35,755 nt of DNA from a virus. The notes beneath the pieces are model-generated. The model did not search any database. It saw only the letters and a list, made by a program, of their open reading frames with translations, and was not told where the DNA came from. Where the stretch lies: positions 1-35,755 of the IMG/VR virus record IMGVR_UViG_3300036791_001396. One strand, 5' to 3'. A program made the position numbers and the translations under genes. Below, piece after piece: positions 1 through 35,755 of this stretch. Positions within the stretch are counted from its first letter, which is position 1. Each line of letters opens with the position of its first letter.

Positions 1-127
1 TGGGATGGGCTGGATACCCTGGCGATGGCCAAATACCGGGGGGCGGTCCGCCCGGTGCGATGGGGTGAGCCGGATAACCGGGACTCGGCCAAATTCCCGG
101 AGGCGGTCCGCCCGGTGCGATGGGGTG
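1..127. repeat. Terminal direct repeat (contig overlap)
   Basis: Bases 1-127 are identical to 35629-35755, and the proline-rich reading frame passes through the join without interruption. The sequence is therefore a closed circle of about 35,628 bp when one copy is removed, coming from a circular or circularly permuted genome. A length of 127 is also a common maximum k-mer in short-read assemblers, so this is more likely an assembly overlap than a physical terminal repeat. Confidence 0.93.
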
Positions 128-150
128 GGCCGGATATCCCGGCGATGGAG
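1..150. repeat. 60-bp tandem repeats in the proline-rich gene
   Basis: Successive 60-bp blocks begin at 1, 61 and 121. The first two align over their full length with a few substitutions, and the third degenerates after about 30 bp. On the minus strand each block encodes the 20-residue unit HPIAPGGPPPGIWPSPGYPA. The copies differ enough, for example in the SPGYP codons, to be told apart. Because the contig was opened inside the repeat, the copy number across the join could be under-counted. Confidence 0.85.
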
Positions 151-211
151 GCTGCGGCCCGAGCTCGGGCGGCAACGGAACGATCAAAGCGTAGAAACTT
201 CCAGGCAACAT
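1..211 (-). CDS. Proline-rich repeat protein, N-terminal part (crosses the contig join)
   Basis: This is the N-terminal 70 codons of a 172-residue protein that continues at the right-hand end of the window (35629 down to 35321). The ATG at 211-209 follows a good Shine-Dalgarno (AAAGGAG, about 7 nt spacing) and opens with MLPGSFYALIVPLPPELG. After that come near-identical 20-residue units with the pattern HPIAPGGPPPGIWPSPGYPA. There is no signal peptide or transmembrane segment. I recall proline/glycine/tryptophan repeat proteins of this type as common unannotated genes in uncultured phages; the function is unknown. It is the last gene of the minus-strand replication block, downstream of the small gene at 310-555. 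Confidence 0.8.
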   Translation of the reverse strand, partial: MLPGSFYALIVPLPPELGPQPPSPGYPAHPIAPGGPPPGIWPSPGYPAHPIAPGGPPPGIWPSPGYPAHP

Positions 212-309
212 CGAAAAGCTCCTTTCGAGAGCAGCGTACGGCCACGTGGTTTTTGCCGCATCGCAAATTTCGTGATGCGGCATTCATGCGAATCGCATGC
301 CAAGTATAT

Positions 310-555
310 TCACTCCGCCTCGAGGCGTCGAGGCCGTCCGCCGCGACGAACGGTCCTCAGCGCCTGCATGCGCTTTCCCGCCTCACGGAAAATTTCTTCG
401 TCCGTGAAATCCTCGAGCGCAGTCACGATGCGCGCCGTCTCGGTTCGCAGCTTCGCACTCTCATCACGAAGCATCTCGATCAGCGTCTTACTGTTAGTGA
501 CTAACTTACTAACACGCTTGCCTTCATTTATTACTTGTTTTTTCATGTTACTCAT
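310..555 (-). CDS. Small helical basic protein of unknown function
   Basis: An 81-residue protein starting MSNMKKQVINEGKRVSKL. The ATG at 555 follows AAGAG at reasonable spacing; an upstream TTG at 594 would add 13 residues but looks less natural. The sequence is charged and probably mostly alpha-helical, with alternating acidic and basic stretches and a basic tail (RRGGRPRR), so nucleic-acid binding is possible but unproven. The gene lies between the primase-helicase and the proline-rich gene on the same strand. A perfect 13-bp palindrome, GTTAGTGACTAAC (493-505), lies inside its coding region. Confidence 0.6.
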   Translation of the reverse strand: MSNMKKQVINEGKRVSKLVTNSKTLIEMLRDESAKLRTETARIVTALEDFTDEEIFREAGKRMQALRTVRRGGRPRRLEAE

Positions 556-868
556 AGTTACTCTTTTTAACAACACTAGTTTTTTATGTGGCAAGAAGAT
601 GGCAAGTCAAGTGACTGTCACTGTTTTCTTATACTTACCACTTATATCCACTTCTGCCACTTAAAAATAAAATTACTCCTGGGGGCTTTTCAAAAACAAA
701 ATTGTGTGTTGTACGCCGTATAAACTTCATAGGATTTCCGTATAAAACTTTCACGGGTACCCGTCCAAGTGACTAATTTTCTTATTTTTCACCCCTAATC
801 CAATGATTCAAAAGGACTTACGCGACTTGTCACATTTCAATTTTCAAAAACAAGTGGCAAGTGGGGGT
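556..868. promoter_or_regulatory. 313-bp non-coding region rich in short repeats
   Basis: I see no convincing gene here. The region holds a palindrome AGTGACTGTCACT (610-622) and a palindrome ACGGGTACCCGT (753-764). It has a direct repeat CCGTATAAA(A)CTT at about 715-726 and 738-750, and several AGTGACT or GGCAAGT-type motifs. An inverted repeat ACTTGTCAC / GTGGCAAGT lies just beyond the primase stop (about 824-862). On the minus strand TTGACT with a TAAAAA box 18 bp downstream could be a promoter for the 310-555 gene. It could act as a regulatory region or as a replication origin. Confidence 0.4.
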
Positions 869-2905
869 TTAGGTGCTGGGTGGGGGGATTTTTTTAATCC
901 AGAGTCGGAGTTGTTTACCGTCTTTAAAGATGCGGGTAGGTTCATAGGCAAGGTATTTAAGAATCTTAGCGATACGGCGTTGGATGGCGGCATCTTTTTT
1001 ATCGTCGAGGTCGGACAATTTAAGGTCGAGGCGGGTGAGGATATCGGACATTTTGACTTCATTTTTCCCGGAGCAAAATTGTTCGACGGGGTCATCCCAG
1101 GAGTTAGCGGACTGGAAGGTAGAGGCGTTAGAGGAGGCAAATTTGGTCAAATTTTCGGGGAGGGACCAAAACGCACCAGCCTTGAAAGCGTGGACGGCTT
1201 CGGCCCAGAGCTGGGAAACAGCAGTAGTAAATCCCAATTTATCAAAGAACTGGCCTTGTTCGAACCGTGATTTGACGGGCCAGAATCTTCGATTTTCGTC
1301 GTCGGTAAAGAGTAGGGATTCGTTAGTGGTGCCTGCGAAGACGAAGTGTCGGTGGTAAGTATTGTATCTATTATTGAAGTAAAGTTGTCTGATGGTATCG
1401 GCGCGTTGAGAGATGATAGATTTAGTTTTTTCGGCATCTGCTCTGAGCATAGCGGTTAATTCGGAGAGTTCGATAATCCAGTAGCCGGACATGATGGCGA
1501 CGGCATCGCGATAGTTATTGAAAGACTGGATGGTATCGGTATGGTAGGGGCCGAAGGTTTCGGCTAATAATTGGAAGACGGTAGATTTACCGATACCCTG
1601 CCAGCCTGAGATGATTAGGACGCCATCGGCTTTGCAGCCTGGGTCGTAGATTCGCGCTACGGCCTGGATGAGCCAGAGTCGACCGAACGCCCTAGACAGT
1701 TCGTTATCGTCGACGAGCATCCAACGTGAAAGCCATCCATTGATACGTTCGACGCCATCCCACACGAGCTTATCCAGTTTATCGCGCAAGGGATTATATT
1801 TATTTTGGTCGGCGATGATGGGGAGGGCCTTGCTGATATCGGCATCGTTATTTTCGAAGTTGAGTCGGAGTTGGAGATCGCAGGTGATGAGCAGGTCGTG
1901 AATGGGTTTAAGGCTCATGCCTTTGACGATTGAGTCTTTCCGTATATTTTCGTTCCAGACGTCTCGCAGCACGTCGATATTGCCTGACATTTCGTTGAGT
2001 CCGAAAGCTCCTTTATAGAGGGGGTCATTTTCGAGCACGGTTCGGACGTTGGCGAAGATTCTCCTGGGCTCGCCGTAGTTATTAATGGATAGTTTTTCTT
2101 TCCAGTCGTCGTCCACGCCCATAGCCGGGTAAGTATCGGCCACACCCACACCATCAACTCTCCACAGCCTGGTTATGGCCTCTCGCAGCACGGATGCACC
2201 ATATTGAGCGACGTAATCGTCGGCACCCCATTTATCTTCCATTTCATTGAGGGCCAGTATTCTCGACCCGGCGAGCAGTCTTTTAACGAGTTGGGCGTGG
2301 TGTTTACCTGCTGTATCGTTATCGCCGATGATGGTCACGCGTTTGCCATCGAAGTACTTGGTCAGTACGGTACTGAACTTGTTGGCACCGCCTGCATTCG
2401 TTGTCGCGTTGAAGCCCATCCCCCTCAGGAAATCGACGGATTTTTCGCCTTCGACGATGAGGACGTCTTTTTCGCCGTTGAGCATTTCCTTGAGTCGGTA
2501 CGGAACAGGCTTAACGCCTTTGACAGACCAATCTCTTTGGTTACGTCGTTGTTTGAAGGATTTGGGTTCGTACCTCACCACCTGCGACAACACCGTCCCA
2601 TCCAGGTCGGTGTAATCGTAGACGGCGATCACGCGTTTCGTTTCACGCCCCACGATTTTCAGTACTCTGGCTAGCGCTTCCTTCCTTCCCACGCCATTGA
2701 GTTTTTCTTCGATCCAGGCGAGATCTCCGCCTGCCTGACACTGTGAGTGGCAGTAAACGGCTCCGGTATCGATTTGGATAGCGAAATTATTTCCATCGCC
2801 GTGATGGATGGGGCAGGGGCATCGGACCACCCCAACCCCATTGAGCGACACAGATGGAAGGATGGTAGCGAAGTAGGTACGTGTTTCTTCGGCTGAGAAT
2901 TTCAT
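869..2905 (-). CDS. TOPRIM primase fused to VapE-like SF3/P-loop helicase
   Basis: A 678-residue replication protein. An N-terminal zinc ribbon of CHC2 type has Cys29, Cys31, His34, Cys52 and Cys56. A TOPRIM domain follows, with EGEK at 152-155 and DNDTAG at 195-200, the signature of DnaG-type primases. The C-terminal half matches virulence-associated E family (VapE) ATPases: Walker A GWQGIGKST near residue 430, a Walker B-like segment YWIIELSEL, and the sensor FAGTTNE followed by ENRRFWPV. Together it should prime and unwind phage DNA. The ATG at 2905 follows AAAGGGG. The gene is transcribed with the SF2 helicase upstream, separated from it by a small gene and a hairpin. Confidence 0.9.
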   Translation of the reverse strand: MKFSAEETRTYFATILPSVSLNGVGVVRCPCPIHHGDGNNFAIQIDTGAVYCHSQCQAGGDLAWIEEKLNGVGRKEALARVLKIVGRETKRVIAVYDYTDLDGTVLSQVVRYEPKSFKQRRNQRDWSVKGVKPVPYRLKEMLNGEKDVLIVEGEKSVDFLRGMGFNATTNAGGANKFSTVLTKYFDGKRVTIIGDNDTAGKHHAQLVKRLLAGSRILALNEMEDKWGADDYVAQYGASVLREAITRLWRVDGVGVADTYPAMGVDDDWKEKLSINNYGEPRRIFANVRTVLENDPLYKGAFGLNEMSGNIDVLRDVWNENIRKDSIVKGMSLKPIHDLLITCDLQLRLNFENNDADISKALPIIADQNKYNPLRDKLDKLVWDGVERINGWLSRWMLVDDNELSRAFGRLWLIQAVARIYDPGCKADGVLIISGWQGIGKSTVFQLLAETFGPYHTDTIQSFNNYRDAVAIMSGYWIIELSELTAMLRADAEKTKSIISQRADTIRQLYFNNRYNTYHRHFVFAGTTNESLLFTDDENRRFWPVKSRFEQGQFFDKLGFTTAVSQLWAEAVHAFKAGAFWSLPENLTKFASSNASTFQSANSWDDPVEQFCSGKNEVKMSDILTRLDLKLSDLDDKKDAAIQRRIAKILKYLAYEPTRIFKDGKQLRLWIKKIPPPST

Positions 2906-2941
2906 GGATGCCCCTTTCAGGCTGGAGGGATATAGCCAGTT

Positions 2942-2968
2942 GAGGCGGGTGTGAAAGGCACCCGCCTC
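2942..2968 (-). terminator. Strong hairpin between the small gene and the primase gene
   Basis: A perfect 10-bp stem (GAGGCGGGTG / CACCCGCCTC) with a 7-nt loop lies in the 152-bp gap between the genes at 3058 and 2905. No U-run follows on either strand, so a partial terminator, an RNA-processing site or an mRNA stabiliser is as likely as a true intrinsic terminator. Confidence 0.4.
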
Positions 2969-3057
2969 GGGGAGACTGGCTTTACTGCGGATCGCGGATC
3001 AGGCGACCACATGAACATCCTAAGACAATACTCTATTCCTGTCCAGGTACTTCCGGT

Positions 3058-3285
3058 TTACTGAACCGTTTCGTTCCGATTGAGCACCGCGGCACCGCCG
3101 TTCAGCACGCCCAGGAAATAAGCGGAAATGGCGACGGATAGCACAAGTTCGTCGATTTCGAGGCTGGGGGATCGTCTCATGATGTCATTGGTTAGTTTTT
3201 CCATGGCGCGCAGTGTTTGATTGATATTTTCCCATGGTGGGTGGTCGACGCCGTCGGGCAGAAGCAGCACGTAGTTCAGTGTCAT
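3058..3285 (-). CDS. Small protein translationally coupled to the SF2 helicase
   Basis: A 75-residue protein starting MTLNYVLLLPDGVDHPPW. The ATG at 3285 overlaps the helicase stop as ATGA and has AAAAGGA about 7 nt upstream, so I prefer it to the longer start at 3318. The middle is helical and charged; the C-terminal third is mildly hydrophobic (LVLSVAISAYFLGVLNGGAA) and might be a weak membrane or packing helix. I recognise no domain. Its coupling to the helicase suggests a replication accessory role. Confidence 0.65.
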   Translation of the reverse strand: MTLNYVLLLPDGVDHPPWENINQTLRAMEKLTNDIMRRSPSLEIDELVLSVAISAYFLGVLNGGAAVLNRNETVQ

Positions 3286-4703
3286 AGTAGTTTCCTTTTG
3301 ATCGTATATTCCGCCCATCTCGGGTCCGGTCGAACTCCGAATTTCGAAGCATACTCAGCGCGCGCCAGATTCAAGTCGCGCTGGCGGTAATAGATCCAGC
3401 CGCGTTTATAGTTCCTGGCTTGTGCGGTCAGGATGAGGTTCTGTAGCGCAGGATCGCCTGTAGCCTGCATCAGGAGCGGGTCACGGCTCGTTAGTTCGAC
3501 TAGTTCGCCGGAAGCGACCTTGACCGTTTGAGGCGTACTGAACACGTATCCACACGAACACACCCTGGTCCTTGCCATCCACACCCGAAAGCATTCAGGG
3601 CAGACCCGTGGCAGGTTTTCCGCGGGCATATCGACCTTGACCCGTTTCGGTCGGCCCTCGAGGGTCCAGGCTCGAACCTCGTCACAGAAGCCGTGGCGCA
3701 GGGTATTTCCGGCGTGGTCGAGGATGAGCGATTCGGTTTTGCCCACAGCAGGTCTGAGAATACGCCCGATTTGCTGCAGATGGAGGCCCATGGATTTGGT
3801 TGGGCGCGCCAGAATACAACACGAGACCGGAGGGCAATCCCAGCCATAGCTGATGATGCCCACGCTAACCACCACCGCCAGCGTCCCGTCCGCCAAGCCT
3901 CGCCAGGTATCCAAACGAACTGAATCGGGGGTTTCGGCTGAAACGAATCTGCTGCTGATTCCAGCCGCGAGAAAGCTATCTCTTATATGTTCGCCGTGAG
4001 TACAGTTGACGGCAAAAACTACTGTTGGCCGACCCATCCCCAATCTGATCCAGTGTTCGACGATGTCTCCGGTCAGTTCCACCCTGTCCATGATTTCAGC
4101 GAGTTGATTAACCTGATAATCGCCTGCCTGGACCTTTACATTCGTCACGTCCGGCGTAGCTGGTGCGAAGGTTCTGGTGGGAACCAGATAGCCATCACGA
4201 ACCAAGTCCTTGACCGTAGGGCCAACTACCATTTCCTCGAACAGTTCGTTCATGCCGCGGCCATCGAGCCGGATGGGGGTAGCGGTCATGCCGATAATCT
4301 TGGCATCCGTAAACCCCTCCAGCACCTTTTTCCAGATCTTGCTCACCGCGAAATGGGCTTCATCGATAAATACCAACTCAGCCCGAGGCACCTCGCGCCG
4401 CTGAAGCGTATCGATGGACGCTACCAGGACGTCAGCCGTTGTATCCCTGGTATCGGAGCCCATGACGATTCCCACCGTCAGCCCGAGGCGCTCGAGGCGT
4501 TCGACCATGTCATTGACCAGGGTGCGCCTGTTTACCAAAAACAGCACTCGATTCCCTTTCGCCCTAGCCGACCGGATAATGAACGTCGCGAGGGTACCTT
4601 TGCCTGCGCCCGTAGGCATAACCAGCAGCACCGAACGCCGTCGCCGGATGGCGCTACGGAGCCTCTCCAGAACCGCAATTTGAAATGGTCTGAGCTCGAT
4701 CAC
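3282..4703 (-). CDS. SF2 DEAD/DEAH-box helicase
   Basis: A 473-residue superfamily 2 helicase. The Q-like start RPFQ is followed by Walker A MPTGAGKGT (29-37), the DEAH box IDEAHF, motif III MTATP and motif VI QQIGRILRP, so both RecA-like lobes are complete. A C-terminal zinc-ribbon-like segment has CPEC and CSCGY pairs. Phage helicases of this type usually act in replication, recombination or origin opening. The start appears to be GTG at 4703, very close to a TATGAT-like box, so the message may be nearly leaderless. It overlaps the downstream gene by ATGA and is divergent from the gene at 4766. Confidence 0.9.
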   Translation of the reverse strand: MIELRPFQIAVLERLRSAIRRRRSVLLVMPTGAGKGTLATFIIRSARAKGNRVLFLVNRRTLVNDMVERLERLGLTVGIVMGSDTRDTTADVLVASIDTLQRREVPRAELVFIDEAHFAVSKIWKKVLEGFTDAKIIGMTATPIRLDGRGMNELFEEMVVGPTVKDLVRDGYLVPTRTFAPATPDVTNVKVQAGDYQVNQLAEIMDRVELTGDIVEHWIRLGMGRPTVVFAVNCTHGEHIRDSFLAAGISSRFVSAETPDSVRLDTWRGLADGTLAVVVSVGIISYGWDCPPVSCCILARPTKSMGLHLQQIGRILRPAVGKTESLILDHAGNTLRHGFCDEVRAWTLEGRPKRVKVDMPAENLPRVCPECFRVWMARTRVCSCGYVFSTPQTVKVASGELVELTSRDPLLMQATGDPALQNLILTAQARNYKRGWIYYRQRDLNLARAEYASKFGVRPDPRWAEYTIKRKLL

Positions 4704-4727
4704 GATTCACATCATATCATAAAAAAA

Positions 4728-4756
4728 TTTATTTGTCTTTATTTTTGTGGTATGCT
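4728..4756 (+). promoter_or_regulatory. Promoter of the 4766 gene
   Basis: TTTATT (4728-4733), 17 bp, TATGCT (4751-4756). It is one of eight similar plus-strand promoters in the window. Initiation about 7 nt after the -10 box would fall only 2-3 nt before the ATG at 4766, giving a leaderless transcript. Confidence 0.65.
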
Positions 4757-4765
4757 GTTTTCAAG

Positions 4766-5671
4766 ATGATGAAGATTCCGCTCGCGGTCTGGGAAAAAAG
4801 TTTGATCGAGCGCTTTCCCGAGATATGGAAAACGTTCTATCCCAGGCAATACGAAAATCTCGGGTCATGGAACTCGCCCAAGTGGCCCGCGGTTTCGCTG
4901 GCGCAGATCGCAGGACGCATCCTATATGAAAAAGACGTGTACGATATTGCTCCCAAAATAGTAGCGCGCCAACTCGCAAAGTATCAGATGCCTACGTTCT
5001 TTGCCACCAAGCCCTTAATTCAGGCGATGCTGAATACCGATCCAATCGATATGACATGGTCAGATTTACACCTCCCCATGCCTTGTGGTGTTTTTATTCT
5101 GCCAACCGGAAGCCTGATGACATCTACTGGTGAGATTCCGTTCGTAGGGTGGTGCGACGCGATACGGTTTGAAGGTTCAGAACCAAGAATTATTATTTTC
5201 TACTCCTATAAAGAAGATGGCGAATCGGCCCTGACAGATACTGTCTTTACTAAGAACTTCAGCCTGGGCGGCATGTCGGCAGAGATCATCGACCACCTCA
5301 CGGTTGAATCTGATTACGACCCGCAGAGTGATTATCACAACCTCGGTCCTGGTAGTACCATCGACAGCGCACGCGTGATCAAGCTGATTGCGAATCTGAT
5401 CCTGGCGATGGAGACGACGCCCAGGATGGTCAAGCCTGGAGAGCGTACCTATATTAAGCGCCGATCCGGAACCACAGAGTTATGGAGCCCGAACATCGTA
5501 GGCAACGGATACGTAGTCAAGACCGAAGGACAACCCTCGACCCCGACCGGAATGCATTATCGCCCTCACTGGCGTCGTGGTCATTTCCGGAAGCAGGTCT
5601 GCGGACCAAAAAACACCGAACGCAAAATTATCTGGATTGAGCCCGTCTGGTGCGCCTGGATAAAGAAATAG
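4766..5671 (+). CDS. Hypothetical early protein with basic aromatic C-terminus
   Basis: A 301-residue protein starting MMKIPLAVWEKSLIERF. The start is chosen from the promoter: the -10 box TATGCT lies 9 nt upstream of the ATG, so earlier starts would precede the transcript. There is no Shine-Dalgarno. The N-terminal part is helical, followed by a beta-rich middle. The C-terminal 60 residues carry a dense His/Arg/Trp segment (HYRPHWRRGHF) and then IIWIEPVWCAWIKK. I have seen this HWRRGH...IWIEPV ending in phage and plasmid hypotheticals but know no established function. It is the first gene of the rightward early region and divergent from the helicase, so it probably acts early. Confidence 0.8.
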   Translation: MMKIPLAVWEKSLIERFPEIWKTFYPRQYENLGSWNSPKWPAVSLAQIAGRILYEKDVYDIAPKIVARQLAKYQMPTFFATKPLIQAMLNTDPIDMTWSDLHLPMPCGVFILPTGSLMTSTGEIPFVGWCDAIRFEGSEPRIIIFYSYKEDGESALTDTVFTKNFSLGGMSAEIIDHLTVESDYDPQSDYHNLGPGSTIDSARVIKLIANLILAMETTPRMVKPGERTYIKRRSGTTELWSPNIVGNGYVVKTEGQPSTPTGMHYRPHWRRGHFRKQVCGPKNTERKIIWIEPVWCAWIKK

Positions 5672-5672
5672 C

Positions 5673-5701
5673 TTTACAACAGTAAACTACCGTAGTATGC
5701 T
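5673..5701 (+). promoter_or_regulatory. Promoter of the 5727 operon, with palindromic operator
   Basis: TTTACA (5673-5678), 17 bp, TATGCT (5696-5701), then TTTCAGGAGAGAG, so the Shine-Dalgarno lies at the very 5' end of the transcript. The spacer carries the inverted repeat CTACCGTAG (5687-5695). The surrounding 17 bases TAAACTACCGTAGTATG match, with one change, a minus-strand element upstream of the terminase operon (33110-33094), suggesting a shared regulator. Confidence 0.7.
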
Positions 5702-5726
5702 TGTTTCAGGAGAGAGAAACAATCAA

Positions 5727-6107
5727 ATGAAATTAACAGCTTTATTTTTACTGGGAGCATCGCTCTCATTCGCGGCTCACGTCGAACCTGCCTGGCAGAT
5801 TGGAACGGTTCGGGACGCGATGTCGAATCGCACTCGTTCCACCTTGCGCCAGGATCAGGTAATGATCACGGGTCTGGATTATACCTATACCGTCAGCGAT
5901 GACATGGTTGCTAACCGCAACAACGGGAGCCTGGGCGGATTCGTTGCGGGCTCGTTCATTCAGGCGGCACGCAATGCCAAGCATGGATGCCGTTACATCG
6001 TCGGCGATAGGATTCAGTACCTGCCTCACGGCCAGCAGATGAAAGTTAAGGATGCGGATGGAAAGGTCTGCAACGTTGAGATCGTTCGCCAGGAGAGAAA
6101 CCAATGA
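5727..6107 (+). CDS. Small secreted protein
   Basis: A 126-residue protein starting MKLTALFLLGASLSFAAHVE, a classical Sec signal peptide: one lysine, a hydrophobic core, and Ala-Ala before the likely cleavage site. The mature part begins near WQIGTVRDAM and ends with a beta-rich segment (MKVKDADGKVCNVEIV). I associate small exported proteins with a WQxGTV opening and a DADGK..EIV ending with Acidobacteriota genomes; this is recall, not a search. The ATG at 5727 follows CAGGAGAGAG with good spacing. It heads a run of coupled genes (ATGA overlaps at 6104 and 6292). A role at the cell envelope, such as superinfection exclusion, is possible but speculative. Confidence 0.8.
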   Translation: MKLTALFLLGASLSFAAHVEPAWQIGTVRDAMSNRTRSTLRQDQVMITGLDYTYTVSDDMVANRNNGSLGGFVAGSFIQAARNAKHGCRYIVGDRIQYLPHGQQMKVKDADGKVCNVEIVRQERNQ

Positions 6108-6295
6108 ACGAAGAACGTCCCATCACCATAACGCTGGAAGACGATTGCTATTCAGCGTGGTGGTTTTCTGATGGCAAGATTCTGATCGAAGAAACGCGTC
6201 AATTCTGGACTGAATGCGAATGGGGCATCTACATGTCAGAGAAGCAGAATATCGAGCAAGCCACCAAGGCTGTGATAAAGGCGATTAAGAAATGA
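6104..6295 (+). CDS. Small acidic protein, unknown function
   Basis: A 63-residue protein starting MNEERPITITLEDDCYSAWW. Its ATG overlaps the previous stop as ATGA, and GGAGAGAAACC lies just upstream inside the preceding gene. A beta-hairpin-like N-terminal half is followed by a C-terminal helix (IEQATKAVIKAIKK). No domain is recognised. It is translationally coupled to both neighbours and probably made early. Confidence 0.7.
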   Translation: MNEERPITITLEDDCYSAWWFSDGKILIEETRQFWTECEWGIYMSEKQNIEQATKAVIKAIKK

Positions 6296-6519
6296 ATACC
6301 CTACCAACATCTTTAAAGCGCTATGCCAACCGTTTGGACGGAGGCGTGGACGTTGATCAGGACGGATGGAAGACGATCTACGCCCGGAACGGCTGGCAGT
6401 TCGACACCGACCCGCTCACGCCCATGCATATCGCGGGCGCAGACACCGTACGCGAGTTAGCTCTGTGTTGCAAATACATGATCAGATGCGACTGCAAAGA
6501 ATGCAAAGGAGAGAAATAA
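6292..6519 (+). CDS. Small cysteine-containing protein, unknown function
   Basis: A 75-residue protein starting MNTLPTSLKRYANRLDGG. It overlaps the upstream gene as ATGA. The C-terminus has five cysteines (ALCCKYMIRCDCKECK), which could bind zinc. The middle (DGWKTIYARNGWQFD) looks beta-rich. No family is recognised. It is the third gene of the coupled 5727 run. Confidence 0.7.
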   Translation: MNTLPTSLKRYANRLDGGVDVDQDGWKTIYARNGWQFDTDPLTPMHIAGADTVRELALCCKYMIRCDCKECKGEK

Positions 6520-6520
6520 G

Positions 6521-6793
6521 ATGGCCGTACTGATGCGTGCTTCGGGCAAAACGGAAGACGTTACGCCAGCAAGTGGGAAAGCGTGGTTTACCGTTCAGGA
6601 ACTGCAAGACTACGTGGGGGGGTACTTCGAGGTGATTCATCTTACGAATAACACCATACTGGTCTGCAACGAATATGGAAAGACCGAAGCCCTACCCGTC
6701 AACGCCGCGGCTACAATGTACTGCCGTCTGAACGGGCTATCTGACCTAATTCTGGGCGATGTCCTGATTGCAGCGATGAAGGAGGTTCGGTAA
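6521..6793 (+). CDS. DUF3846-like small phage protein
   Basis: A 90-residue protein starting MAVLMRASGKTEDVTPA. The pattern of a short strand, then FTVQELQDYVGGYFEVIHL, then ILVCNEYGKTEALPVN, then LILGDVLIAA matches my recollection of the DUF3846 family, which is common in phages and plasmids and has no firm function. GGAGAG lies about 9 nt before the ATG at 6521, at the end of the previous gene. Confidence 0.75.
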   Translation: MAVLMRASGKTEDVTPASGKAWFTVQELQDYVGGYFEVIHLTNNTILVCNEYGKTEALPVNAAATMYCRLNGLSDLILGDVLIAAMKEVR

Positions 6794-6942
6794 TGCCGAC
6801 CATTCTAGAAGCGCTAGAGGCTGCGCTAGAGGCGTTAAAGTGCCTGGGGTATGGAGAGGGTGGCGCGCTCTATGACGATCTCAAGCAAGCGATAGCTGAA
6901 CTTAAAGAGGGCGCTTCTCTTAAAGACCGCTTGACCAAATAA
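6793..6942 (+). CDS. 49-residue helical protein
   Basis: A short gene whose ATG overlaps the upstream stop (TAATG at 6791-6795), with GGAGG about 10 nt upstream, a strong Shine-Dalgarno. The product is helix-forming and rich in Ala, Glu and Leu (MPTILEALEAALEALKCLGY), with amphipathic repeats on both sides of a GYGEGG turn. A helical hairpin or coiled-coil dimer is plausible. It ends just before the promoter at 6951. Function unknown. Confidence 0.65.
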   Translation: MPTILEALEAALEALKCLGYGEGGALYDDLKQAIAELKEGASLKDRLTK

Positions 6943-6950
6943 GAAATTGC

Positions 6951-6979
6951 TTTACTTTTGCTTTACAGTTGGATATGAT
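6951..6979 (+). promoter_or_regulatory. Promoter giving a leaderless message
   Basis: TTTACT (6951-6956), 17 bp, TATGAT (6974-6979). The start codon of the next gene is at 6986, where transcription would begin, and no Shine-Dalgarno fits. The upstream bases AGAAATTGC match the block that precedes most of the promoters of this family. Confidence 0.7.
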
Positions 6980-6985
6980 GGTTTT

Positions 6986-7276
6986 ATGAACAGACTAGAT
7001 ATTGAGCCATTCGAAGACGGCGAGTTCGAGCAGTGGACTCCAACCCGCCTGCAGTTGAAGACGCCTGAGGATGTGGCGTATTACAGGCTCAGGTGGAGGG
7101 CGATTGGGGATGCATGGCCCGAACCCGGCTGTGAGCAGACGGACGCCGAATGGCGCTATCAGAAACTGCGCCGTATCGGGCTATACCTGATGGTTCACGG
7201 CGTCAGAAACCAAGCATTCGATGCGCTACAGATGGCGGCAGAAACGGACTGTATCCAGGAAGAGACGCTAGCATGA
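6986..7276 (+). CDS. Hypothetical protein from a leaderless transcript
   Basis: A 96-residue protein starting MNRLDIEPFEDGEFEQW. The start is set by the promoter: the -10 box ends at 6979 and the ATG is at 6986, so the codon probably sits at or within 1-2 nt of the transcript 5' end. The protein is acidic at the N-terminus and helical afterwards (EDVAYYRLRWRAIGDAW, then EWRYQKLRRIGLYL). No domain is recognised. It overlaps the downstream zinc-finger gene as ATGA. Confidence 0.75.
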   Translation: MNRLDIEPFEDGEFEQWTPTRLQLKTPEDVAYYRLRWRAIGDAWPEPGCEQTDAEWRYQKLRRIGLYLMVHGVRNQAFDALQMAAETDCIQEETLA

Positions 7277-7659
7277 CCACCATTGAAACCGATACCTGGT
7301 ATCGGATCGAACGGACGCGTACCAGTGAAGACTCATGGGACGCCTATTGCGATCCTCTGTTTAACAGCGCGGCATCAGCGTTCGATCACATAAGAAAGAT
7401 CAGGATCAAGGAAAACGACTACCAGTATCGCGTCGTCGAGGTAATCCATACCAGGACCACCACCCCGATCAAGGAAGAAAAGCCTTGTGGCTATCCAGGA
7501 TGCCTGGAACCGGAAACGACCGAGTGTGAAAACTGTGACACACGTTTCTGCAGCGACCACGGCACCAAGGGAGGCGACAGGGAAGGAGATGGATATCGGC
7601 TTACCGAAGCCGTACCATCCTGCTGCTGGAAGTGTGGCGGGTATAACGCAGATGAATAG
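7273..7659 (+). CDS. Protein with WYRIE domain and C-terminal zinc fingers
   Basis: A 128-residue protein starting MTTIETDTWYRIERTRTS. Residues 1-60 form a compact alpha/beta unit (TWYRIE, a helix around FDHIRKIRI, and YQYRVVEV). The same unit makes up nearly the whole of the next gene (7677-7862), so the two are probably diverged paralogues. Residues 70-128 carry metal-binding-like pairs: CGYPGC, CENC, CSDH and CCWKC, enough for one or two treble-clef or B-box-like zinc sites. Function unknown; zinc sites of this sort bind nucleic acid or protein. Translationally coupled to the gene upstream. Confidence 0.75.
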   Translation: MTTIETDTWYRIERTRTSEDSWDAYCDPLFNSAASAFDHIRKIRIKENDYQYRVVEVIHTRTTTPIKEEKPCGYPGCLEPETTECENCDTRFCSDHGTKGGDREGDGYRLTEAVPSCCWKCGGYNADE

Positions 7660-7676
7660 AAAGGATAAAAAAATCA

Positions 7677-7862
7677 ATGGTGGAGGACATAACTTGGTAC
7701 CGGATCGAATGTTGGTGTGATGAAGAAAAATCATATAAACCCTATGATGTTGAGTACCCTAATTTTAAAACCGCCAAGCAAGCTATGAACTACGTTAAAA
7801 ATCTTGAAGATGGTCCAGACAATTATCGGATCATAATAATGACTCAGACCTGCTGCTCATGA
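7677..7862 (+). CDS. Stand-alone WYRIE-domain protein
   Basis: A 61-residue protein starting MVEDITWYRIECWCDEEKSY. It aligns by eye with the N-terminal unit of the preceding gene: WYRIE, then a helix (FKTAKQAMNYVKNL), then a final strand with NYRIIIMT. It lacks the long zinc-finger tail, though it ends in TCCS. The ATG has AAAGGA about 11 nt upstream; GTG at 7680 is an alternative start. Probably arose by duplication of the neighbouring domain. Confidence 0.65.
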   Translation: MVEDITWYRIECWCDEEKSYKPYDVEYPNFKTAKQAMNYVKNLEDGPDNYRIIIMTQTCCS

Positions 7863-7871
7863 ATAAATTAC

Positions 7872-7900
7872 TTTACTTTTTCTTTACGGTTTGGTATAAT
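7872..7900 (+). promoter_or_regulatory. Promoter of the 7921 operon
   Basis: TTTACT (7872-7877), 17 bp, TATAAT (7895-7900), the closest match to the sigma-70 -10 consensus in the series. It is followed by TTTCAGGAGATAG, placing the Shine-Dalgarno at the transcript start. Confidence 0.75.
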
Positions 7901-7920
7901 GGTTTTCAGGAGATAGAAAA

Positions 7921-8181
7921 ATGATAGACATCAGCCGCAGCAAAGCGGATATAACTAAAAAGCTAGAGGAGTTCTTATGCGCCTATGATAAGGCCCGTAA
8001 GGCAGAGGGATACACCGTAGCGTATCGCCGTTGGGCATTGTATGTAGACGTTGCAAATGGTCGCCACATCGAGACGATGTATTTACATCCACTCGGCAAG
8101 AGCCTACTAGTTAAGACTATGCCTGATGGCGGCACTGCAGCATGGGAACCATCCGTGGAAGGAGTAAAAAATGATCACTAA
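7921..8181 (+). CDS. Hypothetical early protein
   Basis: An 86-residue protein starting MIDISRSKADITKKLEEF. The start is set by AGGAGATAG 7-8 nt upstream and by the promoter at 7872. A charged N-terminal helix is followed by a beta-rich half (YRRWALYVDVANGRHIETMY). No domain is recognised. Its last 11 bases overlap the start of the ribbon-helix-helix gene at 8171. Confidence 0.7.
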   Translation: MIDISRSKADITKKLEEFLCAYDKARKAEGYTVAYRRWALYVDVANGRHIETMYLHPLGKSLLVKTMPDGGTAAWEPSVEGVKNDH

Positions 8182-8320
8182 AGCAATTAACGCTCGCGTG
8201 TCAGTCACCTTGTGGAAAGCACTCAAGGCGCTGGCCAGGGCGAACGGCAGGACGGTAACGGGCGAGCTCGAAAAGGCGCTCAGAAATCACGTGGCATCAG
8301 AAGAATCGAAAGAGAAATGA
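8171..8320 (+). CDS. Arc/CopG-like ribbon-helix-helix DNA-binding protein
   Basis: A 49-residue protein. It opens with a short strand (KAINARVSV), then helix one (LWKALKALARANG), a turn, and helix two (TVTGELEKALRNHVASEE), the layout of Arc/MetJ/CopG ribbon-helix-helix repressors. Such proteins dimerise and bind short repeated operators, often cooperatively along direct repeats. It is the only clear small DNA-binding regulator in the window. That makes it a candidate ligand for the 10-bp core array at 10462-11298 or for the CTACNGTAG element; neither link is shown by the sequence. Coupled to the next gene by ATGA. Confidence 0.75.
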   Translation: MITKAINARVSVTLWKALKALARANGRTVTGELEKALRNHVASEESKEK

Positions 8321-8565
8321 CATTAGACATTGAACGCGACATGCTGATCTCACTCTGGCGTCAGCTTGAAAAGCAACCTATGACGCTAGATGACCAGCAG
8401 AGGGTCGAAGAGCTTTCAGGCGTGCTGTTTGACGCCCTCTCATCAGACAAACCGAAACGCAAATACACGGCGTATCGAAACCCCAAACCTAAAACCGCTC
8501 AGACAACGGAGCAGAACGAGGAACCCACAGATGTCGACATCAGTAATGCACCATCCGGAGCCTAA
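8317..8565 (+). CDS. Hypothetical helical protein with disordered tail
   Basis: An 82-residue protein starting MTLDIERDMLISLWRQL. The ATG at 8317 overlaps the stop of the ribbon-helix-helix gene (ATGA), so I prefer it to the longer open frame. The first 45 residues form helices; the rest is polar and proline/threonine-rich (RNPKPKTAQTTEQNEEP) and probably disordered. No domain is recognised. Confidence 0.65.
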   Translation: MTLDIERDMLISLWRQLEKQPMTLDDQQRVEELSGVLFDALSSDKPKRKYTAYRNPKPKTAQTTEQNEEPTDVDISNAPSGA

Positions 8566-8749
8566 ACATCGATTCGAGATCGAAACAGCAACGGAGGAGG
8601 GTACGGATATTAAATATCCTGTCGTTCGCCTTACTAATAATTTCATCATTTTTCCAACCTTTGACCAGCTTTATGCGCTACGGGCAACGCTCGATCAGTA
8701 CCTAAACGAACTGGCCGTCAACCAGGGGGTAGCCGATGCCATTCGCTAA
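8531..8749 (+). CDS. Small alpha/beta protein preceding Sak4
   Basis: A 72-residue protein starting MSTSVMHHPEPKHRFEIETA, read in a different frame across the end of the previous gene (35-bp overlap). An alternative ATG at 8546 would shorten it by five residues. A strand-rich start (HRFEIETA, then KYPVVRLTNNFIIF) is followed by a helix (FDQLYALRATLDQYLNELA). It overlaps the start of the Sak4-like gene by 14 bp, so it belongs to the same translation chain. Confidence 0.6.
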   Translation: MSTSVMHHPEPKHRFEIETATEEGTDIKYPVVRLTNNFIIFPTFDQLYALRATLDQYLNELAVNQGVADAIR

Positions 8750-9707
8750 AGCCGCCCCTCAACAGGCTTTTTTCAAGGCGGGATTCTACGGAATCACCGC
8801 CTCTGGAAAGACGCTCACCGCACTGCTGTTCGCCGAGCTGCTGGCCAGCTACTCGAAGAAGCGTATTGCGTTCATTGACACCGAACGCGGTACCGATTTC
8901 TACGCTACGGCTATTCCTGATCGCAAAATTCACCCTGAGGCGTTCGATTTCGACGCCATCTATACCAGATCGTTAATGGAGAGCGTAGACGCCCTGGCCA
9001 CGCTGGATACCAATAAGTATGGCGTAGTAGTCATCGATTCGATTACGCATCTCTGGGAAGCAGCTAAGGCTGCTTATACCGGGAAAATGAACTCCAATGG
9101 AGCGTTTCCTATTCAAGCCTGGGGGCCAATCAAGAGACCGTATAAAAAGCTGATGTCGCTATTCATGGATGGCCAGTTCCACGCCATCATTTGTGGCCGT
9201 CAGGGCGTGGTAATGGAGAAGGACGAAGACGGCGACATGGAAATTGTCGGCACGAAAATGAAAGCGGAGGGCGAGACGCCCTACGAACCGAATCTACTAT
9301 TCAAGTTCATTCCTGAGTGGGAGGCGAACGTTCAAAAGATCACCGCTTTCGTTGAAAAGGATCGATCCGGCATACTTCAAGGACGAACGTTTATCATGCC
9401 TAAGCCATCCGACGTCGAACCCATGATTCGATATCTGAGTGGAGGGATGCAGGGCCAGATCGGCTCGCTGGAAGATGCTGCGGAGAAAGACGCCGCGGCG
9501 TTGGAGCTCGAAGAGCAGCAAAAGCAGGAGGGCGTCCGGGTGCTGTTCGAGCAGATCCGTTCCGCGCTGATCAACTCTCAGAACCTGACGCAGCTAAAAT
9601 CCGCCTGGGATCTGACCAAGGGAAAGAAAACCAAATTGGGTGAATCCTATGACGCGCTCGAATCGATTAAGGACGGGCGAAAGGTAGAGTTGACTCATGC
9701 AGCCTAA
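8736..9707 (+). CDS. Sak4-like RecA-fold recombination ATPase
   Basis: A 323-residue P-loop ATPase. Walker A GITASGKT is at 19-26, FIDTERG at about 46-52, and a Walker B-like strand VVVIDSITHLWEA follows near 100. This RecA-core layout, N-terminal in a 300-residue protein with a charged helical C-terminus, is typical of phage Sak4 / AAA_24 recombinases. Those proteins promote single-strand annealing or strand exchange together with a phage SSB. The next gene is exactly such an SSB-like protein, overlapping by 11 bp. The residues from about 240 onward (EDAAEKDAAALELEEQQKQE) are probably a coiled coil. Confidence 0.87.
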   Translation: MPFAKAAPQQAFFKAGFYGITASGKTLTALLFAELLASYSKKRIAFIDTERGTDFYATAIPDRKIHPEAFDFDAIYTRSLMESVDALATLDTNKYGVVVIDSITHLWEAAKAAYTGKMNSNGAFPIQAWGPIKRPYKKLMSLFMDGQFHAIICGRQGVVMEKDEDGDMEIVGTKMKAEGETPYEPNLLFKFIPEWEANVQKITAFVEKDRSGILQGRTFIMPKPSDVEPMIRYLSGGMQGQIGSLEDAAEKDAAALELEEQQKQEGVRVLFEQIRSALINSQNLTQLKSAWDLTKGKKTKLGESYDALESIKDGRKVELTHAA

Positions 9708-10134
9708 TCAAACGTATGACGGAACGATCACAGGCGGAACCCTAATCATGTCGCGCAGCGGTACGCCCGGTTTGCAGCTTGCCATCTCGTATGAAGAGGA
9801 TGGATTTACCGCTAAAACATCGCGCGTTCTGTGGCTCACCAATAAGACCATCAAGCAGGTCAAGAATACTCTCGGCTCACTGGGTCTTAAAGTCGATAAT
9901 CTAGCCAGCGAGACGTATCTAGAGAACATTGGGCAGGCACTCGAAGGAACCGAGATCACGTTCACCACCGAAGAGACGGACTATAACGGCGTGTTTAAAA
10001 CACAGGTTCAGTGGATCAATCCACGGCGCGCACCTATCGGGTCTGAATCGCCTGCCAAGATCGCGGCTCGGCTATTTGGTGGAACCGTTCCACCACTGGA
10101 GCAGATTCCAGAAGCCGAGGACGTACCGTTTTAG
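9697..10134 (+). CDS. SSB-like single-stranded DNA-binding protein
   Basis: A 145-residue protein starting MQPNQTYDGTITGGTLIM. The strand-rich N-terminal 110 residues look like an OB fold, and the protein ends in EAEDVPF. That acidic, phenylalanine-terminated tip is the hallmark of bacterial and phage SSBs, which use it to dock partner proteins. Pairing with Sak4 directly upstream (11-bp overlap) is a common phage arrangement and supports a role in recombination-dependent replication. A terminator-like hairpin follows 28 bp downstream. Confidence 0.82.
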   Translation: MQPNQTYDGTITGGTLIMSRSGTPGLQLAISYEEDGFTAKTSRVLWLTNKTIKQVKNTLGSLGLKVDNLASETYLENIGQALEGTEITFTTEETDYNGVFKTQVQWINPRRAPIGSESPAKIAARLFGGTVPPLEQIPEAEDVPF

Positions 10135-10161
10135 CCCACTAAAGCCAAGCGGTGGGTGTCC

Positions 10162-10202
10162 CCCGTGGGCCGAAAACAAAGGAGCGGTCCACGGGTATTT
10201 TT
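10162..10202 (+). terminator. Intrinsic terminator after the SSB-like gene
   Basis: CCCGTGGGCCG (10162-10172) pairs with CGGTCCACGGG (10185-10195), giving an 11-bp stem with one G-U pair and a 12-nt loop, followed by TATTTTTA. It should end or attenuate the early operon, so the genes beyond it and the repeat array may be controlled separately. Confidence 0.75.
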
Positions 10203-10217
10203 ACAGCCTTAATCTGT

Positions 10218-10245
10218 GAGCAAGCCAAGTCATTCGAGTGCACCC
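10218..10245 (+). repeat. Orphan degenerate A-B repeat pair in the leader of the 10247 gene
   Basis: GAGCAAGCCA (10218-10227, one mismatch to core A), 8 nt, then GAGTGCACCC (10236-10245, two mismatches to core B). The spacing and order are the same as in the main array, which begins 217 bp downstream. The ATG of the next gene is one base further on, so this pair occupies its ribosome-binding region. Confidence 0.7.
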
Positions 10246-10246
10246 C

Positions 10247-10435
10247 ATGAAAACGGAACCATTGATAGATCTGATTCGGAAAGCCATCGGCGAGGCAGAG
10301 GCGGTGTTAACGAAGCCCGCAGCAGTTACGTTCCCGCTGCCCACACCTGCCGATAACGTTCGGCTCCTTCTAATTTTCGAATCGCTTGATGATCGAGAAA
10401 TCTATAGAATGCTGCGCGGGAAAGGAATTGGATGA
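10247..10435 (+). CDS. Small protein between two blocks of the repeat array
   Basis: A 62-residue protein starting MKTEPLIDLIRKAIGEAEAV. ATG at 10247 is preferred to the GTG three codons earlier. It is helical and charged at both ends, with a central PLPTPADNVRLLLIF segment; no domain is recognised. It is enclosed by repeat units: a degenerate A-B pair covers its ribosome-binding region, and the main array starts 27 bp after its stop. It may therefore belong to the same system as the array and the IS110-type gene at 11307. Confidence 0.6.
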   Translation: MKTEPLIDLIRKAIGEAEAVLTKPAAVTFPLPTPADNVRLLLIFESLDDREIYRMLRGKGIG

Positions 10436-10530
10436 CTTTTACAGATACTATGGCAACCGCTGAGCGAGCCATATCCAAGAGAGAACCAGGGAAGGAGAGC
10501 GAGCCATTCCATAAGAGAGCACCAAGATAG
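10432..10530 (+). CDS. Possible short leader peptide reading into the array
   Basis: An ATG overlapping the previous stop (ATGA) opens a 32-codon frame that reads through the first array cores as ERA and REP type tripeptides and stops at TAG 10528-10530. The coupling is the only evidence; the array itself accounts for the amino-acid pattern. It could be a leader peptide controlling ribosome entry to the array, or a chance frame. Confidence 0.25.
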   Translation: MTFTDTMATAERAISKREPGKESEPFHKRAPR

Positions 10531-11298
10531 GTGAGCGAGCCAAGTCGTCGGAGAGCACCAGAGTATTTGAGCGAGCCAAGTGACTTGAGAGCGCCAAAAT
10601 ATTTGAGCGAGCCAGTGATCGGGAGAGAACCACTGTAAGTGAGCGAGCCAATTGCGGGCGAGAGAACCATGCCAGGCGAGCGAGCCAAGTCGCAGGAGAG
10701 AACCATGAGCTGCGAGCGAGCCATACCCAGGAGAGCACCACCCGAAGTGAGCGAGCCAGAAATCGGGAGAGAACCAGCGGCTATGAGCGAGCCAATTGAA
10801 GGCGAGAGCACCAAAGATCGAGAGCGAGCCATTCCATAAGAGAGCACCATAAGTTACGAGCGAGCCATTCCCCTGGAGAGCACCAGACCAGTTGAGCGAG
10901 CCATGTGAGGTGAGAGCACCACTCGCCATGAGCGAGCCATCTATAGAGAGAGCACCACGACACGCGAGCGAGCCATAACCATTGAGGGCACCAGAGCCTG
11001 GAAGCGAGCCAAGCGCAAGAGAGCACCACGACCAGTGAGCGAGCCAAGTGATCGGAGAGCACCAAGATATTGGAGCGAGCCATTCGTGCCGAGAGAACCA
11101 CACAATGGGAGCGAGCCAATATATGCGAGAGGACCAGAATAGGCGAGCGAGCCAAAAATCCAGAAAGAACCAGGGAAAGTGAGCGAGTCAAATCACAAGA
11201 GAGCACCACCACCGTTGAGCGAGCCATGTAGTACGAGAGCACCACGGTACAGGAGCGAGCCATGTCTGATGAGCGAGCCAAATAACGAGAGAGAGCAA
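10462..11298 (+). repeat. 46-unit alternating 10-bp core / 8-nt spacer array (18-bp pitch)
   Basis: Forty-six 10-bp cores run from 10462 to 11280, plus a degenerate last unit from 11289. Two types alternate strictly. Type A is GAGCGAGCCA (24 copies, 22 perfect). Type B is GAGAGCACCA (12 copies), GAGAGAACCA (6) and four single-base variants (22 in all). Only the last two cores break the rule (A then A). Spacers are 8 nt and nearly all different; only TTCCATAA occurs twice (10507 and 10832). B-to-A spacing is 18 bp in all 22 cases, but A-to-B is 17, 18 or 19. The base after core A is A or T in 22 of 24 cases. The cores are not palindromic and cannot pair with each other on one strand. Function unknown: candidates are protein-binding iterons, an RNA processed or bound by the adjacent IS110-type protein, or reiterated ribosome-binding-like leaders. 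Confidence 0.95.
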
Positions 11299-11306
11299 AC
11301 CAATCA

Positions 11307-12101
11307 ATGAATCTAGAATTAGAAGTTGTACAGAAACTGGGACGGGATCTCAGTAAAGCTGCTGTGACCCTGTCCCTCGACGAAGTACGGTTCCTGGTGG
11401 ACGCGTACTACATCATGCAAAAGGACCGCATCCGGTCTTCAAACCAGGTGCGGGCGCTCGGCGAGAACCAGGAGCCGCACGAAGTCTTGCGCTGGCTGGC
11501 CGAGCAAAGCACCACCCTCGAAAACCAGATCAAACGGGCACTTGATAAGTGGACCGATGGCCAGGAGATGGGAAAATGGTGTAAGGGCATCACCGGCCTC
11601 GGCCCCGTCATTACCGCCGGATTGCTGGCGCATATCGACATCACCAAGGCACCGACGGTGGGGCACATCTGGCGGTTCGGAGGACTGGACCCGACGTCGA
11701 AGTGGAAGAAGGGTGAGAAGCGCCCCTGGAACGCTTCCTTGAAGGTCATCCTATGGAAGCTCGGCCAGAGTTTCGTCAAGGTGTCGAACAACGAAAACGA
11801 CGTGTACGGCAAGGTGTACGCTGCGCGCAAAGCCTACGAAATCGAGAAGAATGCCCGGCTGGAGTACAAAGCGCAGGCCGAAGCCATTCTGGCATCGAAA
11901 AAGATCGGGAAGGAGACCACCGCTTACGAGCACTACAGTCTCGGTATGCTCCCGCCCGCACACATTCAACAGCGTGCCGAGCGCTATGCGGTTAAGCTGT
12001 TCTTGTCTCACTTCCACGAGAAGGCGTATTGGCTGGAGTACGGCATTGCACCGCCTCTGCCCTATCCCATCGCCATGCTAAGCCACGCCCATAAGAAATG
12101 A
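11307..12101 (+). CDS. Phage protein with IS110-type transposase C-terminal (Transposase_20-like) domain
   Basis: A 264-residue protein. Residues 90-155 match the C-terminal domain of IS110/IS116 transposases: a helix-hairpin-helix GITGLGPVITAGLLAHI (94-110), then FGGLDPTSKWKKG (124-136), then a helix around LKVILWKLGQSFVK. Full IS110 enzymes (roughly 300-450 residues) carry an N-terminal DEDD/RuvC-like domain; here the first 90 residues are helical and show no acidic catalytic motifs. In IS110 enzymes this domain holds the catalytic serine; S131 is a candidate, unproven. No inverted repeats or target duplication mark an insertion sequence, so it looks like a domesticated phage gene. Its Shine-Dalgarno lies in the last degenerate repeat unit, and the next gene is a VRR-NUC nuclease (ATGA overlap). 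Confidence 0.75.
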   Translation: MNLELEVVQKLGRDLSKAAVTLSLDEVRFLVDAYYIMQKDRIRSSNQVRALGENQEPHEVLRWLAEQSTTLENQIKRALDKWTDGQEMGKWCKGITGLGPVITAGLLAHIDITKAPTVGHIWRFGGLDPTSKWKKGEKRPWNASLKVILWKLGQSFVKVSNNENDVYGKVYAARKAYEIEKNARLEYKAQAEAILASKKIGKETTAYEHYSLGMLPPAHIQQRAERYAVKLFLSHFHEKAYWLEYGIAPPLPYPIAMLSHAHKK

Positions 12102-12430
12102 CCAGCGAAGACGAACTAGAAGTCGCCCTAGCGCGATTCATGAAAGCCAGAGGCTGGCGTAGATACCGGAACCAGATTGGTGTCTACCAGATCGAATGGA
12201 GAACGCAAAGGATCGGAACCCCAGGCTATCCTGATTGGACGTTTCGAAGGTCAACCTCGAAACATGGGACGATCGAAATCTGCCACGTCGAGACTAAGGC
12301 GTCAGGCAAGAAGCCATCATCGGTACAACTGGAGCAGATTGCGCTCTTAAACCACCTGGGCGAACCCGCGATCTGGATAGATAACATGGAGAAATTTGAA
12401 CTATGGTACTTGAACTTATTCTCGCGTTAG
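12098..12430 (+). CDS. VRR-NUC family nuclease
   Basis: A 110-residue protein starting MTSEDELEVALARFMKARGW. It carries the PD-(D/E)XK signature of VRR-NUC phage nucleases: a helix with a Glu at the start, GTPGYPDWTF, then HVETKASGKKPSSVQLEQI, giving PD, ExK and the downstream Gln. Family members cut branched or structured DNA and include Holliday-junction and flap nucleases. It is coupled by ATGA to the IS110-type gene, so the pair may act together on recombination intermediates. Confidence 0.85.
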   Translation: MTSEDELEVALARFMKARGWRRYRNQIGVYQIEWRTQRIGTPGYPDWTFRRSTSKHGTIEICHVETKASGKKPSSVQLEQIALLNHLGEPAIWIDNMEKFELWYLNLFSR

Positions 12431-12540
12431 CCGTTCTCGTGGGGCTCGTCTGGTGCTGGTCGCTGACATACGAACGCCGTGACCTGCTCCCTAAATCGAG
12501 GACGGAAGCGCTACGTAGGATTTTGAGTAAGAATAAATGA
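12403..12540 (+). CDS. Small single-pass membrane protein
   Basis: A 45-residue protein starting MVLELILALAVLVGLVWCWS, one clear transmembrane helix, followed by a basic tail (YERRDLLPKSRTEALRRI). It overlaps the nuclease gene by 28 bp in another frame. GGAGA lies about 12 nt upstream. The short N-terminus, single helix and basic tail resemble small lysis-associated proteins, but nothing proves that role. The holin-like gene follows with no gap. Confidence 0.55.
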   Translation: MVLELILALAVLVGLVWCWSLTYERRDLLPKSRTEALRRILSKNK

Positions 12541-12825
12541 ATGCTGGCCGTTCCCAAGGTCGAACCGGAACCCGAACCCAAACCTGAGCACGAGTTTCAT
12601 CCGCTCGAATCCTGGCGCTCTTTTGCTGCCGGGATCGTTGCTGTCGGGATCGGCTGCTATGACGTTTGGAAGCTGGGGCCAAATGAAGGTCTGACCGTTG
12701 AGATCGACGAAATTCTAATCCTGGTCGGTATTGGCTTGATAGCGGGCATGCCTAACGTCTTCCTGAAAAGCCTCATGGGCAAAAAAGACGTTAGCCAGGA
12801 TAGCGCTGAGCGTAAAACGTCGTGA
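12541..12825 (+). CDS. Holin-like two-helix membrane protein
   Basis: A 94-residue protein starting MLAVPKVEPEPEPKPEHEFH. After an acidic, proline-rich N-terminus it has two hydrophobic segments (about 28-46, SFAAGIVAVGIGCYDVW, and 58-80, ILILVGIGLIAGMPNVF) and a charged tail. Size and topology fit a class II holin or a phage-holin-like protein, but no endolysin is recognisable next to it. It starts immediately after the previous stop. Its last 35 bp overlap the 3' end of the convergent tail gene. Confidence 0.5.
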   Translation: MLAVPKVEPEPEPKPEHEFHPLESWRSFAAGIVAVGIGCYDVWKLGPNEGLTVEIDEILILVGIGLIAGMPNVFLKSLMGKKDVSQDSAERKTS

Positions 12826-14506
12826 TGTCTATAGCCGTTGCGTTTTCTACGCCCGAGAAATTACTAGAATTAGACGACGTAACCACGAACGAAGTCCCGG
12901 GATTGACAGGAACAGTAAACCCAGGAACCTTCCAGTAAAGATTGATCACAAGGCTATTGACAAACTCCAGTCCCAGCGTCATTCCAAACGACGAACCTGC
13001 TGCTGGTTGAGGTACGATCGTCGCTACTCCGGTATTGATCCCAGGAGTCATCAATGAATTTAATAATGGACTCCATATACCACGAACTGAAAATGTTACT
13101 GGGCCTGATCCGCTCGCGGCTGGCGTCTGAGCGTTGATAAAGGTAAATGGAACCTCGCCCTGGCCGTCGATATTAATTCCCAGCCATACCGAGATCGGTC
13201 TTGAACCGAGATTACCTGGACCTGAATCGTACTGTGCAAACAGTTCACTCTGCATCAGCATTGATACGTTCAATAGCTTTCCACCGATATTGGTGAGATT
13301 AATAATCGCGGTCGGAGGTGGTACAACGTCACCCTGCCAATATGATCCTGGATGGGTAACGTTCGTCGCCGTGGCCCCGCTACAGTTGAACGTAAAATGA
13401 TAGGTTGAGAATACTTCTGGCGCGTATGGGATCACAGGATTGAATACCGGGTTTGTGATGGACGTGGATGTTTTTCGGAAGGTGTTGGCAAAGCTGGGCA
13501 TGTAGTCACCCAGCGCGAGATCGTATTGGATGCCATACGATAAATCTGTGTTGTAGGTCAGCGTCGTCGTGATGCCCTGAATGACCATAGGAACGGCACT
13601 GAAGCCATACGCGGTTTTAGTAAAGTTGATCACCTGGCCAACCGAGAGACCATGTTGAAAGATGGTCACCGCCAGCGTCTTCTTCGGAATCCCGTTTGCA
13701 GCGACGTAGGCATCAGCCGTCGCCTGAGCCTGCCCAAGATCGGTAATGGTATTGTCTTGAACCACACCATAAAAATGCACGCCGTATGTTGAGATGGATC
13801 CAGCGTTCTGGCTGGTCACTTTGATTGGTACGCCATTCTTTGCGTTAATCCCGCCGAACAGTGTCAGGTCGTTGATGGGCGAGGTGAACGTTCCTGAGTA
13901 GCTTGCACCGCCAATGTATGGAAATGTGGTCACGTTGTCTGGTGCATCGCTCAGACCAAAAGGCGCAGGCGTCTGGCTGATGATGGGATTCACGTAGTGC
14001 AAGTTTTTAGCGCCATCGATATACCAGCCGCCTCCTGTCGCCTGACAGATTTGGTCCATGAACTGCGTCAGGGTGTTGTAGGAAAACGACGCAGACAGGC
14101 TCATGATGCTCGCTATATAGGCTGCATTGATCACGATGCTGGATGGACCGAAATTTAAGAATCCATCTATGATCATGGAGTGATCAGGCGTGGGCGTGTA
14201 CGTTTTCGTGATGAGCGTTGCGTCAGTTAAAACCTTAAGATTTCTCACTGTCAGCGAAACCGTTACCTGATACGCGCTGCGCTTCTGTGGATCATCGAGC
14301 GTGACTACGCTCACGTATCCGGCAAAAACACCCACGGAGTTATTGTCGCTGATCACTACGGAATCGAACTGGCTCGGGAACGGGCCTCCAGCGGGATACT
14401 GCGCTATGATCTTGGCATTCGATGTGTAGCCCTGGAACTGCTCGGTGATCTGAATCACCCGCGCCGAGATTTGTACCCCATTGATGGCTACGCTGAGATA
14501 GCTCAT
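12791..14506 (-). CDS. Tail hub / distal minor tail protein
   Basis: A 571-residue protein starting MSYLSVAINGVQISARVIQI, encoded directly after the tape measure (ATGA overlap), the usual place for distal tail and baseplate-hub proteins. The N-terminal 330 residues have the hub-like pattern of strand-rich domains with a central FLNFG...SASFSYNTLTQFMDQICQ segment and a GGGWYID strand. The rest is Ser/Thr/Gly-rich beta structure. It is the last gene of the long structural operon. I see no separate tail-fibre gene after it; the likely receptor-binding protein lies instead at 25318-28026. Confidence 0.7.
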   Translation of the reverse strand: MSYLSVAINGVQISARVIQITEQFQGYTSNAKIIAQYPAGGPFPSQFDSVVISDNNSVGVFAGYVSVVTLDDPQKRSAYQVTVSLTVRNLKVLTDATLITKTYTPTPDHSMIIDGFLNFGPSSIVINAAYIASIMSLSASFSYNTLTQFMDQICQATGGGWYIDGAKNLHYVNPIISQTPAPFGLSDAPDNVTTFPYIGGASYSGTFTSPINDLTLFGGINAKNGVPIKVTSQNAGSISTYGVHFYGVVQDNTITDLGQAQATADAYVAANGIPKKTLAVTIFQHGLSVGQVINFTKTAYGFSAVPMVIQGITTTLTYNTDLSYGIQYDLALGDYMPSFANTFRKTSTSITNPVFNPVIPYAPEVFSTYHFTFNCSGATATNVTHPGSYWQGDVVPPPTAIINLTNIGGKLLNVSMLMQSELFAQYDSGPGNLGSRPISVWLGINIDGQGEVPFTFINAQTPAASGSGPVTFSVRGIWSPLLNSLMTPGINTGVATIVPQPAAGSSFGMTLGLEFVNSLVINLYWKVPGFTVPVNPGTSFVVTSSNSSNFSGVENATAIDITTFYAQRYPG

Positions 14507-17500
14507 GATGCCAATTTATAGCCAGCCGCCTGCAGTTCGTCATTCAGCATATTCATAACGGTTACGGGATCGGTTCCCGTTATGCTGATGTTTACCACGT
14601 TTGGCCTACCTAACGCCTGAATCGACGTATTAATATCGGCCAATGAAGTTTTTATGATTGATATGCCCTGATCGTAGATCCAGTCTTTGTTGTAGTCGTG
14701 AATCGAAGACAGCACCGACCAGATATCAACCAGGGCGACCAGTTGCTTGTTCCACAGGAACGATTCCATCCAATCGCGGTAATCTTCCATCCAGTGTGAA
14801 TCGACGAGCCGTTCACGCAGCAGATCCATATCGGACTGCATATTCTCGAAAATCTTGTCTTGCTGATGCTGCAAGACGATCGAGGTAACGGCACTGATCG
14901 CGCTGCCGACAACGGCTCCTATACCTCCAGTCAACAGACCGCTAATACCGGAGATCGCTCCGCTAACGCCACTCATTATTCCACTACCTGCGCTTGCAAC
15001 GCCACCACTCAGATCGAGCGCCGATCCGATACCGGGCATCGAACTCCCTAAATCTGCAAGAGGGAGTTGAGAGGCATCAGGAAGAGTGCCAGCAAGACCG
15101 CCGCTAAGATCAAGACCAGGCATAGCGCCAGGAATACTAGCGAGCGGAAGTTGACCCGCACCACCTGCGATTCCACCACCGCCACTACCGCCGAGTTGAC
15201 TCGCGAGGCCAGAGAATTGAGATGTGATTTTAGAGAAAACTCCACTGATCGTACCCCCTAGATCGGTGAATAATTTGGTCAGACTTGGGAACAGCGTACC
15301 ATTGATCAGATTCGCCGTAACGTATTTCACGAATGCATCTATGGCATCCGTCGCGAATGCGGTTGCAATATTCTTACCTAACGTAACGAACGCATCACCG
15401 AGCCTGCTGAAGAGCGATCCTTTGCCATCGAAAAGATCCGTCGCAACGGTAGTTGAAAACGTCTTTTCAGCCGAGGTAATACCAGCATAGTAGTTGCTCC
15501 ACATCCCTGTAAGCGTTCCACTACTGGCATCGATCGCTAACGACTCCTGCGTCTGCAGGCTAGTCAGCATCGCCTTATCGTTAGCGACCATAGACAGATT
15601 CGTTGCTGAATCGACCTTGAGTTGCTGAGTCCAGTAACCTGTCCAGGCTGTGATCAACGTTCCGGTATTCGGGTCACCAGCCGCGTTGGTATCCGCCAGT
15701 ATCGCCGCGATGGAATCCGAATTGGTCTTCTGAATCGCAGCCCACTGAGCCGTACTCTTGGTGTTGAGATCGGAATAGGCCGTTCCCAGTCCTGATGCCG
15801 CGGTATTTGCGTCTGCAATCTTCTGGTTCACGCTATCGATGGTTAGCTGGAGCGCACTTGGCCCCATTGCGGACGAGAGCGTGTTGGTGTTCGATGTTAA
15901 CGTTGCCAGAGCCGTAGTCAGGTTCGCGGCATTGGTAGCGCCTGTTACCATCGTGGTCTCGCCCAGGTCTTTCAGTACCGTGTTGAGCGGGTTCAGATCG
16001 GAATTGAGCGTGTTTGCCTGAGTGGATGCGGCAAGCTGCGCCACGGCTAAATTATTTAAAGACGTGGTGCTTCCATCCGACGCATTCGAGAGCGTTACCA
16101 GCTTCTGGTTCAACGTGTCGAGTTGATTCTGCGCCGAGTCTTCAGACAGTTGCCCTACCGCGGCCAGCGCCTGATCATACGTATTCATGGACGTGGTGGC
16201 TTTATCAATCTGCGCCTGAACCGCTACCATTCCGTTGGTATAGTCATTCTGGCTGATGTTGCCAGAGCTATAGGCATCTTCGATCGCCTTTTGCTTATCG
16301 AGCAAACTCTGCATGTTGGTCTGCGCCACGTAGTCGCTAGTGACGCCCAGAGCCTTCAACGCGGTCTCATAGCCACTGGTGCTGGTGGTAATGGTCGCGA
16401 TATCGGCCTGCGCCTTAATAGCAGCAGCATCGTAGGTATCCTGGCTGATGGTTCCAGCATCCAGTTCCGCGGCCAGGACGGTCATGGAATCGGAAATCTT
16501 CTGAATCCGACCAGCAGGATCGCCCTGCAATCCTATATTCGCCATCGCCTTGAAGACCGGATCGGCTTTTTCACTCTCTTTCGTGATGGAATCGCCCAGG
16601 TCTAGAAATGCGTTTTCGAGATCGCCCACCGTCGCTTTTCCTGCATCGAATTGAGTCTTAACGATATCCCAGGCTTTATTCAATTCGGTAATTTTATTAG
16701 TTGCCACATCACTCGCAGTAGCGCCCAACGCTTTCATAGCCACGTCGAGCGGTGAAACCTTCGCGGCGAGTTCATCCATCTTTAGACCCATGTTGTAGTG
16801 CGCCACTGTTAACGCATCAGTAAAGAGTTCACTATTCCCATACTCTTTATTAAGCTGACTAAATGCGTTCTGAATCTTAAACGCCTGATCGGCTGGACCA
16901 GCCTCGGCTCCCAGCAGCTTCCATGACTTGTCGAGCTCATCGGAATAATCCTTTGCCTGCTTCATTTCGGCATTGGCTTCTTTTAGCGCCTCCTTGGCGG
17001 CTTCTCTGCCTGCTTTAAGATCAGCCGCGGATTTCAGTCCCTGATCGCTGGGTGTAATACCCATACCGTCCGCTGCCGCCGCAGGTGGAGTAGTGCTTAG
17101 GGTAGGAGCTAATGCTGCTAGTGGAGCGGGAGGCGTGGCGATTGCCTGCTGCCCTTTGTTGAAGTCACTCAGCCTCGCTTCGAATGGATTCAGAACGCCA
17201 GCCCACGCATCTGCGCCACCCTTGACGACTGTAGTAATACCCTGTATTGCCGATTGCAAAGCGCCCGTTAAGCCAATCGCTGAAATCGCATCAACGATTG
17301 CGTTTTTAAGTTTCGTAAAACTTTGGGCGAGCGTTTCCGTAGACGTCGCGAGTGCATTGATATCTACGGGCGCGTTATGCATTATGTCTAGTAACGACTG
17401 TAAATCGAGCCCACCGCTTCTGATCGCGGTGAACATGACCTGACCACGTGTACCAAAGTAAGCGAGCGCCTCACCTGCCGCCTTAGCAGCATCTGGCTCG

Positions 17501-18576
17501 TCTTTGATTTTCTCAACCAGGAAAGCAAACTCACCCGAGAAGTCTTTAATATCCTGCGAGGACATTTGCTTCATCAAGAACCTTAAGGCTGACATCGCGG
17601 TAGTGGCTTCAACTCCATGCTGCTGAAGCGTTCCCACTAACGCCGCGGTCTGGTCGAACGTTAACCCCATCTCCTGCGCCACCGGGCCGATGGATATCAT
17701 TCCCGATGTGAGATCGGTAATGCTGGTCCCGGTATGCGTGACTACCGTTTCCATCTCTTTCAGATTGGTAGTGATGTCCTGCGAGTTCACCGTTTTGAAC
17801 TGCTCCATCAGCTTGCCAATGTTGTAGGATAGGTTTCCAGGATCACTGTTCGTTACGATTCCCAGGTTAATGAATATCGTTGACAGCGCAGTCAGGTCGT
17901 CGCCCGTCGTACCTAGCCGCGTGTGAAGATTATCGAGTACGGTCGTGATCGTCCCGAGATCGGTAGGTAGCGTGGTGAAGAGCGTCTCGGCCGTAGCGTT
18001 TAGCGAGTTGAGCGTATCGCCTGTGGCTCCGGTTGCTCTTTGAATATCAGCACTGGCGTTTTGAAACGCCGTCGATGCCTCGGTAGCGGCAGTAGCGAGA
18101 CCAGCCAATACAGCAACCAACGCCACGATGCCGCCCGTAGACGCCAGCGTCATTGCGGTATCAAGAGCCGCGGTATCCACTCCAGCCGTGCTCAAAGCAG
18201 TTGATAGACCACTAAACGCAGACGCGCTGCTGTTGACTGTAGTGGTGTTGTTCTGTAGCGTCGTGCCCAGCGTTGGTATCGACGTATTGAGCGACGTGAT
18301 TGAGGTATTCGCCGAACTAATCGAGGTGGCTAGCGTTGACATCGATGTGTTGATCGACGCTAACGAGGTATTCACCTGCTGAAATGCCGTACTGGTCGAA
18401 GTGCTCAGCGTTGACATCGCTGTGTTGAGTGATGCCAATGAAGTATTCACCTGCCCCAGCGATGTATCGGCCGAACTCGCAAAGCTATTAATCGCCTGCG
18501 TGCATTGGGTCAGTGCCGTGGTGAAGTCCGTTATCTCGGCGCTGATCGTTACTTTGATTGGATCTAGATCAGCCAT
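14503..18576 (-). CDS. Tail tape measure protein (TP901-like core)
   Basis: A 1357-residue protein, the largest in the window. The N-terminal 130 residues are Ser/Thr/Asn-rich repeats (STLSTSTSTAFQQVNTSLAS type) that predict a long helix. A hydrophobic stretch (GGIVALVAVLAGLATAA) follows. The TP901-type core comes next (ASADIQRATGATGDTLNSL, later EMGLTFDQTAALVGTLQQHG and EALAYFGTRGQVMFTAIRSG). The C-terminus has a Gly-rich segment and a second hydrophobic stretch. Tape measures set tail length at roughly 0.15 nm per residue, suggesting a tail near 200 nm. It is preceded by the frameshifted chaperone genes and overlaps the hub gene by ATGA. Confidence 0.93.
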   Translation of the reverse strand: MADLDPIKVTISAEITDFTTALTQCTQAINSFASSADTSLGQVNTSLASLNTAMSTLSTSTSTAFQQVNTSLASINTSMSTLATSISSANTSITSLNTSIPTLGTTLQNNTTTVNSSASAFSGLSTALSTAGVDTAALDTAMTLASTGGIVALVAVLAGLATAATEASTAFQNASADIQRATGATGDTLNSLNATAETLFTTLPTDLGTITTVLDNLHTRLGTTGDDLTALSTIFINLGIVTNSDPGNLSYNIGKLMEQFKTVNSQDITTNLKEMETVVTHTGTSITDLTSGMISIGPVAQEMGLTFDQTAALVGTLQQHGVEATTAMSALRFLMKQMSSQDIKDFSGEFAFLVEKIKDEPDAAKAAGEALAYFGTRGQVMFTAIRSGGLDLQSLLDIMHNAPVDINALATSTETLAQSFTKLKNAIVDAISAIGLTGALQSAIQGITTVVKGGADAWAGVLNPFEARLSDFNKGQQAIATPPAPLAALAPTLSTTPPAAAADGMGITPSDQGLKSAADLKAGREAAKEALKEANAEMKQAKDYSDELDKSWKLLGAEAGPADQAFKIQNAFSQLNKEYGNSELFTDALTVAHYNMGLKMDELAAKVSPLDVAMKALGATASDVATNKITELNKAWDIVKTQFDAGKATVGDLENAFLDLGDSITKESEKADPVFKAMANIGLQGDPAGRIQKISDSMTVLAAELDAGTISQDTYDAAAIKAQADIATITTSTSGYETALKALGVTSDYVAQTNMQSLLDKQKAIEDAYSSGNISQNDYTNGMVAVQAQIDKATTSMNTYDQALAAVGQLSEDSAQNQLDTLNQKLVTLSNASDGSTTSLNNLAVAQLAASTQANTLNSDLNPLNTVLKDLGETTMVTGATNAANLTTALATLTSNTNTLSSAMGPSALQLTIDSVNQKIADANTAASGLGTAYSDLNTKSTAQWAAIQKTNSDSIAAILADTNAAGDPNTGTLITAWTGYWTQQLKVDSATNLSMVANDKAMLTSLQTQESLAIDASSGTLTGMWSNYYAGITSAEKTFSTTVATDLFDGKGSLFSRLGDAFVTLGKNIATAFATDAIDAFVKYVTANLINGTLFPSLTKLFTDLGGTISGVFSKITSQFSGLASQLGGSGGGGIAGGAGQLPLASIPGAMPGLDLSGGLAGTLPDASQLPLADLGSSMPGIGSALDLSGGVASAGSGIMSGVSGAISGISGLLTGGIGAVVGSAISAVTSIVLQHQQDKIFENMQSDMDLLRERLVDSHWMEDYRDWMESFLWNKQLVALVDIWSVLSSIHDYNKDWIYDQGISIIKTSLADINTSIQALGRPNVVNISITGTDPVTVMNMLNDELQAAGYKLAS

Positions 18577-18940
18577 TACGCACCCCTGCTAAGGCAGTGA
18601 ACCACTCACGCATCACTTTAGCCTCGTATTCCCAATCGATGGGTTTGGCGTTTTTCAGGCGTTTATTGTGGAGCGAGGGCATGAAGTGATCAACGGTCTT
18701 CATATCCCTCTTATCCGTACAATTCACGTTGTGGATCATAGCCGTCAGTTGCGCGAAGAGCATTTCCTCGTCGCGCCTGCGAACGGTTATACGCCAGGAT
18801 AGCTGGGAAAATTCGCGCCACGTAAGCATACGATACTCCATCTCGGACAAGCCAAGATCGATACGCGAGAACGCCCAGATGGAGCGATAGTCTATTGCAC
18901 CGACTGATTCGCCTGCGTCGTTGTCGGTGCGCTCGTAGGG
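18569..18940 (-). CDS. Tail assembly chaperone, frameshift extension (gpT-like)
   Basis: The frame is open from just after a TGA at about 18950 down to 18569 and is in the -1 frame relative to the gene at 18892-19239. Before the first possible internal start (TTG at 18850) it already reads YERTDNDAGES, AIDYRSIWAF and SRIDLGLSEMEYRMLT. That matches the WAF.RIDLG..E.E...LT.REF pattern I recall for phage tail-chaperone C-terminal parts. There is no good start codon, so I infer expression as a G-T fusion by -1 frameshifting, with CCCT at 18940-18937 (GAC CCT to CCC TAC) as the best slip site. It ends 8 bp inside the tape measure gene. Confidence 0.75.
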   Translation of the reverse strand, partial: PYERTDNDAGESVGAIDYRSIWAFSRIDLGLSEMEYRMLTWREFSQLSWRITVRRRDEEMLFAQLTAMIHNVNCTDKRDMKTVDHFMPSLHNKRLKNAKPIDWEYEAKVMREWFTALAGVRNG

Positions 18941-19239
18941 TCGAGGTCAACAGGCCCATCGTCTTTGAACGCGTTAAAACACTGCTGTAGAAACGCTGGA
19001 ACCTGCCTCATCTCGACGCTCTGCTTGATTTCTTCGAGCGTGATGGTTGGATCTTGCCAGACCACGCCCTGCTGGATAAACAGAGCAATCGAGGTAGCGC
19101 TAGCCGTCAGGTTTTTACGATCCGTTTGTGAGAAGAAATCGACGCCCAGCTTTTCCTGAAGCGTCTCGCAGCTTGCGAGCGTGTACTTCAACGAATATAA
19201 TTTCTTCTCACCATTACGGGTCAGTTCGATTTCACGCAT
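18892..19239 (-). CDS. Tail assembly chaperone (gpG-like)
   Basis: A 115-residue protein starting MREIELTRNGEKKLYSLKYT, upstream of the tape measure and after the major tail gene, the classical place for the gpG chaperone. The N-terminal 90 residues are a compact alpha/beta unit with ITLEEIKQSVEMRQVPAFLQQ. The tail (DLDPTSAPTTTQANQSVQ) is low-complexity and overlaps the sequence needed for the -1 frame to reach gpT. GGGAGAG lies about 10 nt before the ATG. It would bind the tape measure during tail assembly, most copies ending at the TAG at 18892 and a minority frameshifting. Confidence 0.8.
   Translation of the reverse strand: MREIELTRNGEKKLYSLKYTLASCETLQEKLGVDFFSQTDRKNLTASATSIALFIQQGVVWQDPTITLEEIKQSVEMRQVPAFLQQCFNAFKDDGPVDLDPTSAPTTTQANQSVQ
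18937..18940 (-). other. Candidate -1 frameshift slip site
   Basis: On the minus strand GAC CCT ACG can re-pair as CCC TAC in the -1 frame. The gpT frame is closed by TGA about 10 nt upstream and stays open downstream past the gpG stop, so the shift must occur between about 18950 and 18892. CCCT is the only short homopolymeric run there. Other single-tRNA slips cannot be excluded. Confidence 0.45.
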
Positions 19240-19250
19240 GGATGCTCTCC

Positions 19251-19721
19251 CTATGCGAACGCTACGAAGCTAGTCACGGTCATTGATACCGTCGTTTTGA
19301 TCACGCCCGTAACCGGAAAATCGAGTGGAAACGAATCGATGAACGCGGTAAAGATCACGTTGAACGGCGGAGACGTGGGCATGGTGATTTTCCAGTTTCT
19401 GATCTGCCTGTTCAGGTAGATATAGAGCATGCCGTTGGGCGCTTGCGCACCGTGTGTTGGCTGCTCCGGAGCAAACTCGATGTCCGCCGTGATCTGGCCA
19501 CCCTCGAGCAGCGTAGGGATCTTCTGAACCCACGGCTGGTTAACTATACTGGGGCCTGAAGTCGAGATGGTGTGCGTAGTCACATCGGTCGACTGCGTCT
19601 TGAATCCGCCGATCTTCATATTCGAAAGATTCGGGATGATGGTGTAGTTGGGTGGCGACGCACCATCACCGATGTAAAGAATAGTTCCGAACCCGGCGTA
19701 TCCATAAGGCGATAGAGGCAT
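19251..19721 (-). CDS. Major tail tube protein
   Basis: A 156-residue beta-rich protein starting MPLSPYGYAGFGTILYIGDG. The pattern of LSNMKIGGFKTQSTDVTTH, an EGGQITADIEFAP strand near the middle, and VTGVIKTTVSMTVTS at the end is typical of siphovirus tail tube subunits. A strong Shine-Dalgarno (AAAGGAGAA) precedes the ATG. It lies directly before the tail chaperones, so position and fold agree. Tube subunits stack around the tape measure. Confidence 0.85.
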   Translation of the reverse strand: MPLSPYGYAGFGTILYIGDGASPPNYTIIPNLSNMKIGGFKTQSTDVTTHTISTSGPSIVNQPWVQKIPTLLEGGQITADIEFAPEQPTHGAQAPNGMLYIYLNRQIRNWKITMPTSPPFNVIFTAFIDSFPLDFPVTGVIKTTVSMTVTSFVAFA

Positions 19722-19793
19722 GATTGTTCTCCTTTATACCACTTTTCGATAGGACCGCCAGAACCTTGGAGAGAGCATGACGGTCCTACCTGA

Positions 19794-19826
19794 CCGCACA
19801 GCAAACAGACATAAAAAACTGTGCGG
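19794..19826 (-). other. Hairpin between the glycosyltransferase and tail tube genes
   Basis: CCGCACAG (19794-19801) and CTGTGCGG (19819-19826) form an 8-bp stem with a 17-nt loop containing six adenines. It lies just 3' of the glycosyltransferase block, before the tail tube gene on the minus strand. There is no U-run after the stem, so processing or partial termination is more likely than full termination. Confidence 0.4.
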
Positions 19827-19834
19827 AAACCTGA

Positions 19835-20545
19835 TTAATCAGGACGACTCCTGAGTCTGAGCGGACCTGCGTGCCGCCCCTCATACGATGATGGAAATAT
19901 ATCACCAATCACGGTATGGATATACCTGTCTTCAAATTGATTGTCCGGGTCGATCTTGTTGTACCACTCGTATTTTTTAATCCTGTCGTTGCGATCCAGG
20001 TAGCCGTAGTGCCAGATGCGGATTGGGGTTCTGACGACATCAGGCAGATAATCAGCGATAACGTTTGAGCAGTGAAGCGATGCCACGTTATGGGTCGAAC
20101 TGCGAAACGAGACCTGTCCTTTGGGAAGTTTCATAATGGAGGGGCGAAAGAAATTATTGTAGATTCCATCGATCCGCACCACCTGTACCGAATCCCACAG
20201 ATAAAAAACCTGAAGCGACATGGCCAGAGGCCCGGATACCATCTCCAGCTTCTGGTGGGCATCTTTCTCCAGTTCCTCATCACCGTCGATGTGAACTATA
20301 TACACATCCTCGCCCGCCTCACACTCCTGAATGAACGCCAGAATATAATTCTTATCCCGAATCTCGTCGAACCCATCGAACGGTGACTTTACTACGATCG
20401 CTCTCAGTTCACGTGCGATGCGCACCGTATCGTCCGTCGAGTGATCATCGAACACATAGACGGATTTACAGAAGCGAAGCGACTCGATGGCGTGGCGAAT
20501 CCATCGCGCCTCGTTCCGAACCCGCAGCATACCGATGTACGTCAT
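19835..20545 (-). CDS. Family 2-type glycosyltransferase (third of three)
   Basis: A 236-residue GT-A enzyme. An N-terminal strand-turn (IGMLRVRNEARWIRHAIESL) precedes the nucleotide-binding VYVFDDHSTDDT and the metal-binding DGDEE, the DxD-type motif. A basic C-terminal region follows. GT2 enzymes transfer sugars from nucleotide-sugars; in phages they may modify DNA bases, capsid proteins or host surface glycans. It begins directly after the previous glycosyltransferase stop, within a modification island inside the structural operon. The acceptor is unknown. Confidence 0.83.
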   Translation of the reverse strand: MTYIGMLRVRNEARWIRHAIESLRFCKSVYVFDDHSTDDTVRIARELRAIVVKSPFDGFDEIRDKNYILAFIQECEAGEDVYIVHIDGDEELEKDAHQKLEMVSGPLAMSLQVFYLWDSVQVVRIDGIYNNFFRPSIMKLPKGQVSFRSSTHNVASLHCSNVIADYLPDVVRTPIRIWHYGYLDRNDRIKKYEWYNKIDPDNQFEDRYIHTVIGDIFPSSYEGRHAGPLRLRSRPD

Positions 20546-21187
20546 TTAAGTTCCGTATGGCACGCCGTGAATTTCCTCGAACAGTTTGGCGTTCTTTTCG
20601 AACGAGAGCGCGCCAAACTGGCGATATTCGCTTGGTAAAACGCCATGCTCGACCACTACAGATTCATCGACCAATAGCCGGACGCCCAGTTTACGGGCGC
20701 GAAAGCAATAGTCGCCGTCCTCGCAGCCATAGTCAATGGAATATCTCTCATCCATGCCGCCCACAGCGTTGAAGACGTCCGCGGGAATCCCAACGGCGAT
20801 GAAACAGAGCATAGTCAATTCTTCACGTAGGTCTTTCGTCCTGCGCCAGATCTGGTTTCGATTCCCACAGCAGCCCGTTATCGCGGCAGACGTGATCGCA
20901 TCGCCGTTTCGGAACAGCTTCGAATATCCGTTTGGCGTGAATAGTCTGGTATCGTCGCCGCAGATAACGATGTCTTCCGTACCAGGCGTCACCTCGACAC
21001 CGAGATTGATGGCTCGGGCATAGATGAATGGATCATCGCCATACTCGACGTAATCCACGTCTGAGCGTCTCTTCTCAAGTCCGCCGTTTGCCACGACCAC
21101 GATACGGCATGTTTCTTTCATGATCCGGATCGACTCGACGCAGGCGTCAAGATTCGAGGCGTTCTTGGATGGAATTACGATAGTCAC
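20546..21187 (-). CDS. Family 2-type glycosyltransferase (second of three)
   Basis: A 213-residue GT-A fold protein starting MTIVIPSKNASNLDACVESI. Motifs seen: VVVANGG, the DxD-like ICGDDTRLF, GCCGNRN and then GCEDGDYCFRARKLG, equivalent to the ED(Y/W) region that holds the catalytic base. The ATG overlaps the stop of the methyltransferase gene as ATGA. It probably works with the two other transferases here to build a short glycan; acceptor unknown. Confidence 0.82.
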   Translation of the reverse strand: MTIVIPSKNASNLDACVESIRIMKETCRIVVVANGGLEKRRSDVDYVEYGDDPFIYARAINLGVEVTPGTEDIVICGDDTRLFTPNGYSKLFRNGDAITSAAITGCCGNRNQIWRRTKDLREELTMLCFIAVGIPADVFNAVGGMDERYSIDYGCEDGDYCFRARKLGVRLLVDESVVVEHGVLPSEYRQFGALSFEKNAKLFEEIHGVPYGT

Positions 21188-21630
21188 TTCACAGCCGCCA
21201 GTCTTGCGGTCAACTTCCAGACCGAATCAGCCAACAGTTCGTGTTTCTGATGGACGATCTGAAACTGATGCCGAATACCATAGGCATCTTTAAACCGTGT
21301 ATTGTGTGCATTACCTACTTCGAGGTACATCAGCGAATTGACGTTCCAATAGCTCGTATGCGTGGGATCTTGCCACGCGCCCCGGCCATCCGTCGTTGGT
21401 ACGATCATTTCCATAACGCCGTATGGAATGAGCACCCGATACGCTTCGTTCAGCGTGAGAATTTTATCAGGCAGATGCTCCAGAATGTCGTGGGCGCGGA
21501 TAAACTCTACAGAACTATCCGGCCATGGCCACGGCTGACGCAGATCAGCAAGCTGATCGGCAGGAGACGCAATGTCCACGTTCACAAACCCCGAGATGAG
21601 CGAATCCGAGCAACCTAAATTCAGCTTCAT
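21184..21630 (-). CDS. SAM-dependent methyltransferase
   Basis: A 148-residue class I methyltransferase. The SAM motif LNLGCSDSLISGFVNVDI opens the protein, and FIRAHDILEHLPDKI matches the LEH-P signature of the Methyltransf_11-type group. It is shorter than most members (about 200-250 residues) but keeps the SAM core. It sits between glycosyltransferase genes, so methylating a sugar or a glycan end is a reasonable guess. Overlaps both neighbours by 4 bp (ATGA). Confidence 0.82.
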   Translation of the reverse strand: MKLNLGCSDSLISGFVNVDIASPADQLADLRQPWPWPDSSVEFIRAHDILEHLPDKILTLNEAYRVLIPYGVMEMIVPTTDGRGAWQDPTHTSYWNVNSLMYLEVGNAHNTRFKDAYGIRHQFQIVHQKHELLADSVWKLTARLAAVK

Positions 21631-21812
21631 GACACACGATGCAGACCCGGTAACCCGGGCAGAATAGCGGCTAAGAAATAGATTAGATAAATAAGCATGA
21701 TCGCGACGATGACGACGCGGATAATCTTAGCTATTCCAGCATCGATGGGAAGCTGTCCAACGACCCATAGGACCACGCAGAAAATCAGGAGTATTACCAA
21801 TAGTTCGATCAT
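21627..21812 (-). CDS. Small two-helix membrane protein
   Basis: A 61-residue protein starting MIELLVILLIFCVVLWVVGQ. Two hydrophobic helices (about 3-20 and 28-52) are joined by QLPIDAGIAKI. Such tiny two-helix proteins occur widely in phages and bacteria (DUF3309-like in size), with unknown role. ATGA overlaps on both sides show it is truly translated in the modification island. It could anchor the glycosylation enzymes to the membrane or act in lysis. Confidence 0.65.
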   Translation of the reverse strand: MIELLVILLIFCVVLWVVGQLPIDAGIAKIIRVVIVAIMLIYLIYFLAAILPGLPGLHRVS

Positions 21813-21949
21813 GCGTATTCAATTCCTTTAGGAATTAGAATTGGAGAAGACGGCTGAACTTGGTCCACGACGACGCGGCGGACTATTCGGCCCTCGCCCA
21901 GGTCCAGGCCGATCGCCCAAACGGTCAGCGTGCCGTTCTCGTATCGCAT
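21809..21949 (-). CDS. Small protein overlapping the end of the glycosyltransferase
   Basis: A 46-residue frame starting MRYENGTLTVWAIGLDLGEG and ending in a strand-rich stretch (RIVRRVVVDQ...SPILIP). Its stop overlaps the next start as ATGA, as throughout this operon, which supports it as a real gene. It is out of frame with the glycosyltransferase, whose last 40 codons lie over it and look like read-through composition (many Arg, Pro, Gly, Ser). Either the two genes truly overlap or the transferase has lost its proper end by a frameshift. Confidence 0.5.
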   Translation of the reverse strand: MRYENGTLTVWAIGLDLGEGRIVRRVVVDQVQPSSPILIPKGIEYA

Positions 21950-22616
21950 GGGGATGGTAGCGCCCGGGCGCGAGTTCGTCTGCCCACTCTCTGATAATTC
22001 CATAGTCTTCCACCGTCCAGCCACTCTCTTCCCGCATCTCTCGATACGAGGTATTGAATGAATGATTTCTTGCAATTAACATTCGATCGGCATCAACAGT
22101 ATACTTCTTCTCGTAGCGTATTGATCTAAGAAAAATATTATCCTCACCCACCATCACGTCTTCAAAATGGGTTCGTGACCAGATAGATCTGTAATACATC
22201 AGCGACGTTCCCAGCGCGTATCCAGGATAGCTATGGTAGAAATGCGCCTGCTCCTGTTCGTCGTTCAGGAAATGGATGGTATGGTAGCCCGTCAGTTCCG
22301 CCGAGGATGACCTGATTTGCTGTACCTGGGTCAAGATCCTGTCCTGGTGGCTGAGATCGTCCGAATCCCAGTGAACGATCAATTCCCCACTCGCCTGCTC
22401 ACATGCCAGATTCCGTTTCGCGCCCACCGACTTGCCGGGTTCAGTGGTAATTCTCATCCCCATCGGGGTTTGAACTACTCCAGTATTAAAACCGTCGTGA
22501 ACCTCAATCAGTTCTAGATGGAGATACGACTGCCTGTTGAAGCAGAAAACAGCATCAGATACGAACTCTTTCTCGTTCGGTCTGGGGTGCGACAGTAGGA
22601 TGGCGCTAACTAACAT
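21828..22616 (-). CDS. Family 2-type glycosyltransferase (first of three)
   Basis: A 262-residue protein starting MLVSAILLSHPRPNEKEFVS. GT-A motifs: a nucleotide-binding start, LIVHWDSDDLSHQDRIL with the metal-binding DSDD, and GEDNIFLRSI as the catalytic-base region. The fold should be complete near residue 210. The last part (RERHADRLGDRPGPGRG onwards) has odd composition and overlaps the small gene at 21809-21949, so the native C-terminus may be shorter. It overlaps the DNA methylase gene by 11 bp. Confidence 0.8.
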   Translation of the reverse strand: MLVSAILLSHPRPNEKEFVSDAVFCFNRQSYLHLELIEVHDGFNTGVVQTPMGMRITTEPGKSVGAKRNLACEQASGELIVHWDSDDLSHQDRILTQVQQIRSSSAELTGYHTIHFLNDEQEQAHFYHSYPGYALGTSLMYYRSIWSRTHFEDVMVGEDNIFLRSIRYEKKYTVDADRMLIARNHSFNTSYREMREESGWTVEDYGIIREWADELAPGRYHPHAIRERHADRLGDRPGPGRGPNSPPRRRGPSSAVFSNSNS

Positions 22617-23556
22617 TGGCAAATAATCCAGGGCTCAGGCAATACGGACTAAACCAAACACGCTCGCGTTCGGCATTGTCGCGTGCGCGGCCATTACTCT
22701 GTGAACCATAGCCGCCCTTAGCCTTCCATGCAATGCATTCCCAGGAATCGGGCATAGCGTGCTCGCCCTCATAGCCGCACAGAGCGATTCTCAACTCCGG
22801 GTTATCGCCATGGGCGATAGCCCAATGTCTTACCTCAGCCGCTACATCGCCGCAATCGGTCACATATAGGTCCATATTCCGATCCGCGTTCGAGCCATAT
22901 GGCGGATCGAGAAAAACACCTGTCGTGCCATTTTTGAATGTGACCGAGGGACCGCATATCCTGGACCAATCGCCGCAGCACACCCGAACCAAGCGCAATC
23001 GTTCGGCTAACTGCCAAAGATACTGCTGTATTGACGATTCAGACTGCCGATACACACCCCGGCCAGCATTCCCGAGGTGTGGCAGTTTCCGATGCACACC
23101 CTTGCCAGCATTCCCGAGGTGTGGCAGTTGCCGGGATGGCTTCCCGGCGCACCATCCGCTACCAATCCACACAGATAAGCCCCAGACCCACCAGCCTGCT
23201 ATCTTTGGATCATAGAAATCGGGGTCCGTCTTCATTCGTTCGGACCACCATTCAATCTGGTTTACCAGCCAAAGATGCCTCGCGCCGAGATCCGCCTCAT
23301 TTACGGGCGAATCGGCGTAATAAGCTACTTCATCTGGATCTGCCTGCAGCGCACGCCAGAAATTGGCTACAAAGCAGTCCTTATCGTTGATTGTTTCTAT
23401 TCCTATCTCAGCATGTGGTCGGCTGAGTAGCATTGCGCCCGATCCAAAGAACGGCTCGACATAATTAGCAACATTGCCGAACCGATCCCATACGTGCTCC
23501 GCCACGCGTGATTTGCCGCCAAACCAAGGAAACGGTGCTTTTAGTTCAGTAACCAC
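22606..23556 (-). CDS. Dam/D12-class N6-adenine DNA methyltransferase
   Basis: A 316-residue enzyme starting VTELKAPFPWFGGKSR. The SAM motif FPWFGGKSR and NYVEPFFGSGAMLLSRP are at the N-terminus; the catalytic GVFLDPPYG lies in the second half. I choose GTG at 23556, which has AGGA about 7 nt upstream and overlaps the tail terminator by 11 bp; ATG at 23598 is possible. A 14-residue duplication (LPHLGNAGKGVHRK / LPHLGNAGRGVYRQ) lies in the target-recognition region. It would methylate adenines in phage DNA, probably against host restriction. Its place inside the head-tail operon is unusual. Confidence 0.85.
   Translation of the reverse strand: MVTELKAPFPWFGGKSRVAEHVWDRFGNVANYVEPFFGSGAMLLSRPHAEIGIETINDKDCFVANFWRALQADPDEVAYYADSPVNEADLGARHLWLVNQIEWWSERMKTDPDFYDPKIAGWWVWGLSVWIGSGWCAGKPSRQLPHLGNAGKGVHRKLPHLGNAGRGVYRQSESSIQQYLWQLAERLRLVRVCCGDWSRICGPSVTFKNGTTGVFLDPPYGSNADRNMDLYVTDCGDVAAEVRHWAIAHGDNPELRIALCGYEGEHAMPDSWECIAWKAKGGYGSQSNGRARDNAERERVWFSPYCLSPGLFANVS
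23062..23129. repeat. 42-bp duplication inside the DNA methylase
   Basis: Twenty-six identical bases occur at 23062-23087 and 23104-23129, 42 bp apart (14 codons). They encode the duplicated PHLGNAG unit in the methylase. A tandem duplication of this kind could change target recognition or vary in number by slippage. Confidence 0.8.
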
Positions 23557-23959
23557 TGATAATCCTGAAGCGCATAATCCCATGCCGCGTCTCGCCATCC
23601 GGTTGCATCGTTACCGTCGACAAAACCCGACGGCATACCATTTCATTCCCGCCAAGCGGTAATTTCTTGTTGTGAAGTAGGATGTTCACCCTATCGAGAA
23701 TGGTCTTCACCTCGAGCATTCCAAACTGATGGCTCCATACGTGGATCTGCACTTGTTGATCGGTAATCCCCTGACCGTACTGATCCATTTCAGACGTCTC
23801 GATGACTACTTCGCCGAGTTGAACGTATGGAAATACCGAATCCTGGGGTACGTGATCGTACACCATCACAGGCGTACCATCGATGGAGAGCGTAGGCAAT
23901 ACGGTATCGCTCGACAACACGCTATAGACCGCGCCCTGAACGGCAGTAAAGTTAGACAC
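23546..23959 (-). CDS. Tail terminator (DUF3168-like)
   Basis: A 137-residue protein starting MSNFTAVQGAVYSVLSSDTV. The pattern VFPYVQLGEVVIETSE followed by VQIHVWSHQFGMLEVKTILD matches DUF3168 / gpU-type tail completion proteins, which cap the tail tube and join it to the head. It follows the HK97 gp10-like gene and overlaps it by 8 bp, the standard order. The methylase gene begins inside its last codons. Confidence 0.83.
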   Translation of the reverse strand: MSNFTAVQGAVYSVLSSDTVLPTLSIDGTPVMVYDHVPQDSVFPYVQLGEVVIETSEMDQYGQGITDQQVQIHVWSHQFGMLEVKTILDRVNILLHNKKLPLGGNEMVCRRVLSTVTMQPDGETRHGIMRFRIISGY

Positions 23960-24305
23960 CAGTCAGGTTCCTTACCACGTTCGCCTCGGCCAACTGCAAT
24001 GCTGGCCCCATAAACGGCTGGGCAGAAACGAAGCGCCGATGCGGCCCCATCCTGGTCATATGGCCGAACTCGACAAATCCGGCATAGGGAGCGCCAGCAA
24101 CGATCGTGACCGTTACCGAATCCGTCGTTACCTCGGTTGAGGCTACTTCGATCGAATTGCGAAGCGTACCCGTCCTGGCTGGAGCGAACGATCGGGCGTC
24201 GTCGACCACCTGTTGAGCGGTTCGAAGTATGGCGGCTTCCACTTTCAACATAAGCGTTTCGGGAGTCTTAAGCTCCGGTACCGAAACGGTATAGTTAAGT
24301 TGCAT
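23952..24305 (-). CDS. HK97 gp10-like head-tail/tail completion protein
   Basis: A 117-residue protein starting MQLNYTVSVPELKTPETLML. The long helix followed by VDDARSFAPARTGTLRNSIEV, then APYAGFVEFGH and the RFVSAQPFMGPAL end, matches the HK97 gp10 family. ATG at 24305 is chosen because the longer start would add a basic, atypical 17 residues. It overlaps the upstream head-closure gene by 11 bp. Confidence 0.83.
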   Translation of the reverse strand: MQLNYTVSVPELKTPETLMLKVEAAILRTAQQVVDDARSFAPARTGTLRNSIEVASTEVTTDSVTVTIVAGAPYAGFVEFGHMTRMGPHRRFVSAQPFMGPALQLAEANVVRNLTGV

Positions 24306-24645
24306 TGGGTTCAGCCTGCGCCGTGATCGCAATAAAAAACCGCGCCTGATCGACATTAACCGCGCTCCAATAGCGATATGTCCTATTCATGTAAACGATC
24401 CGCATCCTGGAATCCATCAGCGCCGGAGAATAACGGACGCCGATTTGAATCATGTCTCCGGTTACCATCTGCCCTGCCCGCCATACCTCATCCAGCATGG
24501 GAACGTTGTCAACCGCGGCCCACACCGTAATCAGATCGACCCAGTTTATCTTCGTACCACCCATACCATCCGGCGTCGTAACCAACTGCTGAAACGTAAC
24601 GCGCCGAGTCAGATTATCCGCTACATAACTTGTCGTCGGCGTCAT
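24295..24645 (-). CDS. Head closure (stopper) protein
   Basis: A 116-residue protein starting MTPTTSYVADNLTRRVTFQQ. The RRVTFQQLVTTPDGMGG opening and the INWVDLITVWAAVD strand match the SPP1 gp16-like / Phage_H_T_join family, small beta proteins that close the portal-connector channel. Overlaps the upstream connector by ATGA and the downstream gene by 11 bp, the usual order. Confidence 0.8.
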   Translation of the reverse strand: MTPTTSYVADNLTRRVTFQQLVTTPDGMGGTKINWVDLITVWAAVDNVPMLDEVWRAGQMVTGDMIQIGVRYSPALMDSRMRIVYMNRTYRYWSAVNVDQARFFIAITAQAEPNAT

Positions 24646-25316
24646 AGCGCCATGATTCTCCGAGCGTTCAGACGGGTTCGAACCCCTTGCGGCAGACCGT
24701 TTTTAGTCAATTCGCTTTCCAGGACCTGACGATACCCTCCCGTGGGAGCCGTTCCAGTACGCCGATCGTAGTAATTCGCAATCAGTTCGAGCGCAGCCAT
24801 GATGAAATCGGGCGGCACCGAGGTGGAATCTACTCCATATCCAAACGTCGCCCTGACGTGATACCTGGAGGGATCGACGAATCGGGAGGGATAATTGACC
24901 GAGGGGTCAAGCGGATAGAACGTCATGTATCCGCCTCCCAACAAAATCTCGTCGCCATAGACTAGATAATCGGTCGGCAAAGTTGCAACCGGACTGCTAT
25001 TCCAGAACTCGACCTCGACCAGATCCACGCTGATCAGCGGGCGGAACGGAAACCTAAGCCTGATGCCGTAGGGCGTGACGATTTCGTTATGCCACCAGAT
25101 ATCCCATTGCTGCGAGATCATCTTCTGATTGGTCCAGTTTTCGATCACAGCCACGGCCGCAGCCATCTGAGCAGGCAGTTCATAATCGTCATCATTCGTG
25201 AGATCAATACGTACATGACTCTTGACCGCTAGAATGCCGAACGGTACCAACTCGGGCGCATTGGGATCGGTCGATCCTAAAGCGGTCTGGACGAACTGTA
25301 TTTGATCGATAGGCAT
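24642..25316 (-). CDS. Head-tail connector (adaptor) protein
   Basis: A 224-residue protein starting MPIDQIQFVQTALGSTDPNA. The N-terminal half, with VKSHVRIDLTNDDDYELPAQ and a helix ending IENWTNQKMISQQW, matches HK97 gp6 / phiE125 gp8-type adaptors. A beta-rich segment and a C-terminal helix with ANYYDRRT follow. Its place after the capsid block and before the closure gene fits. It should bind the portal ring. Confidence 0.82.
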   Translation of the reverse strand: MPIDQIQFVQTALGSTDPNAPELVPFGILAVKSHVRIDLTNDDDYELPAQMAAAVAVIENWTNQKMISQQWDIWWHNEIVTPYGIRLRFPFRPLISVDLVEVEFWNSSPVATLPTDYLVYGDEILLGGGYMTFYPLDPSVNYPSRFVDPSRYHVRATFGYGVDSTSVPPDFIMAALELIANYYDRRTGTAPTGGYRQVLESELTKNGLPQGVRTRLNARRIMAL

Positions 25317-25317
25317 A

Positions 25318-28026
25318 TCAATTCGGATTTCCGGTACAGGTCCAGGCTATGGTATTGCCGCTGGCGCTGCCCGTCTCACCCGTCGCCGTAATCGCGGTAA
25401 TGGTAGCGGACGCCTGAACCGCAAACGCGGCGCTCTGGTTCGATGCCGTACAGGTGGGCGTAGCGATATACGGCGTCGTAAAGGTGCTGGAACAGGTAAA
25501 CGGACCTGTACCAGCAAGCGCGCACGTTCCGGTCAGGATCTGGCGCGCTGGTATCTGAATAAAGACCGGAGCAGAATAAGTGACCGCGGCACCGCTGCCC
25601 GTCGTGGTTGAGACCTGATCCATCTGCCATTGTGTAGCATTGATTTGCCAGACCAACTTTTTAGTACCTGCTACGCCCGCGATGTTGTAATAGCGCTGGC
25701 CAAAGACCTGACCACCAGCAATGGTGACTATATTCGAACCATTCACCGTCGATGCGGTAATGCCCGCGGCCAGCGTTCCATTCGTTCCCGGTATTTTAAC
25801 GATCCAGGCGAAGGTATTGGTAGAACCGATATTGGCAGGACTGGGAAGTATGACGTCGCCCGGGTTGAACGTCTGAGGGTTGGTCTTTGCTGGCAGGTTG
25901 TACGTCGATTTAAGAAATCCGGTATAGATCGGAATGCTGCTCAGAGTATAGTTGCTGACGCCACCGCCACCCGGTCCACCTCCTGCTCCAGTGGGAGAGA
26001 CTTGCTGGATATCTAAATTACCATTCATGACGATGCCATTCAAATCGACGCTGAGAATGCTCGAGGGCCATCCAAAGGGAACGGTACAATCCAAAATATT
26101 GTTCTCAATGATCAGGTTGTTGACGATTCCACTAGCAGGAATCTTTATACAATAAGCAGCGCTGGTAAATCTAGAATTGAAATTGTTGTTCACGATCGAG
26201 ATGTCATGCGTCTTAAGCAAATCCGTATTCCACACCGTCAGATCGAAGATGATCCCACTTTTGTTATCCATGAACGAGTTGTTAGAAATATTCACATCCG
26301 AACCAGCCACGCTGATTACAGGCGTTGTAGCGAAATTCACAAACTGGTTGTTCGAAATGGTGGCGTGATAGAACGAGCCACTAAACAGATCCGGACTTGA
26401 GGTAGGACCGGAGAAAAACGAATTGATCACCGAGACGTGATTCGTTCCGTTGCCGCCCGCGTTCATTGCGCCAATTACATCCATTTCATAATCGCCATCC
26501 TGGACGCCCCAACTGCCAGCACACCAGCCATCAAACCCACCATTCAGCCAAGTGTTGTGAATCAGCCGGAATTTATAGCTCCAGCAACCATAGCCCTCGG
26601 CATCATACGCGCCCTCGGAATTGAAAGTGCAGTTTTCGAAGGTAATGTTCGCGGCCTGTGCGGTATAGAAAACCAGATATGCGGAATTAGCGCCCGCGGC
26701 CTGCGACAGCTTGAGGTTCTGAACCACCACGTCATGAACTGGATTAATCAGCACCACACCAAACACCGCGGCAGGATCGGTCAAACCATTGAAATCTAAC
26801 TCCGTGGGCCGATCGAGCGTGATGACATCCCCATTAATAGCGGCAACCTTATGATAAGAACGAAACGTAGTGTAGGTGGGCGCAATACCTTCCACCACCA
26901 TGATCCAACTACCTACCTGCACGTTGCTGAAACCGCCTGTGGGGCTCGCCGTCAGCGTTGTGCTTCCCTCATACGCCCCTCTGATACCGTGAATCAATGC
27001 GGCAGGAGGATTGCCGCCCTGACACGACGTAGTGGGTGATTCGATATACGTTCCACAGAAATTAATCGCACCCCATAACGATTGGGTCATCTGGGCAATA
27101 ATTTCCGCGCTCTGGTTCGTTCCTCGCCAGGTCAGATTCGACAATGATTGAAGACCAGGTGCTGTGGATGTGGTCGAAGGATCGTTGTATTCGATCCGTC
27201 CCGTGATCAGAATCGGTATTCCCTGACCCGAGACGCTATGCTGACAGGCATCGAGCGCGATGAGGTTCTGGTTCTGAGTCGCAATAGGTGTGCCTCGACC
27301 GATCTGTACACCGAACCACTGCGGATAGACGCCCGGAGCCGAATTGGGACTCAGAACGATGCTGCTGTTTCCACCCAGGCTGGTGTCGAATATCTGGTGT
27401 AGTTGCGCCGATAAGCCGCCCCCAATGGTCACCACCTGACCAGCGGCAGGCTGCAGCATGCCTCCGGTATAAAAAAGCATGTCGCATGCCAGCGTCTGAG
27501 TAGTAATCGCCGTCCATGCCTTGGTGACAAGTAGCGTCTGATGCGCGCCAGCCGCGGCCGTACAGGCCTGCCCAATGTCGCTATAGGAGCTATCCGGCAA
27601 CTGACCAGCAGGCGGCTGTGCGGTGCCCCCACCGCCACCGCTAGGCGGTGGAGTGGTGGTGGCTGGAACTAGCACATCCTTAATCCTGAGCGGCGTCGTC
27701 GACGGTGGCACGTTCCAGGATTCGGTATACTGTGCCGATGTTGCGCCCGCGTTCGTGATGTGATATTCCGCGGTATACGTTGCGCCCGAGGGCGTGGCCG
27801 TGGTAGTCGGAACCAGAATTACGCTGAACGAGCCATCCGAAGCAAGCGTTATCTTGGTCGGTGGCGTCGAGATGTAGCGCCCATCACTGGACGTAAACGG
27901 AACCGTCGGCCCAATCAGAAAATAACCCTTAGCAGGAGCACCAGCCGTGACCAGAACCTTGTCCTGAATGGTCGTATCCTGCGCCAGGAGAATGATAGGA
28001 GTAAGGGCGATTAGGAGAAGTCTCAT
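25318..28026 (-). CDS. Secreted beta-helix tailspike-like protein
   Basis: A 902-residue protein starting MRLLLIALTPIILLAQDTTI, a clear Sec signal peptide with likely cleavage after LLAQ. A beta-sandwich-like domain comes next, then a Gly-rich linker. Residues from about 230 to 700 repeat VSVINSFFSG, ATISNNQFVNF, VNISNNSFMDN and ISIVNNNFNS turns, the ladder of a right-handed parallel beta-helix as in pectate lyases and tailspikes. A second Gly-rich linker and a Thr/Ser-rich end follow. It lies between the capsid and connector genes after a terminator, so it looks like inserted cargo. A virion tailspike with a signal peptide is unusual; it may instead be exported by the infected cell. Confidence 0.8.
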   Translation of the reverse strand: MRLLLIALTPIILLAQDTTIQDKVLVTAGAPAKGYFLIGPTVPFTSSDGRYISTPPTKITLASDGSFSVILVPTTTATPSGATYTAEYHITNAGATSAQYTESWNVPPSTTPLRIKDVLVPATTTPPPSGGGGGTAQPPAGQLPDSSYSDIGQACTAAAGAHQTLLVTKAWTAITTQTLACDMLFYTGGMLQPAAGQVVTIGGGLSAQLHQIFDTSLGGNSSIVLSPNSAPGVYPQWFGVQIGRGTPIATQNQNLIALDACQHSVSGQGIPILITGRIEYNDPSTTSTAPGLQSLSNLTWRGTNQSAEIIAQMTQSLWGAINFCGTYIESPTTSCQGGNPPAALIHGIRGAYEGSTTLTASPTGGFSNVQVGSWIMVVEGIAPTYTTFRSYHKVAAINGDVITLDRPTELDFNGLTDPAAVFGVVLINPVHDVVVQNLKLSQAAGANSAYLVFYTAQAANITFENCTFNSEGAYDAEGYGCWSYKFRLIHNTWLNGGFDGWCAGSWGVQDGDYEMDVIGAMNAGGNGTNHVSVINSFFSGPTSSPDLFSGSFYHATISNNQFVNFATTPVISVAGSDVNISNNSFMDNKSGIIFDLTVWNTDLLKTHDISIVNNNFNSRFTSAAYCIKIPASGIVNNLIIENNILDCTVPFGWPSSILSVDLNGIVMNGNLDIQQVSPTGAGGGPGGGGVSNYTLSSIPIYTGFLKSTYNLPAKTNPQTFNPGDVILPSPANIGSTNTFAWIVKIPGTNGTLAAGITASTVNGSNIVTIAGGQVFGQRYYNIAGVAGTKKLVWQINATQWQMDQVSTTTGSGAAVTYSAPVFIQIPARQILTGTCALAGTGPFTCSSTFTTPYIATPTCTASNQSAAFAVQASATITAITATGETGSASGNTIAWTCTGNPN

Positions 28027-28058
28027 AAAAAAACGGGGAGTGAACAGGTACCCCCCGT
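28027..28058 (-). terminator. Intrinsic terminator after the major capsid gene
   Basis: On the minus strand ACGGGG pairs with CCCCGT around a 14-nt loop and is followed at once by a run of Ts that ends at the tailspike ATG. It starts 18 nt after the capsid stop. It should make capsid message more abundant than downstream genes, and it separates the tailspike-like cargo gene from the capsid block. Confidence 0.75.
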
Positions 28059-28075
28059 ATTGACCAGGACAGACA

Positions 28076-29308
28076 TCAAGTGAACGAAGGATTATATAGA
28101 AGAGCCTTGGGCTGGTAAACCGCGAGCGCAATGCGCTCTTCAGCAAGCATCGTGACCATGTTGCGCGTAAAGTCGTCCATCTCATAGCCAATGCTGACGG
28201 TATAGGTCATACGATCGAATAGCTGGCAGGCGGACTGGAAATCACCAACCAAATGGGTGTTCGGTGCCATCGAGAGCGACGCGGCAACGGGCAGGCCCCA
28301 CAATATCTGACCCACAACGCCCCTAGGATCGCCAATCAAATATCGAAGCGTCCCATCCTTCGCCGTCTCAATATCGTGCCAGTCGAGCACACTCATAATA
28401 TGCGCCGAGGGCAGGAACTTCTGCAGCGCAACTTGAAGCATGGCGTGCCTTGCTTTATCGATCTTGGTGTCATTTCCCTTGGCATAGGTGTTCTGATACA
28501 AGGGCGCTTGCGGAATCAAACCCAGAATGTCTCCCGATACGCCTGAGCCATTCAGGATTTCCTGCTCTTCTTTCAGTTCCAGACCATACATCAGCCTGCC
28601 GCTGATCTCCGAGTTCAAAAACGGCGTATCACTTAACATCTGCTTCGACGCTTTAATAAAATGCGCCAGCGTGGTCACTGGAACGGTTACCAGCGTGTAG
28701 CTGATATCACTCTGGTTTTTCTTCGCTCCATCCTGCCATGCGGGCGACGTTCCAGGCGACCACTGCGGCCCGGCTTGCAGCGTAAGCACGTTTTCTTTCA
28801 CGAACTCGATCACGTTCGAGGTCGTGGTTCCAGTGGGAATAATATCCCTGATCAGCAACTGCTGATTCGGGATCTGCGTCACACCCGGCACCCGATACCG
28901 AGGTACCGTGACGGATGGCTGCGTAGGATCGGTTATGATGTTTTTCTTTTCGATCTGAACGGAATATCCCTGCTTCGCCATGCGGTTCGAGAAATCATGC
29001 TGCTTGAACGCCTCGGTTCCCGTAACCAGTTCGCCAATCGACTTGCGCTCATCCTGGGCGTTCCCAATCTGCGCCTGCCTCACCACCTGCGCCTGCAAAT
29101 CATCAACCCGCTTCTGAACATCTTTATTGGCGGCTTCGAGTTTCGCCGTCATGTCGGAGGTGATCTTAACAGCCAGTTCTTTCGCTTCGCTCGACACCGT
29201 ACCCACGGTTTCAAGCTGCTTCTTAAATTCAGCGGTGATCGACGCGTGCGCATCAAACGCCTTGATAAGCTCGGTCGCGACCTTATCATCCAATTTATAT
29301 TCGGGCAT
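28076..29308 (-). CDS. Major capsid protein, HK97 fold
   Basis: A 410-residue protein. The first 110 residues are a charged coiled coil (for example DKVATELIKAFDAHASITAE), the scaffolding delta domain usually removed by the prohead protease. The mature part from about 120 follows the HK97 pattern: PGVTQIPNQQLLIRDIIPTG, then LAHFIKASKQMLSD, then a GLELKEEQEILNGSG spine region and an SIGYEMDDFTRNMVTMLAEE ending. It lies after the protease gene with a 14-bp overlap, as usual in HK97-type phages. Confidence 0.92.
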   Translation of the reverse strand: MPEYKLDDKVATELIKAFDAHASITAEFKKQLETVGTVSSEAKELAVKITSDMTAKLEAANKDVQKRVDDLQAQVVRQAQIGNAQDERKSIGELVTGTEAFKQHDFSNRMAKQGYSVQIEKKNIITDPTQPSVTVPRYRVPGVTQIPNQQLLIRDIIPTGTTTSNVIEFVKENVLTLQAGPQWSPGTSPAWQDGAKKNQSDISYTLVTVPVTTLAHFIKASKQMLSDTPFLNSEISGRLMYGLELKEEQEILNGSGVSGDILGLIPQAPLYQNTYAKGNDTKIDKARHAMLQVALQKFLPSAHIMSVLDWHDIETAKDGTLRYLIGDPRGVVGQILWGLPVAASLSMAPNTHLVGDFQSACQLFDRMTYTVSIGYEMDDFTRNMVTMLAEERIALAVYQPKALLYNPSFT

Positions 29309-29906
29309 TGAGTAGACTCCTTAATTCATCTATCGTTTTGACTACTTCATCATCGCCCGCGTCCCGCTGCGAAGCCCGAAAGCCCTCTGCTATGATTGCT
29401 TTCGCCTCTTTCCTAGAAAATCCGACATCCCGCAAGATTTTCTCGAAATCCCTCTCGCTCTTCACCTGCGTAATCATGGCGCGTGGATTCTGCGCAAAGG
29501 TGACCAGCGAATATTCCATTAGATCAGCCTTCAGGATGTGCCGTACCCCGGTATCGTCAAACTCCCGATCCCGTGTAATGAACCCGATCGACTGACCTTT
29601 AATAATCTTTTTCTTGGCCAGGGAATACGCCTCCTGCGCCTTATGGACGTTCATGTCCAGCGTGGTCTTACTCTTCAACCCATGCTTGTCTTCATGAACC
29701 GTTCCCAACCCGATCGGCTCCTCGTGATTGTGCTGCCACAATACCGGAACCTCCCCGCCGTTTTTCTGAATCGAGTCGGCGAACGCGCCCGGTTCGATTA
29801 CGTCAAACCCCAGATCCACGTTCCCGAACGTCGCGGCGTACCCGTGTATGACTCCTTGTTCCCCGGTGTCGTTCATCAGTTCGATCGCGAATGTCAGGTG
29901 TTCCAT
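29295..29906 (-). CDS. Prohead protease (HK97 U35-type)
   Basis: A 203-residue protein. The catalytic triad of the herpesvirus-like protease fold is visible: His in LWQHNHEEPIG, Ser in KGQSIGF, and an acidic residue in EYSLVTFAQNP. It should cut the capsid delta domain during maturation. The C-terminal extension (FSRKEAKAIIAEGFRASQRD) is helical. The stop of the portal and this ATG share bases (TGATG). Confidence 0.9.
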   Translation of the reverse strand: MEHLTFAIELMNDTGEQGVIHGYAATFGNVDLGFDVIEPGAFADSIQKNGGEVPVLWQHNHEEPIGLGTVHEDKHGLKSKTTLDMNVHKAQEAYSLAKKKIIKGQSIGFITRDREFDDTGVRHILKADLMEYSLVTFAQNPRAMITQVKSERDFEKILRDVGFSRKEAKAIIAEGFRASQRDAGDDEVVKTIDELRSLLNARI

Positions 29907-31345
29907 CAGGCTGCTCTTTCGTTGGTGGGGGTGGTGGTGGTGGTGTTGGTGGCTGCGTTGGCTGGCGGAGGTGGCGCTGGGATGGGCGTGGGCGCTGGCT
30001 GCGGCTGTGGCTGTGGGTTTTCATCAGGATCAGCTAACGTTTCTAACAATACGCTCTGAGCAGGCGCAATCAAATCATCACCCTCACCCGGCTCACGCTC
30101 ATATCCTATTTCAATCGCCGCTTCATTGGGTTTAATAATCGCATTTTTAACGCCCATGACGAGGCGCTCCATCTGCGCGCTTGCGCCCTCCTGAAGCACG
30201 TCAATCTGCGACACGTCAAATCCAAAAAACTCTACGTTCAGATCTAGATCCAGCCAGCGGTTGGTTTCATCCTTCACTATCGTTAATTGCGGCAATACCG
30301 TGTCCTGATACAACGCTTTCCTGGCCTGCTGCCAGTTCGAGTAGGTACTGGCCGCGGTATCACCAACCAATATGCTCGGCACGCCAAGAGCCGCGGCCAC
30401 ATCCCGCTTATCAGCTAATCTGGTGTCGAGCAATTGCGCATCAGCCGAGGTCTGCGACATCTCAACCCACTTCCAGCCGCCCCCCACCACCATGAACCCA
30501 CCCGCGTTGTTCGGCCCCATGTACTGCTGCTGAATCTTCGCTTTAATCGCGTCTACCTGCTCCTGCGTCAGATCCGCATCATCCGGCCCGATAAACGCGC
30601 CGGATAGTCTTACCCCGTTCTTTAACGATGCCTGCTGATACGCCCTCGCCTCCGTCCCCGCCTCGAGCGAATACCGACAAGCCTGCAACGGCGATTGCCC
30701 ATACCAGTCATTAATCGGATTAAACAATCTCCCATGACAGATCACCGTCGGATCACTGAAAACGATAATCCTCCCATTCACCACGTACTGATACGCGCCC
30801 ACCGGATTCCCGTCCTTCGATGAGGCTAAGGCAACACGCCGTGTGATGGGTGCCTGGGTCGAGGGCGATCCACTATCCGATGCACTTCCTCCCGCAGGCA
30901 CCACCCGCATCCGATCAGGCCGATGACTGTATATTTCGAGCGGTAAACCCTGGCCGCGAACCGGATTCCCATTCGGCCCCAGCTTCCAGACCCCCTCCAG
31001 ATAAAAATTTCCGCTGATATTCATAAAACCCAGCGTCTCTTCCACCAACTGCGTCCAACTCTGCCGCGGGTTCGGGCGCTTAATAAGCTGGGAAATCCTG
31101 GCATTATCCGATACCACCTCGTTCCCGTTCCCATCCATCGTCATCGGATACCACGCCACGTTTTTCGCAGCCGTAATAATCTGCTGTATGCACGCATACC
31201 CATCCGAACTCTTCTGATACCCATCCTCCGCCAAACGGTAATAATCCAACGGCGTCCACTGCGGCACCCCCCAGCCCGTCTGAATAATCGCCTGCGTTAC
31301 CGCGGACTCTTTTTTCTCGAAGAATTTGCGTAGAAAATCGAACAT
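29906..31345 (-). CDS. Portal protein, HK97 family
   Basis: A 479-residue protein starting MFDFLRKFFEKKESAVTQAI. Typical portal elements: SRISQLIKRPN-like helix, TLGFMNISGNFYLEGVWKLG, YGQSPLQACRYSLEAGTEAR and DKRDVAAALGVPSILVGDTA followed by SNWQQARKALYQDTVLPQL. The C-terminus is Pro/Gln/Thr-rich (QPQPQPAPTPIPAP). It forms the dodecameric DNA entry ring. It starts 7 bp downstream of the terminase stop. Confidence 0.92.
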   Translation of the reverse strand: MFDFLRKFFEKKESAVTQAIIQTGWGVPQWTPLDYYRLAEDGYQKSSDGYACIQQIITAAKNVAWYPMTMDGNGNEVVSDNARISQLIKRPNPRQSWTQLVEETLGFMNISGNFYLEGVWKLGPNGNPVRGQGLPLEIYSHRPDRMRVVPAGGSASDSGSPSTQAPITRRVALASSKDGNPVGAYQYVVNGRIIVFSDPTVICHGRLFNPINDWYGQSPLQACRYSLEAGTEARAYQQASLKNGVRLSGAFIGPDDADLTQEQVDAIKAKIQQQYMGPNNAGGFMVVGGGWKWVEMSQTSADAQLLDTRLADKRDVAAALGVPSILVGDTAASTYSNWQQARKALYQDTVLPQLTIVKDETNRWLDLDLNVEFFGFDVSQIDVLQEGASAQMERLVMGVKNAIIKPNEAAIEIGYEREPGEGDDLIAPAQSVLLETLADPDENPQPQPQPAPTPIPAPPPPANAATNTTTTTPTNERAA

Positions 31346-31351
31346 AGGGAT

Positions 31352-32653
31352 TTATGCCACGCTCACAATAAACGGCTTCCTAACCTTAATCGCCAACTCC
31401 GTCAACGCATATACCAACGCATCTACACGGTTCGGACTACGCGTAGAAATATCCGGTACCCAGCCCGTCATCTCTTCTTCAAGAGCAGCCAAATTTCCAA
31501 TGTGCTCCACTTTTCCCTGTTCGTATAAAGATACTACTGGTTCAGCCCTCAGCGTTTTCCCTCTCGCCGCATGAATGGGTATGAGACGTATGTGATGGTC
31601 CAGGGATTTGAGCGCCAGCTTCAGCGTCTCCGATACCATCGCCCCTCCCTGGTTCACCTCATATACCATCGCATCCGCCTCGAGCTCAATGGCGAGTTTC
31701 ACTGCTTGCCGACTCCACGCCAACGGCGACCCGTTCAACGTCCGGTCTTGCAGCACGTGTATCTGGTGCGTAGGGGTTATCCCCGCTGCCACAATTCCAC
31801 ACGCATCCCCACTCCCAGATGCGCTGATGGAGGGATCAACCCCAACCACAATACGCCGATACTGCGGCGATTCGCTTGGGTACAGGCGATGTATCATCCC
31901 CCAATCCCATAACGCCCCCTCCACATCCTCCAATACCTCTGCATCTATCTCCTGCCGCCCTATCCTGGTCCCCTCATACTGGCTTCGAAGTTCGGTGAGA
32001 AATTCTTGGGCGAGATTGGATTCGTTATCGTAGGTGCGACCAGACGTCACATGTACCCCAGGCCGCTTCAATAACTCAATAAATAACGGTATCGGCTTCG
32101 GCGTCGTCGTGATTATGGTGCGAGGAGAACCGAGCCTGAGCCCAAATCGAAGCTGCCGCCACGTCTCCTCTACATACCCCCACGCACATAACTCATCACA
32201 CCACGCACAATCATGCTGCGGTCCACGTAAACGCTCCGGCTTCTCCGATGAATATAAATGTGCAGTAGCACCATTCCAAAACGTCAGCTTCCTCTTCGAC
32301 GGCTCGTATATCGGACTGCGGTTCGGAGGGAATACATTCATTAACCCACTCTCCCCCTCCACCATCACGTCCCTCGCATCCGAACTGGTCGGCGCTACCA
32401 GCGCTATCTGACGCGCCCGAGATGCCTCAACTTCGGAACGTATCCACTCCGCCCCCGTCCGCGTCTTCCCAAATCCCCTCCCCGCCTTCACCACCCATAT
32501 CGACCACGGCAACAACGGAGCAAGCTGGTTCGGCCTCGCATTAAATTCCCAATCCTTCTGCAAACTTTCCAGTTCCGCCGTCGTGAATTGTGATAAAAGT
32601 TGCGAGGCCTCCGGTAACGACCTGAGACGCTCTATATGCGATTGCGATTTCAC
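31352..32653 (-). CDS. terL: Terminase large subunit (TerL)
   Basis: A 433-residue packaging motor. Walker A KAGRGFGKTRTG, Walker B CAWCDEL, and a coupling motif near ITTTPKP are in the ATPase half. The nuclease half has VVGVDPSISASGSGD, VYEVNQGG and a final acidic site near SPNRVDALVYALTE. It cuts concatemeric DNA and pumps it into the prohead. The start overlaps the TerS stop by ATGA. Its type (cos or headful) cannot be assigned from sequence alone, though the circularly closed contig fits headful packaging. Confidence 0.93.
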   Translation of the reverse strand: MKSQSHIERLRSLPEASQLLSQFTTAELESLQKDWEFNARPNQLAPLLPWSIWVVKAGRGFGKTRTGAEWIRSEVEASRARQIALVAPTSSDARDVMVEGESGLMNVFPPNRSPIYEPSKRKLTFWNGATAHLYSSEKPERLRGPQHDCAWCDELCAWGYVEETWRQLRFGLRLGSPRTIITTTPKPIPLFIELLKRPGVHVTSGRTYDNESNLAQEFLTELRSQYEGTRIGRQEIDAEVLEDVEGALWDWGMIHRLYPSESPQYRRIVVGVDPSISASGSGDACGIVAAGITPTHQIHVLQDRTLNGSPLAWSRQAVKLAIELEADAMVYEVNQGGAMVSETLKLALKSLDHHIRLIPIHAARGKTLRAEPVVSLYEQGKVEHIGNLAALEEEMTGWVPDISTRSPNRVDALVYALTELAIKVRKPFIVSVA

Positions 32654-33060
32654 TGCACTACCTTCCCTACCATCAGCGCTATCAGCCTCTCCCGTACCAC
32701 CTCCACATTCACACTCACATCTATCTGCGTCGGCGTCTCATTCCTCCACCCAAACTTCCTCCGCCCATATGCCTCATAAGCACGAATACTCGAGGCATAC
32801 TCCCCCGTCCGGTTCGCCTTCCTCGCCAGTACCAGCAGCTCACTAAGCAACTCCAATTCCGTCGGCTCTTCCGCGGGAGCAACGGTGTGGGGCTCCTCCA
32901 ATAACGCCACGATCCGCTTCGTCCTCATCATCGCCCGCTGTACCGTCGGATGTATCGACGTCTCCGCCTGTATCCGCACCGGATCGTTTCCCAATCGCCG
33001 ATACGCCGCTATGAACTTTCGCTCACTCTCAGGCGATACCCCACCAGGCCCATCTCGCAT
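32650..33060 (-). CDS. terS: Terminase small subunit (TerS)
   Basis: A 136-residue protein starting MRDGPGGVSPESERKFIAAY. The N-terminal helices with FIAAYRRLGNDPVRIQAETS and PTVQRAMMR look like the terminase small subunit helix-turn-helix. A central coiled-coil-like helix (LELLSELLVLARKANRTG) could form the oligomer. It lies directly before TerL with an ATGA overlap. It would recognise the packaging site, perhaps in the adjacent non-coding region. Confidence 0.8.
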   Translation of the reverse strand: MRDGPGGVSPESERKFIAAYRRLGNDPVRIQAETSIHPTVQRAMMRTKRIVALLEEPHTVAPAEEPTELELLSELLVLARKANRTGEYASSIRAYEAYGRRKFGWRNETPTQIDVSVNVEVVRERLIALMVGKVVQ

Positions 33061-33091
33061 ATCCTATGAGAATAATTCATATCCCTCTGCG

Positions 33092-33110
33092 TCATACTAC
33101 AGTAGTTTAT
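33092..33110 (-). promoter_or_regulatory. Operator-like element upstream of the terminase operon
   Basis: On the minus strand TAAACTACTGTAGTATG matches, with one change, the promoter region of the early gene at 5727. It contains the palindrome CTACAGTAG (33097-33105 on the plus strand). TATGAC lies where a -10 box would be, but there is no good -35, so an activator may be needed. It is the best candidate for the late promoter. Confidence 0.5.
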
Positions 33111-33188
33111 TGAATTTTTTTAGAAAATTTTATGATTTGAAGGATGGACCCTCTTCAAAAATTTTATGGAAATTTGAAGGGATGACCT

Positions 33189-33213
33189 CGAAACTTCGCA
33201 AAGCGAAGTTTCG
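33189..33213 (+). terminator. Perfect 11-bp hairpin with AAA loop
   Basis: CGAAACTTCGC, AAA, GCGAAGTTTCG, followed on the plus strand by ATTTTAAAAA. It is very stable and could end plus-strand transcription, but no gene on that strand lies before it, so it may be a structural element of the putative origin. Confidence 0.4.
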
Positions 33214-33296
33214 ATTTTAAAAACAGCGGCCCTAGGCGCTGGGCGCGAAGCGCCCGCGGCCAGCCGCGTTGCATATCGCGCGCGCGATTCGTTTAA

Positions 33297-33322
33297 GGAC
33301 GGCGCGCCGCGGCGCGCCGTCC
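33297..33322. repeat. 26-bp perfect palindrome
   Basis: GGACGGCGCGCCG followed immediately by its reverse complement, with no loop. It is embedded in a GC-rich stretch unlike the AT-rich flanks. It can extrude as a cruciform and could be a protein-binding site for origin or packaging functions. Confidence 0.7.
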
Positions 33323-33509
33323 TGTCAGGCGCAAAGATTTGTTGCGCGCGTTGAACTCGTTGTCGCGGCAACGCGATCGCGAGCGACTGATAACAGAGAC
33401 TACCCACTACCTCGGTTTGCAGGAACCATGGGTGTGGCTGCGGGCGCAGGGCGTCGAGCCGCGGGCGCACCTGAGCCATTAAAAAAGATAAAAAAAGTTT
33501 AGAAACTGC

Positions 33510-33538
33510 TTTACAACAACTGCTGTTTCAGTTATGCT
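33510..33538 (+). promoter_or_regulatory. Promoter of the 33562 gene
   Basis: TTTACA (33510-33515), 17 bp, TATGCT (33533-33538), then TTTCAGGAGAGAG. Preceded by AGTTTAGAAACTGC, the same upstream block as at other members of the promoter family. Confidence 0.75.
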
Positions 33539-33561
33539 TGTTTCAGGAGAGAGAAACAGAC

Positions 33562-33726
33562 ATGAGCAACCAGACAACATTCAGCGCGTTCAACGACGAA
33601 CTCGAATACGGTTATTGCGTGGCCGAGGTTTACTTCGACGAGCGCGAGCGCGAGCGCGAGCGCGAGCGCGAGTTGATGAACGTTGACGAACTTATGAACG
33701 TTGACATGGAGGAAAGTTTCGACTAG
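33562..33726 (+). CDS. Small acidic protein with (ER) repeat
   Basis: A 54-residue protein starting MSNQTTFSAFNDELEYGYCV. The ATG follows AGGAGAGAGAAAC. Residues 27-37 are a run of alternating Glu and Arg encoded by a 6-bp microsatellite (GAGCGC), followed by a duplicated MNVDELMNVD. Both repeats can gain or lose units by slippage in multiples of six bases without breaking the frame. A charged single alpha-helix is likely. Function unknown. Confidence 0.7.
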   Translation: MSNQTTFSAFNDELEYGYCVAEVYFDERERERERERELMNVDELMNVDMEESFD

Positions 33727-33746
33727 TTGATCAACGCCTGATCTAT

Positions 33747-33989
33747 ATGAACCAACCCAAAGCAGCAATAGAAATGATCGTGGCAGTTTCGGAATGCATA
33801 CGTGAATTGCATGAAATACCTAATGGCCACTTATACGCCCAGTTAGTCGGAAAGGTGTCACTCGTGGAATACGAATCACTAATTCGAATATTAATTAACG
33901 CCAAGTTGGTAAAGCAGGATCGATCGCACATGCTGCGCTGGATAGGGCCGAACCTGGAGACACCCACTAGCGCCGAAAAGAAAATATAA
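33747..33989 (+). CDS. Small helical protein, perhaps winged-helix-like
   Basis: An 80-residue protein starting MNQPKAAIEMIVAVSECIRE. Helices around 8-23 and 30-56 (LYAQLVGKVSLVEYESLIRI) and a final strand-turn (LVKQDRSHMLRWIG) resemble a small winged-helix fold, but no family match is clear. There is no Shine-Dalgarno before the ATG and no promoter of its own, so it should be read from the 33510 promoter. Confidence 0.6.
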   Translation: MNQPKAAIEMIVAVSECIRELHEIPNGHLYAQLVGKVSLVEYESLIRILINAKLVKQDRSHMLRWIGPNLETPTSAEKKI

Positions 33990-34007
33990 AAAAAGTTTAG
34001 AAATCGC

Positions 34008-34036
34008 TTTACATGCTGGTAGGTTTTTAGTAAGAT
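34008..34036 (+). promoter_or_regulatory. Promoter of the 34054 gene
   Basis: TTTACA (34008-34013), 17 bp, TAAGAT (34031-34036), then TTTCAGGAGAGAG. The upstream block AGTTTAGAAATCGC matches the other members. Confidence 0.75.
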
Positions 34037-34053
34037 AGTTTCAGGAGAGAGAA

Positions 34054-34275
34054 ATGCACACACACCGACCAGTTTGGACTAAGTGGGAAAAACAAGGTTG
34101 GATTTACTGCGCTGCACCGTATCGGTTGGCACGCAAGGATAACCAGCCGGGACAGGTTGACGTTTGCGCCTGCGATGCGATCCGGAGATCGAACGGTGAG
34201 TGGGAGGAAAGCGAGATCGCCCAGGATGGTCGCGATCCGGTTTATCTCTGCGGCAAATGGCATATAAACCTGTAA
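34054..34275 (+). CDS. Small cysteine/tryptophan-rich protein, unknown function
   Basis: A 73-residue protein starting MHTHRPVWTKWEKQGWIYCA. AGGAGAGAGAAA directly precedes the ATG. Cysteines at CAA, VCACDA and LCGKWH are spread out, with His nearby, so a metal site is possible. The strong early-type promoter and small size fit a host-takeover or anti-defence protein; that is only a guess. Confidence 0.7.
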   Translation: MHTHRPVWTKWEKQGWIYCAAPYRLARKDNQPGQVDVCACDAIRRSNGEWEESEIAQDGRDPVYLCGKWHINL

Positions 34276-34302
34276 AGCTGAAAATAATATCTTAGAAATC
34301 GC

Positions 34303-34331
34303 TTTACATCAGAAGCGGTTCTGTGTAAGAT
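34303..34331 (+). promoter_or_regulatory. Promoter of the 34352 gene
   Basis: TTTACA (34303-34308), 17 bp, TAAGAT (34326-34331), then TTTCAGGAGAG. Preceded by CTTAGAAATCGC. Confidence 0.75.
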
Positions 34332-34351
34332 AGTTTCAGGAGAGAAAAAAC

Positions 34352-34780
34352 ATGACACTAATTCAGATTCAAGACAAACAGGTGGCCGCGGAACTGAAAG
34401 CCTATGCTAAGCATGGCAAATCTTCGCCTGTGACGCGAACGGTGATCTTCGCTGCACGAACGCGCGCACGAAAAGCCATCATCGCCCTTGGATTCAGCTA
34501 CGAGCAGGCCTGTGATGCCGTCGCCGATGCCGCCGACATGGTGTCACTGAAGAGATCCGCAGAGGGCGCGAAAGGCGTGGTAACAGAAGTTAGACGGCTG
34601 AATATAGACGAGGCGCTGACTGCGGCGGCACCGGATCTACTGAGCGCGCTACGGCGTATTTTGACTGCAGGAAACCGCGGGGATATGAGCTGGAAGGAGA
34701 ACCGGGACGAGTTCGACGCTGCGATTACGGCCGGGTGGAACGCAATTGCGAAAGCGGAGGGCCGAGAGGGCGCGAAATAA
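34352..34780 (+). CDS. Helical early protein, unknown function
   Basis: A 142-residue protein starting MTLIQIQDKQVAAELKAYAK. AGGAGAGAAAAA lies 7-8 nt before the ATG. It is alanine- and arginine-rich and mostly helical, with a basic segment (IFAARTRARKAIIALG) that could bind nucleic acid, and a C-terminal DEFDAAITAGWNAIAKAEG. No domain is recognised. It has its own promoter. Confidence 0.7.
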   Translation: MTLIQIQDKQVAAELKAYAKHGKSSPVTRTVIFAARTRARKAIIALGFSYEQACDAVADAADMVSLKRSAEGAKGVVTEVRRLNIDEALTAAAPDLLSALRRILTAGNRGDMSWKENRDEFDAAITAGWNAIAKAEGREGAK

Positions 34781-34869
34781 TCGCCTCCACGATGTTCCAA
34801 AATCGACCTGCCACAGAGCCCATTAGCGTAAAGCTGAAAATAATATTTTAAAAAAAGTGTAGAAATAGC

Positions 34870-34898
34870 TTTACATCAAATGCGGGTTTGTGTAGGAT
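34870..34898 (+). promoter_or_regulatory. Promoter giving a leaderless message for the 34906 gene
   Basis: TTTACA (34870-34875), 17 bp, TAGGAT (34893-34898). The ATG is 8 nt after the -10 box, so the transcript should begin at the start codon, as at 4766 and 6986. Preceded by AGTGTAGAAATAGC. Confidence 0.7.
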
Positions 34899-34905
34899 GG
34901 TTTTC

Positions 34906-35157
34906 ATGACCAAAACAGACAGTTTCAAAGTCCAGATCGAGTACCCCAGGAACGGGAAGCGAGCCCAGGAATTGCTTTATACCGGAACGAGCAAAAATGC
35001 TGCTGAAGCGGCACTAAACGCAACCATCCGGCTGGCGAAATACGGCGTCCTGACGGACTGTACAATTTCGCTTTTCGAGGGTCTCAAAATCACCGAGGAG
35101 TTCCTTTGCGGCTACAAATCGGCCAAACTCACCAAATGGGCTGGTATGTGCTTGTAA
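34906..35157 (+). CDS. Small alpha/beta protein from a leaderless transcript
   Basis: An 83-residue protein starting MTKTDSFKVQIEYPRNGKRA. The promoter places the 5' end at the ATG; the codons upstream in frame lie inside the promoter. A beta-strand (SFKVQIEYP), a helix (NAAEAALNATIRLAKYG) and a further strand (DCTISLFEG) suggest a small ferredoxin-like fold. No family is recognised. It is the last gene of the rightward cluster, followed by a bidirectional terminator. Confidence 0.7.
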   Translation: MTKTDSFKVQIEYPRNGKRAQELLYTGTSKNAAEAALNATIRLAKYGVLTDCTISLFEGLKITEEFLCGYKSAKLTKWAGMCL

Positions 35158-35181
35158 AACAACCACATAGCGCAAAAAAAC

Positions 35182-35224
35182 AGCGGATGGCATGCAAAAT
35201 GCATACCACCCGCTTTGCTTTTTG
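35182..35224. terminator. Bidirectional intrinsic terminator
   Basis: AGCGG...CCGCT with internal TGG/CCA and ATGC/GCAT pairing, flanked by TTTGCTTTTT on the plus strand and by seven Ts on the minus strand. It separates the rightward 34906 gene from the leftward proline-rich gene and serves both convergent operons. Confidence 0.85.
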
Positions 35225-35229
35225 GCCCC

Positions 35230-35314
35230 AGAAACGCGCCAGGATCGATTGCGCCCGGTTTTGAGCCATCTACCTACCTCCGGACGCCCTCCGAGCGATC
35301 CTAGCGCGGTTTCT
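35230..35314. repeat. Long imperfect inverted repeat beside the proline-rich gene stop
   Basis: Arms 35230-35247 (AGAAACGCGCCAGGATCG) and 35296-35314 (CGATCCTAGCGCGGTTTCT) pair over about 17 bp with one mismatch and one bulge, around a 48-nt loop. It lies between the bidirectional terminator and the stop of the proline-rich gene. It may be part of a structured 3' UTR, or a protein-binding site. Confidence 0.65.
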
Positions 35315-35320
35315 GAGCGA

Positions 35321-35755
35321 TTACGGCTTAGCTGGCGGCTGTGCCCCCGGCATCGGAACCCAAACCCACAGCCAGCCGTTCAATTCGGCGAAATACGTCA
35401 GCGCCCAGAACCCCGTCGAGCTCGCCTCGGCAGGCGGAAGGTTGATCGGGTGCGTTGGCGTGCCAGTCACGCCACCGGGAGGCGTGCCTGGAGGCGTAGG
35501 CCATACCGTTGGCGGGGGATCAGGCGGCAGGACGATGGGATGCGCCGGGTGACCCGGCGACGGCCAGATACCTGGCAGTTCAGCCGGAGGCAGCACGATC
35601 GGATGCTCAGGACCACCCCCAGGGGCGATGGGATGGGCTGGATACCCTGGCGATGGCCAAATACCGGGGGGCGGTCCGCCCGGTGCGATGGGGTGAGCCG
35701 GATAACCGGGACTCGGCCAAATTCCCGGAGGCGGTCCGCCCGGTGCGATGGGGTG
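35321..35755 (-). CDS. Proline-rich repeat protein, C-terminal part (crosses the contig join)
   Basis: This is the C-terminal part of the gene that starts at 211. Position 35755 corresponds to 127, the first base of codon 29, so the frame is kept through the join. Further, less regular repeats follow (HPIVLPPAELPGIWPSPGHP, then HPIVLPPDPPPTVWPTPPG). The protein ends with a non-repetitive segment of about 30 residues (FWALTYFAELNGWLWVWVPM) that looks like a small strand-rich domain. The extended proline-rich part would be stiff, and the C-terminal module may bind a partner. The role is unknown; lysis, virion decoration and host-surface binding are all open. Confidence 0.85.
   Translation of the reverse strand, partial: HPIAPGGPPPGIWPSPGYPAHPIAPGGPPPGIWPSPGYPAHPIAPGGGPEHPIVLPPAELPGIWPSPGHPAHPIVLPPDPPPTVWPTPPGTPPGGVTGTPTHPINLPPAEASSTGFWALTYFAELNGWLWVWVPMPGAQPPAKP

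What the first reader, a model, noticed from the sequence alone, without database searches (positions are those of the whole stretch)
10462..11298. A 46-unit alternating two-type 10-bp core array with unique 8-nt spacers
Directly seen: 24 A cores (GAGCGAGCCA) and 22 B cores (GAGAGCACCA, GAGAGAACCA and single-base variants) alternate strictly at an 18-bp pitch over 819 bp, ending A-A. Cores are nearly invariant while spacers are almost all different (one 8-mer occurs twice), so the array did not arise by recent copying of whole units; selection or conversion maintains the cores. Repeats and spacers are far shorter than in CRISPR, and there is no dyad. I know of no described element of this form. 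Possible roles: sites for a filament- or wrap-forming protein, a multi-guide RNA, or a partition/origin iteron set.
Basis: seen in the sequence. Interest (0 to 1): 0.95.

Follow-up and report, generated by a model that had tools for sequence, protein, structure and literature searches.

The report
TIGR guide-RNA array with TasA gene
This stretch of a phage genome is a long array of paired guide-RNA units next to the gene of the protein that would carry the guides, a member of the TIGR-Tas family of RNA-guided DNA-binding systems described in 2025, so the kind is known although its natural targets are not.

Summary
In detail: 24 A cores and 22 B cores, alternating, at 10462-11280 (+). Pitch is 18 bp in 40 of 45 steps, 17 in three and 19 in two. 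The claim that nothing like it has been described is wrong. The gene starting 26 bp after the last core (11307-12101, 264 aa) matches NCBIfam NF052498, 'TIGR-Tas system RNA-guided endonuclease' (212 bits, cut-off 100), and the solved TasH and TasR proteins by sequence and predicted fold. It has no nuclease domain, so it is a TasA. The array fits the published TIGR dual-repeat array: A is the edge repeat, B the loop repeat, 8-nt spacers, 36-nt units, 22 predicted tigRNAs. About 74 of 80 relatives fetched by protein alone carry a 35-38-bp periodic array beside tas; 72 other viral stretches hold the identical A-8N-B-8N-A pattern. Repeat positions that pair in TIGR RNAs covary, and spacer pairs joined by the loop repeat are inherited together more often than those joined by the edge repeat. 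No targets were found; candidates are at chance level. Verdict: a well-formed new member of a known kind. What it targets and does for the phage remains open, as for all TIGR-TasA systems.

The parts
10462..11280 (+). TIGR dual-repeat array: 24 edge repeats (A, GAGCGAGCCA) and 22 loop repeats (B, GAGAGCACCA or GAGAGAACCA) separated by spacers of mostly 8 nt; 22 complete edge-A-loop-B-edge units, so 22 predicted 36-nt tigRNAs
   Evidence: same architecture as in PMC12045711
11253..11280 (+). terminal edge-spacer-edge (A-A): last segment lacks a loop repeat
11289..11302 (+). decayed loop-like core GAGAGAGCAAACCA after the last edge repeat
11307..12101 (+). tasA: 264-aa solo Nop-domain Tas protein without a nuclease domain
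   Evidence: NCBIfam NF052498 E 9.3e-63, 212 bits vs cut-off 100; TasH and TasR in PDB by sequence and by fold
10218..10245 (+). isolated decayed TIGR unit (GAGCAAGCCA-AGTCATTC-GAGTGCACCC) about 216 bp before the array
   Evidence: only such pair outside the array; 0.45 expected per shuffled window, so chance is not excluded
10247..10435 (+). 62-aa ORF between the decayed unit and the array, no family match; probably in the same operon
12098..12430 (+). 110-aa ORF overlapping the end of tasA by 4 bp; weak match to PHROG 93 (endonuclease), G.PD...E.K...Q pattern like a VRR-type nuclease; not conserved beside tas in relatives
8736..9707 (+). AAA_24 / Sak4-like recombination ATPase upstream in the same direction (context)
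   Evidence: relative L015 has the same family upstream of its tas gene

Best explanation
It is a TIGR-TasA system of a tailed phage. The array is transcribed on the + strand, probably together with tasA, and cut within each edge repeat into 36-nt tigRNAs (half edge - spacer A - loop - spacer B - half edge). A TasA dimer binds one tigRNA, the edge repeat on one protomer and the loop repeat on the other. Spacer A then pairs with one strand and spacer B with the other strand of a double-stranded target whose sequence is spacer A followed by the reverse complement of spacer B. Because this TasA has no nuclease domain, it most likely binds and sharply bends its target, blocking or altering transcription, replication or recombination there, rather than cutting it. 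Shown here: array anatomy, membership of the Tas family by sequence and fold, the paired architecture and its inheritance in sister arrays, covariation in the repeats. Inferred from characterised members: transcription, processing, two-strand targeting. Inferred only: the biological role, probably acting against competing mobile elements or on host DNA, since no target was found in its own genome.
For: Curated family NF052498 TIGR_Tas_endo, 212 bits vs cut-off 100, E 9.3e-63. Sequence matches to TasH (3.9e-9) and TasR (5.2e-9), weakly to IS621; profile of three orthologues 1.1e-10 and 3.8e-13. AlphaFold model pLDDT 86.9; the best 11 PDB matches are all TasH or TasR, then IS621. Array as published: two alternating repeats, short spacers, edge repeat first and last, beside a Nop gene. 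About 74 of 80 relatives found by protein alone have a 35-38-bp periodic array; a stricter parser accepts 71 of 80; 72 other viral stretches have the exact pattern. Box C/D-like pairing: 1-9 is G-C in 184 of 186 repeat consensuses and 3-8 covaries G-C/A-U/U-A/G-U in 173 of 186; covariation above all 500 shuffles and above slid controls. The two repeats of an array share their last base in 97 of 98 arrays. Spacers joined by the loop repeat stay together in 19 of 24 cases vs 6 of 19 across the edge (p 0.002); second family 19/24 vs 9/24 (p 0.008).
Against: No RNA data were available. No terminator or sigma-70-type promoter was found near the array, whereas published arrays end in a terminator. 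Predicted targets are absent from the phage's own DNA and from 0.65 Mb of relatives beyond chance. In a third family the loop/edge difference is not significant (20/27 vs 13/19). NCBI's family name says endonuclease, but no nuclease domain is seen here.
Confidence: 0.93

Rival explanations
1. TIGR-TasA acting with a nuclease in trans: the ORF overlapping tasA by 4 bp (12098-12430, VRR-like endonuclease) is recruited by TasA, so that the system cuts its targets after all.
For: 4-bp overlap suggests translational coupling; weak match to PHROG 93 endonuclease, E 8.6e-6; G.PD...E.K...Q pattern.
Against: No homologue beside tas in the relatives by tblastn; the motif occurs in 2 of 81 loci, once far from tas; no Pfam match; small endonucleases are common in phage early operons (general knowledge).
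Confidence: 0.06
2. DNA-level role: iterons or a partition/origin site bound by a filament- or wrap-forming protein, with the array never acting as RNA.
For: Regular 18-bp pitch; the published family sometimes has a ParB-like partner; the locus lies in a replication/recombination region.
Against: Iterons are not interrupted by hypervariable spacers inherited as pairs; repeat positions covary as RNA base pairs; the adjacent protein belongs to an RNA-guided family; no ParB-like gene was identified next to it.
Confidence: 0.03
3. Protein-coding tandem repeat: the long minus-strand ORF through the array (10402-11103, 233 aa) is a gene and the cores are conserved codons.
For: Open minus-strand frames span parts of the array and of a relative's array.
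Against: Five of 45 steps are 17 or 19 bp and shift the frame while the cores stay intact; spacers are unconstrained; an 18-bp pitch with stop-free repeats produces such ORFs automatically.
Confidence: 0.01

Closest known systems
TIGR-TasA systems with dual-repeat arrays (Faure et al. 2025, PMC12045711; e.g. Flavonifractor plautii FpTIGR)
   Same: Solo Nop-domain protein beside an array of two alternating 8-12-nt repeats with short spacers; 36-nt unit; family frequent in phages
   Different: 8-nt spacers (18 nt in total in FpTIGR, 16 here); 22 complete units against the usual 5-15; array upstream of tasA with no terminator found; repeat sequences of its own
TIGR-TasH of Salicola phage CGphi29 (PDB 21kl, 9vzx, 9w02-9w04)
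   Same: Closest solved structure by fold and by single-sequence search; 16-nt total spacer; phage; 36-bp periodic array after the gene
   Different: TasH has an N-terminal HNH nuclease that this protein lacks
TIGR-TasR (PDB 9mty)
   Same: Nop domain, repeats ending in CCA, pairing inside repeats, dual spacers
   Different: TasR has an N-terminal RuvC nuclease and 9-nt spacers
IS110/IS621 bridge-RNA recombinases
   Same: Distant relation of the Nop-like RNA-binding domain
   Different: No DEDD domain, no bridge RNA; NCBIfam IS110 model scores 21 vs cut-off 140
CRISPR-Cas
   Same: Arrays of repeats and variable spacers giving guide RNAs
   Different: Repeat and spacer size, two repeat types, no cas genes recognised next to the array

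Membership tests
TIGR-Tas | Adjacent Tas protein with Nop domain | tested here: met
   NF052498 above its curated cut-off; TasH/TasR by sequence and predicted fold
TIGR-Tas | Two distinct alternating repeats of 8-12 nt with spacers of about 9 nt, 36-nt unit | tested here: met
   10-nt repeats, 8-nt spacers, 40 of 45 steps 18 bp
TIGR-Tas | Array begins and ends with the edge repeat | tested here: met
   First and last intact cores are A; A is assigned as edge because spacer pairs joined by the B-type core are inherited together in sister arrays
TIGR-Tas | Box C/D-like motifs that pair and are shared by edge and loop repeats | tested here: met
   1-9 and 3-8 pairs, covariation; shared last base in 97 of 98 arrays
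TIGR-Tas | Terminator after the array (published as typical, not as universal) | tested here: not met
   None found near the array end; here the array precedes tasA. Relative L009 shows a hairpin plus T-run after its downstream array
TIGR-Tas | Processing into 36-nt tigRNAs bound by Tas | not testable with these tools
   needs RNA sequencing
TIGR-Tas | Two-strand DNA targeting by the spacer pair | tested here: inconclusive
   Searched for targets; only chance-level matches
TasA subtype | No N-terminal HNH or RuvC nuclease domain | tested here: met
   264 aa, all-helical model, alignment starts after the HNH region of TasH; Pfam shows no nuclease
TasA with ParB-like partner | ParB-like gene in the operon | tested here: inconclusive
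   Neighbouring ORFs have no ParB match in Pfam, PHROGs or NCBIfam; remote homology not excluded
IS110 transposase | IS110 model above cut-off / DEDD domain | tested here: not met
   21 bits vs cut-off 140; Pfam Transposase_20 16 vs 21.3

The most novel reading that the evidence does not exclude
TIGR arrays of this TasA clade evolve by duplication, loss and shuffling of whole paired-spacer units inside the array, without addition at one end and without an acquisition protein, and here the guides are used with a nuclease supplied in trans by the overlapping gene.
Probability: 0.05. Interest if true: 0.65.

Novelty: new member of a known kind. Interest (0 to 1): 0.33.

Why it matters
The origin, upkeep and targets of TIGR spacers are open questions stated by the discoverers. 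This locus and its relatives provide many natural arrays, including sister arrays that share some units and differ in others. These show that the edge-A-loop-B unit, not the single spacer, tends to be inherited together, and that turnover is internal. Such pairs of close relatives make array evolution directly testable. The work also shows that PHROG 4285, labelled 'transposase', holds this TasA, so such genes are probably misnamed in phage annotation.

Tried and rejected
Targets in the phage's own genome: the spacer pairs as A + 0-2 nt + reverse complement of B gave 1 hit with one mismatch and 2 with two mismatches, against null means of 0.1 and 1.2, with the wrong-register control giving 0 and 4; not convincing. 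Targets among 0.65 Mb of relatives: 6 exact hits against 3-7 in shuffles. A unit conserved in the sister family (CATGAGCT/TCGTCGTG) scanned through IMG/VR: 34 stretches, mostly start-codon contexts and unrelated genes. Codon-like periodicity in spacer variants: none (5 of 28 within-spacer spacings are multiples of 3). Spacers shared between this array and 72 stretches with the same repeats: 5 hits, two distinct spacers, about 1 expected. Relatedness among the array's own spacers: weak for A (p 0.02 for pairs within 2 mismatches), none for B. A first structure model from 3 sequences was poor and was replaced by one from 52. Rfam and PADLOC gave nothing. The GTDB genome scan gave one weak, probably spurious hit. 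A first version of the pair-inheritance count used a faulty pattern (end) and was redone.

Full report
What was checked. The array is real. Twenty-four A cores and twenty-two B cores alternate from 10462 to 11280 on the + strand and end A-A. The pitch is 18 bp in 40 of 45 steps, 17 in three and 19 in two, so 'strictly' is a slight overstatement. GAGCGAGCCA with up to one mismatch occurs 30 times in the window against 3.2 expected, and never more than 9 in shuffles. Outside the array one decayed unit is found at 10218-10245; 0.45 such pairs are expected per shuffled window, so it may be chance.

What it is. It matches the curated NCBIfam model NF052498 'TIGR-Tas system RNA-guided endonuclease' with 212 bits (cut-off 100), and fails the IS110 transposase model (21 vs 140). 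By sequence it matches the solved TasH and TasR proteins (E about 4e-9 and 5e-9) and, weakly, IS621. A profile of this protein and two orthologues strengthens this. A model built from 52 relatives has mean pLDDT 86.9; its first 11 PDB matches are all TasH or TasR chains and the next are IS621. The protein has 264 residues, is all helical and has no HNH or RuvC part, so it is of the TasA type. NCBI's family name 'endonuclease' should not be taken literally here.

[quoted passage not shown] The window fits: 10-nt repeats, 8-nt spacers, 36-nt unit, edge repeat first and last. It gives 22 complete units. The paper's usual size is 5-15 units; among the relatives parsed here 26 of 98 arrays have 46 or more cores, so this size is not exceptional.

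Independent support from relatives. Relatives were fetched by the protein only. In about 74 of 80, DNA with a 35-38-bp period lies beside the gene; my stricter parser accepts 71 of those 80 plus the window. Arrays lie downstream only in 53 loci, upstream only in 5 (as here) and on both sides in 14. A scan for the exact two 10-mers with 8-nt spacers finds 72 stretches in other viral contigs. The minus-strand ORFs across it are a by-product of an 18-bp pitch and are broken by the 17- and 19-bp steps.

Two findings bear on mechanism. First, the repeats behave as RNA: positions 1 and 9 are G-C in 184 of 186 repeat consensuses, and positions 3 and 8 swap G-C, A-U, U-A and G-U together in 173 of 186. 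On 47 distinct repeats the covariation exceeds all 500 shuffles and all slid registers. The two repeats of an array share their last base (A or G) in 97 of 98 arrays, as the paper explains by binding to a symmetric dimer. Second, in sister families with partly shared arrays, spacers joined by the loop repeat stay together in 19 of 24 cases while spacers joined by the edge repeat do so in 6 of 19 (p 0.002). A second family gives 19/24 vs 9/24 (p 0.008); a third shows no difference. Array members are related, so the p values are indicative. The listing shows whole units duplicated, lost and moved within the array, with both ends rather stable.

How it most likely works. By analogy with the characterised members: transcription on the + strand, cutting within edge repeats, one 36-nt guide per TasA dimer, spacer A and spacer B pairing with opposite strands of one site. 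The target form spacer A + reverse complement of spacer B follows from the paper's cleavage geometry (8-nt 3' overhangs; my derivation). Without a nuclease the likely result is binding and bending of DNA. Which DNA is not known. Own-genome sites and sites in relatives are at chance level, and a scan for one conserved unit gave only scattered hits.

Surroundings. The array and tasA lie among + strand genes with a Sak4-like ATPase upstream and a small VRR-like nuclease overlapping the end of tasA by 4 bp. The latter is not found beside tas in relatives, so it is an unlikely but testable partner. Structural genes (terminase, portal, capsid, tape measure) run on the minus strand, so this is a tailed phage.

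Verdict. A clear new member of a known kind. The interest lies in the open questions of the family, for which these arrays are good material, not in the form of the element.

Noticed in passing
window 11307-12101: PHROG 4285, labelled 'transposase, integration and excision', matches this TasA at E 3.9e-50; the label is probably wrong for such proteins.
   Followed up: partly
L012 2920-3645 and 3671-3906: Microcystis phage Mvi-JY20 has a tas-like gene annotated 'hypothetical' followed by 36-bp periodic DNA, apparently an unannotated TIGR system.
   Followed up: partly
L014 2953-3660: Mycobacterium phage Ohno789 gp72 and relatives are weakly Tas-like (E about 0.007), no dual-repeat array detected nearby.
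   Followed up: no
window 10218-10245: Isolated decayed edge-spacer-loop unit before a 62-aa ORF and the array, possibly a remnant of a longer array.
   Followed up: partly
window 12098-12430: Small VRR-like endonuclease ORF overlapping tasA by 4 bp; not conserved beside tas elsewhere.
   Followed up: partly
window 33639-33672, 23045-23133, 35625-35755: Other tandem repeats: CGAGCG x 5.7, a 42-bp unit x 2.1, and a 60-bp unit x 2.2 at the contig end.
   Followed up: no
L018-L025, L084: Sister TIGR arrays sharing some units: two adjacent units (TGGTCCCA/AAAATCCA, CATGAGCT/TCGTCGTG) are conserved in most of them while neighbours turn over.
   Followed up: partly
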